Positions 1 through 64,000 of a stretch of DNA of 64,000 bases are shown piece by piece (within the stretch, counting starts at the first letter, position 1; every line of letters starts with the position of its first letter). The stretch covers positions 1,178,001 through 1,242,000 of the forward strand of contig CP030887.1 of NCBI GenBank assembly GCA_006969905.1, given 5' to 3'. The stretch is from Balneolaceae bacterium. Lineage in GTDB: Bacteria; Bacteroidota; Rhodothermia; Balneolales; Balneolaceae. The translations under genes were made by a program, and so were the position numbers. The notes under the pieces are model-generated. The model did no database searches and had not been told where the DNA came from. It was given only the letters and a program-made list of their open reading frames with translations.

Positions 1-724
1 CAACTGGCCTGCTTAAAGGGCCGGGAGAGCGGGAAAAAGATTCATTTGGATAGATGGAGGCACGGGGATGTGCAAGTTTTGCCAAAAATCCCGGGTCTTT
101 TTTTATGAGGTTAAATACAATGGTTGAGTCGTTTGGGGTTTCCAGTCCCTCAATACTTTTCAAGACCCTCTTTGCTGGATCTTTAACAAAGGTTTGTTCT
201 GAATGGAATGCTTCAAAACCTTTAATCATCGAAAACATATCAGCAGCATAGTCAGGCACTAAAACAGAACCCATTCTTAAAAAGCACTGCTCAATATCGG
301 CTGCTCTTACTTTTCTTCCTAAACCACTTGTAAACACGGTTGAGTTATGATAAAAAATATCATTACGAAGCCGGATAGTATACCGCAGGGAATCTCTTGA
401 AACCGACCAGCTTGTTGCGAGTGCAGGGATCACATAGCCATTTTCATCCAACCCAATTAACCCGTCATAAACCAGGTTTACAGCTCGTAACTCGCTATTG
501 GATTGTGCAAAAAGCGGATCTAAGGAGGTAATGGCTTCTACTTCACCAAGAGTAATTTGCTGAAAATCATCAACCGGTTCAGAATCCCTGATTTCAAATG
601 CTTCTTGTTTACTTCCTGTGCCGGGAAGCAGGCCACTATCATCCACAACTATGGTTTCGGTACTTTTACCACAGCCGGCAAGTACAGCAGCTAAACAGAG
701 ACCTGTCAGGTAAATATTTTTCAT
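1..724 (-). CDS. ABC transporter substrate-binding lipoprotein (SBP_bac_5 type), partial
   Basis: Only the N-terminal 241 residues are in the window; the C-terminus lies beyond base 1. Translated from ATG at 724, it opens with a lipoprotein signal peptide whose lipobox LAGC ends at Cys18. It continues with the layout of oligopeptide/peptide-binding proteins of ABC importers: an ITSLDPLFAQSNSE stretch, a LVYDGLIGLDENGYVIPALA segment, a predicted LR-x-D-IxxHNS stretch and a later region that normally carries the AxDV motif. The family delivers peptides or similar solutes to a membrane permease. It starts 4 nt after the ddl stop codon, so the two are probably cotranscribed, and a muropeptide or peptide substrate would fit that neighbour, but this is inference. 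The substrate cannot be read from the sequence. Confidence 0.85.
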   Translation of the reverse strand, partial: MKNIYLTGLCLAAVLAGCGKSTETIVVDDSGLLPGTGSKQEAFEIRDSEPVDDFQQITLGEVEAITSLDPLFAQSNSELRAVNLVYDGLIGLDENGYVIPALATSWSVSRDSLRYTIRLRNDIFYHNSTVFTSGLGRKVRAADIEQCFLRMGSVLVPDYAADMFSMIKGFEAFHSEQTFVKDPAKRVLKSIEGLETPNDSTIVFNLIKKDPGFLAKLAHPRASIYPNESFSRSPGPLSRPV

Positions 725-728
725 CAGG

Positions 729-1922
729 TTATTTTTTTATTCCTTTTAAGCCTTTAATACCTTTTGCAGCCTTTTCATTCAATAGGTTGGTATCATAAGT
801 ACGGACTCTTCCGTTTTTAGCCTGGTGCTTTTTAAGTGCAATAGCAATCAGTTTTTCCACAAGCTGAGTGAAATTAACATCCGACTTATCCCATAAATAA
901 AAAGAAAAAGAACCCGGGATGGTATTGATCTCGTTAAAGTAAACTTTTTCTGTTTTTGAATTCACTAAAAAGTCGAGGCGGGCCACCCCGGAAGCATCAA
1001 AAGCTTTAAAAGTTTGGACGGCCAGTTCTTGGATTTCGGAAGTGAGCTCCGAAGAAATATCAGCAGGAATAATACGATCAGCGGATGCCATTCCTTTTTC
1101 AGCAGAACCCCCGCTTTGGTACTTATCTTCAAAAGAAAGTGTATCAGTAGTTCCCAGAGGCTTTTCACATACACTGGCTATACAATCTTCAGCCGTACCC
1201 ATTACTGAACAATTAATCTCCATAAGAGGTTGGATGGCTTCTTCTACTAAAAGATGAGCATCGTACCGAAAAGCAGTTTCTACAGCATCAATAAGTTCAT
1301 CTCGGTTTCCGGCACGTTTTACACCAATGCTACTACCTAAATTTACGGGTTTAACAATGAGCGGGTAACCCAGCATTTCAGATTCTTTTAAGATGGTATC
1401 CTGATCATTTTCCCAGTTTGCTTCAAAAAAGTCCAGGCTGTCGGTAACAGGGATATTATTTGCCACACACAGTTGTTTCGCTTTTGCTTTGTCCATTCCA
1501 ACTGAAGAAGCGAGAACACCACTTCCTGTATAAGGAACATTATATGTTTCGCAAATACCCTGAAAGGAGCCATTTTCACCATCGCTGCCATGGAAAGCAC
1601 AAACAACAGCGTATACCGGATGAGATGCTGGTTTAGCAAAGAAGTGTGATTTGACTTGTTCTGTAAGGTGGGTTTGGCCGATTTCATTTTTTGTAAAAGA
1701 GCAAGGAGCAGCAGCTTTTTCAAGCTGCTTAAGGTCTTTGTAGTTCTTCAAATCAAGTAACAAATCGCCGGTAAACCAACGCCCGGATTTTGAAATATAA
1801 AGTGGTAAAATGGAATAGGATGAATCCTCCAAAGCAGCCATTGCCTGCATAGCCGTTAGTACAGAAACTTCATGCTCAGGGGATACTCCTCCAAAAGCTA
1901 CAATCAGGTTTTTTTGGGTCAT
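729..1922 (-). CDS. ddl: D-alanine--D-alanine ligase
   Basis: ATP-grasp ligase that joins two D-alanines for peptidoglycan precursors in the cytoplasm. Near the N-terminus the motif FGGVSPEHEVSVLTA matches the Ddl signature, and the C-terminal half carries the metal/ATP region ARLDFLVN and NEINTIPGSFSFYLW. At 397 aa it is longer than the E. coli DdlB type (about 306 aa), closer to the longer Ddl/VanA-like subgroup. The open frame extends six codons upstream to a TTG, but ATG at 1922 gives MTQKNLIVAFGG, which is where the family begins, so that start is used. It is upstream of, and 4 nt from, the peptide-binding lipoprotein gene. Confidence 0.93.
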   Translation of the reverse strand: MTQKNLIVAFGGVSPEHEVSVLTAMQAMAALEDSSYSILPLYISKSGRWFTGDLLLDLKNYKDLKQLEKAAAPCSFTKNEIGQTHLTEQVKSHFFAKPASHPVYAVVCAFHGSDGENGSFQGICETYNVPYTGSGVLASSVGMDKAKAKQLCVANNIPVTDSLDFFEANWENDQDTILKESEMLGYPLIVKPVNLGSSIGVKRAGNRDELIDAVETAFRYDAHLLVEEAIQPLMEINCSVMGTAEDCIASVCEKPLGTTDTLSFEDKYQSGGSAEKGMASADRIIPADISSELTSEIQELAVQTFKAFDASGVARLDFLVNSKTEKVYFNEINTIPGSFSFYLWDKSDVNFTQLVEKLIAIALKKHQAKNGRVRTYDTNLLNEKAAKGIKGLKGIKK

Positions 1923-2043
1923 ATAGCAAAAGATTCTCAAGGAATTTTTAATTGAAGTAAAGATATATAAATTCTTGATGAATGGTTTCTTATAGATTTA
2001 TAAGCATAAAGAATATGTTTGTGGAAGCTTTATATATGATAAT

Positions 2044-2067
2044 AATATCGCATGGTCATGCGATATT
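2044..2067. promoter_or_regulatory. 24-bp palindrome in the ddl / TonB-receptor divergent region
   Basis: AATATCGCATG and CATGCGATATT form a perfect 11-bp inverted repeat separated by only GT. It lies between the divergent ddl (start 1922) and the TonB receptor gene (start 2115), 47 bp upstream of the receptor ATG. The two-base spacer favours a protein-binding operator over an RNA hairpin. No regulator is encoded next to it. Confidence 0.4.
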
Positions 2068-2114
2068 AAATATTCCAACCTGGAAATAGGTTCTTGTAAA
2101 ACGGGGCATTTATT

Positions 2115-4358
2115 ATGAAATACAAGCTGCTACTAGTGTTACCAATTTTGGCTGCATCTTCAGGTTTTATTTTTTCCCAAACCACAAGTGTATTAAGAAT
2201 TATAGTTTTGGAAAAAGGACAACAGCCGATTACCGGTGCTACAGTTTTGCTCTATGAAGAGGGTTCGGAAGATTTTTCAGACTACTGTATATCAACTATA
2301 GATGGGTTTTGTGAATTTAGGAGTTTGGCAGATAGCTTATACACTATAAGAATATCATTTATTGGCTTTAAAGCACATTCAGAAGATATAAAAATAGGTT
2401 TGGGGCAAACTAAAGTAGAAACTATAATTCTGATGGAATCTACGAGTGAGCTTGATGAGATACTCATTGTAGGTGACCGACAAATTACAACCGGTGAGGT
2501 AGGAATTACCAGAATTACATCAGAAGATTTAAGCAGAATACCTTCTATGAATATAGAAGGAGATTTAATGGCTTATATTCAAACGGTATCAGGTGTAGTA
2601 ACAGTCGGAGATCAAGGAGGTGATTTATACATAAGGGGTGGCACCCCGGCTCAAAACCAGGTTCTAATTGACAATATACCAATTGTAAAGCCATTCCATA
2701 TTCTGAATCTTTTTTCAGCCCTTCCTGAGCAAGCAGTTAGTAATATCGAAATTTTTGCTGGTGGCTTTGATAATCAATATATGGGGAGTACATCAGCAGT
2801 AATTGATGCTACACTCAAAACAGGAGATTTTACAAAATATTCGTCTAGTGTTAGTTTTAGTCCATACATTTCAAGCCTTTTCTTTGAAGGGCCAACTCGA
2901 AAAGATGAGCGTTCACTCATGTTCAGTGGTCGTGTTTCTACCATAGATAAATATTCAGGATATTTGGGTACCAAGGAGCAAGACCTGAGATTTAATGATT
3001 TTATTACCCGGTATTCTATTCAAGGAAATGGTTTTAACTGCAACTTTACTGGCATTCTTACAAATGACCGGGGAAGAATAAACGAACGAAGGGAGAACTA
3101 TCTTGAATGGAGCAATACAGGATTGGGAGCCCGCTGCTTTGGATATGATGAACGTTTTGAGCATCCTTATGAGATTTCAATTGGATTTTCAAGATATGTT
3201 AATAGTGAGGGAGACGGAAACATAACAGAACGTGAAGCAAAGGTAACACAATCTTATATGCGATTTGATTTGCAGGAGTATTTATATGGGTTAAAAATAG
3301 ATTATGGATTTAATATAATAGCCCAGGGTTCTGCAGTAAAAATCGATGAAAAATTCACCTTACTTAATCAATTTAATAAGATTACACCCAATCTTCAGTT
3401 GTATGCAAAAACCGAACTGAATCCGTTTGAAAATATTCAAATACAACCAGGGTTAAGCTCTCAATTAACCCCTTCACACCCCCCTACTTTTGAGCCAAGG
3501 GTTAGGTTTATGTTCAAACCTCTAAAGAATGAGAGATTTGAAGTAAGCCTGGCTACAGGTCTTTACAACCAATTAATGGATGGTATTACTGACGAAAGAG
3601 ACGCAGGAACTACTTTTACTGCTTATAGGCCAAACGATAGAGGGGAACCCCTGCCAAGTGCTTTTCATGCAATACTGGGTGTAAGAAACAGAATTGGAAA
3701 AAACTGGAAAACAAATGTTGAAAGCTATTATAAAAGTCACAGGAATATACCGGTATCTAAATGGCAGCCTCTTGCCAAGTTGGAAACAGAAACTACACTA
3801 GCAAAATCAAATAATTATGGGTTTGATATAAATATAGAATACAGTGGTAATCAACTGTATTTATATGCAGGTTATGGGTGGTCTAAATCCGAGTATTCAG
3901 CTGAAAGTGAAGATTTGGGTGCTTGGGTGGGCGAACAAATCTTTAAGTATTACCCACCCCATGACCAAAGACACAAACTGAATACCATTCTAAGTCTTAG
4001 AACAGGAAAAATCGAAACCAGTTTGAATTGGGAGTTTGGGAGTGGCATGCCTTATACTCAAATATTGGGATTTGACCTGTTCTTAGTAATACCAAGGGAG
4101 GACCCTACAAAATTTGCTGGTCAGGCTCGCACTCTTTTTAGCAGGCCCTATAGCGAAAGGTTGCCCGTTTACCATCGATTGGATGCTTCTGTTAAACGTT
4201 CATTCACGTTATCTAATCGATTAGAAATGACAACAGAGATTGGGTGTATAAATATTTATGATCGTAGAAATGTTTTTTATTTGGATCTCAATCTTTTAGA
4301 AAGAGTAGACCAGGCACCTATCTTACCATATGCAGGTATAAAATTAGCTCTCCAATAA
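2115..4358 (+). CDS. TonB-dependent outer-membrane receptor with CarboxypepD_reg-like N-terminus
   Basis: 747 aa outer-membrane transporter. A signal peptide (residues about 1-21) is followed by a beta-sandwich regulatory domain (about 25-105, with ITGATVLLYEE and a GF..F.SL..G-like turn), a TonB plug (about 115-230; motifs DLYIRGGTPAQNQVLIDN and VSNIEIFAGGFDNQYMGS) and a C-terminal beta-barrel rich in alternating aromatic strands. Families of this layout take up siderophores, glycans or peptides using TonB energy. It is followed after 11 nt by two related lipoproteins, a receptor plus lipoprotein arrangement typical of Bacteroidota nutrient uptake pairs. There is no SusD, so glycan import is not suggested. 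The substrate is unknown. Confidence 0.85.
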   Translation: MKYKLLLVLPILAASSGFIFSQTTSVLRIIVLEKGQQPITGATVLLYEEGSEDFSDYCISTIDGFCEFRSLADSLYTIRISFIGFKAHSEDIKIGLGQTKVETIILMESTSELDEILIVGDRQITTGEVGITRITSEDLSRIPSMNIEGDLMAYIQTVSGVVTVGDQGGDLYIRGGTPAQNQVLIDNIPIVKPFHILNLFSALPEQAVSNIEIFAGGFDNQYMGSTSAVIDATLKTGDFTKYSSSVSFSPYISSLFFEGPTRKDERSLMFSGRVSTIDKYSGYLGTKEQDLRFNDFITRYSIQGNGFNCNFTGILTNDRGRINERRENYLEWSNTGLGARCFGYDERFEHPYEISIGFSRYVNSEGDGNITEREAKVTQSYMRFDLQEYLYGLKIDYGFNIIAQGSAVKIDEKFTLLNQFNKITPNLQLYAKTELNPFENIQIQPGLSSQLTPSHPPTFEPRVRFMFKPLKNERFEVSLATGLYNQLMDGITDERDAGTTFTAYRPNDRGEPLPSAFHAILGVRNRIGKNWKTNVESYYKSHRNIPVSKWQPLAKLETETTLAKSNNYGFDINIEYSGNQLYLYAGYGWSKSEYSAESEDLGAWVGEQIFKYYPPHDQRHKLNTILSLRTGKIETSLNWEFGSGMPYTQILGFDLFLVIPREDPTKFAGQARTLFSRPYSERLPVYHRLDASVKRSFTLSNRLEMTTEIGCINIYDRRNVFYLDLNLLERVDQAPILPYAGIKLALQ

Positions 4359-4369
4359 AGGTTTAGAGT

Positions 4370-5146
4370 ATGAAAAAGCAAATTCTTTTTTTGGCTTTAG
4401 TTTCTTTGTTAGCCATTTTGGGCTGCGAAACCTCGGTTGATTTAATGGATGAAGACAAAGCTCTTTATACAGTATATGCCAGTAATAATATGGATGATCC
4501 CATTCACTTCATAAGAGTGAAGGATATGAGTAAACCACTCATCCATGAAGAAGATGGAGTACTTAATGCGAAAGTAATACTTAACAACCTAACCGATGGC
4601 ACATTTGAAGTGTTAAGAGACAGCATCATAAAATTTAATGGTGTAAAAACACACAACTTCTACACCGCAAATACTGAGCATGGAAAAAAGTATGAACTTA
4701 AAATAGAAGGATCAGATGGAAGACTACTTACGGCAACAGCAACTACACCAGATATTGTGATTGCAGAAGTTATTACAGAGAGTGGTTTTTGCGATACACC
4801 CTTAGTATTTAGGTTTTATCCAATCCATGATGTTAGGCAAGTCGTTGTACGTTTTACCTTTCCTAAAGCACCAGGTATAGTTTATCCTGAAGAAGTCTGG
4901 TTGGGTGAAAATGATACTCTTTTTATGAAGAGTAATCTTTTGGAGGCAATTCGGACAGGTTTTCTTTCAGGCAAAATGACCTGCTCTGATTTAGAATCTC
5001 CTGAAGTAATTTTGAGTTGGGGTATTGTAGGGCCAGGTTTTTATGATTATACATTTTCAGATACGCTTGGTATTCCAGGAGGGTATGGATATTTCCGGTT
5101 CTTCTCCCCTGGAAGCACGGATCGATTTGCACTGGATTTGCATTAA
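4370..5146 (+). CDS. DUF4249-like surface lipoprotein A
   Basis: 258 aa. N-terminal lipoprotein signal with lipobox AILGC (Cys19). The rest is predicted beta-rich: after the cysteine come TVYASNNMDDPIHFIRVKDMSKP and an ATATTPDIV strand, the pattern of DUF4249 proteins that accompany TonB receptors in Bacteroidota. It shares that pattern with the next gene (IRV-H/K-D followed by EPIN or KPLI, then a TPP/TPD step near mid-protein), so the two are paralogues. It is 11 nt downstream of the receptor and very likely in its operon. I infer a surface-exposed accessory or substrate-capturing role. The DUF4249 assignment rests on pattern and context only. Confidence 0.6.
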   Translation: MKKQILFLALVSLLAILGCETSVDLMDEDKALYTVYASNNMDDPIHFIRVKDMSKPLIHEEDGVLNAKVILNNLTDGTFEVLRDSIIKFNGVKTHNFYTANTEHGKKYELKIEGSDGRLLTATATTPDIVIAEVITESGFCDTPLVFRFYPIHDVRQVVVRFTFPKAPGIVYPEEVWLGENDTLFMKSNLLEAIRTGFLSGKMTCSDLESPEVILSWGIVGPGFYDYTFSDTLGIPGGYGYFRFFSPGSTDRFALDLH

Positions 5147-5159
5147 CTGAGCTAATAAG

Positions 5160-6017
5160 ATGATACAAAGTAGGCTACCTTTAAAGAGCATACTAATTGC
5201 TACCGCTGTTATTATAGGGTGTGATAATTCTTTAGAGCCCATCGCAGAAAGACAGAAGAACAAGTATTCGATATACGGCACGTTAAATGTGAGTAAGAAT
5301 ATTAATTACATCAGGGTTCATGATACCAGTGAACCGATTAACTCAAATGATCCAAAAGAATTATCATTAGTAGCATTTTTAGATAACCAAATAACTACTA
5401 CTAGAGAAGTGCTAACAGGCCAGAATGTAAGATTTGAAGATATTTACACGCAAAACTTTTTGATAGGATCAGTGATAGAATATGGCACGGAGTATGTGTT
5501 TTCTTTGCAAGATGAAACAGGATATAAAGACTCAATACAAGTGTTTACTCCTCCAAAAGCCAGAGCTGTTTTGGTTAACCCAGAGGGTGATTGTGATCAG
5601 GTCAAAATATCTCTTGAAGTAAGCCCGGTAGATTTTGAACAGGACGAGTTTGTTGAAGTTGGTCTCAGTTTTATATTTAATGGGAAAGAGTTTTTTCATG
5701 GTGACGGGTATGGTAGAAATAATGATGGCTTTGAAATCATTAGGACTGACTCGGTGTATTCAGTTGCATTCTGGCCCAACAACGTTATTAATCCAGCTAT
5801 TGGAATAAGACCAGGTCCTGGTAACGATGCGGAGCGAATTACATGTATAGAAGAAGATATAACCCTGTTAAAACTGAAGTATTTTCATTATGGTAAGCCT
5901 GGTTTTGGCATTAAGAATTCGATAATAGATGATCAGCTGGTGTCGGTCAACAATAAAAAAGTTTTAGGGTTGTATGAAGAGGAGTTTGAACTTTTGCTAG
6001 ATACAACTCGCAATTAA
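5160..6017 (+). CDS. DUF4249-like surface lipoprotein B (paralogue of the upstream gene)
   Basis: 285 aa. Lipoprotein signal with lipobox VIIGC (Cys21), then a beta-rich body. Residues about 40-130 track the preceding protein: YSIYGTLNVSKNINYIRVHD against YTVYASNNMDDPIHFIRVKD, then a strand ending in TPPKA. This indicates a local tandem duplication followed by divergence. A single Cys pair later in the chain (GDCDQ and ITCIEED) may form a disulfide. It lies 13 nt after lipoprotein A and is the last gene of the receptor operon; the next gene is 99 nt away. It probably works with the TonB receptor at the outer-membrane surface. The ligand is unknown. Confidence 0.6.
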   Translation: MIQSRLPLKSILIATAVIIGCDNSLEPIAERQKNKYSIYGTLNVSKNINYIRVHDTSEPINSNDPKELSLVAFLDNQITTTREVLTGQNVRFEDIYTQNFLIGSVIEYGTEYVFSLQDETGYKDSIQVFTPPKARAVLVNPEGDCDQVKISLEVSPVDFEQDEFVEVGLSFIFNGKEFFHGDGYGRNNDGFEIIRTDSVYSVAFWPNNVINPAIGIRPGPGNDAERITCIEEDITLLKLKYFHYGKPGFGIKNSIIDDQLVSVNNKKVLGLYEEEFELLLDTTRN

Positions 6018-6116
6018 TTGAAAGGAAAAGGTGACAATTAAGCTACATCAGATTTGTTCCAGATACTGTTTTTTCCAATATTTTGTGTTGCTCCAATCCG
6101 CTAAGCAAATACATAT

Positions 6117-7013
6117 ATGGCAAAAGTTATAACATCACTTAAAGAACTCGATTTCAGTTTAACAGATCTGGATCCGATGCCGGTTCCTCAAAAAGTGATG
6201 GTGGTGAAACCTACTTTTTTTTCTATTGATTATGTGATTAACCCGCATATGGAAGGCCATGTTGGGGATGTGGACAAAATAGCTGCACAAAATGAATGGA
6301 GTCATCTTAAAGGAGCATACGAAGAGCTCGGTCTATATGTAGAGGCTGTGGGTGGGTTAAGAGGATATCCTGATATGGTATTTTGTGCAAATCAAAGCTT
6401 ACCCTATATCGACAAGGAAGGGAATAAGAAAGTAATTATGAGCGTAATGCATGCCGAACAGCGGAAAGGGGAAGTGGCTCATATTCAGAAAGTTTATGAA
6501 CAAAGCAGCTATGAAATTGTGCATCTGGATGAATCAAAATTTACGGATTTTGAAGGTATGGGAGATGCAATATGGCATTTTAAAAAAGCATTGCTTTGGG
6601 GTGGGTATGGTTTCAGGACCTCAAAAGAAGTGTATGAAGTAATTTCAGATACTTTTGAAGTACCGGTCATTATTCTGGAGCTTATTGATGATAAATTCTA
6701 CCACCTGGATACTTGTTTCTGTGTGTTGAATGAAACAACTGTAATGATATATCCTCCTGCATTTACAGAGGAGGGGCTTGCACTAATTAATGCTTTATTC
6801 CCGAATGTAATAGAAGCGATGAAATATGAGGCAGAGCAATTGTTCGCTTGTAATGCAACCTGCCCCGATGGTAAAAATGTATTTATTCAGCAAGGCTGTA
6901 CAGATATGAATCAAAAATTGAGGGGTGCAGGATTTAAGGTACATGAGTTTAGTACGAATGAATACCTAAAAAGCGGAGGAAGTGTATTCTGCATGAAAAT
7001 GATGCTTTGGTAA
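6117..7013 (+). CDS. Amidinotransferase / DDAH-like guanidino-modifying enzyme
   Basis: 298 aa, cytoplasmic. It shows the full catalytic set of the arginine deiminase / dimethylarginine dimethylaminohydrolase fold: PDMVFCANQ near residue 83, FEGMGDA about 145, HLDTCF with the catalytic His about 198, and SGGSVFC at the C-terminus with the nucleophilic Cys at 292. Enzymes of this fold hydrolyse or transfer the guanidino group of arginine derivatives. Which substrate (arginine, methylarginine or another guanidino compound) cannot be decided here. Small Bacteroidota homologues are usually annotated as arginine deiminase-related or amidinotransferase. No arginine pathway genes are adjacent. Confidence 0.82.
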   Translation: MAKVITSLKELDFSLTDLDPMPVPQKVMVVKPTFFSIDYVINPHMEGHVGDVDKIAAQNEWSHLKGAYEELGLYVEAVGGLRGYPDMVFCANQSLPYIDKEGNKKVIMSVMHAEQRKGEVAHIQKVYEQSSYEIVHLDESKFTDFEGMGDAIWHFKKALLWGGYGFRTSKEVYEVISDTFEVPVIILELIDDKFYHLDTCFCVLNETTVMIYPPAFTEEGLALINALFPNVIEAMKYEAEQLFACNATCPDGKNVFIQQGCTDMNQKLRGAGFKVHEFSTNEYLKSGGSVFCMKMMLW

Positions 7014-7026
7014 TCTTGGAATTTTA

Positions 7027-7072
7027 AATGTTAAGTGTTAAATGACAAGAATTCCATTTAACACTTAACATT
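7027..7072. repeat. 18-bp perfect inverted repeat (AT-rich hairpin)
   Basis: AATGTTAAGTGTTAAATG at 7027-7044 is repeated as its exact complement at 7055-7072 around a 10-nt loop. It fills most of the 74-bp gap between the amidinotransferase stop and the penicillin-acylase start. There is no U-run after it on either strand, so it is not a standard terminator. It may be an intergenic palindromic repeat or an mRNA-stabilising hairpin. Confidence 0.55.
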
Positions 7073-7087
7073 GAGCATTATAATTCA

Positions 7088-9496
7088 ATGAAATCGCTAA
7101 GGCCTGTATTTTCTTCTTTACTTCTGATCGGCTTAATTTTTTCTCTCAATACAAAATTCGGTTCTGTCCCTCCTCTTGGAAAATTCTTTGATCCGCAGGC
7201 AGGATTTTGGGCAAATGCAGAAATTTCTGTTCCTGAGTCTGGTGAAATAGCACTGGAAGGATTTGAAGGTAATGCATCGGTTTACTTTGATGAACGAAGA
7301 GTTCCCCACATTTTTGCTGATAATGAATATGATCTTTATTTCGCACAAGGTTATATAGTTGCAAGAGATCGATTGTTTCAGTTAGAGATCCAGACGTATG
7401 ATGCAGCGGGCAGGCTTTCAGAAAATTTGGGAAGCAGGACATTAAACAGAGACTTGACTACCCGCCGCAGGGGGATGCCCTATGGAGCCGAAAAAGCGTT
7501 GGAAGTAATGAAAGCAGATCCAAAAACCTGGGCCAGTATAAATGCTTATGCCGACGGTATCAACGCGTTCATATCCTCTTTGGAGCCAAAAGGCTATCCC
7601 GTTGAGTACAAAATCCTGGATTTTTCCCCTGAAGAATGGACGCCCATAAAGTCTGCACATTTAATGAAAAATATGACCCGCACTTTAGCAGGGGGAAATA
7701 ACGATGACAGGACAAGTAATACTATCAAATATTTTGGTTCAGATTTTGTTGAGAAGTTTTTTACAGTAAAGCCGGAACTCAATGACCCGATTATTCCTGC
7801 TTCCCGCAAATGGGATTTTGAAAGGATTCCGGTACAAAAACCGGATTCTTTATTTGTGCCGGCATCTGCGGTTGAACTTGGTGAATTTAAAAAACCGGAA
7901 GGCGTAGGCAGTAACAACTGGGCGGTATCGGGATCAAAAACGAAATCCGGTTACCCAATTTTGACCAATGATCCGCATTTAAGCCTTACACTCCCGTCTA
8001 TTTGGTATGAAATGCAGTTGAATGCCCCTGGCATCAATACATACGGGGTAACCCTGCAAGGGGCCCCGGGTGTGGTTATTGGCTTCAATGAAAAGGTAGC
8101 CTGGGGTGTAACTAATGTAGCTGCGGATGTGATGGACTGGTACGAGATAAAATTCAAAGACGCCTCTAAAAAAGAATACTGGCATGATGATAAATGGAAG
8201 CATACTACCTTGAGAATTGAGGAAGTAAAAGTACGTGGAGAAGAAGCCGTTCTGGATACGGTCATATACACGCATCATGGCCCGGTTACAGAAGTGAAGT
8301 CACGTATTAATGAAGAAAGGGAGCCTGCATATCATGCGCTAAAATGGATAGCCCATATTCCATCCAATGAGATCCGCACATTCTACGAACTAAACCGGGC
8401 AAAGGATTATGATGATTATGTGGAATCTCTGAAGCATTTAGTAGGTCCGGCCCAAAACTTTGTGTTCGCCAGCAGTGCAGGAGATATAGCATTATGGGTA
8501 AATGGAAAATTTCCTAATAAATGGGAACATCAGGGTAGAACTGTGAGTGATGGAACTGACCCGTTGTACGATTGGCAGGGCTGGATTCCCTTTGAGCATA
8601 ATCCCCACATAAAAAACCCGAAAAGAGGATTTGTAAGTTCAGCCAACCAGGAATCAGCTGCTCCCGATTATCCCTATTACCTGGACGATGATTTTGCCCC
8701 CTTCGAACGCGGGCGAAGAATTAATGATCGCCTGGCTGAAATGAACGAGATTACAGTCAAAGATATGCAGGATCTTCAGTTGGATAATTTCAGCTATCAT
8801 GCATCTACTATTTTGCCGGAGCTGCTGGAGTGGTTAGACGAGGATAGCTTAGGCGTTGACGAAAGAGAGGCAATGGAACTTTTGAAGGAATGGGATTACA
8901 TGAACGAAGCGGAATTAATAGCCCCTTCCTTATTCAGAAGATGGTGGGGTAATTTCTATGCTTCCATTTTTAATGACGAATACCGGTCAACAAAAGCTCC
9001 ATTGCGTTATCCATCCAGGGACCGCGTAAAAGAAGTGTTGAAAAACGAACCGGATTTCGAGTTCATAAATAACATAAATACAGAAAAAAAAGAGACCCTG
9101 GAAGAAAGAGCGCTTTATTCATTTAGGGCTACCATAAAGGGAATGACTGAAAACTATGGGGAACCCGGAGAGAATTGGAAATGGGGCTATTATCAAAACA
9201 ACGATATAGATCATATTTCCTTTATTCCGGGGCTAAGTGCAGAAAATGTATTCAGCAACGGGTCTTCTGAATCAGTTAATGCCACCCGGGGTGGATTCGG
9301 CCCTTCATGGCGAATGGTGGTTGAGCTGGGTCCTGAAGTAAAAGGCTGGGGAGTATATCCGGGAGGAGCATCCGGAAATCCGGGCTCTCCCAATTATGAT
9401 TCAATGCTGGAAAGCTGGCGAACAGGTGAGCTGTATGAACTTAAATTCATGAAAGAACCTCCAAAGGAATTTTTATATAAACTGGAATTGAAATAG
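7088..9496 (+). CDS. Penicillin acylase family protein (Ntn-hydrolase, S45)
   Basis: 802 aa precursor of a secreted, self-cleaving N-terminal nucleophile amidohydrolase. An N-terminal hydrophobic signal (about 8-25) leads into the alpha-chain region (DERRVPHIFADNEYDLYFAQGY, then ARDRLFQLEI). The beta chain would begin at Ser275 in GSNNWAVSG, the expected nucleophile, followed by TNDPHLSLTLPSIWYEMQ and the GAPGVVIGFNEKVAWGVTN oxyanion region. The family hydrolyses amide bonds, including acyl-homoserine lactones and N-acyl peptides; natural substrates in this phylum are mostly unknown. Full length for the family. It stands alone between a hairpin repeat and a small membrane protein gene. Confidence 0.9.
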   Translation: MKSLRPVFSSLLLIGLIFSLNTKFGSVPPLGKFFDPQAGFWANAEISVPESGEIALEGFEGNASVYFDERRVPHIFADNEYDLYFAQGYIVARDRLFQLEIQTYDAAGRLSENLGSRTLNRDLTTRRRGMPYGAEKALEVMKADPKTWASINAYADGINAFISSLEPKGYPVEYKILDFSPEEWTPIKSAHLMKNMTRTLAGGNNDDRTSNTIKYFGSDFVEKFFTVKPELNDPIIPASRKWDFERIPVQKPDSLFVPASAVELGEFKKPEGVGSNNWAVSGSKTKSGYPILTNDPHLSLTLPSIWYEMQLNAPGINTYGVTLQGAPGVVIGFNEKVAWGVTNVAADVMDWYEIKFKDASKKEYWHDDKWKHTTLRIEEVKVRGEEAVLDTVIYTHHGPVTEVKSRINEEREPAYHALKWIAHIPSNEIRTFYELNRAKDYDDYVESLKHLVGPAQNFVFASSAGDIALWVNGKFPNKWEHQGRTVSDGTDPLYDWQGWIPFEHNPHIKNPKRGFVSSANQESAAPDYPYYLDDDFAPFERGRRINDRLAEMNEITVKDMQDLQLDNFSYHASTILPELLEWLDEDSLGVDEREAMELLKEWDYMNEAELIAPSLFRRWWGNFYASIFNDEYRSTKAPLRYPSRDRVKEVLKNEPDFEFINNINTEKKETLEERALYSFRATIKGMTENYGEPGENWKWGYYQNNDIDHISFIPGLSAENVFSNGSSESVNATRGGFGPSWRMVVELGPEVKGWGVYPGGASGNPGSPNYDSMLESWRTGELYELKFMKEPPKEFLYKLELK

Positions 9497-9579
9497 CAGA
9501 CATAAGACCGGAGATATAAGACTCAAGACTAACCCATCCTGTCTTATGCCCTTTGTCCTAAATCTAACATGTAATACTT

Positions 9580-9906
9580 ATGATCTTATTAACCCTACTC
9601 ATTATTACTGCCTACCTGCTAAACCTGGTACTTCCATGGTGGAGTATTGCTATTCCCGGTTTAATACTGGGCTATCAGTTTAATCCAAAAGCTGGGGCCG
9701 CTTTTGGGTGGGGTTTTCTGGCTCTTTTCCTATTGTGGGGCGGGCAGGCTTTGTACATTCATTTTGCGAATGATGGCATTCTTTCAACCCGCATAGCAGA
9801 AATGTTGGGAGTAGGCTCGCCATATTTAGTTATTTTGATTACAGGAATTTTAGGGGGATTGGTTAGTGGCCTGGCTACTTTGACGGGTACTTTGTTAAAA
9901 AAGTAA
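9580..9906 (+). CDS. Small membrane protein, unknown function
   Basis: 108 aa with three or four predicted hydrophobic segments (about 2-20, 22-40, 43-62 and 80-104), a GYQFNPKAGAAFGWG loop and a Gly/Leu-rich last segment. No charged catalytic motif is visible. The pattern resembles small Bacteroidota inner-membrane proteins of unknown role. It is 83 nt downstream of the penicillin-acylase gene and upstream of the carAB control region, and is probably its own unit or the end of the preceding transcript. Confidence 0.6.
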   Translation: MILLTLLIITAYLLNLVLPWWSIAIPGLILGYQFNPKAGAAFGWGFLALFLLWGGQALYIHFANDGILSTRIAEMLGVGSPYLVILITGILGGLVSGLATLTGTLLKK

Positions 9907-9915
9907 TTCTGTTTC

Positions 9916-9930
9916 GATTCAAATTGAATC
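9916..9930. promoter_or_regulatory. 15-bp palindrome upstream of the carAB promoter
   Basis: GATTCAAATTGAATC is a perfect 7-1-7 palindrome located about 85 bp upstream of the proposed carAB -7 element and 9 bp after the stop codon of the preceding gene. It could be an operator, or the stem of a short hairpin ending the upstream transcript, though it lacks a U-run. Confidence 0.25.
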
Positions 9931-10001
9931 CAATCTTCGGGCTCCTTATCTTAGCGAAACTTCAACCAAAGCTGTTACACAATAAAACTGTTAGCAATCC
10001 A

Positions 10002-10009
10002 TAGCTTTG
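10002..10009 (+). promoter_or_regulatory. Candidate -7 promoter element of carAB
   Basis: TAGCTTTG matches the TAnnTTTG -7 consensus of Bacteroidota housekeeping promoters exactly. No strong -33 TTG is seen at the ideal spacing (only GCTGTTA about 20 bp upstream). Transcription from here would start near 10016 and give a leader of about 135 nt before carA, long enough to contain the leader ORF and terminator. Confidence 0.4.
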
Positions 10010-10052
10010 AATTATCAGCGACGTCTTCATCCCTCAAAAAGGAGCGTAGCTG

Positions 10053-10148
10053 ATGTCATTCCCATTTTTTGATACCACTTTTAAAATCCGACACGGTATT
10101 CGTAGTCGGATTTTTTTTGATCCCCAACTTATTCAAAGAAAAATTTAA
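10053..10148 (+). CDS. carAB leader peptide (31 codons)
   Basis: Short ORF starting with ATG at 10053 and stopping with TAA at 10146-10148, two bases before the carA ATG and in a different frame, so it is not a carA extension. It has the best Shine-Dalgarno in the region, AAAAAGGAG ending 8 nt before the ATG. The peptide begins MSFPFFDTTFK. Codons 5 and 6 are TTT TTT, inside a U6 run at 10065-10070, and a U4 run follows at 10079-10082. The intrinsic terminator at 10083-10118 lies inside the ORF, so a ribosome translating the leader would cover the hairpin. This is the arrangement of the enterobacterial pyrBI leader, where UTP shortage pauses polymerase, lets the ribosome catch up and prevents termination. 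The functional claim is inference. Confidence 0.6.
   Translation: MSFPFFDTTFKIRHGIRSRIFFDPQLIQRKI
10083..10118 (+). terminator. Intrinsic terminator / attenuator inside the carAB leader ORF
   Basis: AAAATCCGAC (10083-10092) pairs perfectly with GTCGGATTTT (10105-10114) around a 12-nt loop and is followed by a run of eight T (10111-10118). It lies 33 bp upstream of the carA start and cannot be the terminator of the previous gene, which ends at 9906 before the proposed promoter. No clear alternative antiterminator pairing was found, which favours a ribosome-coupled mechanism. Confidence 0.7.
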
Positions 10149-10150
10149 CT

Positions 10151-11272
10151 ATGTCACTTCAACCAAGAAAAAAAGCCATACTTGCTCTAAGTGATGGCAC
10201 GATAGCACACGGCTGGGCTGTAGGCCACGAAGGTATAACCGGAGGTGAACTCTGCTTCAATACCAGCATGACGGGTTACCAGGAAATTTTTACCGACCCA
10301 AGCTATTATGGCCAACTTATGATGATGACCTATCCTCATATTGGAAATTACGGTACTATGGCCCGCGATGACGAACATCGCAAAGTAATGGTTGCCGGGG
10401 TAATTGTACGGGCATATAGCTGGGAGTTTAGTAACCCCATGGCAGATAGGAGCCTGCAAGAATATCTCGAGGATAACGAGATAGTAGGTATTTCAGGAAT
10501 AGATACACGTGCTCTGGTTCGGCATATTCGCGAAAAAGGAGTAATGAATGCGGTAATCTCATCCACAGAACTTGATGAAAAAAAACTGTTACAGATGGCA
10601 AAAGATTGGGAAGATATGGAAGGCCTTGAGCTTGCCTCCAAAGTTACCCGGACAGAAGCCCAAACGTACAATACTGATGGAGATGCAAAATTCAAGGTTG
10701 CGGCTTTTGACTACGGAATTAAGCAGAACATCATTAATAATTTGGTGGCCAGAGGGTGTGCTTTAAGAGTATTTCCAGCGCAGGTTTCGGTTGAAGATGT
10801 GAAAGCGTGGGATGCGGATGGGTTTTTCTTTTCGAACGGGCCTGGTGACCCTAACCCAACAGGAGAATACGCACTTGAAATTGTAGAATATGCAAAGTAT
10901 ACCGGAAAGCCGATGTTTGGAATCTGCCTGGGTCATCAGCTTATGGCGATGAGCGAAGGCATTGAAGTAGGGAAAATGTTTGTAGGACATCGCGGAGCTA
11001 ATCATCCTGTAAAAAACCTGGAAACCGGATTGGTAGAAATTTCCACTCAGAATCATGGATTCGGGGTAACCGAAAGCAGCGTAAAAGCCGAAGTTGCAGA
11101 GATAACCCATATCAACCTGAATGACAACACCGTTGAAGGCCTGAAATTCAAAAACTTCCCGGGATTTTCAGTTCAGTATCATCCTGAGGCATCTCCGGGG
11201 CCTCACGATTCTGCTTATCTGTTTGACCAATTCATTGATATGATGGAAGAACAAAAAGGGGTTTCTGTATAA
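10151..11272 (+). CDS. carA: Carbamoyl-phosphate synthase small (glutaminase) subunit
   Basis: 373 aa. Hydrolyses glutamine and passes ammonia to CarB for carbamoyl phosphate, feeding pyrimidine and arginine synthesis. The N-terminal domain shows GGELCFNTSMTGYQEI and TDPSYYGQ. The C-terminal class I glutamine amidotransferase domain carries FFSNGPGDPNP, the nucleophile Cys259 in GICLGHQL, and His344/Glu346 in VQYHPEASPGP. All catalytic residues are present and the length is normal. The start follows the leader-peptide stop by two bases, so translational coupling is possible. carB follows after a 135-bp gap containing a palindromic repeat. Confidence 0.97.
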   Translation: MSLQPRKKAILALSDGTIAHGWAVGHEGITGGELCFNTSMTGYQEIFTDPSYYGQLMMMTYPHIGNYGTMARDDEHRKVMVAGVIVRAYSWEFSNPMADRSLQEYLEDNEIVGISGIDTRALVRHIREKGVMNAVISSTELDEKKLLQMAKDWEDMEGLELASKVTRTEAQTYNTDGDAKFKVAAFDYGIKQNIINNLVARGCALRVFPAQVSVEDVKAWDADGFFFSNGPGDPNPTGEYALEIVEYAKYTGKPMFGICLGHQLMAMSEGIEVGKMFVGHRGANHPVKNLETGLVEISTQNHGFGVTESSVKAEVAEITHINLNDNTVEGLKFKNFPGFSVQYHPEASPGPHDSAYLFDQFIDMMEEQKGVSV

Positions 11273-11298
11273 TGACTTCTTACAGTCATCCCGAGCGT

Positions 11299-11347
11299 AG
11301 TCGAAGAATCTCAAATTTTATAATACAGTATTTGAGATTCTTCGACT
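11299..11347. repeat. REP-like palindrome between carA and carB
   Basis: AGTCGAAGAATCTCAAAT at 11299-11316 is perfectly complemented at 11330-11347 around a 13-nt loop. The surrounding motif (GTCATCCCGAGCGTAGTCGAAG, written here as positions 11285-11306) is the type of dispersed intergenic palindrome found in many Bacteroidota genomes. It splits carA from carB without a U-run, so it probably does not terminate transcription, but it could change the relative amounts of the two messages. Confidence 0.7.
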
Positions 11348-11407
11348 CCGTTCATTTGCCTTCGGCTAAATTCACTCCACTCAGAAAGACAATAAAAAAA
11401 TAAATAA

Positions 11408-14236
11408 ATGCCCAGACGCGACGACATACACAAAATTCTGATTATTGGATCAGGTCCCATTGTAATTGGCCAGGCCTGTGAATTTGATTATTCAGGTTCC
11501 CAGGCCTGTAGATCACTTCAGGAAGAAGGCTATGAGATTGTACTCATTAATTCGAATCCAGCTACCATAATGACCGATCCGATAATGGCAGATGCGATTT
11601 ATATGCTGCCGATGACTACAGATTCCATTCGACAAATCGTGGAAAAGGAAAAACCTGATGCAGTTCTTCCCACTATGGGTGGTCAAACAGGCTTAAACCT
11701 GTGCAGAGATTTAGAGAAACAAGGGTACTGGGACGAAAAAGGCATCAAAATTATTGGGGTTGATATAGCTGCAGTAGAATTAACAGAAGACAGGCAGTTA
11801 TTCCGGGATAAAATGGAAGAGATCGGGATTGAGCAATGCCGAAGCCGCCAGGCAGAATCACTCCTGGATGCTAAAGAGATCAAGGAGGAATTAGGTGGAC
11901 TCCCAATTGTAATCCGGCCTTCATTTACTATGGGAGGTGCCGGTGGAGGCATTGTTTGGGAAGAAGAAGATTTTGATCGGATGGTTTTGCGTGGGCTAGA
12001 AATGAGCCCTGTTCACTCAGTGCTGATTGAGGAATCAATTTTTGGATGGAAAGAATATGAGCTTGAGCTTCTTCGTGATGCCAACGACAACGTGGTAATT
12101 ATCTGCGGGATCGAAAATATGGATCCGATGGGGGTGCATACCGGCGATTCAGTGACAGTAGCACCAACTCAAACATTGACTGATAAACAATACCAGATTT
12201 TGCGCGATGCAGCTATTAAGATGATGCGTTCCATCGGGACTTTTGCTGGTGGTTGTAATGTGCAATTCGCTTTTGAGCCTGGTTCTGACCGTTTTGTGGC
12301 AATTGAAATTAACCCACGTGTAAGCCGTTCTTCTGCGTTAGCATCGAAAGCAACCGGGTATCCGATCGCAAAAGTGGCTACCAAGTTGGCGGTGGGTTAC
12401 ACACTTGACGAGTTAAAAAATCAAATTACCGGAACAACCTCAGCTTGTTTTGAGCCATCCATTGACTATGTAGTATGTAAAGTGCCACGCTTCAACTTCG
12501 ACAAATTTCCCGGTGCGGATGAAGAGCTATCTACCCAGATGAAGGCAGTTGGGGAAGTAATGAGTATTGGCAGGAATTTCCCGGAAGCCCTTAACAAAGC
12601 ATGGCAAAGTATGGAGGTAGGCCGTGACGGGCTAGGCGCTGACGGATACGAGGAAATCAACCGTAAAGAAGTACGCGAACGCCTGATGAAGCCGTATTGG
12701 GATCGTTCACTTCAAATTCGGAATGCCTTTAAGTTGGGCACTTCGGTAGAAGAAATTGCGGACATCACCAAAGTAGATCCCTGGTTTCTCCAGCAAATAC
12801 GGTACATGGTGTCATTGGAGAACCGAACCGAGGGGCAGACGTTGGATGAAATTACCAAAGATGATTTTTTTGAACTGAAACAGGCTGGCTTTTCGGATGC
12901 ACAAATTGCCTGGCTGATCAGTAAGAGCGGAGAACAGGTAACTGACAACCAGGTTCGGGAAAAAAGGTTGAGTTTGGGATTAAAGCCGGTATTTAAACTG
13001 GTGGATACGTGTGCAGCTGAGTTTCCCGCACAAACCCCCTACTACTATTCCTCTTATGAAGGAGAAAACGAAAGTGTTGTTTCTAATCGAAAAAAAGTGA
13101 TCATATTGGGAAGTGGTCCGAACCGTATCGGTCAGGGCATTGAGTTTGACTACTCATGCGTACATGCCGTATTAGCTACCAAAGAAATGGGATATGAAGC
13201 TATCATGATTAATTGTAATCCCGAAACGGTTTCCACTGATTTTGATATAGCGGATAAACTTTACTTTGAGCCGGTATATTGGGAGCGCGTACTGGATATT
13301 ATTGAGCATGAACAGGCTGAAGGAGTAATTATACAGGTAGGTGGCCAGACGGCGCTTAAACTCGGAAAGAGATTTGTGGAAGCCGGAATTAAAATCTTCG
13401 GTACTGATTTTGAAATGATAGATTTTGCGGAAGACCGGGGCGAATTTTCTGATTTACTTACCCGGTTAAAAATTCCTTTCCCGGAGTACGGCACGGCCAA
13501 AGATGTGGATGGAGCCCTGGAAATAGCCCGAAGAATTGGTTACCCTGTTTTGATACGCCCCAGCTATGTACTGGGAGGACAGGGAATGCGGATTGCCGTG
13601 AAAGAAGAAGAATTGGAACGTTATGTAGAGCGTATCCTGAAAACCCACCCTGAAAATGACTTCCTGATTGATAAATACCTGGAGCATGCCATCGAAGTTG
13701 ATGTGGATTCAGTATATGATGGTGATCAGCTTCATATTTCGGGGATGATGCAACACATTGAGCCTGCCGGGGTGCATTCCGGTGATTCGACAGCGGTTAT
13801 TCCTCCTTATTCATTAAGTAAAGAGGTCCAGGAAACCATTCGGGGTTACCAGGAAAGAATAGCGGAAGCCATGGAAATACAGGGATTCCTGAATGTACAA
13901 TACGCTGTTAAAGATGAGCAGGTGTATGTACTGGAAGCCAACCCGAGAACCACCCGAACCGTGCCCTTCCTGGCCAAAGCGAACCAGGTTCCGGAAGCGG
14001 CCATTGGAGTAAAAGTCATGTTGGGGGCTAAGCTCAAAGAATTCGATCTGGAATCAAAACTGGTAAACTGGGCGATTAAAGAGCCGGTATTCCCATTCGA
14101 TAAATTCCCAGGAGTAAAGAAAGAATTAGGCCCGGAAATGAAGTCAACAGGTGAAAGCATTTATTTCGCAAAGGACTTCAATGACGAGCACTTCAAGAAA
14201 CCGTTTGAGTTCAAGAGTTTGTATTTGAGTAAGTAA
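11408..14236 (+). CDS. carB: Carbamoyl-phosphate synthase large subunit, short form
   Basis: 942 aa. Makes carbamoyl phosphate from bicarbonate, ATP and ammonia from CarA. Two homologous ATP-grasp synthetase halves are visible: the first opens [22 protein letters not shown] and has [12 protein letters not shown], the second opens [21 protein letters not shown] near residue 562 and has [11 protein letters not shown]. The protein ends soon after the second [17 protein letters not shown] motif. The C-terminal allosteric (MGS-like) domain of about 130 aa found in the E. coli enzyme (about 1073 aa), which binds UMP and ornithine, is absent. Short CarB is known in Bacteroidota-type bacteria, so this is probably not a truncation. 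Loss of UMP control on the enzyme would leave the leader as the obvious pyrimidine control point. Confidence 0.97.
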
Positions 14237-14269
14237 TTAGTGATCTCAGGTTTAATATCATCTTAAAGC

Positions 14270-14296
14270 AAACTGATTACATGTCAGTTTTTGTTT
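14270..14296 (+). terminator. Probable carAB terminator
   Basis: AAACTGA (14270-14276) and TCAGTTT (14284-14290) form a 7-bp stem with a 7-nt loop, followed by TTGTTT. It lies 34 nt after the carB stop codon and before recQ. The stem is weak in GC, so confidence is moderate. Confidence 0.45.
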
Positions 14297-14372
14297 AACT
14301 TGTTGAATAAAGAGCTTCCCCGGAGGAATAATCTCAATAAATGGTAGTGACTATTTTAAATCAGCAAAATCT

Positions 14373-16540
14373 GTGATCAAACAGGCAAAAATTATTCTAA
14401 AGGATGTATTTGGATATGATACATTCCGGCTGCAACAAGAAGCGGTAATTGAACATGTCCTGAATAAAAAGGACGCACTCGTAATTATGCCTACTGGTGG
14501 GGGTAAATCACTTTGCTACCAGATTCCGGCGCTCATCTTTGATGGTATTACGATTGTGATTTCGCCCCTCATCTCTTTAATGAAAGACCAGGTCGAGCAA
14601 CTGCGTGAATATGATGTGCCTGCTGTTTACCTGAATAGTTCACTTACCCCCGAGGCCTACAATTTCAATGTTCGAAAGATCCAGCAGGGCAAAGTAAAGC
14701 TGGTGTATCTGGCTCCGGAAACACTGATGATGGATAAAACTAGGGAGCTGCTTAAATCACTTAAAGTAGATTGCTTTACTATTGATGAGGCGCATTGTAT
14801 TTCAGAATGGGGGCATGATTTCAGGCCGGAATACAGGCAAATGGCAGTGGTACGAAATGACTTTCCGGATGCGGTTTGCATGGCACTTACGGCAACAGCT
14901 ACTCCCAGAGTACAGGAAGACATCAAGTCATTGCTGAATTTTAAGGATTCAGAGGCTTTCATTTCCAGTTTTGACCGAAAGAACCTGTTCCTGAAAATCG
15001 TGGATAAGAAAGATCCCGATAATCAATTGCTGGATTTTCTATACACCCGGAAAAAGCAATCAGGTATTATTTACTGCTTTTCAAGACGACAGGTTGATGA
15101 GTTAGCTGAGACACTAGAAGACGAAGGGTATTCAGTAAAGCCCTACCATGCGGGATTAACAGATGCACAGCGGGCGTTCAATCAAAGGGCATTTATCCGG
15201 GATGACATTTCAATCATAGTTGCCACTATTGCATTTGGGATGGGGATCAATAAATCCAACGTCCGGTTTATCGTGCACTATGATATGCCCCAGAATATCG
15301 AATCGTATTACCAGCAAATTGGCCGGGCAGGCCGTGACGGATTGAGGTCAGATTGTGTACTTCTATTCGGATATGCAGACACGCAAAAGATCAAATACTT
15401 CATCAATAAAAAGAGGGGCAGGAAAAGGAAGTAGCGGAAAAGCACTTGAACCAGCTGGTAAAATACCTTGAGTCGGAAGATTGCCGGCGCAAGCCTCTCA
15501 TGAAGTATTTCGGGGAGAATTATACTCAGGAAAAGTGCGGAATGTGCGATAACTGCTTATCGGTAGATGCTGATGTGGAAGACCTGACCATTCCGGCACA
15601 GAAGCTTTTATCATGTGTCATCCGGAGCGGGGAGAAGTTCGGTGCTAATCATGTGATTGATATTCTGAGAGGTTCAAAATCCCAAAAAGTGCTGGAATTT
15701 GAACATGAGAAGCTTCCTACCTATGGAATCGGAACCGAATGGTCGAAGGATCAATGGCAGCAGCTCTCCCGGTTGTTAATTCGCCAGGATTATGTAAGCA
15801 AAGGAGATCACGGAAGCCTCAAAATTGAAAAACCAGCCCTGGCTGTACTTGACGGAAGCGAAAATGTATTTGGCACCCTGGACAGAACCAGTACTTCTGT
15901 GGATGGAGAAGCCATAGTTCGCACCTCTTCAGAAATCGAAAATGAATACGATGAGAAGCTATTCGAGCTTTTACGAGCCAAACGTAAAGAATTAGCCGAT
16001 CTGGATGATGTGCCTCCGTATGCTATTTTCCCGGATACTACCTTGGTGGAAATGGCTTATTTTTTTCCACAAAGCAAAGACAGTTTAGAGCATTTATATG
16101 GAGTAGGATCGGTTAAGAAAGAAAAGTTCGGGGATGCTTTTATCGGCATTATCAAAAAGTATGCGTTAGAGCATAACCTGGAAGAACGAAAGAAATCACT
16201 GACTACCAAAAAGGCTAAATCAACCAGTGGAAAGAAGTTTGAGCAGGTTGGAGAAGCCTTTAATGCAGGTCAATCTATTGCTTTACTTGCAGAAGAACAC
16301 GGGGTAAAAGAAGTGACCATTCTGAATCACTTAAAAGAATATCTCGAAGATGATAACAAACTCAGATTGGAAGGACTGATAGAAGCTTCAAATTTATCTG
16401 AGAGACAGCGTGACCACGTGATGAAATCTTTTAAAAAGAAAGACCCGTTAATGCTCCGCCCTGTATATGATGACCTGAACAAAGCTATTGGCTACGATGA
16501 GCTTCGGATTATGCAATTGTATTACCTGGCTCAGAATTGA
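14373..16540 (+). pseudogene. recQ: RecQ-family ATP-dependent DNA helicase, split by a -1 frameshift
   Basis: Two adjacent open frames together make one RecQ of about 720 aa. The first (GTG 14373 to stop 15434) holds the helicase core: FRLQQEAV, Walker A PTGGGKSLCYQ, DEAHCISEWGHDFRPEY, and helicase motif VI QQIGRAGRDG. It ends abnormally in KKRGRKRK. The second frame (from about 15410, stop 16540) continues with E-G-Q-E-K-E-V-A-E-K-H-L-N-Q-L, then the zinc-binding cysteines KCGMCDNCL, an RQC winged helix, an HRDC-like segment and a C-terminal helix-turn-helix (SIALLAEEHGVKEVTILNHL). The break is at an AAAAAG run near 15408-15413; one missing A explains it. Both halves otherwise show intact coding, so this is a recent mutation, a sequencing error, or slippage. 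The 3' end overlaps the convergent gene by 10 bp. Confidence 0.85.
15408..15418 (+). other. recQ frameshift site (A5G followed by AGGGG)
   Basis: The reading frame runs AAT AAA AAG AGG GGC in the upstream ORF, whereas the conserved downstream protein requires AAT AAA AA(A) GAG GGG CAG. A single missing A in the homopolymer restores the RecQ reading frame. As it stands, the lysine tRNA on AAG could re-pair with AAA in the -1 frame, but the site is T-AAA-AAG rather than the ideal A-AAA-AAG heptamer. Confidence 0.7.
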
Positions 16541-17109
16541 TACGCAAGGTTTAGCCCCAGTAAAAGAATAGCCCCTTCACCAACATCTTCTCCTTCTGTT
16601 TTTACATTTATTTCATACCCAAAAGAAACAGAGGGTCTAAGTAATACATTTGGGTTAAGCTCAAAGTTGTAGTCTAATCCAATTGTAGGTTGAAAGATGG
16701 TAACATTTGTTGTGCCAGTTACAAGAGTTGGTATAGCATCTAAGGTTTGGGTACAGTTGAAACCTTCAGGACAACCAATATATCTAAGTTCTTCCCAATC
16801 AATATTCATAAACCAAAGATCAGAACGGATGTGTAAATTCAGATCATCCGTAAAAACATCCTTTCGTATCAATCCGATACTAAACCCTGGCCCGCCACCT
16901 TCTTCATTATCATGCTTTCCCCAATCTCTGCGATCTGTAAAATTATAACCTGCTCTTGAAGTGAAAACAGAGTTGTTCGTTATTAGGATATCAAACCGCA
17001 ATCCGGGTACAACACCTGCGGGATAGGCCTGTACTTCAAATCCGATACTTTTTTGGGAAAAAACAGCACTGGAAACGGAAAGGAAAAAGAGCAATAGTAT
17101 TGTTCTCAT
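16531..17109 (-). CDS. Outer-membrane beta-barrel protein, small
   Basis: 192 aa from ATG at 17109, chosen because it places a classical signal peptide (MRTILLLFFLSVSSAVFSQ) at the N-terminus; the frame runs 21 codons further upstream into the kinase gene without one. The mature protein has alternating beta-strand patterns and a C-terminal aromatic residue (LNLAYQF), as in small outer-membrane barrels. Two cysteines in YIGCPEGFNCTQ may form a loop disulfide. Last gene of the porin-transporter-two-component operon, 31 nt after the kinase stop. Its stop codon overlaps the end of recQ by 10 bp. Function unknown. Confidence 0.75.
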   Translation of the reverse strand: MRTILLLFFLSVSSAVFSQKSIGFEVQAYPAGVVPGLRFDILITNNSVFTSRAGYNFTDRRDWGKHDNEEGGGPGFSIGLIRKDVFTDDLNLHIRSDLWFMNIDWEELRYIGCPEGFNCTQTLDAIPTLVTGTTNVTIFQPTIGLDYNFELNPNVLLRPSVSFGYEINVKTEGEDVGEGAILLLGLNLAYQF

Positions 17110-17140
17110 AATTTTTGGAAGGGTAAATGAAAATGGCTGT

Positions 17141-18562
17141 TTAGCAATTTTTAACGGGGATACTGATTTCAAATTTTGCCCCCCCTTCTTTTTTGTTTGA
17201 TGCAGTGATTTTACCTCCGTGTTTTCGAATTATCTCATTAGAAATAGCAAGCCCCAGCCCTAAACCAAACTCAGCTCCCTGATTCTTTGTAGTAAAATTA
17301 GGTTCGAAAATCCTGTCTATAATATTCTCAGCAATGCCCGGTCCGTTATCGGAAATAATCACTTTAATGAAGGGTTTTTCAAACTGACAGGAAATTTCGA
17401 GATGTCCTTTTTTCGGGAGGACATCACACGCATTTACAATGATATTTGTCCAGACCTGGTTAAGCTCTCCCATTCTACCGCATGTAAGAGGAAGGTCTCC
17501 CAGGTTGAGGTTTAGATCAAGGTACTTGATGCGGTTACTCAATATCAAGATGGTATCCTGTATCCCCAGTCGGATATCAATCATATCAGCCTCATTGTTA
17601 TCCTGTCGGCTATAACTTTTCAGGCTTTTCACAAGGTTGGCAATGCGTTCACTTGCCACTTTTATGTTATGTATGAGCTTTCCGGATTCAAATTGCTGGA
17701 TGAGTTGATCGATCGGTATCTTTTTTCGAGAGCTGTCAATAATTTCTATAGCTTTATCCGGCATTTGAGCAAGTTTCCGTACTGTTGACCGATCATTAAC
17801 AAATGGGAATTGCTTTTGCATAACAAGCATACGGTTTCGCACATCCACACTACTGACAGGCTCAGATTCTAGCCCGATCCTGAACATTAATTCGAGAGGG
17901 TCATTTTTTGAAGAGTGTACAAAGTTTTCTTTAAGAGCTTCTGACGATCGAAGTAAAGCTGCTGCGGGGTTATTCACTTCATGAGCAAAACCGGCTACAA
18001 GCTCACCAAGGGTAGCCATCTTTTCCTGGTGTACTAATCGCTGATGGGAATCCTCAAGTTGTTGGTAAGCATTTTTTAACTCTTCACCTTCTTTTTCCAA
18101 TTCTTTGTTGAGGGAGTTCATTCTTGATTCCAGTTCAACATTTTTAAGAAAGCGATCAGTCATGTTGTTCATCATCAATTGCTGCAAAGGATGACGTAAC
18201 CTTGGATGATCATTTACATATTGCTCAAATTCCCGCTGTTCAATTTTCAAAGCTGTAACATCATCAAGAACCGAACAGGTAGTAAGGGAAGCATTCCCGG
18301 TTGTAAAAGCAACTAGGCCCACAAAATGCCCGGGTTCCAGTTTAACAAGGTCTAATGAAGATCCATCGTGCCGGGTGTGAGTTAGTTTAGCAGAACCCTC
18401 AAGCAAGAGGTATAGAAAGGGCAGCTTTTCCCCCTGTTTAAATACGATGGTTCCCTTTTTGAGTTTTACCACATGCGCTTTAAGCTCCTCATTATCATCG
18501 ATAGCACGCTGGATAAAACGAAGTATCGTTTTGCGGTCATTAAGTATGAACCCACTTTTCAT
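17141..18562 (-). CDS. Soluble histidine kinase with N-terminal cNMP-binding-like domain
   Basis: 473 aa without membrane segments. Residues about 20-130 form a cyclic-nucleotide-binding (CRP-like) beta-barrel (KGTIVFKQGEKLPFLYLLLEG, then LEPGHFVGLVAFTTGNAS). The canonical phosphate-binding E and R (GExAL...RxA) are not evident, so it may bind another ligand or act as a structural sensor. A coiled coil (about 143-180) leads into the HisKA-like H-box with His194 (GFAHEVNNPAAALL), and the C-terminal HATPase shows N (VNACD), G1 (DNGPGIAE) and G2 (GLGLGLAISNEI). It starts 3 nt after the receiver-protein stop, so the two are a cognate pair. In the operon it probably controls or responds to the neighbouring carboxylate transporter. 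Confidence 0.88.
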   Translation of the reverse strand: MKSGFILNDRKTILRFIQRAIDDNEELKAHVVKLKKGTIVFKQGEKLPFLYLLLEGSAKLTHTRHDGSSLDLVKLEPGHFVGLVAFTTGNASLTTCSVLDDVTALKIEQREFEQYVNDHPRLRHPLQQLMMNNMTDRFLKNVELESRMNSLNKELEKEGEELKNAYQQLEDSHQRLVHQEKMATLGELVAGFAHEVNNPAAALLRSSEALKENFVHSSKNDPLELMFRIGLESEPVSSVDVRNRMLVMQKQFPFVNDRSTVRKLAQMPDKAIEIIDSSRKKIPIDQLIQQFESGKLIHNIKVASERIANLVKSLKSYSRQDNNEADMIDIRLGIQDTILILSNRIKYLDLNLNLGDLPLTCGRMGELNQVWTNIIVNACDVLPKKGHLEISCQFEKPFIKVIISDNGPGIAENIIDRIFEPNFTTKNQGAEFGLGLGLAISNEIIRKHGGKITASNKKEGGAKFEISIPVKNC

Positions 18563-18565
18563 AAA

Positions 18566-19063
18566 CTAGTGATCTGTTAAGGGATTGTCTCTTAATGATT
18601 CTGCCAAACGCCCTGCATCCAGAATAGACATATAAGGCAGCGGATTAAGCTTCCTTCTGATTACATAATCAGTAAGTTGTTGGATCACCACATCATGAAG
18701 GGCTTCTTTACTCCATGGCTTAGCAATATAATGATTCAGGTGAGCCTTATTTACAGCCTGAACAGTATCTTCAAGTCCTGCTTGCCCTGTTACAAGAACT
18801 TTCCTGCTATCCTTGGTTTTATTTTCGTTTTGAAGTTCGATTAATAAATCTACGCCATTTTTCCCAGGCAATACATGATCACAAAGGATAAGTCCAACCG
18901 TGCTTCCTGAGTCAATAATATGTTGAACAACCTGTTCAGCTTCAGCGGCGCTGTTAGCGATTTCGATTGGAAAGTGGGTTTCAAACTCTTCAAGGTCGTT
19001 AACCAAGGCATCCATTACTTCAAGTTCGTCTTCTACTACAAGTATAAAAATTTGATTTTCCAT
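18566..19063 (-). CDS. Response regulator, receiver domain only
   Basis: 165 aa. CheY-like receiver with acidic pocket E11-D12, phospho-acceptor Asp62 (LCDHVLPG), Thr92 and Lys115 (AKPW). The remaining 40 or so residues form no recognisable DNA-binding or enzymatic domain. It therefore acts through protein-protein contact, or within a phosphorelay with the downstream kinase, rather than by binding DNA. It sits between the DASS transporter (9 nt) and the kinase (3 nt). Confidence 0.88.
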   Translation of the reverse strand: MENQIFILVVEDELEVMDALVNDLEEFETHFPIEIANSAAEAEQVVQHIIDSGSTVGLILCDHVLPGKNGVDLLIELQNENKTKDSRKVLVTGQAGLEDTVQAVNKAHLNHYIAKPWSKEALHDVVIQQLTDYVIRRKLNPLPYMSILDAGRLAESLRDNPLTDH

Positions 19064-19072
19064 ATTTCCCTC

Positions 19073-20476
19073 TCAGTTTAGCATTATTGGCCAGTAAAAA
19101 ATAGCATATAAAGTAACTAAGGCAATACCGAATACCCCAATTACAAAACCTGCTTTGGCCATATTTTTAGTTTCCAGTGTTCCTGTACTTATCGCAATAG
19201 CATTGGGAGGAGTGGAAATAGGTAATACCATGGCAAGGCTGGCACTCATCCCGATAACAACACTAATGATAATAAGATTGAAACCTTCACCGGCAATACC
19301 TGAAGTTGCCAGGCTAACAGCTAATGGAATAAGTAGGGTAGCTGTTACCGTATTGGATAAGAAGTTTGACATAATGATGGCAACGGCACTAAAAGCTACA
19401 ATCATAGTAATGGTTCCGAAAGACGTCCATTCTATACTGGTTACAATCCATTCGGCAAGCCCTGTATTCTTCATAGAAATACCTAAAGAAATACCGCCCG
19501 CTACCAACCAAAGTACTTCCCAGGGGAGTTTCCTTATATCTTCTTTAGTGATTACTTTGGTTACAGAAAGCACCACAACGGGGATAAGGGCAATAATAGC
19601 ACTTTTCATTCCATGAAGACTCTCGCTTACCCAAAGCAGCACGGTTACAGCAAAAACCAAGTACAGTAAAACAGCATTACCGGAAGTATTAAACCTGCCG
19701 CTCATATCCAGTTGAATACTTTCGGTTGAAGGCTTGAACATGAAAAGAAGAAGCAACCAGGTTAAAAAAAGCACAATAATCACTAAAGGGGTAGCCAATA
19801 TCATCCAGTCACCAAAAGGAATGTTTATGCCCTGATTGGAAAGTGTACCAATTACAACTGCATTTGGGGGTGTACCGATGGGAGTTGCCATGCCTCCAAT
19901 ATTAGCCGCAAAAGGAATACAGAGTGCCAGCCCGATTCGCAAGGGATCAGATTTATCAATTCTGGCGATAATGGGGATGATTACAGTCATCATCATTGCG
20001 GTAGTTGCCGTGTTACTCATAAAAGCTGAAAGCAGAGCAGTAACAACCATCAGCCCAAGTACAATATATTTGGGTTTATCGCCGAAAGGTTTCAGAAGAA
20101 TCCTGGTCAGGTTCCGGTCAAGATTGTATTTAACAGCGGCATCAGCTAATACAAAACCGCCCAGGAAAAGAATTATGATCGGACTGGCGAGAGTACCGAT
20201 AAATGCTGTATAGGAATCGGGATTATAAAAATCGGTAGGGGTACTAAAAATCAGTCCTTCTTTACTCAGTAACAGTATTTGAAGAAAAATAACCAGCACA
20301 GAAGTGGCATAGATAGGTACAGGTTCCAGCATCCAGAAAACTGCGGCCAGGAAAAAGATGCCAAGCCCGATATGCCCCGCCTCTGATAATCCTTCAATAT
20401 TGAAAAAGAATGGGGCTATGAGACCGATTAATCCAAGAGCCAGCCCAATCCATTGTTTTTTCGTAAATGTTGTCAT
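19073..20476 (-). CDS. DASS/SLC13-family anion symporter (dicarboxylate or similar)
   Basis: 467 aa inner-membrane protein with about 11-12 hydrophobic segments. The two characteristic SNTATTA/SNTVTATLL-type motifs (FMSNTATTAMM near residue 155 and FLSNTVTATLLIPLA near residue 373) and the paired NIGGMATPIGTPPNAVVIGT and VLPISTPPNAIAIS segments define the divalent anion:sodium symporter family. Substrates include succinate, malate, citrate and sulfate. Flanked by an outer-membrane porin upstream (17 nt) and a two-component pair downstream, giving a complete outer-to-inner-membrane route with its own sensor. The exact anion is not evident. Confidence 0.9.
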   Translation of the reverse strand: MTTFTKKQWIGLALGLIGLIAPFFFNIEGLSEAGHIGLGIFFLAAVFWMLEPVPIYATSVLVIFLQILLLSKEGLIFSTPTDFYNPDSYTAFIGTLASPIIILFLGGFVLADAAVKYNLDRNLTRILLKPFGDKPKYIVLGLMVVTALLSAFMSNTATTAMMMTVIIPIIARIDKSDPLRIGLALCIPFAANIGGMATPIGTPPNAVVIGTLSNQGINIPFGDWMILATPLVIIVLFLTWLLLLFMFKPSTESIQLDMSGRFNTSGNAVLLYLVFAVTVLLWVSESLHGMKSAIIALIPVVVLSVTKVITKEDIRKLPWEVLWLVAGGISLGISMKNTGLAEWIVTSIEWTSFGTITMIVAFSAVAIIMSNFLSNTVTATLLIPLAVSLATSGIAGEGFNLIIISVVIGMSASLAMVLPISTPPNAIAISTGTLETKNMAKAGFVIGVFGIALVTLYAIFYWPIMLN

Positions 20477-20493
20477 TTCATTTCCTCATCATA

Positions 20494-21699
20494 TTAAAAA
20501 CTAAGGCTAAACTGTATCAGGAATTCCAGATATGTCTCATTACCTGAAGTTGCGTAATCTTCACTAACAATGCTTAATTCACTTTGCATTTTTATGGCAT
20601 GCTTACTGAAGAAGTAATTTAAACCAATCGTAGCTTTATCTTTTTGGAGAAAGCTGTTATTGGCAGTGCTCACATCATCAAGGGGATTAAGAATACTTAT
20701 ACGAAAAGTAGGTTCAAGCACAGAATTTATCACTTTCCCACCCTGAACTGAGAATCCGTGGCCTTCAGTAAGAATGGAATAAAAAATCTGGTTAGTTGGC
20801 ATTACTAATCGGCCATGTCCTGAGATGTGTCTCGAAATATATTCTGCTACTATTGAATACCCTTTATACTTGAATACTCCATCTATATAGTAATTCCGGA
20901 TATTACTTTCTTTACCATTCCACATAGTACTTCCTAAGCGGCCGTATGCATCATGGTTATGATATAGAGCAGCTCCGATAGAAAGCTTTGGTTTGGTTTC
21001 ATAAGACAGATCGCTTTCGACGTAATCACCGGAACCTTTGAAAATCCCGAAAGGAAGGACCTCAACCCGGGCTGTATAAGCAAGGCCGCCCGGAGTTCGG
21101 GTTTCATTTATACCCTCGCCATGGGTAAGTCCCCCGGCTGCTTTAAAAGCAAAGTTTTCAGAAATCAGGAATGTTTTTCTAAGGGTTACTCCCTGGTCGT
21201 ACCCTACTGCAAAAAAGCGTGAAATCGTTGAGCGATCCACCATCTGGAAATTCTTTGAAGTAGTTTGGAACTGCCTTCCGGCCGGAGGCCTCAGCTGTCC
21301 GAAAGAAATAAGTAAGGTTGGGTTTGGTTTCCATCGATATTCTGCATTTGATAAGCGAAGGTTTCCCTTATCCATATCGAATTGGATAAAGTATCCCAGC
21401 TTTTTATTCAAAATATACCCGCTTGTTTGAAAGCGAGCGCGGCGAACAATCAAATCTCCACCAACCGGATCAGAATAGTTAAGGGGAGAGGTCAGGTAGA
21501 GCATCTGCTGTAACCTTATTCCGATACGGAAATCCATGTTCTTATCAGCGGTAGTAATATGAAGCCCCTTTTGAGGGGAAAAAGTTACTGTAGGGGGTGA
21601 TTGGGCAACCGGTGTTTCACTTATTAAAACATTACACCAAAAAGCAATAAGTCCAAGCAAAACGGGCTTAAAAGCATATTTAAAAAATCTTTTCATCAT
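20494..21699 (-). CDS. Phosphate-selective porin O/P-like outer-membrane porin
   Basis: About 401 aa from ATG at 21699 (a GTG five codons upstream is possible). Signal peptide, then an OprO/OprP-type barrel: KGLHITTADKNMDFRIGIRLQ, RRARFQTSGYILNKKLGYFIQFD, then repeated amphipathic strands and a C-terminal FLIQFSLSF ending in Phe, needed for barrel assembly. The family makes anion-preferring pores. First gene of the five-gene operon. It probably admits the anion used by the DASS transporter. A short GTGAAAG/CTTTCAC hairpin at 21799-21814 lies in its upstream region. Confidence 0.82.
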   Translation of the reverse strand: MMKRFFKYAFKPVLLGLIAFWCNVLISETPVAQSPPTVTFSPQKGLHITTADKNMDFRIGIRLQQMLYLTSPLNYSDPVGGDLIVRRARFQTSGYILNKKLGYFIQFDMDKGNLRLSNAEYRWKPNPTLLISFGQLRPPAGRQFQTTSKNFQMVDRSTISRFFAVGYDQGVTLRKTFLISENFAFKAAGGLTHGEGINETRTPGGLAYTARVEVLPFGIFKGSGDYVESDLSYETKPKLSIGAALYHNHDAYGRLGSTMWNGKESNIRNYYIDGVFKYKGYSIVAEYISRHISGHGRLVMPTNQIFYSILTEGHGFSVQGGKVINSVLEPTFRISILNPLDDVSTANNSFLQKDKATIGLNYFFSKHAIKMQSELSIVSEDYATSGNETYLEFLIQFSLSF

Positions 21700-21714
21700 T
21701 AAAAAAGGAGTCAC

Positions 21715-21842
21715 TTTTGATTCCGCAACTAAGGTCTCGTTGGAATAAGTAGTTTTTGTGAAGGAATGGCTTTAATTGTTAAATAAAGCCAGTTTTTTGT
21801 GAAAGCCCTTTCACGATTAAAGAATAAGCACTAACATCCCTT
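21715..21842. promoter_or_regulatory. Divergent intergenic region, porin operon / DUF58
   Basis: 128 bp between divergent genes that must hold both promoters. A 7-bp inverted repeat GTGAAAG-CC-CTTTCAC at 21799-21814 is the only clear symmetrical element. No exact TAnnTTTG element was recognised. Confidence 0.3.
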
Positions 21843-22763
21843 GTGCTGTTAAAACCCGAAATATTATCAAAGCTTTCTTCTCTTGAGTTAAGAGCCAAGA
21901 AAATTGTAGAGGGCTTTATTTCAGGCTTACATAAAAGCCCTTATCATGGTTTCAGCGTGGAATTTGCCGAACATCGCCCTTACAATCCCGGCGATGATTT
22001 TAAACATATTGACTGGAAAGCCTACGGAAAAAAGGAGCGTTTTTATGTAAAGCAGTATGAAGAAGAAACCAACCTTCGCTGCTATGCTTTGTTAGACACC
22101 AGTTCCAGTATGTTGTTCAAACATTTTGGGGAATGGAGCAAACTTCGATACGGTACACACTTCGCGGCTTCCCTGATGTATTTAATGCACCGTCAGCGAG
22201 ATGCCTGTGGCCTTATTCCTTTTTCGGATAAAATTGACACATTTATTCCTGCTAAGGGTACATATGCTCATCTTCGTGAAATATATCTTGAACTGGAACG
22301 GGAGTTGGTTCGAGAAACAGAGAAAAACCCGGAGAAGAGAAAAACAGCTTCAGCGCGTGTAATACATGAAATCGCAGAACGCCTCAATCATCGAAGCCTT
22401 GTAGTAATTATTACGGATCTTTTTGAGAATATGGATGAACACGAAGCACTCATATCTGCTCTAAAGCATTTGAGACACAGAAAACATGAGGTACTGCTTT
22501 TTAATGTGCTGGAAAAACGCAGTGAGCGTGAACTGGCTTTTTCGGATAACAAGTTTGTATTCGAAGACCTGGAAACAGGAGCCGAAGTAGAAGTACTTCC
22601 CGCACAGGTACGGGAAGACTACAAAGAAAAAGTGGCCGATTATACCAGAAAGTTTATAGCCGCTTGCAGTGAGTTTGAAATTGACTACGAAGAAATAGAT
22701 ACCGAATCTGATTTTGATGTGGCGCTGTTGGCCTACCTTAATAAAAGAAGAAGGCTGGGCTAA
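21843..22763 (+). CDS. DUF58 domain protein (vWA-like)
   Basis: 306 aa. The N-terminal signature SLELRAKKIVEGFISGLHKS, YHGFSVEFAEHRPYNPGDD and HIDWKAYGK is diagnostic for DUF58. A von Willebrand A-like fold follows with the MIDAS-type DTSSSM near residue 81 and VIITDLFENMDE near 195. DUF58 proteins usually sit beside MoxR ATPases and BatA-like proteins in envelope-stress loci; none is next to this copy. GTG at 21843 is used because it gives the family's normal N-terminus. Its stop overlaps that of the convergent lipoprotein gene by 4 bp. Confidence 0.88.
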   Translation: MLLKPEILSKLSSLELRAKKIVEGFISGLHKSPYHGFSVEFAEHRPYNPGDDFKHIDWKAYGKKERFYVKQYEEETNLRCYALLDTSSSMLFKHFGEWSKLRYGTHFAASLMYLMHRQRDACGLIPFSDKIDTFIPAKGTYAHLREIYLELERELVRETEKNPEKRKTASARVIHEIAERLNHRSLVVIITDLFENMDEHEALISALKHLRHRKHEVLLFNVLEKRSERELAFSDNKFVFEDLETGAEVEVLPAQVREDYKEKVADYTRKFIAACSEFEIDYEEIDTESDFDVALLAYLNKRRRLG

Positions 22764-23674
22764 GGTTTACAACGTATCCAAACAGGGTCGCCATCGAAAC
22801 CGGGGGAGTTAGTAAGGCGTGTTCTGTTTGATCCATCTGCATTCATCATAAAAATCTCCCAGTCGTTGTCAATGACTCCACCAAGAACAATCCTTGCACC
22901 ATCCGGGGAATATCTCGCAATAAGTTCATTATCAGGGGTGTCTGTGAGTTGTGTTAATCCCGAACCATCTGTACTAATGGAATACAAATCTGCTTGCCCA
23001 TTTTCATAAATATAAAAAATCACTTTTTCGTTATCCGGTGCCCAGGCAGGGTGTCCGTGATAACTGGTGCCGTTCGTTACAATCCTGAACTCAGTCCCAT
23101 CAGCATTGATGATTCCTATATCCGCTGAGCTGTTTTCATCAGAATATTCAAAAACAATTTGTTGTCCATCAGAGGACCAACTTGGATAAAAATCAGATCG
23201 TGCAGTAATTAATGTATCATTCTCATTGGAATCCAAATCGCGCACAACTAAATGATGGAGTTGAGGTTGTTCGGTTTTTGTAAAAACGATTTTATTTTCA
23301 ATTGGAGACCAATCGGGGATTTCATCTCCGGCAGGGTTAAGGATACTCCATTTCTCAGTTCCGGTCTCAAAATCTAACTCGTACAGGTAAGGTGCATTCT
23401 CTCTGTTTGAACGAAAATGCAGTTTGTTTTGAAACGCATTATATCTGGGAGAGCCATCTGTACTATCATTCGTAACTAAAGCGATAGCTTCTAAAGTTGA
23501 AGTATTCAATTGGTATAAATCGCCATTTCCTGTTCTAGAGGAATAAAAAATTACATAGTCCTCCGTACATACTGTGCTCTTACTATCAACTTTATTATTG
23601 TTTTCAACAGTTACTGAGAAACGAATACAGCCAAATGCAGTGCAGAGTAGTAATAAAACAATGTATATACGCAT
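22760..23674 (-). CDS. TolB-like beta-propeller lipoprotein (PD40 repeats)
   Basis: 304 aa from ATG at 23674 (an upstream in-frame TTG is possible). Lipoprotein signal with lipobox AFGC, then at least five PD40/WD40-like blades: IFYSSRTGNGDLYQL, FRSNRENAPYLYEL, PDWSPIENKIVFTKT, PSWSSDGQQIVFEYS, PAWAPDNEKVIFY, ARYSPDGARIVLGG and NADGSNRTRLTNSP. This resembles the propeller of TolB but there is no N-terminal TolB domain and no tol/pal genes nearby. Probably an anchored periplasmic or surface binding protein of unknown ligand. It follows the SDR gene by 4 nt. Confidence 0.8.
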   Translation of the reverse strand: MRIYIVLLLLCTAFGCIRFSVTVENNNKVDSKSTVCTEDYVIFYSSRTGNGDLYQLNTSTLEAIALVTNDSTDGSPRYNAFQNKLHFRSNRENAPYLYELDFETGTEKWSILNPAGDEIPDWSPIENKIVFTKTEQPQLHHLVVRDLDSNENDTLITARSDFYPSWSSDGQQIVFEYSDENSSADIGIINADGTEFRIVTNGTSYHGHPAWAPDNEKVIFYIYENGQADLYSISTDGSGLTQLTDTPDNELIARYSPDGARIVLGGVIDNDWEIFMMNADGSNRTRLTNSPGFDGDPVWIRCKP

Positions 23675-23678
23675 GTAA

Positions 23679-24476
23679 CTAAACAACCTTGCTGTTTTTT
23701 AGAATCCGATTAAGTAGTGATGGCGATATTCTTTTAACAAATAAAGCCAGTCTTTCTTTGGGGCTTGAAATAATAATCTCTTCTTTTCGTGCCTTTAACC
23801 TGCTCCAGACTTTTTGCACCATTTCGTTGGCATCCATAGCAGTTTCATGAAGGTCTCCCATTTTGCCAAACGAACTGCCGTCTCCGGTTAATGCATTTTT
23901 TGTGATATTTGTTTTTATAGGTCCCGGGCATAGTAAAGTCACATCAATATGATGTTCATATAATTCCTGGCGAAGTGAGTCAAAAAAGCCCTGAACAGCA
24001 TGCTTACTGGCAGCATACCCTGTTCTGAATTTAGTTCCGATTTTACCGGCCACACTACTGGTTACAATAATTTGCCCGGATTTGCGGCTAATCATATGTG
24101 GCAGTATTTCTTTGGTTAAGCCGATTGAGCCGAAAAAGTTCACCTCCATCAACTGCCTGATGGTATCAATATCAGTTTCTTCAAATACTGAGCGTTGACT
24201 TATACCTCCATTATTTACCAGTACATCAATTTGTCCAAAAAGTCCTAACGCTTCTTTTGTTTTTGATTGAAAGGATTTTGAATCTGCTAAATCAATGGTG
24301 AGTACTTTAACCCGTTCTTGTTCTTCCCCGAGACCCTTTTTTACTTTTTCAAGAGTTTCTGCTCTGCGGGACGATAAAATAAGGTTAGCCCCTTCCCTAT
24401 AAAAAGCTTTGGCAAGTGCTTCTCCTATCCCGGATGAAGCCCCTGTGATCCATACAGTTTTATTTTTATAATGCAT
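23679..24476 (-). CDS. Short-chain dehydrogenase/reductase (SDR)
   Basis: 265 aa classical SDR. Nucleotide-binding TGASSGIGEALAKAF at residues about 11-25, NNGG near 90, catalytic Ser in VTSSVAGK and the Tyr-x-x-x-Lys motif in YAASKHAVQGF near 159, then the LLCPGPIKTNI segment. Acts as an NAD(P)(H)-dependent oxidoreductase in the cytoplasm. The substrate is not indicated. Upstream of and probably cotranscribed with the beta-propeller lipoprotein gene, and divergent from the response-regulator gene. Confidence 0.88.
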   Translation of the reverse strand: MHYKNKTVWITGASSGIGEALAKAFYREGANLILSSRRAETLEKVKKGLGEEQERVKVLTIDLADSKSFQSKTKEALGLFGQIDVLVNNGGISQRSVFEETDIDTIRQLMEVNFFGSIGLTKEILPHMISRKSGQIIVTSSVAGKIGTKFRTGYAASKHAVQGFFDSLRQELYEHHIDVTLLCPGPIKTNITKNALTGDGSSFGKMGDLHETAMDANEMVQKVWSRLKARKEEIIISSPKERLALFVKRISPSLLNRILKNSKVV

Positions 24477-24586
24477 TTTCGATTTTTAACTGATTTTTGC
24501 TGAAAGTATGCCCGATTGAGTTAAACTTACAATCTCATTCTTATTATTTTCAAAGGTATATTAAAAATCTTTTATTCTTACAAGCT

Positions 24587-25288
24587 GTGACAACAAACAA
24601 TACAATATTACTGGTAGAAGACGAGGAAGAATCAGGGGAAATGCTCGCAAATTTCCTCGAACTGAACGACTTTAATGTTCATTGGGCAAAAGACGGAAAA
24701 GAAGCGTATGAACTGATTAGTGATAATGCCAATAATATAGATTTGGCTATTCTGGACATTATGGTTCCCTATCACGATGGTAAAGAAATATGCAGGCATA
24801 TCAGGGAGCATCCGGTTATAAATGATATACCCGTAATTTTTTTGACAGCAAGAGATGAGGAAAAAGACGAGATAGAAGGTTTGAACCTGGGTGCAGATGA
24901 TTATATAAAAAAGCCGGCAGGCTTAAACCTTATAAAAGCACATGTTGTCAGCCATCTTCGAAGGATTAACCCTGCAAAGTCTCAGTGGTTACAGTACGGG
25001 CATGTATATTTAGATACCGACACCAAACAAATGTTTATCAATGATGAACTGATTGACCTTACGCACACAGAGTACATCATTGCAGAATTATTTTTCAAAC
25101 ATCCGAAGCTGGTGTATAGCCGGCAGGAGATTTTAGAGCATATTTCGGATGAAGAGAAATACATTTTTGACCGCACGGTAGATGTACATATCAAAAATCT
25201 GAGGATCAAAATGAAGGACGAAGGCAAGCTTATAAAAACTTATCGTGGGGTTGGCTATGGCTTTAACAGAGAATACGGTCGCGGATGA
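24587..25288 (+). CDS. OmpR/PhoB-family response regulator
   Basis: 233 aa from GTG at 24587. A longer frame reaches a TTG at 24497, but the extra 30 residues are unlike the family, whereas GTG gives MTTNNTILLVEDEE. Receiver domain with E11-D12, phospho-acceptor Asp57 (AILDIMVPYHDG) and Lys109 (KKPAG), then a winged-helix trans_reg_C domain (LTHTEYIIAELFFKHP, then DRTVDVHIKNLRIKM and YRGVGYGFN). Binds DNA as a dimer when phosphorylated. The stop overlaps the kinase start by 4 bp (ATGA), so the pair is cognate. Confidence 0.9.
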   Translation: MTTNNTILLVEDEEESGEMLANFLELNDFNVHWAKDGKEAYELISDNANNIDLAILDIMVPYHDGKEICRHIREHPVINDIPVIFLTARDEEKDEIEGLNLGADDYIKKPAGLNLIKAHVVSHLRRINPAKSQWLQYGHVYLDTDTKQMFINDELIDLTHTEYIIAELFFKHPKLVYSRQEILEHISDEEKYIFDRTVDVHIKNLRIKMKDEGKLIKTYRGVGYGFNREYGRG

Positions 25289-26694
25289 ACATTCAGGCCA
25301 AGCTCGCCTTTACATACATTACACTGCTTTCAATAGGTGTAATTGTAATAAGCTCGTATGCTATACTTAGTATTCGCTCTTATTTGTTAGAGGAGGGGTT
25401 TGTAAAGTTTGAAGCAGATGCCCATTCATTTGCAAATTCATTTGAAAGAATTCAGGTAGAAGAAGATTTATTTGATAAAGTTGAATTAGTGGCAAACCTG
25501 ACTGGCTATGAAGTAGCCCTTTTTGATTCTGCGGGGCTTCTGCTGGTTCAGGCAGCCGCCAGAGAGGATGGGTTTGTAAGCGCTGATGAATACATCACTG
25601 ATGAAATTATAGATTCTCTTTATAGCAATAAGGGCATATCAGTAGTATTGAATACTAGTAATCCTGACAAACTCATTGCATTCAGGGAGATTGAGAGGAA
25701 CAAAACCGAAGCCCGCTTTCTTAGGATCAGCGAATTTGAAAGTGATATTTATGCTGCTGAATCAAGCATACGGCATTTAATCTATGGAGCTATGTTCAGT
25801 TCAATTCTGGTAGTGATAATTGTAAGCTTCTTTTTTGCCAGGTATTTATCAAAGCCGTTATCACAGCTTAATGAAGCGGCACTGGATATAGCTTCGGGAA
25901 ACCTTGACAGGGAGCTAAATGTAAACAGGAGCGATGAATTTGGTACTCTTGCAGCATCTTTGAACAAAATGGCGGGTACATTAAAAGCAGATAATGAGCA
26001 ATTAAAAGGCATGAATGAAAAACAGAGCCAGTTTTTTGCTGATATCACACATGAAGTAAGAAATCCCCTGCATTCTATTTCCGGAGCACTTGAAATGCTT
26101 GAGGTTGCTAAACTGGAGCCCGAAAAGAAATCCAAATATATAGCTGTTGCTCAAAAACAAGTAGAAAGGGTAGTAAGGTTGTTTGAGGATATAAAGAGCC
26201 TTCAGCGTTATGATTTTGATGAAAGCTTTATCAACAAACGGAAAACAAATCTCATTAAAATTGTACAGGAAGTAATCGGTGTTAATGAACCGTTTGCACA
26301 GGAAAAAAACCTGGAACTGGGGGTAGAGCGTATGGGTAATTGTTCGGTGTTTGCGGATCCGGATAAGATTGAGCAAGTATTGGATAATCTTGTTTCAAAT
26401 GCTATCAAATATACCAATAAGGGTAATATCAGGGTCTCATGTATTGAGAGTAAGAACAGGGTTGAAGTTACAGTATCAGATACAGGAATTGGGATTAGCT
26501 CAGAGCACCTGAACCGTTTGTTTGATCGTTTTTATCGCACCGATAAAGCACGATCAAGAGATAAAGGAGGTACGGGATTAGGTTTGGCAGTAGTGAAAAG
26601 TATCCTGAATGCTCATGGATCTGAAATTTTTGTGAATAGCACACCAGGAAAAGGAAGCGAATTTTATTTTAGCCTTCCCAAGTCGGAAAACTAG
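25285..26694 (+). CDS. HAMP-type membrane sensor histidine kinase
   Basis: 469 aa. TM1 at about 8-30, a periplasmic sensor of about 135 residues (about 31-164), TM2 about 165-186, HAMP (about 187-238), HisKA with His256 (DITHEVRNPLHSISG), then a HATPase with VSNAIKYT (N box), DTGIGIS (G1) and GGTGLGLAVVKSIL (G2). Typical PhoR/CpxA-like layout. Signal unknown. The gene ends in CTAG, which also supplies the stop codon of the convergent MIP gene. Confidence 0.92.
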   Translation: MNIQAKLAFTYITLLSIGVIVISSYAILSIRSYLLEEGFVKFEADAHSFANSFERIQVEEDLFDKVELVANLTGYEVALFDSAGLLLVQAAAREDGFVSADEYITDEIIDSLYSNKGISVVLNTSNPDKLIAFREIERNKTEARFLRISEFESDIYAAESSIRHLIYGAMFSSILVVIIVSFFFARYLSKPLSQLNEAALDIASGNLDRELNVNRSDEFGTLAASLNKMAGTLKADNEQLKGMNEKQSQFFADITHEVRNPLHSISGALEMLEVAKLEPEKKSKYIAVAQKQVERVVRLFEDIKSLQRYDFDESFINKRKTNLIKIVQEVIGVNEPFAQEKNLELGVERMGNCSVFADPDKIEQVLDNLVSNAIKYTNKGNIRVSCIESKNRVEVTVSDTGIGISSEHLNRLFDRFYRTDKARSRDKGGTGLGLAVVKSILNAHGSEIFVNSTPGKGSEFYFSLPKSEN

Positions 26695-27302
26695 TAATTC
26701 AGGTATCTGTAAGCGGCGGCAGCCAATGCGCCCCCTGTTAACGGAGCCACAGTATAAAGCGGGATGTTTAAATAAGAGGCTCCACCCAATAAAAAGTCAA
26801 AGGCAGAAGTTCCAATTGAAATTGCCGGGTTAAAAATAGATCCTGAAACCGCTGAACCCATTAACGTAAGGCCGGTAAGTGTAAAGCCAATTATAAAACC
26901 ATACATTTTATTCCCGGTTAGCGCTTTTGAAGAACTAACGGTGATGTAAACCATTACCAGGATACAGGTAAAAAGAACCTCAACTGAAATTTGTTGATAT
27001 AAATTACTGACAAATGGAGGTTCTACATAGTACGGCAGTGTTGATACGAATACAATGAACGCAGCTGCAATAAAAGCCCCTGATATTTGTCCAACAGTAT
27101 AGCCAATCAATTTTTTTAACGAGAGTTTTTTCATTAAAAAGAAAGAAAAAGAAACGGCAGGATTATAATGTGCACCTGATACATGAGCCCCCAGGTAAAT
27201 CATTGAAGCCAAAACAAGCCCAATAACTATCGGGTCTTTAGTCAGACCGATAGCCAGAACCAGGAAAAAAGTCCCTATGGCTTCCATTAGATACTCTCGC
27301 AT
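26691..27302 (-). CDS. MIP-family channel (aquaporin/glycerol facilitator-like)
   Basis: 203 aa from ATG at 27302. Six hydrophobic segments and the two half-helix NPA motifs, HYNPAVSF near residue 50 and FNPAISIG near residue 158, define the major intrinsic protein family. It is shorter than the usual 230-280 aa. Key selectivity residues are not assigned. It would move water or small neutral solutes across the inner membrane. Divergent from the 27459 gene, and its stop codon overlaps that of the kinase gene. Confidence 0.85.
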   Translation of the reverse strand: MREYLMEAIGTFFLVLAIGLTKDPIVIGLVLASMIYLGAHVSGAHYNPAVSFSFFLMKKLSLKKLIGYTVGQISGAFIAAAFIVFVSTLPYYVEPPFVSNLYQQISVEVLFTCILVMVYITVSSSKALTGNKMYGFIIGFTLTGLTLMGSAVSGSIFNPAISIGTSAFDFLLGGASYLNIPLYTVAPLTGGALAAAAYRYLNY

Positions 27303-27458
27303 ACCCAAAATTTAAGTAATGTTTTTTGTCCTTCCGTTACGGGAAACTAGTTTGGGTAATCAGGAATTGCAAACTATTTATGATGAATTGATGTAAACAA
27401 AAAGTGATTACAAAAAGAGAATGCAAAATTCTTTTAAACAGATTATGACCTATATTTG

Positions 27459-27800
27459 ATGCCAAAGAGGCTTATGAACATTTTAGATAAACTTAAAACC
27501 CGCTGGGGTATTGAAAACACATTTCAGGTAATCATTATCCTGGTTGTATTTGCCTGTACCGGGTTTGCCGTTCTCTATGTGAAAGAACTTGTATTTGAAT
27601 GGCTGGGAGTTACTTCCGAATTTCCATTCTGGCAACGTGCAATTATTTGGATAGTTACCATTCTGCCTGCATATAACATTCTTCTTTATATTTTTGGGAC
27701 TCTTTTCGGGCAAAGAGAGTTTTTCACGTTATTTCTTAAGAAATCACTCGGAAGATTGATTCCGGGAGGCAATAAAAGTTCCTCTACTACAAACCCTTAA
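27459..27800 (+). CDS. Small membrane protein resembling DUF6787
   Basis: About 113 aa (start could be ATG 27459 or ATG 27474, MNILDKLKTRWG). Two hydrophobic segments (about 22-42 and 58-80) follow an N-terminal KLKTRWG motif, and the second is followed by FGTLFGQREFFTLFLKK. That N-terminal K-W-G element plus FGQ-FF tail is the pattern of the Bacteroidota DUF6787 family; the assignment is by pattern only. The last 14 bp overlap the end of the convergent MmcQ/YjbR gene. Confidence 0.6.
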   Translation: MPKRLMNILDKLKTRWGIENTFQVIIILVVFACTGFAVLYVKELVFEWLGVTSEFPFWQRAIIWIVTILPAYNILLYIFGTLFGQREFFTLFLKKSLGRLIPGGNKSSSTTNP

Positions 27801-28140
27801 GCTGTTCTTTATCTTTCTTGGAAAGTGTAGAAGCGACCAAATCATAGGAGTGTGTGATCAACTCTTTAAAAAGTTCATCATCAACATCACTGAATGTTTT
27901 TACTGAATTCCAGTGAGTTTTATTCATATGCCATCCCGGGGTAATTCCTTCATATTGATCTCTCAGAATAATAGCCCGATCCGGGTCACATTTAAGGTTT
28001 ACAAAATCGAAATTATCAATATTAGTAAGAGCAAACATTTTACTAATAACTTTAAAAACTATAGTGTCCTCTCCAAAAGGAAATGCTTCGGTAACTCCCG
28101 GAAGGCCTAGGCAAAATTCCCGGTACTCTTCAATATTCAT
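27787..28140 (-). CDS. MmcQ/YjbR family protein
   Basis: 117 aa, full length. MNIEEYREFCLGLPGVTEAFPFGEDTIVFKV... and the later FVNLKCDPDRAIILRDQY and GWHMNKTHWNSV match the MmcQ/YjbR fold (CyaY-like). The family is often called a DNA-binding protein, but that function is not well proven. Its start codon overlaps the stop of the upstream gene by one base (TAATG), so the two are translationally coupled. Confidence 0.88.
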   Translation of the reverse strand: MNIEEYREFCLGLPGVTEAFPFGEDTIVFKVISKMFALTNIDNFDFVNLKCDPDRAIILRDQYEGITPGWHMNKTHWNSVKTFSDVDDELFKELITHSYDLVASTLSKKDKEQLKGL

Positions 28141-28637
28141 TAGTTCACCTTTACAAATTCGCCTTTGAATTCTTCTACAGAAGCTACGACAGTGGGTGCA
28201 ATAGTGTGAAGTAAATCTTTGGATACTATAGCTACAGAACCGCTATGCCATGTGGCGGCCATATTCGTAATATCACGCCTGAGAATCAGTTTGACAGGCT
28301 GGTAAAAGCGAAGTTCTATAGCAAAAGGATAGGTGCCGTTAGCTGCTTCCATTATGTTCACATGAACATGGAGAAAGGGGTAATCATAAGATTGTTTCAA
28401 GGTTTCCAACCCTAAAATAGTAGCGGGGGTATCTTTGAGGTCTTCAATAATTTGACTACGAATAAAACTTGGGGTCAGATTATCAACTTCCAATCCTTTT
28501 GGACGTTCAATGTTTACGACCACACCAAATTGATCGATTCCTGTAAGTGAATTACGCTCAATTTCCACTTCACTTTGGGCAAAAAGAGTAGTGCTTAACA
28601 AACAAACCATAAAAAGAGAACATATTCCGGTTTTCAT
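28140..28637 (-). CDS. Secreted protein of unknown function
   Basis: 165 aa with a clear signal peptide (MKTGICSLFMVCLLSTTLFAQ). The mature region has the alternating pattern of a small alpha/beta periplasmic protein (FGVVVNIERPKGLEVDNLTP, PFLHVHVNIMEA, RFYQPVKLILRR). No catalytic motif is recognised. Located between the haem operon end and the MmcQ gene, one-base overlap with the latter. Confidence 0.65.
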   Translation of the reverse strand: MKTGICSLFMVCLLSTTLFAQSEVEIERNSLTGIDQFGVVVNIERPKGLEVDNLTPSFIRSQIIEDLKDTPATILGLETLKQSYDYPFLHVHVNIMEAANGTYPFAIELRFYQPVKLILRRDITNMAATWHSGSVAIVSKDLLHTIAPTVVASVEEFKGEFVKVN

Positions 28638-28697
28638 ATAAGATTACTTTTTTGTTTAAAAAACCAGAAAAAAACATAATCCGCAATTGGTAAAGTA

Positions 28698-29486
28698 TTA
28701 GCTGTTCTTTTTAGCAATGATAAGCGGGTTTTGTTTATTAGGATGAGAGATGATATCCAGGGGATAATCAAAGGCAAAGCTCATTGTTTCTGTAGTAAAT
28801 ACTTCTTCAACAGAACCCTGCTGAACGGTTTTTCCATCTTTAAGTAAATGAATACAATCGGAGTATTGTGCAGCCAGGTTCAAATCATGAATTACAATCA
28901 GAACCCCAGTATTTTTTTTACAAAGTTCTTGCAAAAAACTTAGCATTTCGTGTTGATGTGCTACATCGAGGCTAGCTAAGGGTTCGTCTAAAAGCAAATA
29001 AGAAGGCTCTTCCTGTTCTATTCGGCCCCAGATCTGAGCCAGTGCACGCGCAAACTGAACACGTTGCTGCTCCCCACCGGAAAGGGTGATATAGGATTGA
29101 TCTATGAGGTGCAAGGCATCAGCTTTTTCCAGGCTGTTTTTGATGATATCTTCATCCCTTTTTGTAAGAAGCACATTAAAGTAAGGAGAACGGCCAATAC
29201 CCACCATTTCCCGAACGCTGAAGTTGAATTCCATGGATACTTTCTGACTTACAACAGCTCTTATTTTCGCGAGTTCATTAAGATTGTAATCCTGAATAGG
29301 TTTGTTATCCAGTGTTACTTCACCGGAGTGAGCGAGGTCATTACAAATAGCTTTAATAACGGATGATTTTCCTGCCCCGTTTTTACCAATTACAGCAGTA
29401 AGAATGCCCGGTTCGATGGAAATAGAAACCTGGTCAACAATTTTTCTCTTCGTTACTTGTACACTTATATTGTTTGCCCGGATCAT
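28698..29486 (-). CDS. hmuV: Haemin ABC transporter ATP-binding protein
   Basis: 262 aa from ATG at 29486, chosen because it overlaps the permease stop by 4 bp (ATGA) and gives the family N-terminus MIRANNISVQ. Walker A GKNGAGKSS near residue 34, Q-loop VSQKV, signature LSGGEQQRVQFARA, Walker B YLLLDEPLASLD and the H-loop VIHDLNLAA. Powers import of haem through HmuU using ATP. Last gene of the hmuS-T-U-V unit. Confidence 0.93.
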   Translation of the reverse strand: MIRANNISVQVTKRKIVDQVSISIEPGILTAVIGKNGAGKSSVIKAICNDLAHSGEVTLDNKPIQDYNLNELAKIRAVVSQKVSMEFNFSVREMVGIGRSPYFNVLLTKRDEDIIKNSLEKADALHLIDQSYITLSGGEQQRVQFARALAQIWGRIEQEEPSYLLLDEPLASLDVAHQHEMLSFLQELCKKNTGVLIVIHDLNLAAQYSDCIHLLKDGKTVQQGSVEEVFTTETMSFAFDYPLDIISHPNKQNPLIIAKKNS

Positions 29487-30550
29487 ATCGGATGTATTTG
29501 CGCACGATTTCTCATTAACAACCACAGAAAAAACGGAGCGCCTATGGCCGATGTGACTATCCCAATGGGAAGTTCAGCGGGAATAATAGCCATTCGTGCA
29601 AAAAGATCTGATCCCAAAAGAAGTAAAGCACCCAGCAGAATAGAAGCGGGCATAAGAAAACGATGATCGGAACCTATAATCAATCGCAATAGATGCGGCA
29701 CTACAAGCCCTATGAATCCTATGATTCCGCTGGTAGCTACTGCTGCGCCTACACCTAATGCAGCTAGTACAATTACTAATCGCTTAACGAACTCAGTATT
29801 GACACCTAAGTAGCGGGCTTCATTTTCCCCTAATAACATAGCATTTAGTTTTTTGGCAAGCATGGGAAGAATCAGAATACAAGTGAGCAGAAAGGGCGTT
29901 GATGTAAAAACGGTATCCCATACTGATCCGCCAAGGCTACCAAGTGTCCAGAAAGTGAGGTCTCTTATTTGGGCATCAGTTGCAGTAAAGATCAGGAAGC
30001 CAATACCTGCTGCGGCCATAGCATTAATTGCTATACCTGCCAGCAACATAGTGGAAACATTGGTTCTTCCTCTTTTTGAAGATATGATATATACTAAGTA
30101 CGTAGATACCAATCCTCCAAGAAAAGCAGCTATAAAAAGTAATTTTGTTTGGATAAAATCTGGAAGAAATTTATTCAATTCTTCTGCAAAAATGATAACT
30201 GCTGCTGCAAATAGTGCAGCTCCACTAGATACTCCTATCAAAGTTGGATCTGCTAAAGGGTTTCGAAAAAGCCCTTGTAAAGAAGCTCCTGAAACTGAAA
30301 GTGCGGCGCCAACCAGGATTGCCATTATAACACGGGGCAGGCGGATGTTAAATACTATTGCACTTGATTGCACCAGCTCATCTTCTGCAAGATTGATGAC
30401 CCCGAGCTTTGCAGCTATTACTTTAAGTACAGAAGAAATTTCTATAGAAACCGGACCAATACCGATTGAAAGAACAGAGAATACAACCAACCCTGCAAAT
30501 AGGGCTATTATAGTTATATAATGCTTTTTATATGCATCAAGTTGAAGCAA
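29483..30550 (-). CDS. hmuU: FecCD-family haemin permease
   Basis: 355 aa with 9-10 membrane segments. FecCD features include GAALSVSGASLQGLFRNPLADP, GVSSGAALFAA, and the coupling helix region GIIGFIGLVVPHLLRLIIG, which contacts the ATPase. The frame is preceded by an in-frame stop, so translation must begin at TTG 30550 or an internal codon. 15 nt after hmuT. Confidence 0.93.
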   Translation of the reverse strand: MLQLDAYKKHYITIIALFAGLVVFSVLSIGIGPVSIEISSVLKVIAAKLGVINLAEDELVQSSAIVFNIRLPRVIMAILVGAALSVSGASLQGLFRNPLADPTLIGVSSGAALFAAAVIIFAEELNKFLPDFIQTKLLFIAAFLGGLVSTYLVYIISSKRGRTNVSTMLLAGIAINAMAAAGIGFLIFTATDAQIRDLTFWTLGSLGGSVWDTVFTSTPFLLTCILILPMLAKKLNAMLLGENEARYLGVNTEFVKRLVIVLAALGVGAAVATSGIIGFIGLVVPHLLRLIIGSDHRFLMPASILLGALLLLGSDLFARMAIIPAELPIGIVTSAIGAPFFLWLLMRNRAQIHPI

Positions 30551-30565
30551 CTAACCAAACCAAAA

Positions 30566-31474
30566 TTAGTAATCAGATTGAATAGAGATAGATAATTCGG
30601 GATGCAAAGCTTTCATTAAATCCAGGACTGCTGATCCCAATCTGGGACCAAAGCCCAACAAATAATTTCCATCAAATGAAAGAATTTGATCTTTTCGAAC
30701 AGCAGTAGTTTGATTTACTCCGGGTGTACGTTCCACACCTGCTTTGATCTCATCATGCCGATTCTCCATTACTAGAATGTAATCCGGATTAGCTGCCAGA
30801 ATAGATTCATTAGAAACAGTTTTATAACCTTCGAATGAATTAAAAGCATTCTTACCCCCCGCAAGATTTATCATTTGTTCTGCCCCGGTATTAGTGCCGG
30901 CCACCATAAAACTACTGCTCCCTCTTACTGCCAGGATAAACAATACTGTAGGTTTTTGAATGAGGCTATTCCGTAAATCGCTGGCCTTAGCTAATTGGCT
31001 TACATTCTCATTAATCAGTTCATCTGCTTTAGCTTCTGCATCCAAGGCTTCACCAATTGCAGCTATTTTCTTAGTAGCACTTTCTACGCTTTTTTCTTCA
31101 TCGACAAGAAGGAGGCTGGTACCGGCTCCACGGATTTGTTGAAGTGCAGATTTAGGAGAGGCTTCATCACTGGCAATAATGAGAGTAGGTGTTAAAGCAA
31201 GAATTCCTTCCGATGTAATGGTTCGCACATAAGGCACTCTTTCGAGAGAAAATACCTGCCTTGGAAAAGTACTTGATTGGTCAGTAGCGATAACCTGTTC
31301 CCCAAAGCCAAGTGCAAATACAGTTTCCGTGATCGATCCTCCAATCGTAATGATCCGAGAAGTATTATCAATTGTAACCTCTACACCATCCGAACTTAAA
31401 ACAGTTTTTTGAGCAAGGGCCGATTGAAGGGGGGTGAATAGTAAGAAAGTGATAACAAGTATTACTGTTCTCAT
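30566..31474 (-). CDS. hmuT: Haemin-binding periplasmic protein
   Basis: 302 aa with an N-terminal signal peptide ending around ALAQ. Class III binding-protein layout: RIITIGGSITETVFALGFGEQVIATDQSST, VPYVRTITSEGILALTPTLIIAS, and a second lobe with GTNTGAEQMINLAGGKNAFN and the GFGPRLGSAVLDLMKALHP end. These match ShuT/HmuT haem-binding proteins. Captures haem in the periplasm for HmuUV. Its start codon overlaps the hmuS stop by 4 bp (ATGA). Confidence 0.9.
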   Translation of the reverse strand: MRTVILVITFLLFTPLQSALAQKTVLSSDGVEVTIDNTSRIITIGGSITETVFALGFGEQVIATDQSSTFPRQVFSLERVPYVRTITSEGILALTPTLIIASDEASPKSALQQIRGAGTSLLLVDEEKSVESATKKIAAIGEALDAEAKADELINENVSQLAKASDLRNSLIQKPTVLFILAVRGSSSFMVAGTNTGAEQMINLAGGKNAFNSFEGYKTVSNESILAANPDYILVMENRHDEIKAGVERTPGVNQTTAVRKDQILSFDGNYLLGFGPRLGSAVLDLMKALHPELSISIQSDY

Positions 31475-32517
31475 ACTGCAACACTTTCTGATCTGAGTTC
31501 ACTCATAAGGTCTTTCCAACTTTCCAGTTCCGGTATGCCCGGTTTCCTGACACCAAAAAAAGTGACAATATTATTATTGTCTTTGTCAAAAATTTCTAAA
31601 GAGGTAACAATACCATCCTCAGTAGGCTTTTCCACTATCCACGATTGTGCGATATGATCTTCTCTCAGGTGAAGGTTAAATTCAGGATCCAGCACATTTA
31701 ACCAGTTATCCATTTTTTTGATCTTACTCACTTTCCCAGAGTGAATTTGAATTACTCCTCCGCTTGAAACAAAAACCATAACCGGCACTTCATTTTCAGA
31801 AGCCTTTAAGAGCATCAACTCTGTTGTAGAATTATCAACCTTATAAGAAAAACGACCTTCCGCAATTTTTAAAGCACGCGTTCGGTCTACTTTGAATTTT
31901 TTAAGAAGTGGATAAAAATCATGAGTATCCTTCAATTCTGCCCATTCATTAAGAAAGGAGTTCTCATTCACTTCCGGTGAAACTTCGTAATCGCCAGTCC
32001 GTTCGGCGGTTTCTATTTTAAGCAGAGAGTTTTGGTCAGGATGCTTAAACTTTGAAATCAGGGCATTATATGCAGGCAGCTTGTCTTCGTTCATAAGATA
32101 GATTTTATGAATAGCCGTACCATATTTGTCAAAAAACTGTACGCTGTAAAGTGTACCACGAGAATTTTTTACCGGTACTGCGAAGGCAAAACCAAATTTC
32201 CCGGGAAAAATTCTAAGATCGATATCCGGGTCCAGAACTAAACCAACATGTTTGTTGAAACTGATATTATGGTATTCACCTTTTCGTTCGTGAACTACAG
32301 ATTCATTCCGGGTAAGTGCCATTACATAGCCAAGTTGCTCAACTTCTGAGAATAGCCCCGACCAGTCTTCTTGTAAACGAATCGCATCTTTTTGAGTGGA
32401 AACAAGCTCGGCTTCGCTTACATCCAGGCGATCTGCGGCATCTTTGATTCTTAATTTCGGGAATTGTTCTTTAAGCGCATCCCATGCTTTTTTGAGTGAG
32501 GTTTTTGAAGGGTTCAA
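31471..32517 (-). CDS. hmuS: Haemin-degrading / haem-handling factor (HemS/HmuS family)
   Basis: 348 aa cytoplasmic protein of two repeated halves: residues about 30-165 (GYVMALTRNESVVHERKGEY, FPGKFGFAFAVPV, SVQFFDKYGTAIHKIYL) and about 200-345 (LLKASENEVPVMVFVSSGGVIQIHSGKVSKIK, DPEFNLHLREDHIAQSWIVEKPTEDG, SLEIFDKDNNNIVTFFG). This matches ChuS/HemS/HmuS, which store or degrade haem. It starts with TTG at 32517, preceded 18 bp upstream by a 17-bp palindrome and overlapped by a larger hairpin. First gene of the hmuSTUV unit. Confidence 0.88.
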   Translation of the reverse strand: MNPSKTSLKKAWDALKEQFPKLRIKDAADRLDVSEAELVSTQKDAIRLQEDWSGLFSEVEQLGYVMALTRNESVVHERKGEYHNISFNKHVGLVLDPDIDLRIFPGKFGFAFAVPVKNSRGTLYSVQFFDKYGTAIHKIYLMNEDKLPAYNALISKFKHPDQNSLLKIETAERTGDYEVSPEVNENSFLNEWAELKDTHDFYPLLKKFKVDRTRALKIAEGRFSYKVDNSTTELMLLKASENEVPVMVFVSSGGVIQIHSGKVSKIKKMDNWLNVLDPEFNLHLREDHIAQSWIVEKPTEDGIVTSLEIFDKDNNNIVTFFGVRKPGIPELESWKDLMSELRSESVAV

Positions 32518-32570
32518 TGGAGAAAAAATTTATTATTTAGAATAATTCTAAATTAAAAACTTTTTCTCCA
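32518..32570 (-). promoter_or_regulatory. Nested inverted repeats at the hmuS start
   Basis: TGGAGAAAAA at 32518-32527 is the exact complement of TTTTTCTCCA at 32561-32570, enclosing the TTTAGAATAATTCTAAA operator. The outer stem abuts the hmuS TTG start codon and would place the ribosome-binding region in a hairpin of the mRNA. It may add translational control or simply be part of a larger protein-binding site. Confidence 0.4.
32536..32552. promoter_or_regulatory. Haem/iron operator upstream of hmuS
   Basis: TTTAGAATAATTCTAAA is a perfect palindrome, readable as 8-1-8 or as TTTAGAA-nnn-TTCTAAA. It lies 18 bp before the hmuS start. A second site with the same half-sites is placed the same way before hmuR. 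The motif has the Fur-superfamily form and resembles the alphaproteobacterial Irr box. The regulator is not in this window. Confidence 0.6.
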
Positions 32571-32571
32571 T

Positions 32572-32603
32572 AAAAAAAACCCGTTTTTTCACAAACGGGT
32601 TTT
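32572..32603 (-). terminator. Terminator of the hmuRY transcript
   Basis: AAAACCCGTTT (32576-32586) pairs with AAACGGGTTTT (32593-32603), an 11-bp stem with a 6-nt loop. On the minus strand it is followed by eight U. It lies 48 nt after the hmuY stop and separates hmuRY from hmuSTUV, so the two units need separate promoters. Confidence 0.85.
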
Positions 32604-32650
32604 ACGAGTAAACTAACTAATAAACCGTATTTGATACGAGTTATTACTTT

Positions 32651-33718
32651 CTATTCGAAAAATCTGGAGCCATCAGCTTGGATAGCATATTCAAAAGTAT
32701 AGTACCTGGAAGCCGAACGAGTATCCGGATTAATGAACTCTTGAGAAGTTACATCAGGATTTCCTTGATAGTAACTGACAATTCGTACTTTCGCATATTC
32801 GTCGTCTGCGGTTTTAAAGACAAGAGTGATTCCTTCAATAGGAAGGATTGCAAAAACCGGTACATTATTTGCGGTGTATGTGTACCAGGTTTTATTAGTT
32901 CCTACATATCCTTCAATAGGAGCTTCTGTAACTGCAGAAAAGTCAATATTTAGTGCCTGTAGCCCACCTCCATTTTCAATATTACCAAAAATCGAAGTTC
33001 CTTGAAGGCCAATATCCCACTGTGAAGATGAAGCGTCTTCAATGATTTCTCCTGTAGTGAAATCAAAATATGTAATAGTATCTTCGTGGAATAGCTTAGT
33101 GCTCCCATCATTTTGAATAGTATAGTTAAATGTAAAATACTTAGAACTTGGGCGAGTCATAAAGCTGGCAAATTCAGGGGTACTGGTATCGGGGTTGCCC
33201 TCATAGTAGCTAAGAATTTGAACTTTTGCGTATTTTCCATCCGGTTTTTTTACTACCAAAGTTTCATTTTCATTAGCTAAAACAGCATGCTTTGGTCCGT
33301 TAGGCGCTTCTCCCGTGTAGGTATACCAAGTATTGTTACTTGCTTCAAAACCGGTTTCAGGTGCGGTTTCTACATCAGCATATGGCGTTTGAAGTAACTG
33401 GATACCACCCCCGTTTCCTGAATTTGCGAGAATGGTAGTTCCTCCAAAAGCAATATCCCAATCCGAAGAAAGTGAATCTGAGATAGTAGAACCCGTTTCT
33501 AGATCGTAGAAAGTATATCCTGGTGAAGATTCTGTATCTCCCTCAACATCTTTATCTGGTTCAGCAGGCGCAAATATAGTATTTACATTTGCAGCTATAT
33601 CAGAAGCAATTTTTGCTTCTACTGCAGCAGGGCCATCATTTCCGGAATCACTACATGCTGTAAAAATAAAAAGTGTAGTCGCAAAAAGCAGTGGTATATT
33701 TACTCTTTTTGTTTTCAT
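32651..33718 (-). CDS. hmuY: HmuY-like haem-binding lipoprotein with two tandem domains
   Basis: 355 aa. Lipobox FTAC with Cys22, a short linker, then two copies of an HmuY-like domain, about residues 67-210 and 214-355. Matching elements in order: YTFYDLETGSTI / ITYFDFTTGEII, SSDWDIAFGGTTI / SSQWDIGLQGTSI, NGGGIQLL / NGGGLQAL, TWYTYT / TWYTYT, KYAKVQILSYYEGNPD / EYAKVRIVSYYQGNPD, KYFTFNYTIQNDGS / RYYTFEYAIQADGS. Known HmuY proteins have one domain and capture haem at the cell surface for HmuR. Directly downstream of the receptor gene (15 nt). Which residues would bind iron in this divergent version is not clear. Confidence 0.82.
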   Translation of the reverse strand: MKTKRVNIPLLFATTLFIFTACSDSGNDGPAAVEAKIASDIAANVNTIFAPAEPDKDVEGDTESSPGYTFYDLETGSTISDSLSSDWDIAFGGTTILANSGNGGGIQLLQTPYADVETAPETGFEASNNTWYTYTGEAPNGPKHAVLANENETLVVKKPDGKYAKVQILSYYEGNPDTSTPEFASFMTRPSSKYFTFNYTIQNDGSTKLFHEDTITYFDFTTGEIIEDASSSQWDIGLQGTSIFGNIENGGGLQALNIDFSAVTEAPIEGYVGTNKTWYTYTANNVPVFAILPIEGITLVFKTADDEYAKVRIVSYYQGNPDVTSQEFINPDTRSASRYYTFEYAIQADGSRFFE

Positions 33719-33733
33719 GATATGAATAGTTTG

Positions 33734-36046
33734 TTAGTGAAGTTTTATGTTTAATTGAGTGTAAAATGTTAAGCCGGGATTCGATGGCAGGAACTGGGCA
33801 TCCTGGAAGTTTGAAATATTATCCACGCCGAACATCCATCGGATTTTTTTCCCAAATGTTTTAGCAACTGAAAAATTCAGGATGGTTTTATCAAAAGCTT
33901 CTTCAACATTATTTGCTTTGAAGACATATTCATTCCGGTCAATACGTTCGTTTCCATTAAAATCGATACCAAACCGTCCACGAAAAATGGCTCTGAAACT
34001 GGTTTCCAGGTCAATTTTTTCAATGAAGTAAAAAAGTTTCAGGTTCGCATTATGTTTGGATCTGTTTGGGAGCACTCCATATTCAGTTCGGTTTCTGGAA
34101 ACAACCACACCGTTTATTACTTCATCGAATGGAACCTTGAATTCCTGTCTCGCATCTAAAAACTGGTATCCAACACCCACCCTGAGTCCAGGAATTTTTT
34201 CGGGGGTTAACTGAAGCACTGATTCAAAGCCTTGCGTATAGACTTGATCTAGATTAAAGTATGAGAATACAGATTGGGCATTGGTTTTTAAAGCGATTTG
34301 TTGCCAGTCAATCATATTCTGCACATTATTCCGGAAGAAGTTTATTTTAAACTGAAGTGAATTAGTCGGGAACAAATCAAACCCGGCATTATAGGAGAAA
34401 GACCTTTCTGCATTAATGTCAGTTACATTGTTTGGAGATATAAGTACTGAATCTATTCTTCCGCTTTCCTGAAGCTGCTGCATTCCTTCTATTACTGTAG
34501 AAGTTCCAAAAACAGTATAGCCAACTGTTGCATTGGTAAAGTTCAGAAACAATTGGTTAAAAGCAGGAGCTTTAAAGCCCCTGCCAACCGAAGCGCGGAA
34601 ATGAATTTTGTTATTAGGTTTAAAAAGAGTAGAAAATTTAGGACTGAACTGTGAACTGTACTCGCTGTGATTATCAAATCGAAATCCTCCTGTAAATGAA
34701 AGTTTTTCAGACACCTTCCATTCATGCTGTCCAAATAAAAAATAACTTGTAAAAGTGGGAACATCTGCATAATTATCAGAAATCAGGTCTTCCTGAGTTA
34801 AGCCTACACCACTTACAGAGGTATGTTCATCAGACCAAAAAGTGGAGCTTTTAAATTCTATTCTGGTTAGAGCTTGATCGAACTCTCCTGAAAAAAAGTC
34901 TTCTTGTGTCTCGTTATTAATCTCATTGCTTTCGCTTAAAAACCGGCTGGTAAAGCCGATTAACTCAAATAACTGCTTGTTTCCTAATGTGTAAGTAATT
35001 TCCGGGCTGAAGCTGTAATCTTTTTGGGATTGATCTCCACTGATAGTTATACTTTGTTGGCTAGTCGTGGCCTCAGCCAAGTAACTCAGGTCTTCCTGAA
35101 AGTATCTGCCATTTAATCTGACGATCATGCGATCAGAAGCACGATAGTTAAGGCCCCCGGAAAATGTATAATTATGAAACTCAGGCACAGTTGGTGCCAA
35201 ACTCTCTTCATCCAGGTCATAACCATCTGACCCATTTATATTGGCAAAGAAACGTCCATTGATACGATTTTTTTTAAATGTAATATTTGAACTGCCATCA
35301 AAGCTGTTATTTGTTCCATAGCGGGAGTTAATATCCCATTGAAAAGGATCACTACCCTTATCAGTAATAATATTAATAACCCCAGCAAGCGCGTCACTAC
35401 CCCATAAAGCCGAAGAAGGGCCTTTTACGATTTCAATTTGTTCAACATTACCGATAGCAAGCCTTGTTAAATCCAGTGTGCCCGCAGAGCGGCCAATTAC
35501 CGGTTGATTGTCTATCATGATTAATGTGTATTCAGGATCAAAGCCCTGCACTTGTATCCCTGTACCATGATCAGAAACAATATTCATACCAATTTGCTCA
35601 CTGAGTATATCACTAAGCCGCATGCTACCTGATAATTCAATTTCTTCTTCATCAATTACCGAGACAGGTACACTGGTATCTTCAAGTTTTTTTTCTGTTC
35701 GTGATGCAGTTACAACTACCCGGTCATTGCCATAAATACGTTCCTGAAGAAATACTTCCAGATCCAGCTGGTTACTTTTTAATAAATCTACAGCAATTTT
35801 TTCGTCTCTAAACCCAATACGCGATACAGTCAATACATAAGAACCGGGCTCTAAATTTTTAATCACAAATGAACCATCAGAACCTGTAACGGCCCATTTT
35901 TTTGAGGAAAGATAAATATGTGCATCTTCAACAGGAGTACGGTCAGAGGAATATACCTTTCCCCCAATAGACAAAGTCTGGGCAGAGATGGCCGTACTAG
36001 TCACAAAAAAAATACTTCCAAGCAGGAAGTTTTTAATAAAAGCCAT
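33734..36046 (-). CDS. hmuR: TonB-dependent haem receptor
   Basis: 770 aa. Signal peptide (about 1-22), a CarboxypepD_reg-like domain (about 25-105), then the plug with VVVTASRTEKKLEDTSVPV, IMIDNQPVIGRSAGTLDL and the strong IEIVKGPSSALWGSDALAGVINII motif, then the barrel. Haem-receptor type FRAP-like region: GFRFDNHSEYSSQFSPK and FRASVGRGFKAPAFNQL, where canonical haem receptors often have FRAP/NPNL. Its function is supported mainly by the neighbours: HmuY 15 nt downstream and haem ABC genes after it. Transcription is probably controlled by the TTTAGAAccgTTCCAAA site 19 bp upstream. Confidence 0.87.
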   Translation of the reverse strand: MAFIKNFLLGSIFFVTSTAISAQTLSIGGKVYSSDRTPVEDAHIYLSSKKWAVTGSDGSFVIKNLEPGSYVLTVSRIGFRDEKIAVDLLKSNQLDLEVFLQERIYGNDRVVVTASRTEKKLEDTSVPVSVIDEEEIELSGSMRLSDILSEQIGMNIVSDHGTGIQVQGFDPEYTLIMIDNQPVIGRSAGTLDLTRLAIGNVEQIEIVKGPSSALWGSDALAGVINIITDKGSDPFQWDINSRYGTNNSFDGSSNITFKKNRINGRFFANINGSDGYDLDEESLAPTVPEFHNYTFSGGLNYRASDRMIVRLNGRYFQEDLSYLAEATTSQQSITISGDQSQKDYSFSPEITYTLGNKQLFELIGFTSRFLSESNEINNETQEDFFSGEFDQALTRIEFKSSTFWSDEHTSVSGVGLTQEDLISDNYADVPTFTSYFLFGQHEWKVSEKLSFTGGFRFDNHSEYSSQFSPKFSTLFKPNNKIHFRASVGRGFKAPAFNQLFLNFTNATVGYTVFGTSTVIEGMQQLQESGRIDSVLISPNNVTDINAERSFSYNAGFDLFPTNSLQFKINFFRNNVQNMIDWQQIALKTNAQSVFSYFNLDQVYTQGFESVLQLTPEKIPGLRVGVGYQFLDARQEFKVPFDEVINGVVVSRNRTEYGVLPNRSKHNANLKLFYFIEKIDLETSFRAIFRGRFGIDFNGNERIDRNEYVFKANNVEEAFDKTILNFSVAKTFGKKIRWMFGVDNISNFQDAQFLPSNPGLTFYTQLNIKLH

Positions 36047-36065
36047 TAGATTGATCTCTTCTCAA

Positions 36066-36082
36066 TTTAGAACCGTTCCAAA
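36066..36082. promoter_or_regulatory. Haem/iron operator upstream of hmuR
   Basis: TTTAGAACCGTTCCAAA matches TTTAGAA-nnn-TTCTAAA with one mismatch in the second half-site (TTCCAAA). It ends 19 bp upstream of the hmuR ATG, almost the same distance as the perfect copy before hmuS (18 bp). Two matching sites at equivalent positions in one functional locus support a shared regulator. Confidence 0.6.
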
Positions 36083-36137
36083 TAAAAGAGAGAAATGTGA
36101 AGATTATGTGAAGAAGATAAAGATCTTGTTTTAACTG

Positions 36138-36419
36138 CTACTTAACTTCTACACCCTTCCAAAAAGCAACCCTGCCTTCAATAGGTTTGGCGGCCTGGGA
36201 GGTCTCCGGGTAATACCATGCGGCAGCTTCATTTACCTCTCCATCTACTTCAATTGAATAGTAGCTGGCAGTACCCTTCCAGGGGCAAACACTGGTTTGA
36301 GTACTTTCGATAAAATATTCTTCATTAAGGGATTCTTTTGGGAAGTAATGGTTCCCTTCTACTACAACAGTGTCATCGCTTTCAGCAATTATTTTTCCAT
36401 TCCATAATGCTTGTTTCAT
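36138..36419 (-). CDS. DUF427 domain protein
   Basis: 93 aa, a complete single DUF427 domain. WNGKIIAESDDTVVVEGNHYFP, then TSVCPWKGTASYYSI and AAWYYPE, the last two being the family signature. It has no known biochemical role. 43 nt downstream of the DUF423 gene and 91 nt ahead of hmuR. Probably the last gene of the operon that begins at 38390. Confidence 0.92.
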   Translation of the reverse strand: MKQALWNGKIIAESDDTVVVEGNHYFPKESLNEEYFIESTQTSVCPWKGTASYYSIEVDGEVNEAAAWYYPETSQAAKPIEGRVAFWKGVEVK

Positions 36420-36462
36420 AATGCTATAATTTTAGACCGGTAATAAATATATAAGTAGAGAA

Positions 36463-36843
36463 TTAATCCTTATTGAAAGAAATAAATTCCCAGGCAAATA
36501 AACCCCAGCCAACTATAAAAGCAACACCCCCAATGGGAGTTATGGCACCAAGCCAACTAATATTGGTAAGGCAGAGGGCGTATAAACTTCCTGAAAAAAT
36601 AAAAATCCCGGTAAAGAGAAGACGTGTAATCCATACCACATTAATTTGAAAGCTTGTTCCAGCCAAAACAACTGCAAGGATGCCCAAACTATTCCACATT
36701 TGATAGGATACAGCAGTTTCCCATGTTTGCAATCGTTGAGCGGTGAGAACATTTTCTAAAGCATGAGCGCCAAAAGCACCTAAGCCTATTCCGGTGGCAA
36801 GCAAAAACCCGGCAAGTGCAAGAGAACGTTTTTGCAAGTTCAT
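36463..36843 (-). CDS. DUF423 membrane protein
   Basis: 126 aa from ATG at 36843 (a GTG six codons upstream overlaps the previous gene). Four hydrophobic segments with the DUF423 pattern: LATGIGLGAFGAHAL near the N-terminus, TAVSYQMWNSLGILA, a GIFIFSGSLYALC segment and ITPIGGVAFIVGWG. Inner-membrane protein (YgdD-like family) of unknown function. 10 nt after the CDGSH gene. Confidence 0.92.
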   Translation of the reverse strand: MNLQKRSLALAGFLLATGIGLGAFGAHALENVLTAQRLQTWETAVSYQMWNSLGILAVVLAGTSFQINVVWITRLLFTGIFIFSGSLYALCLTNISWLGAITPIGGVAFIVGWGLFAWEFISFNKD

Positions 36844-36853
36844 TGTAATTGCT

Positions 36854-37510
36854 TTACTCACTTACAAAACCGGCTGCCCTGTGAGCTCCATCACAAAAAG
36901 GTTTATTGGCCGAGGCTCCACACCGGCAAAAGCTCATTTTCTTTTCTGTATTGAGGCATTGGTCACCACCATTCATTTCATACTTGCCTTCAACTACAAA
37001 AGGGGCATTTGGAAGAACGGTGATATGTAACTCTCCACCGGTTTCTTCGGTAGCTTCCAGCTCCAGCCTTTCCGGGTTATAATCCACGCCGCAAGTAAAT
37101 TCGCCTTTAATATGGGAATTGTCGCAATACGGTTTATTCTTTGACAGGCCGCACCGGCAGAAGGCGGCTCTGGTTTCTTTGGCGAGTATTTCACCGTTAT
37201 TGTCCTTTATTACCAGGTTCCCTTCAATATATACCGGGCCATTTTCCACCAGGGTCATTGTGTTTTTTGACGGAGCTGTTTCATTTTTTCCGCCATCTTT
37301 TCGCTGATACTGTAAAGCTCCCGTAGGGCAGCGTTTAATCACTTCCGCCACTTCATCAGCAGAGGATTTGCCGGGCTGAACCCACGGTTTATGAGAGATA
37401 TCAAAAACTTCAGGCAGCCCATGTACACATTCTTTGGCATGGATGCATTTTTTCTGATCCCAGCTTACTTCAATTTCATCACTATCGTAGGTAAATATTT
37501 TTGATTCCAT
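36854..37510 (-). CDS. CDGSH iron-sulfur protein with ferredoxin-like N-terminus
   Basis: 218 aa from ATG at 37510. The N-terminal Fer4_19-type module (Cys22, Cys28 and Cys61 in KKCIHAKECVHG and KRCPTGAL) is followed by two CDGSH [2Fe-2S] domains, each with a C-x-C-x8-C-x3-H set: Cys118/120/129-His133 (CRCGLSKNKPYCDNSH) and Cys195/197/206-His210 (CRCGASANKPFCDGAH). Three cluster-binding modules in one soluble protein suggest electron transfer or cluster storage. The partner is not encoded nearby. 7 nt after the outer-membrane protein gene. Confidence 0.9.
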   Translation of the reverse strand: MESKIFTYDSDEIEVSWDQKKCIHAKECVHGLPEVFDISHKPWVQPGKSSADEVAEVIKRCPTGALQYQRKDGGKNETAPSKNTMTLVENGPVYIEGNLVIKDNNGEILAKETRAAFCRCGLSKNKPYCDNSHIKGEFTCGVDYNPERLELEATEETGGELHITVLPNAPFVVEGKYEMNGGDQCLNTEKKMSFCRCGASANKPFCDGAHRAAGFVSE

Positions 37511-37517
37511 AATTGTT

Positions 37518-38390
37518 TTATAATTTAACGGCAAAACTTACAAACGGGAAAAACCCTTCAGCACCATCGGTGGTAAAAAAACCAAGATCAGCAGCAATTC
37601 GTTGCCCGATAAATCTACCCCCAAAAGAAATAAGCGGTTCTAAACCATCTGACTCGGTTGGGAATACAAAGTTTTCAGACAGCAAAGCAAATCTTTGCGA
37701 AACCCGTAGCTGTCCACCAACAATGAATACAGGATCAGTTGTTTCACCTTCGGCAGTGGCAACGCCAAGTCCGGCGGTAAGGTCAAGCTCTTTCCGGGTA
37801 TAAGTTGCAGCCCCAAATACTGAAGTGAATCCAAAATCTGAGTCAAACAAAGAGTAATAGGTAGCAGTACCCGAGACTGAAAAACTCTCATTAAGATTTA
37901 CCCCAACCTTTACCCCAATATTTTTTAGCTGATTTTCAAAACCAAGTTCAGGAATCATGCTTATTCCTCCGCTTACAGAGATATTTTTTGTAATACCATA
38001 AGAAATATTGGAAAAGAAGATGTAAGTATTTTGATAATAGCCTGATCTGGCTTCTAACATACGCCCGCTCTGTGTAATAAATAACTTATTTGATGCCGGG
38101 TTTTTGTACCAGCGGGTGGTCCTATCCGAAGGATCCACGATGGTAATTTCCTTAATACGATCATAATTGAAATTGAATAACCCGTCTTTGGTTTCCACAC
38201 CTACCGACTCGTCATCTACTGAAATAACTTTCCCGGAGAAGGTATTTCCGTTAACAAGCGTAATTCGAACCTCATCTCCGTTTTCAAGGGCATCCATCAG
38301 GATTACTTTGAATTCGGTAGTTTGAGCCGTTGCTGTAGCCGTAAAAAGGAAGCTCAGGCAGATAAATATGAATAACTTTCTGGGGTACAT
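37518..38390 (-). CDS. Outer-membrane beta-barrel protein with N-terminal LSm/SH3-like strand domain
   Basis: 290 aa from ATG at 38390, which starts the signal peptide MYPRKLFIFICLSFLFTATATAQ. Residues about 30-85 (VRITLVNGNTFSGKVISVDD, then TKDGLFNFNYDRIKEI) look like a small five-stranded barrel, as in ribosomal-binding LSm-like folds seen in secreted proteins. The rest is a repeated amphipathic beta-strand region ending FVSFAVKL. Function unknown. First gene of a four-gene minus-strand group (this, CDGSH, DUF423, DUF427). Confidence 0.7.
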   Translation of the reverse strand: MYPRKLFIFICLSFLFTATATAQTTEFKVILMDALENGDEVRITLVNGNTFSGKVISVDDESVGVETKDGLFNFNYDRIKEITIVDPSDRTTRWYKNPASNKLFITQSGRMLEARSGYYQNTYIFFSNISYGITKNISVSGGISMIPELGFENQLKNIGVKVGVNLNESFSVSGTATYYSLFDSDFGFTSVFGAATYTRKELDLTAGLGVATAEGETTDPVFIVGGQLRVSQRFALLSENFVFPTESDGLEPLISFGGRFIGQRIAADLGFFTTDGAEGFFPFVSFAVKL

Positions 38391-38742
38391 AATGATTAGC
38401 AGGCTTATGATTGATGAATTTATCAAACCAGAAACCCATAACAAACAGCTTTATTTCATTTTATCATTTATTTGGAAATCCTGGAAATGACAAATTTAAA
38501 GGAATAGACTTTAGGCGATAAATTGTTCAGCCATGCGAATGGCTTGTTGCTATAACGCCCATAAATTAATCGATTAAAAAAATCTGATGCAGAAAAGGGC
38601 TAATAACATCAATTAATTGCAAAAATAAAAACTGCCTAAAAGTGGGGCGAGATTGATGTTTACAATATGGACAAGTGACTATAGATTACTAGGGAAATGT
38701 CATGATTCATACTTTTAATTGAACCTGTGTTCGTCGTGCCTG
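38391..38742. other. Intergenic region, 352 bp, no gene found
   Basis: Lies between the end of the copper operon (stop 38743) and the start of the outer-membrane protein gene at 38390, so it should contain the copper-operon terminator and the next promoter. I see a 12-bp palindrome TTAATCGATTAA at 38566-38577 and a GCCAT/ATGGC stem at 38530-38543. No U-tailed hairpin stands out, no tRNA or att-like repeat is visible, and short open frames look random. Confidence 0.5.
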
Positions 38743-39816
38743 TTATTTGAGTTGGGATAATTCAATTTTCTGGATTAAGAGCTTTCCGTGTCCATTTATT
38801 TTTAAGCCGATACTTCCGGCGGTTGGTTCGTCTCCATGTCCATGAACCACCATTTCTTTATTGATGTATCCTCTAAAGTGCGTTCCGTCGCTAACCACCC
38901 GGATAAATTTTAATCCCTCATTTTGGAACTCTTTTTCATCAAAAATTTTGGTTTCGTTACTTGTAGCCCGTCCCTGTGAGATTTCTCCGTCTGAAGTGAG
39001 AGCCACAAAATCATAGTTTTGAGAATCTTGTGCATGATGGGCAATTTTGAGCTCTCCGGTAAAGGAGGCCATATCTAAGTAGATATCGACCTGAATATTT
39101 TCATAACCCGAATGCGTTACAAAGAAATTAGATATGTGGTCTGACAGATCAAAGCTGAGATACGTTTTATTATCAGTGATTGAAACTGTAGGGTTGAGCT
39201 GTTCTATATCCCCTTGGAGCCAGTGAAAATGCTCGTTCAGATCATTGACAGAACTGGCAGACATATTCCAAATCCAGTCGTTGTTTTCTTTTTGGGTAAA
39301 CGATGATTGTATCTCTGAATTTTCATTTTGAATGAATGGTGGCTCTTCAACTTCTTCGAGCAATTGGCCGGTACCAACTCCATAGCCATAGACCATAGTT
39401 GCCCCATACTCTCCGGTCTGAAACAAGAAAAGTATCCCTGACAGCCCAAGTACAAAAACCGTTATTTGAACAGATTTCTTATCCAATAGTTTATACCAAT
39501 GCAAAGCAATACGAATGATTGTATAGATACTAAAGAACATGACTGTCCATAATGCCCAATCGGCATGGTCGGTTAAGAGTGATTGAGCTTGGGTTGGAAG
39601 AAACACAGTGTCAGCAGCTGATCGTCCTGTAAAATAGGTTATTATAGCCGCTATTGAGCCAAGCACATAGATAAAGGTGGTTTTCTTTTCATCCCACCAT
39701 TCATCTTTTATAAAGAATGTCATGGCATTTAACCCAATAGCCAGTATAAGTATGGCTATTGGAAAATGTACCATCATAGGGTGAATGTTTGGAGCATAGT
39801 CAAAAAGCTCATTCAT
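38743..39816 (-). CDS. DUF2231 membrane protein with C-terminal jelly-roll-like domain
   Basis: 357 aa. The first 150 residues hold four hydrophobic segments with the DUF2231 opening NIHPMMVHFPIAILILAIGL and the conserved late His (LTDHADWALWTV). The remaining soluble part (about 165-357) reads like a concanavalin/3-keto-disaccharide-hydrolase-type sandwich (FVTHSGYENIQVDIYLDMAS, GEISQGRATS, FRGYINKEMVVHGHGDEPTAGSIGLKINGHGKLLIQKIEL). Last gene of the copper operon. DUF2231 is often found with metal and redox genes but its role is unproven. Confidence 0.8.
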   Translation of the reverse strand: MNELFDYAPNIHPMMVHFPIAILILAIGLNAMTFFIKDEWWDEKKTTFIYVLGSIAAIITYFTGRSAADTVFLPTQAQSLLTDHADWALWTVMFFSIYTIIRIALHWYKLLDKKSVQITVFVLGLSGILFLFQTGEYGATMVYGYGVGTGQLLEEVEEPPFIQNENSEIQSSFTQKENNDWIWNMSASSVNDLNEHFHWLQGDIEQLNPTVSITDNKTYLSFDLSDHISNFFVTHSGYENIQVDIYLDMASFTGELKIAHHAQDSQNYDFVALTSDGEISQGRATSNETKIFDEKEFQNEGLKFIRVVSDGTHFRGYINKEMVVHGHGDEPTAGSIGLKINGHGKLLIQKIELSQLK

Positions 39817-39864
39817 TATTTTTACCTCTTATTCGTTATATATTTTCTCAATTCTTTTAGATTG

Positions 39865-40251
39865 CTATAGCTCTTCAACCACGCGCGTTAGGGCTGTGTT
39901 AACTTCTTGAGCAATCTCATGCAATTCTTCATTATCTACGGCCTGCATTGACGCTAATGGGTTCACTGCGGAAACTTCTACTTGACCGTTTTCATGTTCT
40001 TCCACGATGACATTGCATGGCAGCATAGTACCTATTTTATCCTCTTTTAAAAGAGCTTGATGTGCGAAGTTTGGATTGCAGGCACCCAATATTTTGTACT
40101 TCTTAAAATCCACATCCAGTTTCTTTTTAAGCGTTTCTTTCACATCAATTTCTGTGAGTACGCCAAAACCCTGATCTTTCAGCCTTTCGGTTACACGTTC
40201 AATAGCTTCTTCAAAATTTTGATCTACATTTTTTGAGATATAATATTCCAT
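39865..40251 (-). CDS. DUF302 domain protein
   Basis: 128 aa, full-length single domain. FEEAIERVTERLKDQGFGVLTEIDVKETLKKKL, the family core YKILGACNPNFAHQAL and the LPCNVIVEE strand are diagnostic of DUF302. The conserved Cys in GACNP and a Cys in LPCN may bind metal, which is inference. Commonly found in heavy-metal loci. 20 nt after the SHOCT gene. Confidence 0.92.
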   Translation of the reverse strand: MEYYISKNVDQNFEEAIERVTERLKDQGFGVLTEIDVKETLKKKLDVDFKKYKILGACNPNFAHQALLKEDKIGTMLPCNVIVEEHENGQVEVSAVNPLASMQAVDNEELHEIAQEVNTALTRVVEEL

Positions 40252-40271
40252 GGTTTTCCTCAGTCTTTGAG

Positions 40272-40478
40272 TTATTCTTTTTTCTGTTCAAATTCACTTT
40301 TGGTAATCTTGCCCCTGGCATATCGCTTTTTTAAAATATCGAGGGCATCCTCCTGGTCGTTGGCATTGATATTTCTTCGGGCATTAAAGAATTGAAATAA
40401 TCCATACCCAATTGCGAGTATGAGCAGCCACCAAAAAATCATCATCCAACCTCCTCCAAATCCATCTGTCCAGTGCAT
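40272..40478 (-). CDS. SHOCT-domain small membrane protein
   Basis: 68 aa from ATG at 40478. An N-terminal HWTDGFGGGWMMIFWWLLILA membrane stretch is followed by a linker and a C-terminal SHOCT helix pair (DALDILKKRYARGKITKSEFEQKKE). Small SHOCT proteins of exactly this build are frequent in copper and heavy-metal gene clusters of many phyla. Role unknown, possibly oligomerisation or regulation. Confidence 0.85.
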   Translation of the reverse strand: MHWTDGFGGGWMMIFWWLLILAIGYGLFQFFNARRNINANDQEDALDILKKRYARGKITKSEFEQKKE

Positions 40479-40535
40479 AATTGATACTTTTAGCAATGGT
40501 GTTTAATGAATTGCTCATCAAGCACCATTGAATAA

Positions 40536-40985
40536 TTAATGATTGTGTTTTGATTCTGATCCATCAGGCATCCCCATCTCGCCTTTCATCATCATTCGCA
40601 TACACATCATGTGCATTTTCATCTTGGGATCATTCATCATCTCTTTCGTGTTAGATTGATCCATTTCCTTGCCCTCCATCATGGACTGCATCATCTGCAT
40701 ATGAGCCTGCATTTGCTCTTTCATTTTAGGGTTTTGCATCATGCTTTGCATATCTCCCATATTCATTTCAGATTCCATGTCCATCATTTTATGCATCATC
40801 TGCATACGCATTTTTGGATCTTTCATCATATGATCCATCATCATGGATCTCATCGTGGAGTCTTTCATCATTTCCATCATTTGCTCTTTTTTCCCGTCAT
40901 GCATGTTATGTTGTTGTGCATGAGCAAATCCGATCAAAAGAACAGTGAACATCGATGTGAGTATAAGTTGTTTTAGTATTTTCAT
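40536..40985 (-). CDS. Methionine-rich periplasmic protein, probable Cu(I) binder
   Basis: 149 aa from ATG at 40985, with a signal peptide MKILKQLILTSMFTVLLIGFAHA. By direct count, about 43 of the roughly 126 mature residues are Met. A short unit recurs: DSTMRSMMM (42-50), DPKMRMQMM (56-64), NPKMKEQM (85-92) and DPKMKMHMM (119-127). Clustered Met with some His and one Cys is the composition of periplasmic Cu(I) sponges such as PcoE or CopK-like carriers, though no family identity is seen. It sits mid-operon between DUF5676-like and SHOCT genes and probably buffers copper for the Cus pump. Confidence 0.8.
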   Translation of the reverse strand: MKILKQLILTSMFTVLLIGFAHAQQHNMHDGKKEQMMEMMKDSTMRSMMMDHMMKDPKMRMQMMHKMMDMESEMNMGDMQSMMQNPKMKEQMQAHMQMMQSMMEGKEMDQSNTKEMMNDPKMKMHMMCMRMMMKGEMGMPDGSESKHNH

Positions 40986-41033
40986 AATGTTTTCCTTTTT
41001 ATTTGTTGTTTTGTGATTAAAATTTTTCATGAC

Positions 41034-41315
41034 TTATGAGTTGCCTTGCTTAAGGCCAATGTTATAGACAGAGGCGATCAATGCCCCAATCAACCAGCCT
41101 AGAATGAAGGTCTGTACAATCCCCAAGATTGCCTGCCATACAGGCACGTCCATTCTGATAATTGACGTGGTATCCAGCCCGTGCAGCAGGCTGTTGAAGA
41201 ACCAAATGGTTCCTTCTCTACCCACTGTTATCATAAGTAGTATGCATCCTACATAGAGTAATGCTCCGGTTGATCCGACTGCTACTCCAAATCGTTTTAT
41301 ATTTAATTTTTCCAT
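41034..41315 (-). CDS. DUF5676-like membrane protein
   Basis: 93 aa from ATG at 41315. Two or three hydrophobic segments: an N-terminal GVAVGSTGALLYVGCILLM, a loop with LHGLDTTSIIRMDVPVW, and the closing QTFILGWLIGALIASVYNIG helix. The opening LNIKRFGVAVG and the Gly-rich ending before VYN match the DUF5676 pattern seen in heavy-metal clusters. Function unknown. Confidence 0.7.
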   Translation of the reverse strand: MEKLNIKRFGVAVGSTGALLYVGCILLMITVGREGTIWFFNSLLHGLDTTSIIRMDVPVWQAILGIVQTFILGWLIGALIASVYNIGLKQGNS

Positions 41316-41346
41316 TGTTATCTCTTGTTTTTTGTTAGTTGGTGTC

Positions 41347-41517
41347 CTAGTGATCATGTCCGCCATGCGAGCGAAACATCATAAGGTGTGCACCAAACAT
41401 GATGAGGATGAATAGGAAGAATGTGATGGGGCTCTTCAGCCCAAAGCTGGGCGCTAAAAAGATGAGCAAGAGTGGAACAACACATCCAATAATCATCCAG
41501 AAATAATGTCTTTTCAT
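41347..41517 (-). CDS. DUF2933-like small membrane protein
   Basis: 56 aa. Read directly from the sequence: ATG at 41517, MKRHYFWMIIGCVVPLLLIF, a second hydrophobic segment SPITFFLFILIMFGAHLMMF, then a His-rich tail RSHGGHDH and stop TAG at 41347-41349. The two-helix build with a C-terminal His/Gly tail is that of DUF2933 proteins in copper loci. It is 18 nt after the PII-like gene and 31 nt before the DUF5676-like gene, in the same operon. Confidence 0.72.
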   Translation of the reverse strand: MKRHYFWMIIGCVVPLLLIFLAPSFGLKSPITFFLFILIMFGAHLMMFRSHGGHDH

Positions 41518-41535
41518 ATCTACCTCTTAGTTGAA

Positions 41536-41877
41536 TTACAAAAGAACTTCAGCGCCTTCTTTCCCGTCCCGAATGCGTAGTGTATACTCGATGGGTGAGA
41601 CAAAAATGATTCCATCTCCTGAAGAACCGGTTGAAGCCGCTTGCTGAATGGTTTCAATGATGGGCTGTACGGAAGTATCCTGAGCTGCAATTTCAATTTT
41701 CGTGACTTTGGAATGCATGGCAGGAAACTCCAGGGAGCCGTGTTCTTTATCTGGGTCGGAGTATTGTCCGGCACCTTCACCTTTAAAAACAGTGATGCAA
41801 CAATGTCCAGCAGCTCTAAGAGCTTTATAGACATCTTCTAACAGTATTGGTCGTATATATGCTTTTATGAGTTTCAT
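41536..41877 (-). CDS. PII-like signalling protein of the copper operon
   Basis: 113 aa, the size of GlnB/GlnK. The opening MKLIKAYIRPILLEDVYKALR and the C-terminal signature TGSSGDGIIFVSPIEYTLRIRDG (start 83) are those of PII proteins. The T-loop is not canonical: the uridylylated Tyr51 and RGAEY motif are replaced by GEGAGQYSDPDKEHGSLEF. Two adjacent Cys (26-27) and several His are present. A PII subgroup encoded beside RND metal-efflux genes is known, and this fits it. It may sense nucleotides or metal and bind the pump, but this is inference. Located between copB (15 nt) and the DUF2933-like gene. Confidence 0.85.
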   Translation of the reverse strand: MKLIKAYIRPILLEDVYKALRAAGHCCITVFKGEGAGQYSDPDKEHGSLEFPAMHSKVTKIEIAAQDTSVQPIIETIQQAASTGSSGDGIIFVSPIEYTLRIRDGKEGAEVLL

Positions 41878-41892
41878 GACCTTTCATTTGAG

Positions 41893-43941
41893 TTAATCTT
41901 CTAGTTTTAACAGGCGTGCGTTGAAGGCGACAATTACTGTACTGAGCGACATCAGACCTGCACCAAGAGCCGGATTAAGGATGATGCCATAGCTGTATAA
42001 AACCCCGGCAGCGAGAGGAATAGCAACGGCGTTATATCCGGTTGCCCACCACAAATTCTGCACCATTTTTTTGTAGGTCGCTTTGGCAAGTGCAACCAGT
42101 GCAGCCACATCCTTCGGATTGCTTTGGGTGAGGATTATATCGCCTGTTTCCACAGCCACATCAGAGCCTGCTCCAATGGCGATACCAACATCGGCTTGAG
42201 CCAGGGCCGGAGCATCATTCACGCCGTCTCCTGTCATGGCCACTTTCAATCCTCGTGATTGAACTTCCTTGATTTTATCTGCTTTTTCGTTGGGCAGAAC
42301 TTCAGCGAAGTAATCATCCAGGCCAAGTTCTTTGGCTACATAAGCAGCCGTTTGTTTATTATCGCCTGTAAGCATAATGCACTGAATGCCCATCTCATGG
42401 AGTTGTTTGATTGCTTTTCTGGAGTCTTCCCGGATGGTATCCCCAAGTGCTATAGCGCCAATCAATTTGTCTTCAGCAATCACAAATACCACTGTTTTTC
42501 CTTGAGAGGATAAGTTTTGATACTTATCGTCCGGTTGTTCTATGCCTTGTTCTTCTAAGTAACCAGGGCTAACAACTTTGATAGATACCCCCCCAACTTT
42601 GCCTTCAATCCCTTTTCCGGTAATGGAATTGAACTCCTCAATTTCCAACAATTCATCACTGGCTTTGACGACTCCTTGGGCAATGGGGTGTTCAGAGTTT
42701 TTTTCAAGCGATGCCGCTAATCGCAAGATTTGTTCATCACTATAATCGCTTGAGTAATTGATGACATCTGTAACCTCAAATACCCCCTTGGTGAGCGTTC
42801 CGGTTTTATCAAAAATAACCGCTCCAAGGTTTCGTGCTTCTTCAAAAGCGGTTCGGTTTCTGATCAAAAACCCATTCCCGGCTGCCAGATTTGTTGAAAC
42901 AGCCACCACTAAGGGCACGGCCAGCCCAAGTGCATGAGGACAGGCAATAACCATCACGGTAACGGTTCGTTCTAAAGCAAAGACAAAGTCTTCAGTGGTC
43001 AACACCGTCCAGACAAAGAAGGTCAGGAAACCAGCTGCCAATGCGATCATTGTGAGCCAAAAGGCAGCACGATTAGCTAAATCCTGCGTTCTTGATTTAC
43101 TTTCCTGGGCTTGTTTGACCAGGTCAATGACCTGAGACAGGAAGGAATCTTTTCCGGTGCGGTTGATCTCAATGGTGATTGAACCTTCTCCGTTCAGGGA
43201 GCCTCCAATGACTTCATCGCCATCACTTTTAGAAACAGGTTTGGATTCCCCGGTCATCAGAGACTCATTGACGGAACTATTGCCTTTAATCACAACACCG
43301 TCAGCCGGGATCTTTTCACCGGGTTTAATGAGGACACGATCTCCGGTTTTAAGCTTTTCTAGTGCAACATCTTTGGTAGAGCCATCATGCTGAACTAAAT
43401 GCGCTTCTGAAGGCATAAGCTTGGCAAGTTCTTCCAGGGCTTTGGAGGCGCTCATCACCGATTTCATCTCGATGTAATGACCAATCAGCATGATATCAAC
43501 TAAAGTGACCAGCTCCCAAAAGAAGATTTTACCATCGACAACAAAAACGACCAGTGTGCTATATACATAAGCTGTGGTAATGGCAATGGCGATCAGGGTC
43601 ATCATGCCGGGCTGTTTTTTCTTTAACTCATCAACCAATCCTTTGAGGAATGGCCAACCACCATAGAAGAAGACCAGACTGGATAGAACAAATGAGACAT
43701 AGATATCGCCCGAAAATGCGAGTGCGTCTCGCAGTCCAAGAAACCCTTGAATCATAGGAGAAAGGGCGATAATCGGCAGGCTTAAAGCTAGTGAAATCCA
43801 GAAGCGCTTTATAAAATCCTGTGCCATATGCGCATGGTGATCGTGATGATCATGTCCTCCGGAATCTTCATTATGACTAGAATGGTCATGGTGTTCATGT
43901 CCAGAGGAAGAATGGTTGTGTTGAGAATGATCGTGGTTCAT
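41893..43941 (-). CDS. copB: CPH-type P1B copper-exporting ATPase (CopB-like)
   Basis: 682 aa. The first 38 residues contain 15 His in place of a CxxC HMA domain. Eight membrane segments, TGES (actuator), the CPH metal motif at 334-336 (VIACPHALGL), DKTGT with phosphorylated Asp378, SEHPIAQG and GDGVNDAPALAQAD. CPH and a His-rich N-terminus define the P1B-3 (CopB) group, which exports Cu(I)/Cu(II) or Ag. The gene lies 9 nt after the DUF3347 gene and complements the CPC-type CopA encoded at 54488. Confidence 0.93.
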   Translation of the reverse strand: MNHDHSQHNHSSSGHEHHDHSSHNEDSGGHDHHDHHAHMAQDFIKRFWISLALSLPIIALSPMIQGFLGLRDALAFSGDIYVSFVLSSLVFFYGGWPFLKGLVDELKKKQPGMMTLIAIAITTAYVYSTLVVFVVDGKIFFWELVTLVDIMLIGHYIEMKSVMSASKALEELAKLMPSEAHLVQHDGSTKDVALEKLKTGDRVLIKPGEKIPADGVVIKGNSSVNESLMTGESKPVSKSDGDEVIGGSLNGEGSITIEINRTGKDSFLSQVIDLVKQAQESKSRTQDLANRAAFWLTMIALAAGFLTFFVWTVLTTEDFVFALERTVTVMVIACPHALGLAVPLVVAVSTNLAAGNGFLIRNRTAFEEARNLGAVIFDKTGTLTKGVFEVTDVINYSSDYSDEQILRLAASLEKNSEHPIAQGVVKASDELLEIEEFNSITGKGIEGKVGGVSIKVVSPGYLEEQGIEQPDDKYQNLSSQGKTVVFVIAEDKLIGAIALGDTIREDSRKAIKQLHEMGIQCIMLTGDNKQTAAYVAKELGLDDYFAEVLPNEKADKIKEVQSRGLKVAMTGDGVNDAPALAQADVGIAIGAGSDVAVETGDIILTQSNPKDVAALVALAKATYKKMVQNLWWATGYNAVAIPLAAGVLYSYGIILNPALGAGLMSLSTVIVAFNARLLKLED

Positions 43942-43950
43942 AGTGGCCTC

Positions 43951-44466
43951 TTACTCTATTTTGGTTACAGTTTCTCCACACTCGTGCATCGTTTGTCCAT
44001 AGAAAGGATTGGCAATTTCTTCTTTATTACTTAACCACCTGGCTCCTTCTCCGCTGTTAGCCATCGGGCAAAACTGTACAAATAAAGAAGCGTGTTTGTA
44101 GCCTTGGTTCTCTACGGCAGTTATAAGCTCCTTTGAAATGTTTGAGAAAGCTTTCCTGAACTCTTTTAGGGACTCTGCAGACTCTGCCGATGCTACTGCA
44201 TTAAGCATTTGACGGTGATGTTTTTCATGCTTGGATGCATGTTCGCCATGGTTAGTCATTTCACTATTGTTTCTTACTTCCGATGCAAATGCTGGCAGGT
44301 GTTTCGCCGCTTGTTCAAAATCATCGTTCACCAGTGCATCTTTGATTTTCAGGTATTCATTTACAAGGGTTTGAAGGTGTGTATCGTGGGAATGACCACT
44401 GTGGTCTTGTGCTAAAGCTGGTATGCTTATCAGTGTTGTAACTATGAGTGTAAGTATTGTTTTCAT
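43951..44466 (-). CDS. DUF3347 secreted protein
   Basis: 171 aa from ATG at 44466, with a signal peptide ending ALAQ. The His-rich segment HSGHSHDTH leads into a helical DUF3347 domain with the closing motif FCPMANSGEGARWLSNKEEI and GQTMHECGE (Cys133 and Cys163). The same motif ends CusB (next gene upstream), so this is a free-standing version of the CusB C-terminal domain. Such domains are thought to bind copper in the periplasm. 13 nt after cusB. Confidence 0.9.
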   Translation of the reverse strand: MKTILTLIVTTLISIPALAQDHSGHSHDTHLQTLVNEYLKIKDALVNDDFEQAAKHLPAFASEVRNNSEMTNHGEHASKHEKHHRQMLNAVASAESAESLKEFRKAFSNISKELITAVENQGYKHASLFVQFCPMANSGEGARWLSNKEEIANPFYGQTMHECGETVTKIE

Positions 44467-44479
44467 TTGTTCTCCTTGG

Positions 44480-46309
44480 TTATTGGTTTTCAATTCGTTC
44501 TATGGTTTCTCCGCAAGAGATCATCTGTGCTCCGAAATAAGGATTGTTGATGGCCTCTTTTTCACTGAGCCAATAGGCTCCTTTTCCTCCGCTTGCCATC
44601 GGGCAAAATTGCCGATAGTACACACCTTCAATACTGAATTTTTTAACGACATTGAGTATCACATTGGAAAGGGCCATAAAATGCTCTCGTTGTTTGGCTA
44701 AGTCTTGGGTGTTTGATAGTTGAGTAAGGACCGCTTGAAGCGAATCCAGCTGATTCATCCATACGTTATGCCCTTGTCCATTCAGCAGGCTCATATCAAC
44801 TTGATTGAGGCCGGCTTGCATATTTGTCACTTCATTAAAAGCCAGGTCGGGTTGTGAGCTGACAAGTGTATTTTTAAAATCAATGTAGCTGCTTACCACA
44901 CGGGCTACCTGAGATTTGAATGCCTGAGGAGCCTCGATAGGTGAATTCTGCACACTTTGGCTGGCTGTATTTATTGATGGATTACTTGGTACAGATCCGG
45001 AGCCATCCATCGTGTGACCTTCATGACCTGTCCTGGCCGGGCGTCCATCCGGAGTTTTGTTCATCATGCTGGCTTTGCCTGCCAGCTGAGCGGCGCTGTC
45101 AATTTTGAAAGTTCCATTGGTAACCACTTCTTCTCCCTCTGACAATCCTGATTTCACAATATATTGATCGCCCACACGCTGTCCCAGTACAACTTCTCTG
45201 AATTCGAAAGTAGGTTGGGTGGTATTCGGTTTTTTAACGTAGACCACAGAGCGCTCACCGGTCCAAAGCACAGCCGATTTTGGAACAAGAATTTGTTCGC
45301 CGCTATCTCTCAAGTCAGATTTGATAACCCCCTGAGCCAGCATATTCGGCTTAAGAAGTAAGCTTTTATTTTCAGCTTCAGCTCTTACAGAAACCGTTCT
45401 GGATTGAGGGTTCAGAATGGGATCAATAAAGGTAACTTCAGCGGTAAAATCTTCACCCGGTAATGCTTTGACGCTGAAAGAGACCTTATCTCCAACCCTG
45501 ATGCTTGCTACATCGCTTTCGTAGGCATCGAACATCACCCAGACTTTAGACAGATCAGCGAGTTTGAACATCGTAGAGCCTCGTTGAACATGGCTTCCTA
45601 CCTCAATCATTTTACTGATGACGTACCCTTCCACTTTTGAAGTAATATCGACATCATTCATAACGGTTTGGGAGCTTTCAATCTGGTTGATTTGCCCTTC
45701 GGCAATTTCCCAGTTGAGAAGCTTATTTCGGGCAGCATTATACAGAGATGGATTACGCTCCTTATCTTTTGCAACTTCGAGTAATTCCTTCTGGGCACTG
45801 ACCAATTCCGGTGAATAGATGGAGGCAACACGCGCGCCTTCAGAAATATATTCTCCCGTAAAATTGATGTAGAGTTCTTCAATACGGCCAGGCACATGAG
45901 CCGGAAGGGTTTTTAGCCGCCTTTCATCCACCATAATTTTGCCAGGCAAACGGTGCGTGGAAACAGCGATATCTTTGATAACCGTTGTTGTTTGCACTTC
46001 CGCAAGCTTTGCTGCAGCCTCAGACATAGTGAGTTCGTATGCACTTTCTTCTCCCATAGCCTCTGAAACAGGAATAAGTTCCATGCCGCAGATAGGGCAA
46101 TTTCCCGGTTCGTTTTCCCGGATACCGGGATGCATACTACAGGTATAGATAATATTTCCTTCTTCATCGGTATGAGCCTGTTCAATATGCTCATCCAATG
46201 ATTGTGGCTGATCTGGTGCTCCACCGAAAAGTAACCAACCGAGGCTTAGCCCGATCAGTATCAGTCCGGAAATTTTACCAATTCTTTTTAAATCAAATCT
46301 AGTGTTCAT
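44480..46309 (-). CDS. cusB: CusB-type RND periplasmic adaptor with metal-binding and DUF3347 domains
   Basis: 609 aa. An N-terminal membrane anchor (about 14-29), then a heavy-metal-binding domain with Cys57, His60, Cys71 and Cys74 (YTCSMHPGIRENEPGNCPICG). The membrane-fusion-protein core follows (GRIEELYINFTGEYISEGAR, GSHVQRGSTMFKLADLSKVW, then a beta-barrel) and a C-terminal DUF3347 domain (about 460-605) with FCPMASGGKGAYWLS and GAQMISCGE. Links CusA to CusC and hands metal to the pump. 11 nt after cusC. Confidence 0.95.
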   Translation of the reverse strand: MNTRFDLKRIGKISGLILIGLSLGWLLFGGAPDQPQSLDEHIEQAHTDEEGNIIYTCSMHPGIRENEPGNCPICGMELIPVSEAMGEESAYELTMSEAAAKLAEVQTTTVIKDIAVSTHRLPGKIMVDERRLKTLPAHVPGRIEELYINFTGEYISEGARVASIYSPELVSAQKELLEVAKDKERNPSLYNAARNKLLNWEIAEGQINQIESSQTVMNDVDITSKVEGYVISKMIEVGSHVQRGSTMFKLADLSKVWVMFDAYESDVASIRVGDKVSFSVKALPGEDFTAEVTFIDPILNPQSRTVSVRAEAENKSLLLKPNMLAQGVIKSDLRDSGEQILVPKSAVLWTGERSVVYVKKPNTTQPTFEFREVVLGQRVGDQYIVKSGLSEGEEVVTNGTFKIDSAAQLAGKASMMNKTPDGRPARTGHEGHTMDGSGSVPSNPSINTASQSVQNSPIEAPQAFKSQVARVVSSYIDFKNTLVSSQPDLAFNEVTNMQAGLNQVDMSLLNGQGHNVWMNQLDSLQAVLTQLSNTQDLAKQREHFMALSNVILNVVKKFSIEGVYYRQFCPMASGGKGAYWLSEKEAINNPYFGAQMISCGETIERIENQ

Positions 46310-46320
46310 GGTGACCTTAC

Positions 46321-47736
46321 TTAGTTTTTAACATTCATTTGTTCGGGCGTGGTGTTATCGGTGCCTGACAGGTATTGCAGGTAGGCAACGGCGATATTTT
46401 GATCCACGACAGCTTGTTTCTGTGCAAGCTGAAACCGTAATAGCTTTTGTTGTAATCGTAACAGCTCTTCAAAAGCGGTTGAAGAAGAGGTGTACTCTTC
46501 CAGTAGAATATCTATGGCTTGACGTGTTCTTCGGATTTGTATGTCTTTGTATAGCTTATCTCTTCGCTCTGCATCCCGAAGATCGCGGAGGGCTTTTTCT
46601 AAGTCAGTAGTTAAGCTGTTTTCAACGGCGAGTTGCCTGTCTTGGATAGACCGATAGTTCAGCTTCGCCTGTTTTTCCTGCGCTTTATATTTACTTCTCC
46701 ACAAAGGAATTTTTACCCCGAGCTTTACAACAAATGCATCATCCCCATTACCAGGAGGATTGAGGTCTGTTCTTTCACCGGTAAAGATATAATCAAAACC
46801 CAATCCAAATTGAGGCATTCCGCTTTTTTTAGCAGCATCAATCGAGCGTTGAGCGGAAACTGCCTGGTAGTCAAGTTGAGATAATCTTGGATTTCTTGAC
46901 AGGATACGTTGTGAAAGCGCTGCCTCATCTATTGGAATTGGTGAAATAGCAAGAGTATCAGCAATTTTGACCGGAAGATTTTTATCCCTGTTGAGAAACT
47001 CATTGAACATGACTTCGCTTGTTATGAGTTGATCTTTCAAAAGTTCTAGCTGGACTTGGAGATCTTCTTTTTCAATTTGAACCCGCAGTACATCAACCTG
47101 ACTTACTTGTGCTGTTTCATAGCGTTGCAGAGACAGATTTTCAAAGGTTTGCAGGATCTCGATGTTTTCTTCAAGAATTGAAATAGAGTGATATAAGAAG
47201 TAAAGCTTATACCACTGCTGTTTAACCTGGAAAAAGAGCCTGTTCCGTGCTTCTTCGAATACCTCAAATTGAGATTTTGCCTGCTCAGCAGCTACATCCC
47301 CTTTGGCAGAAAGTGTTCCGAACCAGGGAAACATTTGAGTAAGGCCAATCCGGCTTTGTTGCGGCCCCACTCTGGTTTCAATGGGTGAGATGAAATAACC
47401 GAAGGATAAATCCGGATCAGGTAAAGCGGCTACTTGCGGCACTTGTTCTAAGGAGGCGAGGTATTTTGTAAACTCGGCCTTTAAGACAGGGTTATTTTCA
47501 CCTGCCTGGATAAGGTAATCCTCCAGTGATTGAGCACGTGTTGCCGGTGAGGATAGCAACACGATTATGAGCATAAATAACACACCTCTAAATCCCCTCT
47601 CAAGAGGGGACTTTTTTAAACTTCGCTCCGCTAGTCTGAGTCGAAACGACCCATCAGCTAAACCCGAATTTTTATATTTACCTCGTTCCGATGCTCCGCA
47701 TCGGAACGGATCCTTATTTTGAAATAGATTTCTCAT
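46321..47736 (-). CDS. cusC: CusC/TolC-type outer-membrane efflux protein, with repeat-derived N-terminus
   Basis: About 471 aa from ATG at 47736, which overlaps the cusA stop by 4 bp (ATGA) and is therefore the likely coupled start. The first 50 or so residues are unusual: they are encoded by palindromic repeat DNA (47586-47713), including KKSPLERGFRGV. The signal peptide only begins at FMLIIVLLSSPATRAQ, where an internal ATG (47574) could restore a normal protein of 417 aa. The mature part has the two TolC helical repeats (AALPDPDLSFGYFISP, FLNRDKNLPVKI, AKKSGMPQFGLGFDYIF). Forms the outer-membrane channel of the Cus pump. Confidence 0.9.
   Translation of the reverse strand: MRNLFQNKDPFRCGASERGKYKNSGLADGSFRLRLAERSLKKSPLERGFRGVLFMLIIVLLSSPATRAQSLEDYLIQAGENNPVLKAEFTKYLASLEQVPQVAALPDPDLSFGYFISPIETRVGPQQSRIGLTQMFPWFGTLSAKGDVAAEQAKSQFEVFEEARNRLFFQVKQQWYKLYFLYHSISILEENIEILQTFENLSLQRYETAQVSQVDVLRVQIEKEDLQVQLELLKDQLITSEVMFNEFLNRDKNLPVKIADTLAISPIPIDEAALSQRILSRNPRLSQLDYQAVSAQRSIDAAKKSGMPQFGLGFDYIFTGERTDLNPPGNGDDAFVVKLGVKIPLWRSKYKAQEKQAKLNYRSIQDRQLAVENSLTTDLEKALRDLRDAERRDKLYKDIQIRRTRQAIDILLEEYTSSSTAFEELLRLQQKLLRFQLAQKQAVVDQNIAVAYLQYLSGTDNTTPEQMNVKN
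47586..47713. repeat. Palindromic repeat cluster inserted in frame in cusC
   Basis: About 128 bp holding at least two palindromes. TCCCCTCT-CA-AGAGGGGA lies at its low-coordinate side, and CGTTCCGATGC-TCC-GCATCGGAACG at its high-coordinate side. The intervening bases also look repeat-like. The DNA has an uninterrupted reading frame through the start region of cusC. Peptides such as KSPLERGFRGV recur as the translated form of a common Bacteroidota intergenic repeat, so this is likely an insertion tolerated within the coding region. Confidence 0.6.
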
Positions 47737-50700
47737 TTCAAACTCCTTGTTAATTGAAATTCTTTCCAAATGGCGTAAAGCACAGGTACAACAAATAGAG
47801 TGATCACCTGGAACAGCATCCCACCGACACTTGGAATAGCCATGGGTACCATAATGTCGGCACCCCGCCCTGTTGAAGTGAGTACAGGAATAAGTGCAAG
47901 GATGGTGGTTGCTGTAGTCATCAGGGTTGGGCGAATTCTTCTGGAACTGGCTTCCACTACAGCTTCACGCACCTCTTCGATGGTTTTTGGCTTTCTTTTA
48001 TCAAAGAGTTGATCGAGGTAGGTCGCCATCACAACACCACCGTCTGAGGCAATGCCGAACAGGGCTATAAAGCCGACCCAGACAGCTACGCTCAGGTTTA
48101 CGGTTCCCATCTGGAACAGCTCACGCATGTTTTGCCCGAAAATGGAAAAATCCATAAACCATGGTTGTCCGTAGAGCCAGATAAGAATGAATCCACCCGC
48201 CCAGGCCACAAATATGCTGGTAAAGATCATCCCTGTGGTAGCGGTGGATTTAAACTGGAAATACATGATGAGGAAAATCAGGAGCAGCGCTATGGGTAGA
48301 ATGATCGATAGTCTTTTCTCGGCTCTCACCTGGTTTTCATAGCTTCCGGCAAACTCGTAGCTCACTGCTGCCGGAACAGAAAGACTTCCCTGTTCAATCT
48401 GAGCTTCAAGGTATTCTCTTACCCCTTCAACCACTTCCACTTCTGCCATACCATCGGCTTTATCAAAGATCACATAGCTGACAAGGAACGTATCCTCACT
48501 CTTAATAGATTGAGCGCCTTGGCGATATTCAATACTTGCCAACTGACCTAGGGGAACCTGTGCCCCTGTTTTAGTTGGCACAAGCATTTCAGCAATCCTT
48601 TGAGGGTCATCCCGGAATTCCCTGCCGAACCTGACGCGCACCGGATAGCGTTCTCTGCCTTCCACGGTTGTTGTGAGCGGCATCCCACCAATACCTACAG
48701 CGATGAACTCCTGCACATCCTGAATATTTAGGCCATAACGAGCTAATTGTTGCCGGTCCCAGTCAATTTCCAGGTAAGGCTTGCCCACGATACGGTCAGC
48801 GAATACGGATTCACTTTTTACACCTGGGGCATTCTTTAGCTGTTCTTCAAGTAGTAAAGCAAAGCGGTCTATGGTTTCAAGATCCGGGCCTTTGACTTTA
48901 ATGCCCATCGGAGCCCGCATACCTGATTGCAGCATCACCTGACGGGTTTGAATGGGTTGCAATTTAGGTGCGGATGTTACTCCCGGAATGCGGGACGCTT
49001 TGACAATTTCTTCCCAGATGTCATCGGTAGATTGAATATGATCTCGCCATTGTCGGAAATATTTGCCATTGGAATCGGGAATGAGTTCGCCCCTTTCATC
49101 TATTGCATACTCTCCACTGTCATTCACCTTAAATCGAACACGGCGACCATTTTCATCGGTTTTGTATTCAGATTTATACTGAATAAGGTTTTCGAACATA
49201 GAGATGGGGGCAGGATCAAGAGCAGAGTTGGTACGCCCGCTTTTGCCAACGGCCATTTTCACTTCCGGGATTGCCCCAACACTCATGTCCAGTTTTTGAA
49301 CAATGTCTTTTACTTCCTCAATACCGGCATGAGGCAAGGTCGTAGGCATAAGCAGGAATGCACCTTCATCAAGGGCTGGCATAAACTCTTTTCCAAATCC
49401 GGGAAAAGTGTGACTAGCTGAAGACCATACAGAGGTGTTACGAATATCAACCCCTATTTTGTCAAAGCCTTTTGCCACAAAACCAAAGGTGGAACTAAAA
49501 CCAAGCCATGCGATAACCCCGAAGATCACTAAGGTAGTGGGCAGGGCAAGGAATAATTTTTTATGTTCCAGGCACCACCCTATAAGCTGTGAATAGTACC
49601 TGATTACCAGCCAGAAAAAGGCTAAAATCACAACGATAAGCCCCATAACAAAAATGAGGTTTCCGGTCATGGAGACGCCCGGGCCGAATGGTAACCAATA
49701 TTTGGTGAGCAACCATGTGACGATGGCAACGGTTAGTGCATTATTGAGATAAGTGAATTGTTGTTGGTTTCCGGCAGGAGCAAATAAACTACCACCATTT
49801 ATAAGCCCAAAACCGATGAGAGCCAATCCTAACCAAGGGGTAACAATAAATACAGAAATAAGCCCCACAATGATGAGCAACGCATTCCAGCTAAGCTTCA
49901 CCTTTCGTTTGTCAATTTTGATGGAGAATAACCAATGTGCAAATGGTGGAATAAGTGTGATAGCGATGATAATAGAGGCGATCAGGGCAAAGGTTTTGGT
50001 ATAAGCAAGTGGCTTAAAAAGTTTTCCTTCGGAAGCAACCATGGTGAAAACGGGCAAGAAACTGACAATGGTTGTTGTAACGGCGGTAATGACCGCAGAG
50101 GCCACTTCAGTGGTTGCATTATAGATCACCTCTAACAGGGATTCATCTTCATCCATCTCCTCCATATGCCGGAGCATATTTTCTGAAAGAATGACCCCCA
50201 TATCCACAATAGTGCCAATTGCAATGGCGATACCTGAAAGGGCTACTATATTGGCATCCACATTAAAATAGCGCATGGCTATGAAAGACATTAACACGGC
50301 TATTGGTAACATAGCTGATATCAGAAGTGACGTTCTCAAGTTGAGAACCATCACTACGATTACAATAATGGTAATCAGGACTTGCAAAGTGAGGGCTTCT
50401 TCGAGTGTTCCCAGCGTTTCCTGGATCAGTTCTCCACGGTCATAAAAGGGCACCACTTCCACTTTTGAGACTGTACCATCCTCAAGCGTTTTAGAGGGTA
50501 AGCCCGGTGATAATTCTTCTATTTTTGCTTTCACGTTATTGATTACTTGCATCGGGTTTGCTCCTTGCCGGGCAACCACAACACCACCGACCGCTTCAGC
50601 TCCCCCTTTATCCAATAAGCCTCGTCTTAATCCCGGGCCTCTCGTTACAAACCCAATATCTTTAATTCTGATGGGGGTATTACCGGTGACTTTAACAACG

Positions 50701-51491
50701 GCTTGTTCAATATCTTCGAGGTTTTTGATATAGCCTAAACCACGAACCAGGTACTCCGCATTATTGAGTTCGACGGTTCTGGCACCGACCTCGCTGTTGC
50801 TTTTTCTTACCGCATTAAATACCTGGGGCAGGCTTACATCATAAACATGCATTGAATTTGGGTTCAGCTCAATCTGATATTCCTGAATAAAACCACCAAT
50901 AGAGGAAACCTCAGCAACGCCTTCTGCACCTGATAGGCCATAGCTGACATAGAAATCCTGGATACTTCTTAGCTCTTGTGGGTCCCAACCGGCTGCCGGG
51001 TTCCCCTGTTTATCTCGCCCTTCCAGGGTGTACCAAAAGATTTGTCCGAGTCCTGTTGCATCGGGACCCAGCGTTGGTTGAGCATCGGAGGGTAGCGTTC
51101 CGGCAGGCAGAGCGTTTAATTTTTCGAGAATACGGGAACGACTCCAATAAAAATCCACATCCTCTTCAAAGATTACATAGATGCTTGATGTCCCGATCAT
51201 CGAGTTGCTGCGGATGGTTTTAATACCGGGTACTGTTAGCAATTCTGTCGTAAGTGGATAAGTTATTTGATCCTCTACATCCTGCGGAGATCGCCCCGGC
51301 CACTCAGTAAACACGATTTGCTGGTTTTCACCCAGGTCAGGAATAGCATCTACGGGTACAGGGTCTCTGGGAATGAAGTCCAGGTTCCAATCAAACGGAG
51401 CCGTTGATAAACCCCACCCTACGAGCAGAGTTAGCAGCAAAACGGCTACCAGCTTATTTTCAAGAAAAAAACGTATGGTTTTATTTAGCAT
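47733..51491 (-). CDS. cusA: CusA/CzcA heavy-metal RND efflux pump
   Basis: 1252 aa inner-membrane proton-driven transporter. HAE/HME features: N-terminal TM1, then periplasmic porter loops (QDVEDQITYPLTTELLTVPGIKTIRS), the TM4 region with GIAIAIGTIVDMGVILSEN containing the essential Asp/Glu, and the late GIASDGGVVMATYLDQLF. It is about 200 aa longer than E. coli CusA (1047 aa). Extra length lies in the middle as added hydrophobic segments (about 515-640) and an extra loop rich in charged residues (near 790-850). Related Bacteroidota pumps share this. Pumps Cu(I)/Ag(I) or divalent metals through CusB and CusC. Its stop overlaps the cusC start by 4 bp. Confidence 0.95.
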   Translation of the reverse strand: MLNKTIRFFLENKLVAVLLLTLLVGWGLSTAPFDWNLDFIPRDPVPVDAIPDLGENQQIVFTEWPGRSPQDVEDQITYPLTTELLTVPGIKTIRSNSMIGTSSIYVIFEEDVDFYWSRSRILEKLNALPAGTLPSDAQPTLGPDATGLGQIFWYTLEGRDKQGNPAAGWDPQELRSIQDFYVSYGLSGAEGVAEVSSIGGFIQEYQIELNPNSMHVYDVSLPQVFNAVRKSNSEVGARTVELNNAEYLVRGLGYIKNLEDIEQAVVKVTGNTPIRIKDIGFVTRGPGLRRGLLDKGGAEAVGGVVVARQGANPMQVINNVKAKIEELSPGLPSKTLEDGTVSKVEVVPFYDRGELIQETLGTLEEALTLQVLITIIVIVVMVLNLRTSLLISAMLPIAVLMSFIAMRYFNVDANIVALSGIAIAIGTIVDMGVILSENMLRHMEEMDEDESLLEVIYNATTEVASAVITAVTTTIVSFLPVFTMVASEGKLFKPLAYTKTFALIASIIIAITLIPPFAHWLFSIKIDKRKVKLSWNALLIIVGLISVFIVTPWLGLALIGFGLINGGSLFAPAGNQQQFTYLNNALTVAIVTWLLTKYWLPFGPGVSMTGNLIFVMGLIVVILAFFWLVIRYYSQLIGWCLEHKKLFLALPTTLVIFGVIAWLGFSSTFGFVAKGFDKIGVDIRNTSVWSSASHTFPGFGKEFMPALDEGAFLLMPTTLPHAGIEEVKDIVQKLDMSVGAIPEVKMAVGKSGRTNSALDPAPISMFENLIQYKSEYKTDENGRRVRFKVNDSGEYAIDERGELIPDSNGKYFRQWRDHIQSTDDIWEEIVKASRIPGVTSAPKLQPIQTRQVMLQSGMRAPMGIKVKGPDLETIDRFALLLEEQLKNAPGVKSESVFADRIVGKPYLEIDWDRQQLARYGLNIQDVQEFIAVGIGGMPLTTTVEGRERYPVRVRFGREFRDDPQRIAEMLVPTKTGAQVPLGQLASIEYRQGAQSIKSEDTFLVSYVIFDKADGMAEVEVVEGVREYLEAQIEQGSLSVPAAVSYEFAGSYENQVRAEKRLSIILPIALLLIFLIMYFQFKSTATTGMIFTSIFVAWAGGFILIWLYGQPWFMDFSIFGQNMRELFQMGTVNLSVAVWVGFIALFGIASDGGVVMATYLDQLFDKRKPKTIEEVREAVVEASSRRIRPTLMTTATTILALIPVLTSTGRGADIMVPMAIPSVGGMLFQVITLFVVPVLYAIWKEFQLTRSLK

Positions 51492-51611
51492 AATGAATTG
51501 AATTAGAGATACAGGGTGCTGTGTACAGCGATGCAGAACACAGCAATGCGTATTTTGATCGGCATGAGGCTATATAATGCCCATCATGTCGTCAGCAAGG
51601 AAAGGGATTCT

Positions 51612-52061
51612 CTAAATCAGGAAGGATTCATTCGCCAGGAAAAGCTGTGGCGGTGTATAAGAATTTGAAAAGTAAACAGGTAACGGGGGAGGGTCCGGGA
51701 TATCGGGAGAAGTAACAGCCGAGATTAATCCAAAATCAGGTAAAACCGGAGGGTTTAATTTAATAGTGTGAGCAAGTGTAGCGAAAGAATTGGATGTCTG
51801 TAATTCACAACCGCAAATACTTATTTCCATCTCACAATAGTTGGAACCAACAGGATCTTCCTCAGAATTGCCACTCATTGGGCAGTGCTCCATATCAGTA
51901 TCATTACTTGCATGATGTTCGGACATTGGCATTTCTTCCATCATCATCTCACAATGTATCATCATAGAAGTTAGGCCGCTGTTAGAAACAAAAAGCCCCA
52001 AAACCACACTGAATAAGAGCAGGTTAAAAATGAGCGGAAATATGCGAGTGGTTTTTTTCAC
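51612..52061 (-). CDS. Secreted/anchored Met-His-Cys-rich protein at head of the copper operon
   Basis: 149 aa, GTG start at 52061. A hydrophobic N-terminal segment (about 8-27) precedes a metal-ligand-rich stretch: MMIHCEMMMEEMPMSEHH, DMEHCPMSGN and YCEMEISICGCEL. The C-terminal half is Pro-rich (PDIPDPPPLPVYF) without a visible fold. The ligand set (Met, His, Cys) suggests copper binding on the periplasmic side. No family recognised. 120 nt upstream of cusA and divergent from the AraC-type regulator, so probably the first gene of the operon and a direct regulatory target. Confidence 0.65.
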   Translation of the reverse strand: MKKTTRIFPLIFNLLLFSVVLGLFVSNSGLTSMMIHCEMMMEEMPMSEHHASNDTDMEHCPMSGNSEEDPVGSNYCEMEISICGCELQTSNSFATLAHTIKLNPPVLPDFGLISAVTSPDIPDPPPLPVYFSNSYTPPQLFLANESFLI

Positions 52062-52304
52062 GGCTTAAATCTAATCAATTATCGCAAAAAAGCATATATA
52101 CCGAACACATAGAAGAGATTGGCCCGGCACGATGTAGTAAGAAAGAAAAAACCTAAAAAGCTACTGATGGTATTAAAACCCAACTTTTAAGGTGATCAGG
52201 CATCGAAAATGACAGGTTTTCAATTCAGGATTTTATAATAAAAAGACAAAATTATATAAGTTAGCAGCAATGATATTTAAGCCCGACAATGAATAACTTC
52301 AGCA
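52062..52304. promoter_or_regulatory. Divergent control region, copper operon / AraC-type regulator
   Basis: 243 bp between the divergent copper operon and its probable regulator; both promoters should be here. I see an AT-rich ATTTTATAATAAAAAG stretch at 52232-52247 that could be a promoter core for the regulator. No perfect inverted repeat stands out, which fits an AraC-type protein that usually binds direct repeats. Confidence 0.4.
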
Positions 52305-52877
52305 ATGCCTGAAAGAATAGTCCTGCAAATAAAAAATATGGTGTGTTCCCGGTGTAATCTGGTGATTGAGACCGCTTTGGCTGCGCTTGGGCTGGAGGTA
52401 AAGAAGGTGGAGCTGGGGCAGGCTGAGGTAGTTCGAAACGGAGAACATCCTACGTTAAAAGAGATTGAGAAAGAACTGAACCGCTTTAATTTTGGCTTGA
52501 TAGAAGATCAGGATACGATACTGAGCGAACGTATAAAGCATGCTCTTCTTGAGTTACTTGAAAAGGGAGAAATAGAAGATTCCAGCTTATCAGGCTATCT
52601 TTCTGAAAGGTTAACAAAAAGCTATGCCTCCCTTTCCCGTACCTTCTCGAAACATGAAGGCATTACTATAGAGAAGTTTTTTATAAGAATGAAAATAGAA
52701 AAGGCTAAAGAATTGGTTGAGTATGGAATGCTTAGTTTCAGCGAAATAGCCTATAAACTGGGTTACAAAAACCTTCAGCATTTATCCCGCCAGTTCAAAC
52801 AAATTACAGGAATGAGCATGAGCGAGTATCAAAAACTTGGGTCGCGTGATCGTGAGGGCATGGATGGGATTTGGTAA
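52305..52877 (+). CDS. AraC-type regulator with N-terminal HMA-like metal domain
   Basis: 190 aa. Residues 1-70 look like a degenerate HMA/CopZ fold with a CxxC at 14-17 (KNMVCSRCNLVIETAL) and a following VELGQAEVV strand. Residues about 95-185 form the AraC HTH: SLSRTFSKHEGITIEKFFIRMKIEKAKELV, then FSEIAYKLGYKNLQHLSRQFKQITGMS, the family signature. The join suggests direct copper sensing by a CopZ-like domain linked to DNA binding. Sits divergent to the 13-gene copper operon and upstream of the CDF, copZ and copA genes, so it likely controls both directions. Confidence 0.85.
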   Translation: MPERIVLQIKNMVCSRCNLVIETALAALGLEVKKVELGQAEVVRNGEHPTLKEIEKELNRFNFGLIEDQDTILSERIKHALLELLEKGEIEDSSLSGYLSERLTKSYASLSRTFSKHEGITIEKFFIRMKIEKAKELVEYGMLSFSEIAYKLGYKNLQHLSRQFKQITGMSMSEYQKLGSRDREGMDGIW

Positions 52878-52907
52878 AAACTTAAAACCTGATTAATAAA
52901 GCCGGAA

Positions 52908-53816
52908 ATGGGACATCATCATCACCATCATCATGGAAGCGGGAATATAAAAGTCGCATTTTTTCTAAACCTGGGGTTTACCATCGTGGAATTCTTCGGG
53001 GGATTGTATGTAAACAGTGTGGCTATTATTTCAGATGCGCTACATGACCTGGGGGATAGTATTTCTTTAGGACTCTCCTGGTATTTGGACTCAAAGTCAA
53101 AGCAGAAGGCCAACAAGAGCTTCACTTTTGGGTACAGGCGCTTTTCACTTCTGGGAGCTTTTATAAATAGCATTGTGCTCATTATTGGTTCTGTATTTGT
53201 AATTAACGAAGCGGTTGAACGTCTTTTAAATCCCGAATCTACCAACGCTCAGGGTATGTTTTTGTTCGCTATACTAGGGGTAGCAGTAAACGGTTATGCA
53301 GCGTGGAGGGTCGGGCATGGTAAAACGCTGAATGAAAAAGTAATATCCTGGCACTTGATTGAGGATGTGTTGGGCTGGGCAGCGGTTTTGGTTGCGTCCG
53401 TTATTTTGATGTTCAAAGATGTTCCTTACCTGGATCCGGCGCTTTCTCTGTTCATAACAGCATATATTTTGTGGAATGTGATCAAGCGCCTAAAAGAAAC
53501 GGTATACCTGTTTTTACAGGGTGCCCCCGAAGATTTTAGTATAGATGAAATAAATAAGAAACTACTGGTACAGGATTACATCGCAAGTACACATCACATG
53601 CATCTTTGGTCATTGGATGGTGAGAATCACGTGTTCAGCACGCATCTCATTTTAAAAGGGGTAAACAGTTATGATGAGGTTTTAAAAGTGAAGAAGAAAA
53701 TTCGGGAGCTGCTTCATCCCTATCATTTTAGCCATTGTACAATTGAGATTGAATTGGACGAAGACTCGTGTTCCATTGCCCATTCCCATGAGGGTGAGGA
53801 AAACCACCATCATTAA
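52908..53816 (+). CDS. CDF cation efflux protein
   Basis: 302 aa with six membrane segments. The metal site in TM2 and TM5 is visible as DALHDLGDS (near residue 45) and HLIEDVLGW (near 146). The N-terminus has seven consecutive His (3-9) and the C-terminus ends in a His-rich tail (SHEGEENHHH), with a cytoplasmic domain of the CDF type between. Exports Zn, Co, Cd or similar in exchange for protons. 30 nt after the AraC-type gene. A MITE is inserted 4 bp after its stop codon. Confidence 0.93.
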   Translation: MGHHHHHHHGSGNIKVAFFLNLGFTIVEFFGGLYVNSVAIISDALHDLGDSISLGLSWYLDSKSKQKANKSFTFGYRRFSLLGAFINSIVLIIGSVFVINEAVERLLNPESTNAQGMFLFAILGVAVNGYAAWRVGHGKTLNEKVISWHLIEDVLGWAAVLVASVILMFKDVPYLDPALSLFITAYILWNVIKRLKETVYLFLQGAPEDFSIDEINKKLLVQDYIASTHHMHLWSLDGENHVFSTHLILKGVNSYDEVLKVKKKIRELLHPYHFSHCTIEIELDEDSCSIAHSHEGEENHHH

Positions 53817-53820
53817 ATAA
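53813..53820. repeat. Left target-site duplication of the MITE
   Basis: TTAAATAA overlaps the stop codon of the CDF gene and is repeated exactly at 54003-54010 on the other side of the element. Confidence 0.7.
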
Positions 53821-54002
53821 CGTGAGTTCGAGATAAGAAACACTCCTTGAATACCAAAGAATGTCATTCCGCAGCGAAAGCCGGAATCTAAAATTAAATT
53901 AAAGTATTGCTTACAAAAGCTAACTCTGGATTCCAGCCTGCGCGGGAATGACTAAAAAATCGCCTAGGTACCTACCTAAATGTTTCTTATCTCGAACTCA
54001 CG
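53821..54002. mobile_element. MITE, 182 bp, non-coding, with perfect terminal inverted repeats
   Basis: The ends at 53821-53842 and 53981-54002 are perfect 22-bp inverted repeats beginning CGTGAGTTCGAGATAAGAA. The element is bordered by the 8-bp direct repeat TTAAATAA on both sides, a classic target-site duplication. It encodes no protein. Inside is a second, imperfect palindrome (53872-53893 against 53927-53952) with GTCATTCC...GGAATC and GGATTCC...GGGAATGAC arms, like intergenic REP elements. The whole can fold into one long hairpin. The matching transposase is not in this window. Confidence 0.8.
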
Positions 54003-54010
54003 TTAAATAA
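54003..54010. repeat. Right target-site duplication of the MITE
   Basis: Exact TTAAATAA copy of 53813-53820, immediately outside the right terminal repeat. Confidence 0.7.
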
Positions 54011-54034
54011 AAAGGCTGCACGCTGGCAGCCTTT
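54006..54034 (-). terminator. Terminator-like hairpin, U-run on the minus strand
   Basis: AAAGGCTGC (54011-54019) and GCAGCCTTT (54026-54034) form a 9-bp stem with a 6-nt loop. The U-run (five) follows on the minus strand; only three T follow on the plus strand. It could end a minus-strand transcript (the degraded fragment at 54056) and also serve the CDF gene, from which the MITE now separates it. Confidence 0.6.
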
Positions 54035-54055
54035 AAAAGTGAGAGCAAATTTCTA

Positions 54056-54208
54056 CTATTCCGAAAAACCAAACTTCTCACCCAATACTAATGCATCAGG
54101 GTTGGTGTGTATACCAGGAATAAGCTCATGCGGCATATAAGGATAGAATTACCTATATCGTTCCCGGTAGAGCAGAATCCTATAAGCATTCGTCAAAATT
54201 CAGCATTC
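54056..54208 (-). pseudogene. Possible 3' remnant of a minus-strand gene
   Basis: On the minus strand the frame ending at 54056-54058 (TAG) reads NAYRILLYRERYR, an in-frame TAA, then FYPYMPHELIPGIHTNPDALV and a GEKFGFSE terminus. The residue pattern looks like real coding sequence with a nonsense mutation, and a minus-strand terminator-like hairpin lies just beyond. No homologue is recognised and the upstream part is missing, so this is a tentative call. Confidence 0.3.
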
Positions 54209-54262
54209 ATGTGATTTATTGACTCTTTATCATACAACTAACAATTAATCCAAAATTATCTT

Positions 54263-54472
54263 ATGGAAACAAAGACATACTCAATTAAAGGAATGGGATG
54301 CAGCGGATGTACAGATACAGTAAAGGCTGCTTTAGAAGCATTGGAAGGTATTGAAAAAGTACAGGTAGATTTGGAATCTGCTACTGCATCTGTTAGTAAA
54401 GCCCCGGGTATAAATGATGAGCAGATTACAGAGGCTGTCCAGGCAGCAGGTTACGAAGTGGTTCAATCCTGA
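54263..54472 (+). CDS. copZ: CopZ-like HMA copper chaperone
   Basis: 69 aa, one heavy-metal-associated domain with the metal-binding GMGCSGC loop (Cys13, Cys16) and the beta-alpha-beta-beta-alpha-beta strand pattern ending AVQAAGYEV. Delivers Cu(I) to CopA, which starts 15 nt downstream. ATG at 54263 follows an AT-rich upstream region. Confidence 0.95.
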   Translation: METKTYSIKGMGCSGCTDTVKAALEALEGIEKVQVDLESATASVSKAPGINDEQITEAVQAAGYEVVQS

Positions 54473-54487
54473 TTGATTTAAAACACA

Positions 54488-56749
54488 TTGAAAAAAGTTA
54501 CGCTACATATTGAGGGAATGCACTGTGCGGGCTGTGCTAATGCCGTGGATAAGCAATTGGCCTCTATAGAAGGAGTGCGGTCTGCAAATGTAAACTTTGC
54601 CACAGGCTCCGCTCTGGTAGAGTATGAAGGCAAGCTCTTAATACAGGATTTTGAAGAAGCAGTTACCAAAGCAGGTTATAAACTGGTTAAAGATAGAGAG
54701 GACGACAAAACAAAAGCAGAATTAGCCGAAGAACGGGAAGCAGATAAACTGGAGAAAGCCCGTAAAAACATGATTTGGTCATGGGCTGCAGTGGTTCCAA
54801 TGCTAGTCTGGATGATCCCGATGTGGATTTTTGGGATTATGTTTTTGGGAAAGATTGGTATGGAACTTGGAATGATCCTGTTGTCATCCTTCGTAATTTT
54901 TGTTCCGGGTTTTGAAACAATACGAAGTGCATTTCAATCAACTAAGAACCTAAGCCCAAATATGGATGTGCTAATTGCACTAGGTTCTCTTGCAGCTCTT
55001 TCAACAGGGGTTGTTACCCTTTCAAATGCGCTTGGATATGGGCCTGAGTTTCACAGCTTCGCTATGATCGGGGGTATGATTATGGCATTTCATCTCACCG
55101 GGCGATATATAGAAACGAAAGCAAAAGGAAGTGCCTCACAGGCTATACGCCGGTTGCTAACCTTGGAGGCAAAAGAGGCCTCGGTACTGAGAAATGGTAC
55201 AGAAGTTAAAATCCCGGTTCAGGAATTGAAAATCGGGGATATTATGCTGGTTCGCCCCGGGGAAAAAATCCCAACAGACGGAGAGGTGATTGAAGGGGAA
55301 AGCAGTGTGGACGAATCTATTGCCACCGGTGAGTCGATGCCTGTTGACAAACAAACCGGGGATATGGTTATAGGTGCAACCATCAATTCGACAGGTGTTC
55401 TAAAAATAAAGGCAAATAAGGTTGGAAGCGATACTTTCCTGAACCAGATTATTCGTATGGTTGAAGAGGCACAGGGTACGAAAGTACCTATCCAGGAGTT
55501 TGCAGACCGGGTAACAGCTGTTTTTGTACCCATTGTATTACTGCTTGCAGCCTTAACACTTAGTGCCTGGTTAATTTTTCCTGAATTCTTTAAAGGGATA
55601 GTTTTTTGGGCTGCAGATTTTATTCCCTGGATTGATACAAGTTGGGGTAATACTTCCCTTGCGTTTTATGCAACCATAGCAGTTTTAGTAATTGCCTGTC
55701 CATGTGCTTTGGGATTGGCTACTCCAACAGCATTGATGGTAGGTTCCGGCTTGGGAGCAACCAATGGTATTCTCATCCGGAAGGGAGAAGCCATTCAACT
55801 TATGAAGGATGTAGACACTATTGTACTGGATAAAACGGGGACTATTACCAAAGGCAAACCTGAAGTAACGGATATGCTTGTTCTGGGAGAGGGATCACCT
55901 GATGAGGTTTTAAGGTATGCTGCTTCTGTTGAGGATAATTCGGAACACCCATTGGCACGAGCCATTGTAGATGCAGCATTTGAAAAAGGCCTGAAACTTA
56001 TTGAAACATCAGGATTCACTTCAACAACCGGAAAAGGCGTGAGTGCAAAGGCCGAAGGTGTGGTAGTACTAATCGGCACAATTGCACTTCATACAGAAAA
56101 AGGAATAGAGATACCTGAAAGCGTTATAACCCGAAAAGATGAATTGGAAAGTCAGGCAAAAACGGTTGTGATTGTTTCCATAGATCAAAAAGCAGCAGGA
56201 TTAATTGCGATTGCTGATGAGGTAAAAGAAGATAGCGAAGAGGCCATTTCCCGGTTGAAAGATCAGGGACTCAGGGTGGTTATGTTGACAGGTGATAATT
56301 CAACTACTGGGCAGGCAATCGGGAAAAAAGTAGGTGTTGATGAAGTAATAGCTGAGGTTTTGCCGGATCAAAAGTCAGAAGTTGTACGTGGGTTGCAAAA
56401 CGAAGGCAGGGTTGTAGCTATGGTAGGCGATGGAATTAATGACGCTCCTGCACTAACCCTGGCTGACATCGGTATTGCAATGGGAACAGGCACAGATGTA
56501 GCAATTGAATCAGGAGATATAGTATTAGCAAAAGGTAGTTTGACTGGTTTATTAAGGGCAATTAGCCTGAGTAAAGAAACATTCAAAAAGATCAGGCAGA
56601 ATCTTTTCTGGGCATTTTTCTATAACCTGATTATGATTCCCCTGGCTGTATTGGGATTTTTACACCCCCTGCTTGCAGAAATGGCTATGGCCTTTAGCTC
56701 AATCAATGTAGTCCTGAATTCAAAAAGCCTTCAGAACAAAAAGTTGTAG
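54488..56749 (+). CDS. copA: CPC-type P1B-1 copper-exporting ATPase
   Basis: 753 aa. One N-terminal HMA domain (Cys13, Cys16 in GMHCAGC), eight membrane segments, TGES (actuator), the CPC metal motif at 404-406 ([17 protein letters not shown]), the phosphorylation site DKTGT with Asp448, SEHPLARA and [14 protein letters not shown]. Exports Cu(I) to the periplasm. TTG start at 54488, since no ATG is available before the HMA domain. Adjacent to copZ and different in type from the CPH ATPase at 41893, which likely acts on another copper form or step. Confidence 0.96.
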
Positions 56750-56815
56750 CAGCTTTTGCACGATTTATCAAAAGAGTTGGTTACCTTTAGGTATCAATAA
56801 TTAATACATGAACAG

Positions 56816-57298
56816 ATGAGTAACAATAAGATTTTATTAGTTGGAGCAGTCATTACCCTGGCAGTGGGAGCCTATTTATTCTGGCCGGGCAATGAACGCA
56901 CCATTACCGAAGACCCCGCAGACTCAGGGAAAATTGAAGTGGTGATGTATAAAAATGAAGGATGTGATTGCTGTACCAAATGGGCATTTCACATGGAGAG
57001 GAAAAATTTTGTGGTAGAAGAAAAAGCTATTAGCGGGATGATGGCCTTAAAACAGCAATATGGTGTTCCTGCTCGCTTCGAGTCTTGCCATACCGCAATT
57101 GTGGGTGATTACTTTGTGGAAGGTCACGTACCCGTAGAAGATGTTGAGCGATTACTACGTGAAAAACCTGATGCTTTAGGGCTTACAGTTCCAGGAATGC
57201 CTATTGGTTCTCCGGGCATGGAAGGGCCAAACCCTCAAACCTATGATGTTTACCTGGTAAGTAAAGATGGCAGTACATCAGTTTACGCCACCCACTAA
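56816..57298 (+). CDS. DUF411 metal-binding protein
   Basis: 160 aa. An N-terminal membrane anchor or signal (about 5-23) and a thioredoxin-like DUF411 domain with KNEGCDCCTKW (Cys50, 52, 53), His59, FESCHT (Cys91, His92) and VEGHVPVEDV (His104), then GLTVPGMPIGSPGME and a YDVYLV end, all matching the family. DUF411 proteins bind copper or iron in the periplasm. 66 nt after copA. Confidence 0.93.
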   Translation: MSNNKILLVGAVITLAVGAYLFWPGNERTITEDPADSGKIEVVMYKNEGCDCCTKWAFHMERKNFVVEEKAISGMMALKQQYGVPARFESCHTAIVGDYFVEGHVPVEDVERLLREKPDALGLTVPGMPIGSPGMEGPNPQTYDVYLVSKDGSTSVYATH

Positions 57299-57326
57299 TT
57301 AATCACATATCGATTTCTAAAAAGAG

Positions 57327-57355
57327 AAAGCCCGGTCTTTAATATATCGGGCTTT
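57327..57355. terminator. Bidirectional terminator between DUF411 and PCuAC genes
   Basis: AAAGCCCG (57327-57334) pairs with CGGGCTTT (57348-57355) around a 13-nt loop, with T-rich tails on the plus strand and A/T mix on the other. It separates two convergent genes. Confidence 0.75.
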
Positions 57356-57377
57356 TAACTAATGTGATAGAATAGTA

Positions 57378-57824
57378 TTAATTAGCAGGTTTAACAGGAA
57401 CGGTAACCACTACTTCACCGGCTTGGGCAAAGTTGAGGGTTACGGTAACACTGTCCCCTTCGGCAAGGTCATTTGTTAAACGCATAAGCATAACGTGCAG
57501 GCCCCCGGGTTCAAGCACCAATTGCTCATTAGATTCAACAACCTGGTTTTTCATTTCCCTCATCCCGGCCAGCCCGTCATCTGTCATATAAGACTCGTGA
57601 AGCTGGGTCATCATCGACACGTTACTGGATAAACTTGAAAGAGTATCTGCGGTATCCAATGTATTGGTATAAGTAAAATAAGCGGCGCTCATAGCACCTT
57701 TAGCAGCAGGCCGTGCCCAGGCTTCCGAAGTGGAGCCATTTACAGAAGCAGAGGCTTCTTTTTTTTGAGAGGTACAGCTCAAAAGGCTAAGTATCAGTGG
57801 TAAAAGAATGAATATATTTTTCAT
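57378..57824 (-). CDS. PCu(A)C-type periplasmic copper chaperone
   Basis: 148 aa from ATG at 57824. Lipobox LLSC (Cys17). The copper-binding set is present: His76, Met88, and His110-x-Met112 (HX11MX21HXM), close to the PCuAC consensus HX10MX21HXM. These proteins carry Cu(I) to cytochrome oxidase Cu centres or to efflux. It follows the SCO protein gene by a single base, and the pair is a known functional unit in CuA assembly. Confidence 0.9.
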   Translation of the reverse strand: MKNIFILLPLILSLLSCTSQKKEASASVNGSTSEAWARPAAKGAMSAAYFTYTNTLDTADTLSSLSSNVSMMTQLHESYMTDDGLAGMREMKNQVVESNEQLVLEPGGLHVMLMRLTNDLAEGDSVTVTLNFAQAGEVVVTVPVKPAN

Positions 57825-57825
57825 G

Positions 57826-58395
57826 TTATCTGACCGTTGCAAGGTCTTCAATAATGTATTCCGGTTTTGTCATACTTCCTCCATATTCAAAAATCACTCT
57901 TGATTTTGGATCAAGGACCATAATTTTGTCCGAATGGTTAAGAAAGTAGATTTTTTCTCCGTTCTCATTCTCAGTGGAAAGAGAAACCTGGGTCCGAACA
58001 CGGACTGAATCCAGGAAAGCAGTCATTACAGTAGAGTCTGCCGTTAAAAAATCAAAGTTCTCTTCCAGGTTGAAAGCATTTTTATACTTTTTCAGAACCT
58101 CAGGGGTATCACGGCCCGGATCAAAGCTTACACCTACAAATTGAACATCTTCCGGGCTGCCGAGTTCTTCCTGGATTTTTACCATGTTGCGGGTAATTAA
58201 GGGGCAAATATCCGGGCAATGGGTATAGATAAAGCCCATAACTACATACTTCCCCTTGTAATCTTCCGGGAAGCTGATTTTTTCCCCTTCCTGATTGACT
58301 AATGTAAAAGAAGCATCATTCAGGTCATCTATTATTTTGGGTTGATTACATGCAATACATAACGGAAGCAGCATCAATAAAAGATATTTTTTCAT
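57826..58395 (-). CDS. SCO1/SenC-family copper chaperone
   Basis: 189 aa. Signal/lipobox (CIAC, Cys16), then a thioredoxin fold with the copper motif THCPDICPL (Cys60, Cys64) and the distal His154 (FLNHSDK), plus the GVSFDPGRDTPEVLKKY segment. It inserts copper into the CuA site of cytochrome c oxidase or acts as a thiol reductase. First gene of the SCO-PCuAC pair. Confidence 0.95.
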   Translation of the reverse strand: MKKYLLLMLLPLCIACNQPKIIDDLNDASFTLVNQEGEKISFPEDYKGKYVVMGFIYTHCPDICPLITRNMVKIQEELGSPEDVQFVGVSFDPGRDTPEVLKKYKNAFNLEENFDFLTADSTVMTAFLDSVRVRTQVSLSTENENGEKIYFLNHSDKIMVLDPKSRVIFEYGGSMTKPEYIIEDLATVR

Positions 58396-58567
58396 AACAG
58401 GATAGCAGGGAATTCCCGGCTTTTCTTAGTGAATAGCTTATTGGAACTCAAAGGTAAGAATTCCCTGGTTCAACATCTGCAATACATTAATACAAAAGTA
58501 TACGTATGCTGTATTCTTAATCTTACTACCGCTTATAAACTAGATGGTATGCAGAAGGTATACTAGC

Positions 58568-59029
58568 TTAACCAAACATATACCAGATCCCAAAGCTGCC
58601 TATCATAGATATCAGCATTAAAAAGTAGGCTTGCTTCACCGGCTTATCAGGCAGGTATCTGTGTAAAGGGGTAGCAGTGAATTTTTGGATCAGTATTTTT
58701 TGCTTTAGCTGATTATCAGAAGTAAGGTTTTCTTTTTCTGCTAATAATAGTTCAGCATTTAACTCTACATCTTCAACATTTTCATTAATAAACTGAACAA
58801 TTGTTTCAGGGGTAATTTTTGCAAGCCCGCTGATGATCAAATAAGTAGGAATTCCAACCATCCAGATGGCAATAGCAACTATAGAGCGGTCGTATACACT
58901 AAGCTCTATAAAAATGCTTAAAACCATACTTACCAAAGCCGCCAGCCCCATAATGCATAACAGTGCGCTAAGAATGAGCCGTAACTTCCAGTTGTTTATG
59001 CCCTTATTAAGTAATGATGAACCTTCCAT
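58568..59029 (-). CDS. Membrane protein of unknown function
   Basis: About 153 aa from ATG at 59029 (the frame can extend to a TTG at 59062). Two adjacent hydrophobic segments in the first 65 residues (LRLILSALLCIMGLAALVSMVL and IVAIAIWMVGIPTYLIISGLA), a charged soluble middle and a C-terminal hydrophobic helix (FLMLISMIGSFGIWYMF). Tail-anchored, three-span layout. No family recognised. Confidence 0.6.
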   Translation of the reverse strand: MEGSSLLNKGINNWKLRLILSALLCIMGLAALVSMVLSIFIELSVYDRSIVAIAIWMVGIPTYLIISGLAKITPETIVQFINENVEDVELNAELLLAEKENLTSDNQLKQKILIQKFTATPLHRYLPDKPVKQAYFLMLISMIGSFGIWYMFG

Positions 59030-59079
59030 ATACACACATCGGATTGATTTGTGATGATACAAAACGAACAGCTAATTTT

Positions 59080-60357
59080 TTAATAATTATTCTTAATGTA
59101 TGCATCCAAAAGTAAACTCATGAGATGTTGAGCGGAACTCTGTGACAATATTTCGATATCAGAGATAGTCAATTTGTCATTTACTTCGTAAGTAACTGCA
59201 TCTGCTCCAAAGGTTTTGTAAATCCAGTTTTTTGCAATTGGTGATGAAGTATCAAACTCTTCGTAGTTGACAAAGATTTCAGCATTGCTTTCCACGATCA
59301 ATTCATACCACTTTTGAGTAATGTTGTCTGGAAAGGTGACTACGCTTTCCTCTATAGGGTAGAATATGTTTTCATTCGTGGAGTGAAAGTCTATTCCATA
59401 ATACACTTTCTTATCAGGGTCATTAAGTAAGGGTAGTAAAGCATCCCGGACAGCTCTGGTTTCAGGTTGATTGAAATTCTCCCAGTCTCTGTTTAAATCT
59501 ACACCGGCATTATTATGGCGCCAATGACCATTGTCCACACCATCAGGGTTAATAAATGGATAAGCTTTTATGATGAAATATTGGCGAAATTTTTTTGCAA
59601 GTTCTGAGCCTGAAAGCAGTTCCTCCATAAAAGCTAGTGAAGAAAGAAACCCCGGAATCTCAGGAGGGTGCTGCCTGCTTAAAATAATCAGCACTCCTTT
59701 TTCTCCCTCAGTGTCAGTTTGATCTACTTCTACTTCATAAATAGGGCGGTTTAAATGCGAATACCCAATTACTTTTGTAGTAGCCAGGTTTTGGATTTGA
59801 GGAGCTTTAAGAATTTGTTCAAAATTTCTGCTTGTGAATGGAAATTGAGCAGTAACAATTAAAGGTACCTCACCCACAAAAAGATCAAAGCTTGCAGTTC
59901 CATTTACTGAGTCAAAAACTGTTTCTATTGGGAGGTAATAAGAAGTATCAGCCGGGTTTTCAGAAAACAGAGTGGGTTCCAAGTAAACTTTCGGCTGGTA
60001 ACGATGCCGGGCATCATGATAAGTTAAACGAAGAGTAACATTTCTGGGTTCTTCTGCCCAGATTTTAAAACCGAACCACGGGCTATTATTAATAGGCGCA
60101 TTTTCGGGCTTTATAAAAACCTCAAACAAAGAATCATTAACGGCATAAAAATCATTCATCCGGGCCCCTTCAAATTCATTACTGATCCATACCCTGGGTT
60201 CGCCTGCCCCGATAACCCGTCGTTTTTGAGGGGTAGTTTCCCGGTCAGATGTATTTGTAACACCTGGTGGGTCGTAAGAAAACCCTGAAAATTTTTCGGA
60301 ACTTTTGCATGATGTTAATAGAAAAAAGACTAAAAGAACTAAAGCTATTTTGTTCAT
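59080..60357 (-). CDS. M14-family zinc carboxypeptidase, lipoprotein
   Basis: 425 aa from ATG at 60357. Lipobox LLTSC (Cys17). An N-terminal beta domain (about 45-175) precedes the M14 peptidase domain with the HxxE zinc site RQHPPEIPG (His230, Glu233), DGVDNGHWRHNNAGVDLNRDW and the third-ligand region GIDFHSTNENIFYP. The Arg/Asn substrate-binding NR is present in LNRDW. This domain order is that of bacterial M14 proteins involved in peptide or cell-wall trimming. Divergent from tamA. Confidence 0.88.
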   Translation of the reverse strand: MNKIALVLLVFFLLTSCKSSEKFSGFSYDPPGVTNTSDRETTPQKRRVIGAGEPRVWISNEFEGARMNDFYAVNDSLFEVFIKPENAPINNSPWFGFKIWAEEPRNVTLRLTYHDARHRYQPKVYLEPTLFSENPADTSYYLPIETVFDSVNGTASFDLFVGEVPLIVTAQFPFTSRNFEQILKAPQIQNLATTKVIGYSHLNRPIYEVEVDQTDTEGEKGVLIILSRQHPPEIPGFLSSLAFMEELLSGSELAKKFRQYFIIKAYPFINPDGVDNGHWRHNNAGVDLNRDWENFNQPETRAVRDALLPLLNDPDKKVYYGIDFHSTNENIFYPIEESVVTFPDNITQKWYELIVESNAEIFVNYEEFDTSSPIAKNWIYKTFGADAVTYEVNDKLTISDIEILSQSSAQHLMSLLLDAYIKNNY

Positions 60358-60471
60358 CAAGAAGTATGTTAGAAATTTTGCTCAATAGTGTAATTCAATA
60401 CTAAATATAAGGTAAGAACCTTTTTAAGTAAGGCAACTTCACCTTATTATAGCGTACGTTAAAAGATTTTT

Positions 60472-62427
60472 TTGAAGAACCATAGTAAGAAACATATCAT
60501 TTGCATAATAAGCGTCATTATTGGGGCTTTTTTTATGTTCGAACAGGCTTACGCCCAGGAAGGTGAAAAACCGGCGCGGGTCTGGTCGGTCAAAATAGAG
60601 GGAAATACAACTTTTGAGGATATTGTAATCAAGAAGTTTATTTCGAATGAATCCCCTTCTGTTTGGGAAAAGCTCACTTTTTTTAACGAAAAGGGTTTTT
60701 ATGTTTCGGAGGATGAAATCGAAAGAGACCGTATCAGGATACAGCGATTTTATAACCGGAGAGGCTTTAACGATGCCATTATTTCATACAGGCTGGAGAA
60801 CAAAGGAAAGGAGTGGAAAAAAGAACTGATCTTTGAAGTTGTAGAAGGTACACCGATTCGCATCGACTCAGTCAATGTTACAATTATGGCAAGTGAAAAA
60901 GACAAAGCAATCATCCGGGAGGAAGAGAGTTTCAATTCCCGGTTAAGGAGGTTGCCCTATAGGGAAGGAAGAAGGTATGAGCCCATCGATAAAACGGAAG
61001 TGGAAGCAGAAGTTGCCGCTGAGCTCAGAAAACTTGGCTATGCTTATGCCAGTGCTGATGTTCAGGCCTCAGTTGATACCCTTGGTAAAAGAGCAGATGT
61101 TTTGGTTGTAGCATATCCCGGACCAAGGGCTCGGTTTGATAATATTATTGTAGAAGGGGAATCAACAATTGATGAAAGATACATAGTTAGGGAAACCGGG
61201 ATTGATAAAAATTCTTTTTTCAATGATAGGGCAATGAGAAATGCTCAAAGAGAAGTATTTAATCATCATTTATATCGCTTTGCATTAGTATCTATTCCGG
61301 ATCAACCCCAGGATAGTACTCTCGATGTTTTGGTGAGGGTAAAAGAATTTCCTCTCAGATCATTACAGCTGAAACTTGGAGCCGGAAACTTTGACCGTAT
61401 TGAGGGTCCTGTAGCATTCAATAATTTTTACAGAATATTCAGGGGACAGTTAACCTGGATATACAGAAATGTTCGCGGAAAAGGCGAAAGGTTTACTACA
61501 GCATTAAATGTCTCAGGTTTTGAGCAAAGGCTTGGTGCCGATTATCTCTTTCCCTACGTATTTAATACAAAAAGTAATGCACTGTTTGCTCCATTCGTAC
61601 AGCATAAAATTGAACCTTCTTATGAAATTGTGAGGGGAGGTATGAACAGCAGTTTTATTTATCTATACAATCAAAATTTAACGGGGACTTTTTCCTATGA
61701 GTTTACCCTTAATAACGAAGTGGCTCGTAAATCCCAGGCGGCCTTGCCCGACAGTGTCCTTAATTATAATGTGTCATCATTTAGTTTAAATGCATACTAC
61801 ACAAAAGGCTTGAGAGAGGGTAGGCAGGGGTGGATTTTGCAGCCTTCAGTTGAGTTTTCAGGAATATTTAATGAAGCCACATTCAGTTTTCAAAAGCTGG
61901 CGCTGGATGTTAGAAAGTATACAGAGATTAATGATCGACTAGTGCTGGCAACAAGGGCAAGAGTCGGGGGAATTTACCTTTCTAAGCAGGATTCTCTGCC
62001 CAATGATATCCGGTTTTTTACAGGAGGAACCAATTCGGTCCGTGGGTTTCGCAGGGAAGAGGTTGGGCCTAAACGCCCCATATTTGATGAAAACAATGAA
62101 TTTGAGAGGTATGTACCAGTTGGTGGGAAAGCAATGATGAATTTTAATGTTGAGCTGAGGCAGGATCTGAATCGTTTTCTTAAAGGGTTTGGAGTAGCAG
62201 GTTTTCTGGATGGCGGACAAGTATGGAGATCCATCTCAAATGTTGGAAATCGTCCTATTCAATATGGAACAGGTATCGGGCTGCGATACAAAACACCTAT
62301 AGGCCCGATCCGGATTGATTTTGCCTACAAGCTGAATCCTACAGACGAAGACCTGGGAATTTTTCCCGGGGTGGAGCAAAGTGCCACGCGCTGGCGCTTT
62401 CATTTTAGCATAGGGCAGGCTTTTTAG
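60472..62427 (+). CDS. tamA: TamA/BamA-type outer-membrane assembly protein
   Basis: 651 aa, TTG start (no ATG nearby). Signal peptide, then POTRA domains (about 35-290) with RVWSVKIEGNTTFEDIVI at the N-terminus, and a 16-stranded Omp85 barrel with the conserved FFTGGTNSVRGFRREEVGP loop-6 motif and a C-terminal IRIDFAYKLNP ... FHFSIGQAF ending in Phe. The TamA type is inferred because a TamB protein follows with a one-base overlap. Helps insert outer-membrane proteins or lipids. Divergent from the M14 gene. Confidence 0.85.
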   Translation: MKNHSKKHIICIISVIIGAFFMFEQAYAQEGEKPARVWSVKIEGNTTFEDIVIKKFISNESPSVWEKLTFFNEKGFYVSEDEIERDRIRIQRFYNRRGFNDAIISYRLENKGKEWKKELIFEVVEGTPIRIDSVNVTIMASEKDKAIIREEESFNSRLRRLPYREGRRYEPIDKTEVEAEVAAELRKLGYAYASADVQASVDTLGKRADVLVVAYPGPRARFDNIIVEGESTIDERYIVRETGIDKNSFFNDRAMRNAQREVFNHHLYRFALVSIPDQPQDSTLDVLVRVKEFPLRSLQLKLGAGNFDRIEGPVAFNNFYRIFRGQLTWIYRNVRGKGERFTTALNVSGFEQRLGADYLFPYVFNTKSNALFAPFVQHKIEPSYEIVRGGMNSSFIYLYNQNLTGTFSYEFTLNNEVARKSQAALPDSVLNYNVSSFSLNAYYTKGLREGRQGWILQPSVEFSGIFNEATFSFQKLALDVRKYTEINDRLVLATRARVGGIYLSKQDSLPNDIRFFTGGTNSVRGFRREEVGPKRPIFDENNEFERYVPVGGKAMMNFNVELRQDLNRFLKGFGVAGFLDGGQVWRSISNVGNRPIQYGTGIGLRYKTPIGPIRIDFAYKLNPTDEDLGIFPGVEQSATRWRFHFSIGQAF

Positions 62428-64000
62428 TGGAAGAAAAAAGATCACATATCGCTGTAAAACTATTAAAAGGGATAACTGTAACGCTGTTGGTTTTCGTAAT
62501 TGCAGGTATTGCACTCCGGTTATCGCTAAAAACAGAGGTGGTAGCCAGCTTTGTAAAACAAAAGATAGTGGAAAGTGCGAATGAAACTCTAAATGGTGAT
62601 CTCCAAATCAGGACTTTGAAAGGAGACCTTTGGAAGAGAATTGAGATACATGATATAGCATTTTCACAAGAAGACACCCTTCTTCAAGTGGATACACTCG
62701 GTATTTCATACAATTTGTTGAGCTACTTTTTTTCTCCCCGGTTTCAAATAAACGAATTAAACATTTCCGGTGCTAAAGCAGCTTTTGAAAGGTATCAGTC
62801 CGGTGAAACAAATTTTAGTGATGTTTTGCCTGCAGACACTACAGAAGAGGATTCAGGCTTCTACTTTGAATTGGAAAATATTCAACTCAGCAATGCTCGT
62901 TTCCAGGTTAAAGCTCCGGGCTTAATACCAGATTCAATCCTTGTTTTAGATGATATTTCTTTATCAGGCTCAGCCAGTTTTGATGGAAATATTTCTGCCA
63001 CGGTTTCTTCTCTTGAATTTTTGCTGGAAGAAGGTCGTTTGCCCAAGCCCGTTTCCATCAAAAGCAGGGCTTCGTATTCTTCCGAAGTAATATCTCTTGA
63101 ACAACTGGTTATAAACACTGGCCGTTCTTTGGTAGAAGCAAATGCTTTAGCTGAACTTGAAGATGAAAGTATAAAAGCCGAAATCCAGGGTTCACCCGTT
63201 TCATTAAAAGATATTGAACCGTATGTCGATTATGACCTTCTCGAAGAATCGATTCAGTTAAGTGTTAGTGTGGACGGAAGGCTGGATAGCCTGAATGTAG
63301 AGATTAATGCTAATTCACCGACATTAAGAAATGTAACTATTGTTTCTAACATTGATGTAAATGCTGAGCCAGTTTTGCATTCCTTTGGTATAACCGGTGA
63401 TTACCTGAACCTTACTGAACTTACCCGGGATTCTATAGATGCAGAAGTACAGCTATTTAGGGCATCGGTAACAGGTAAAGTAAACAAAGATTATAAGGAA
63501 ATTGATATAGTTTGGGGGTTTGATTTTTCCAAGCTCCGGTACCAGGATTATCGTTTCGATCGCATTTTTGGCAGCGGGGTACTTAACGAAAAAATGTTTA
63601 CAGGCCATCTTGATCTGACTTCAGGTTTGGGGGATCATCTGGTTATAACCGTCAGTGGAAATGAAACCTTTTCAGAATTCCCAACATGGATTGCTTCGGC
63701 AGGGGTACGAGATCTTAATGTATCTCACTGGATGGAAGAAAATGCTATAAGCACCAGTTTGGGCTTTACTATTGGGGCGAGCGGGACCGGTTTCAAACCT
63801 CATAAAGAAGGTTGGGAATATAAAATTGAAAGCAGGAAAGAAATCAGCGTTTCAAACGGAGAGCTCCATAGAAAGCCTGTTACATCTATTATTCTGAATG
63901 ATCAGTCTTTTCACCAACTCTTTCTTTCGGGTACCATTTCAGATTCGATGATTACATCAAAAGGTTTTTTTGAGATTAAAGAAAGCAGGCTGAATATTGA
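62427..64000 (+). CDS. tamB: TamB/translocation and assembly module protein, partial
   Basis: Starts with GTG at 62427 sharing a base with the tamA stop (TAGTG) and runs past 64000; about 524 residues are visible. N-terminal membrane anchor (about 16-36: VTLLVFVIAGIALRL), then a long repetitive beta-helix-like region (NISGAKAAFERYQSG, IQLSNARFQVK, SLEQLVINTGRS). This is the AsmA/TamB (DUF490) pattern: an inner-membrane-anchored periplasmic bridge that partners TamA and transports lipids or outer-membrane proteins. Confidence 0.88.
   Translation, partial: MEEKRSHIAVKLLKGITVTLLVFVIAGIALRLSLKTEVVASFVKQKIVESANETLNGDLQIRTLKGDLWKRIEIHDIAFSQEDTLLQVDTLGISYNLLSYFFSPRFQINELNISGAKAAFERYQSGETNFSDVLPADTTEEDSGFYFELENIQLSNARFQVKAPGLIPDSILVLDDISLSGSASFDGNISATVSSLEFLLEEGRLPKPVSIKSRASYSSEVISLEQLVINTGRSLVEANALAELEDESIKAEIQGSPVSLKDIEPYVDYDLLEESIQLSVSVDGRLDSLNVEINANSPTLRNVTIVSNIDVNAEPVLHSFGITGDYLNLTELTRDSIDAEVQLFRASVTGKVNKDYKEIDIVWGFDFSKLRYQDYRFDRIFGSGVLNEKMFTGHLDLTSGLGDHLVITVSGNETFSEFPTWIASAGVRDLNVSHWMEENAISTSLGFTIGASGTGFKPHKEGWEYKIESRKEISVSNGELHRKPVTSIILNDQSFHQLFLSGTISDSMITSKGFFEIKESRLNI

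Follow-up and report, generated by a model that had tools for sequence, protein, structure and literature searches.

Two palindromes of similar sequence precede the two haem transcription units of this marine Balneola bacterium, which raises the question of what reads them and whether they serve haem alone. Iron sensing in Bacteroidota is poorly known; according to PMC6613475 and PMC4222909, the Porphyromonas gingivalis homologue PgFur/Har recognises the promoter of hmu but does not bind the Fur box of E. coli. The authors who defined an iron stimulon for three Bacteroidetes hoped that it would aid the identification of iron-dependent regulatory systems (PMC10434189). We found no published Bacteroidota Fur box in the open literature, which does not prove that none exists.

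The window, that is, the whole stretch of 64,000 nucleotides analysed, carries the following features at the locus.

28698..29525, minus strand, hmuV, haem ABC transporter ATPase (NCBIfam NF010068, 297.6 bits, exceeding the cut-off of 261)
29483..30550, minus strand, hmuU, FecCD-type permease (Pfam FecCD, 1.2e-93)
30566..31474, minus strand, hmuT, periplasmic haem-binding protein (Pfam Peripla_BP_2, 2.1e-34)
31471..32517, minus strand, hmuS, HemS/ChuX haem-handling protein, first gene of hmuSTUV (Pfam HemS, 1.4e-76)
32536..32552, minus strand, putative hmuS operator TTTAGAATTATTCTAAA (pattern match, matrix score)
32576..32603, minus strand, terminator-like stem between hmuRY and hmuSTUV (sequence scan)
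32651..33718, minus strand, hmuY-like gene for a secreted haem-binding protein (Pfam HmuY, 7.4e-19, two stretches)
33734..36046, minus strand, hmuR, TonB-dependent receptor, first gene of hmuRY (Pfam Plug and TonB_dep_Rec_b-barrel)
36066..36082, minus strand, putative hmuR operator TTTGGAACGGTTCTAAA (pattern match, matrix score)

The Pfam and NCBIfam matches upheld the haem gene identities proposed in a sequence-only reading of this DNA; hmuR scored 136 bits against the NCBIfam TonB-hemin model, under its cut-off of 317. The terminator which that reading had placed between the two units was also found, as a stem between hmuY and the hmuS site. Promoter scanning gave matches no more numerous than in shuffled sequences.

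Both 17-mers that had been claimed upstream of hmuS and hmuR were present letter for letter. The hmuS site reads TTTAGAATAATTCTAAA on the plus strand and is a 17-bp palindrome, perfect except for the central base; the hmuR site reads TTTAGAACCGTTCCAAA on the plus strand and is a near-exact copy. The gap between operator and start codon, counted to the codon's first base, is 18 bp in front of hmuS (TTG at 32517) and 19 bp in front of hmuR (ATG at 36046), the distances given before. A matrix made from 60 distinct sites, almost all of them taken from relatives and picked with TTTAGA...TCTAAA, ranked these two highest in the window (24.6 and 18.0 bits), and the third match scored 9.0 bits. In 60 simulated windows the best match averaged 10.6 bits, with a maximum of 21.4. 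The palindrome pair at the haem locus is real.

The motif was described earlier as TTTAGAAnnnTTCyAAA. Its part TTTAGA-N5-TCTAAA stands as the defining one, while the seventh base varies (A in 35% of sites, T in 42%). The consensus is also wider, TTTAGA-nTnAn-TCTAAA with A/T flanks and flanking TTA/TAA, and in the 60-site matrix the flanking bases, which lie outside the search pattern, are symmetrically conserved. The looser pattern is not rare: with up to two mismatches the 17-mer matched five times in the window against 4.2 expected, and with one mismatch 31 times in the whole genome against 29 in the reversed control. Scanning for the 17-mer with one or two mismatches finds mostly chance matches and was rejected as a site finder. 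Since mismatched copies lie near chance level, only near-perfect copies count.

The 3.49-Mb Balneola genome has four exact copies, each 18-72 bp upstream of an iron or haem gene; these genes are hmuS and those for a FecA-like receptor, an FbpA-like protein and a CbiX-like protein. The FecA-like receptor operator has a second near-site 49 bp further on. Among hmuS homologues collected without use of the motif, the putative operator was found in five of nine genomes (our own and four of eight relatives), always with a 7-base spacer, and was missing in the other four. The palindrome precedes hmuR in five genomes (our own and four relatives), and three of these four relatives share the TTTGGA left half of our site. 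Of 31 sites sampled in the order Balneolales, 28 had a gene beginning no more than 150 bp downstream, compared with 7 of 28 in the reversed control (p=2.6e-7). Elsewhere in the class Rhodothermia there were 20 sites against three controls, before fbpA, fecA, iscS-type and hmuR genes. In 89 genomes outside the class no overall excess was seen (86 sites, 133 controls). Single sites there stand before haem oxygenase-like, SufS, SufB, hemA-type and Rrf2 genes, names that were read from the sequence and not all scanned. Position, spacing and gene content of the putative operator are conserved across Balneolales, with fewer sites in other Rhodothermia. Placement was non-random and the motif was kept before haem genes of relatives, rather than being scattered or absent there.

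The genes behind the sites across Balneolales are chiefly those for fbpA, TonB receptors, hmuS, cbiX-like genes, hemG/H/N, suf and Rrf2, in keeping with the iron and haem genes that had been expected. A Pfam tally of 71 downstream proteins gave 16 FbpA-like solute-binding proteins, 16 TonB Plug domains, five CbiX, three HemS, three HemG-type oxidases, three Rrf2, three transport permeases, a ferrochelatase and SufB; HemN, a flavodoxin and an Fe-S protein are further encoded behind operators. Some sites precede genes without a clear iron role. The predicted regulon concerns iron in general, with FbpA, FecA-like receptors, Suf/IscA and haem synthesis, and is not confined to haem.

As in Fur-type iron operators, an odd-length palindrome lies close upstream of iron-acquisition genes above chance, and its position and spacing are kept before orthologues of hmuS (5/9 genomes), hmuR (5 genomes) and fbpA (many). 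The canonical 7-1-7 Fur box is TGATAATnATTATCA, with a 19-bp form GATAATGATAATCATTATC (PMC7762939). Its letters are not those of the 60-site matrix, itself selected with TTTAGA...TCTAAA, and the hmuS and hmuR sites, found independently of the motif, agree with the matrix in this. The Balneola sites have TTTAGA in place of TGATAA, and their central five bases are weakly specified. The PerR box, TTATAATnATTATAA, is similar in having TTA at the outer end of each half of a T-rich/A-rich palindrome, which suits an Asn61-type helix. At the fourth position of the 7-1-7 half, however, the Balneola operator has G and not T.

The search for Fur-family paralogues, suggested before, found two proteins in the genome. 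One is a Fur orthologue (2,140,667-2,141,173, minus strand; PF01475, 100 bits), whose best model match is the Fur model at 83.7 bits, itself under the cut-off of 146. It is present in 56 of 58 relatives. One relative, G029 (93% complete), has no Fur match, yet a sufB gene and a receptor gene there have sites in front of them; possibly this reflects an assembly gap. The second Fur-like protein was rejected as the reader, being absent from G004 and G007, both of which have the hmuS operator. The Fur orthologue keeps the sensor residues H37, E85, H91, H93 and E104 (PerR numbering) and four cysteines, the same metal ligands as in Fur systems. Its recognition helix, SRATVYNTL, has the Asn61 of PerR and recurred in every one of 32 orthologues read from the order, which were not selected for Asn; Asn61 was found in the wider orthologue set as well. 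Position 104 is Glu in all 54 aligned orthologues, not the Asp of PerR, and the catalase/peroxidase genes of a PerR regulon are absent from the downstream genes seen. In B. subtilis, Asn61 versus Arg61 sets PerR box versus Fur box, and Asp104 versus Glu sets peroxide sensing (PMC8638851). The PerR-type Asn61 of the helix, beside sensor glutamates that stay Fur-type, is the probable reason why TTTAGA would be read rather than the canonical TGATAAT. No good operator site was found near the fur gene itself.

The palindromes are quite probably operators of a general iron regulon read by Fur, and the Balneola operator is most likely a variant Fur box with new letters. The shared Fur-superfamily-type operator that had been proposed to control both haem units is supported, as judged from sequence. 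We suggest that an Fe(II)-loaded Fur dimer would bind the operator over the promoter and, in iron-rich cells, repress haem uptake, ferric-iron uptake, haem synthesis and Fe-S genes; on iron loss, Fur would be released.

The earlier proposal of a haem-responsive Irr-like regulator was rejected, with no Irr in the genome and a general iron gene set behind the operators. The strong likeness to the Irr box does hold: in the specified bases the hmuS site is letter-identical to the Irr box (ICE consensus), TTTAGAAnnnTTCTAAA. Haem-synthesis genes carry the operator too, and TVYNTL is presumably common to the recognition helices of Irr and Balneola Fur. Yet an acquired Irr-like repressor is very unlikely here: the genome has only two Fur-family proteins, the Irr models gave 42.9 and 39.6 bits, far short of their cut-offs (170 and 150), and the candidate Fur keeps its four cysteines and full metal site and lacks a Cys-Pro haem motif in its sequence. 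The Cys-Pro haem-regulatory motif occurs in some Irr proteins only. In the Balneola operators the seventh base, unlike that of the Irr box, is not fixed, and iron-uptake genes dominate. Irr acts as a repressor chiefly when iron is scarce (PMC3413700, PMC7762939), which is opposite to what iron-uptake genes would need, unless Irr activated them. An Irr-box match need not imply Irr; the DNA-reading residue, rather than the family name, may set the letters. A role of the hmuS palindrome in translation, as part of an RNA hairpin with 27-nt arms up to the start codon, fits the 55-bp near-palindrome at 32517-32571 (arms 89% complementary), but is scarcely credible and was rejected, as the outer arms are not kept in relatives whereas the 17-bp core is kept and stands before many unrelated iron genes.

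Reading by an Rrf2-family iron-sulphur regulator (RirA/IscR-like) would agree with the operators 50-90 bp before three Rrf2 genes (L082, L150, L158), as in autoregulation. It is most improbable and was rejected, since G011 (98% complete) has operators before iron genes and no Rrf2 gene, and G001 and G003, with operators before iron genes, have, like G005, only sub-threshold Rrf2 matches that coincide with DtxR-family genes. A DtxR/MntR-like repressor (442,589-443,248, minus strand) is an unlikely reader, largely excluded, and stays a weak rival. DtxR-family proteins occur in 30 of 32 relatives, the promoters of dtxR itself carry TTTAG-N6-CTAAA palindromes with the same half-site in other families of the order, and some 9 kb separate dtxR from the fecA operators in our genome. 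The spacer in those promoter sites is 6 bases, however, one shorter than the 7 of the iron operator, and such sites precede manganese/zinc-type genes and dtxR itself. In our genome 6-base palindromes stand before a ZIP transporter and a TonB receptor converging on dtxR; taken together, such palindromes show no enrichment (14, with 17 in the controls). The DtxR-like protein scores highest with an MntR model, in family f4 its gene heads an apparent Mn/Zn ABC transporter operon, and G046 has an operator before fbpA but no DtxR-family match.

With Fur as the probable reader, a defined operator, a gene list and one predicted specificity residue make the Bacteroidota iron-sensing question directly testable. 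More tentatively, Bacteroidota Fur may be a natural hybrid, with PerR-type Asn61 reading and Fur-type Glu104 sensing, that gives the phylum its own operator TTTAGA-N5-TCTAAA and converges on the Irr box; DtxR/MntR in the same cells would use the TTTAG half-site, with a spacing of 7 versus 6 separating the iron and manganese regulons. PgFur/Har is likewise a Bacteroidota Fur homologue; its predicted DNA-contact residues include Tyr-Asn, it lacks, unlike Balneola Fur, the regulatory HxH metal site, and the passages of PMC6613475 and PMC4222909 give no operator sequence for it. Leptospira PerRA also has Asn, and its self-regulatory boxes resemble Irr boxes (PMC8638967).

The two 17-bp palindromes of the sequence-only reading were both found in the window, 18 bp (hmuS) and 19 bp (hmuR) from the start codon:

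32536-32552, operator before hmuS, TTTAGAATAATTCTAAA
36066-36082, operator before hmuR, TTTAGAACCGTTCCAAA

The gene identities proposed there were also right: one unit encodes a TonB receptor plus a HmuY-like protein, the second encodes HemS/ChuX and a complete haem-type ABC transporter, and a terminator-like stem separates the two. The HmuY-like protein (32651-33718) has two HmuY stretches, which suggests a tandem two-domain haem-binding protein. Immediately upstream of hmuR are CDGSH/ferredoxin, small membrane-protein and DUF427 genes (36138-37534), an arrangement kept in three loci from relatives (L161, L162, L132). A 55-bp near-palindrome (32517-32571; 27-nt arms, 89% complementary) is centred on the hmuS operator and extends to the start codon; its outer arms are not kept in relatives.

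Using a matrix built from the collected sites, of which the window's own are a small part, the two operators scored 24.6 and 18.0 bits, and the next best place in the 64 kb scored 9.0. The pattern had been called unlikely by chance. At one or two mismatches the 17-mer is common by chance, so the claim rests on the near-perfect copies, their position and their conservation.

The two haem operators are part of a regulon, not a pair. The complete 3.49-Mb, Balneola-type genome contains four exact TTTAGA-N5-TCTAAA sites, whose downstream genes encode a FecA-like receptor, HmuS, an FbpA-like iron-binding protein and a secreted CbiX-like protein. A second copy with one mismatch lies 49 bp from the FecA site, and the same 49-bp double site is found upstream of a receptor and hemG in one relative (G016); a weaker copy precedes the gene of an IscA-type Fe-S protein. 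When the motif was scanned in relatives, as had been suggested, iron, haem and Fe-S genes recurred downstream (fbpA, fecA-type receptors, hmuS, hmuR, cbiX-like, iron-permease, hemG, hemH, hemN, sufB, flavodoxin and Rrf2 genes). With one locus sampled per genome, 28/31 sites were located ≤150 bp upstream of a gene, compared with 7/28 for the reversed pattern (Fisher p=2.6e-7), and 20 of these 28 controls were inside genes. Symmetric conservation extends beyond the searched letters, with A (90%) directly before and T (80%) directly after the palindrome, T/A-rich flanks further out, and conserved T and A at inner positions 8 and 10. The rest of the class Rhodothermia gave 20 sites vs 3 controls (11 genomes), mostly upstream of iron or Fe-S genes. 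Outside the class there was no overall excess (86 sites vs 133 controls); individual sites there lie upstream of haem and Fe-S genes. In three relatives (L071, L072, L077) the operator is flanked on one side by an FbpB-type iron permease gene and on the other by a divergent gene that encodes a small lipoprotein-like repeat protein. In distant Bacteroidota it is close upstream of small proteins of about 106-130 aa (L132:1510-1827, L303, L285, L286); the L132 protein, the one scanned, had no Pfam match.

A protein search made without the motif matched hmuS in 8/57 relatives, which are named Balneola and Balneolaceae records. TTTAGA-N5-TCTAAA lies close upstream of hmuS in 5/9 genomes, the own genome counted, and the palindromes of this set all have 7 bases between TTTAG and CTAAA. 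The same operator bases are found upstream of hmuR in L161, L162, L132 and L135, three of which share the TTTGGA left half of the window's hmuR operator. Operator, position, conservation and gene set are established by sequence.

Four candidate readers were weighed: Fur, DtxR/MntR, Rrf2 and Irr. A strong PF01475 (Fur) copy is present in 56/58 relatives, and the recognition helix SRATVYNTL in 32/32 Fur orthologues read from the order Balneolales. The Asn following Tyr also occurs in the wider Bacteroidota Fur set; its count in the 54-sequence alignment is not independent, as that alignment was chosen by helix. The four structural cysteines and metal ligands are retained, with Glu where PerR has Asp85 and Asp104. 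In B. subtilis, Asn61 vs Arg61 sets PerR box vs Fur box, and Asp104 vs Glu sets peroxide sensing (PMC8638851). Given these residue roles, Balneolales Fur appears to combine iron sensing with a PerR-type reading head, and this fits the T-T-A outer half of the operator. When iron is sufficient, Fe(II)-Fur would bind the operator and block transcription. As a single consistent example, a genome without any operator site (G079) has a sole Fur-family protein of another type. In Fur orthologues of G145, G148 and G069 (L348, L349, L351) the helix still reads SRATLYNTI or SKATIYNTI, but the structural zinc cysteines are gone.

DtxR/MntR might read the iron operator instead, as the half-site is the same and the promoters of its own gene in other families contain TTTAG-N6-CTAAA, but that spacing is 6 bases and the iron operator's is 7. 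The own genome has 6-base copies as well (contig G000:C1):

440335, before the TonB receptor next to dtxR
1837871, before a ZIP transporter
2033534, before a secreted protein
2278631, before a MATE-like transporter

These are possibly a manganese/zinc regulon of the DtxR/MntR protein; 6-base palindromes overall showed no enrichment (14 vs 17 controls). A second Fur-like protein is absent from G004 and G007, both with the hmuS operator, and Rrf2 is absent from genomes carrying the operator. The hmuS operator matches the Irr box in its specified letters, a resemblance that had been noticed. Membership of an Irr regulon fails on the protein: no Irr was found, the models scoring far below cut-off, and the suggested Irr-like haem-responsive regulator is not borne out. 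Irr mostly represses when iron is scarce and its activity is lost with haem (PMC3413700, PMC7762939); uptake genes need the reverse.

We regard the Balneola operator as real, and probably as a previously undescribed variant of the Fur-type iron operator. A search of the open literature, which is not proof of absence, found no published Bacteroidota Fur operator. There are two precedents. PgFur of P. gingivalis binds the hmu promoter but fails to bind the Fur box of E. coli (PMC6613475). Leptospira PerRA has the same Asn, and its self-regulatory boxes resemble Irr boxes (PMC8638967).
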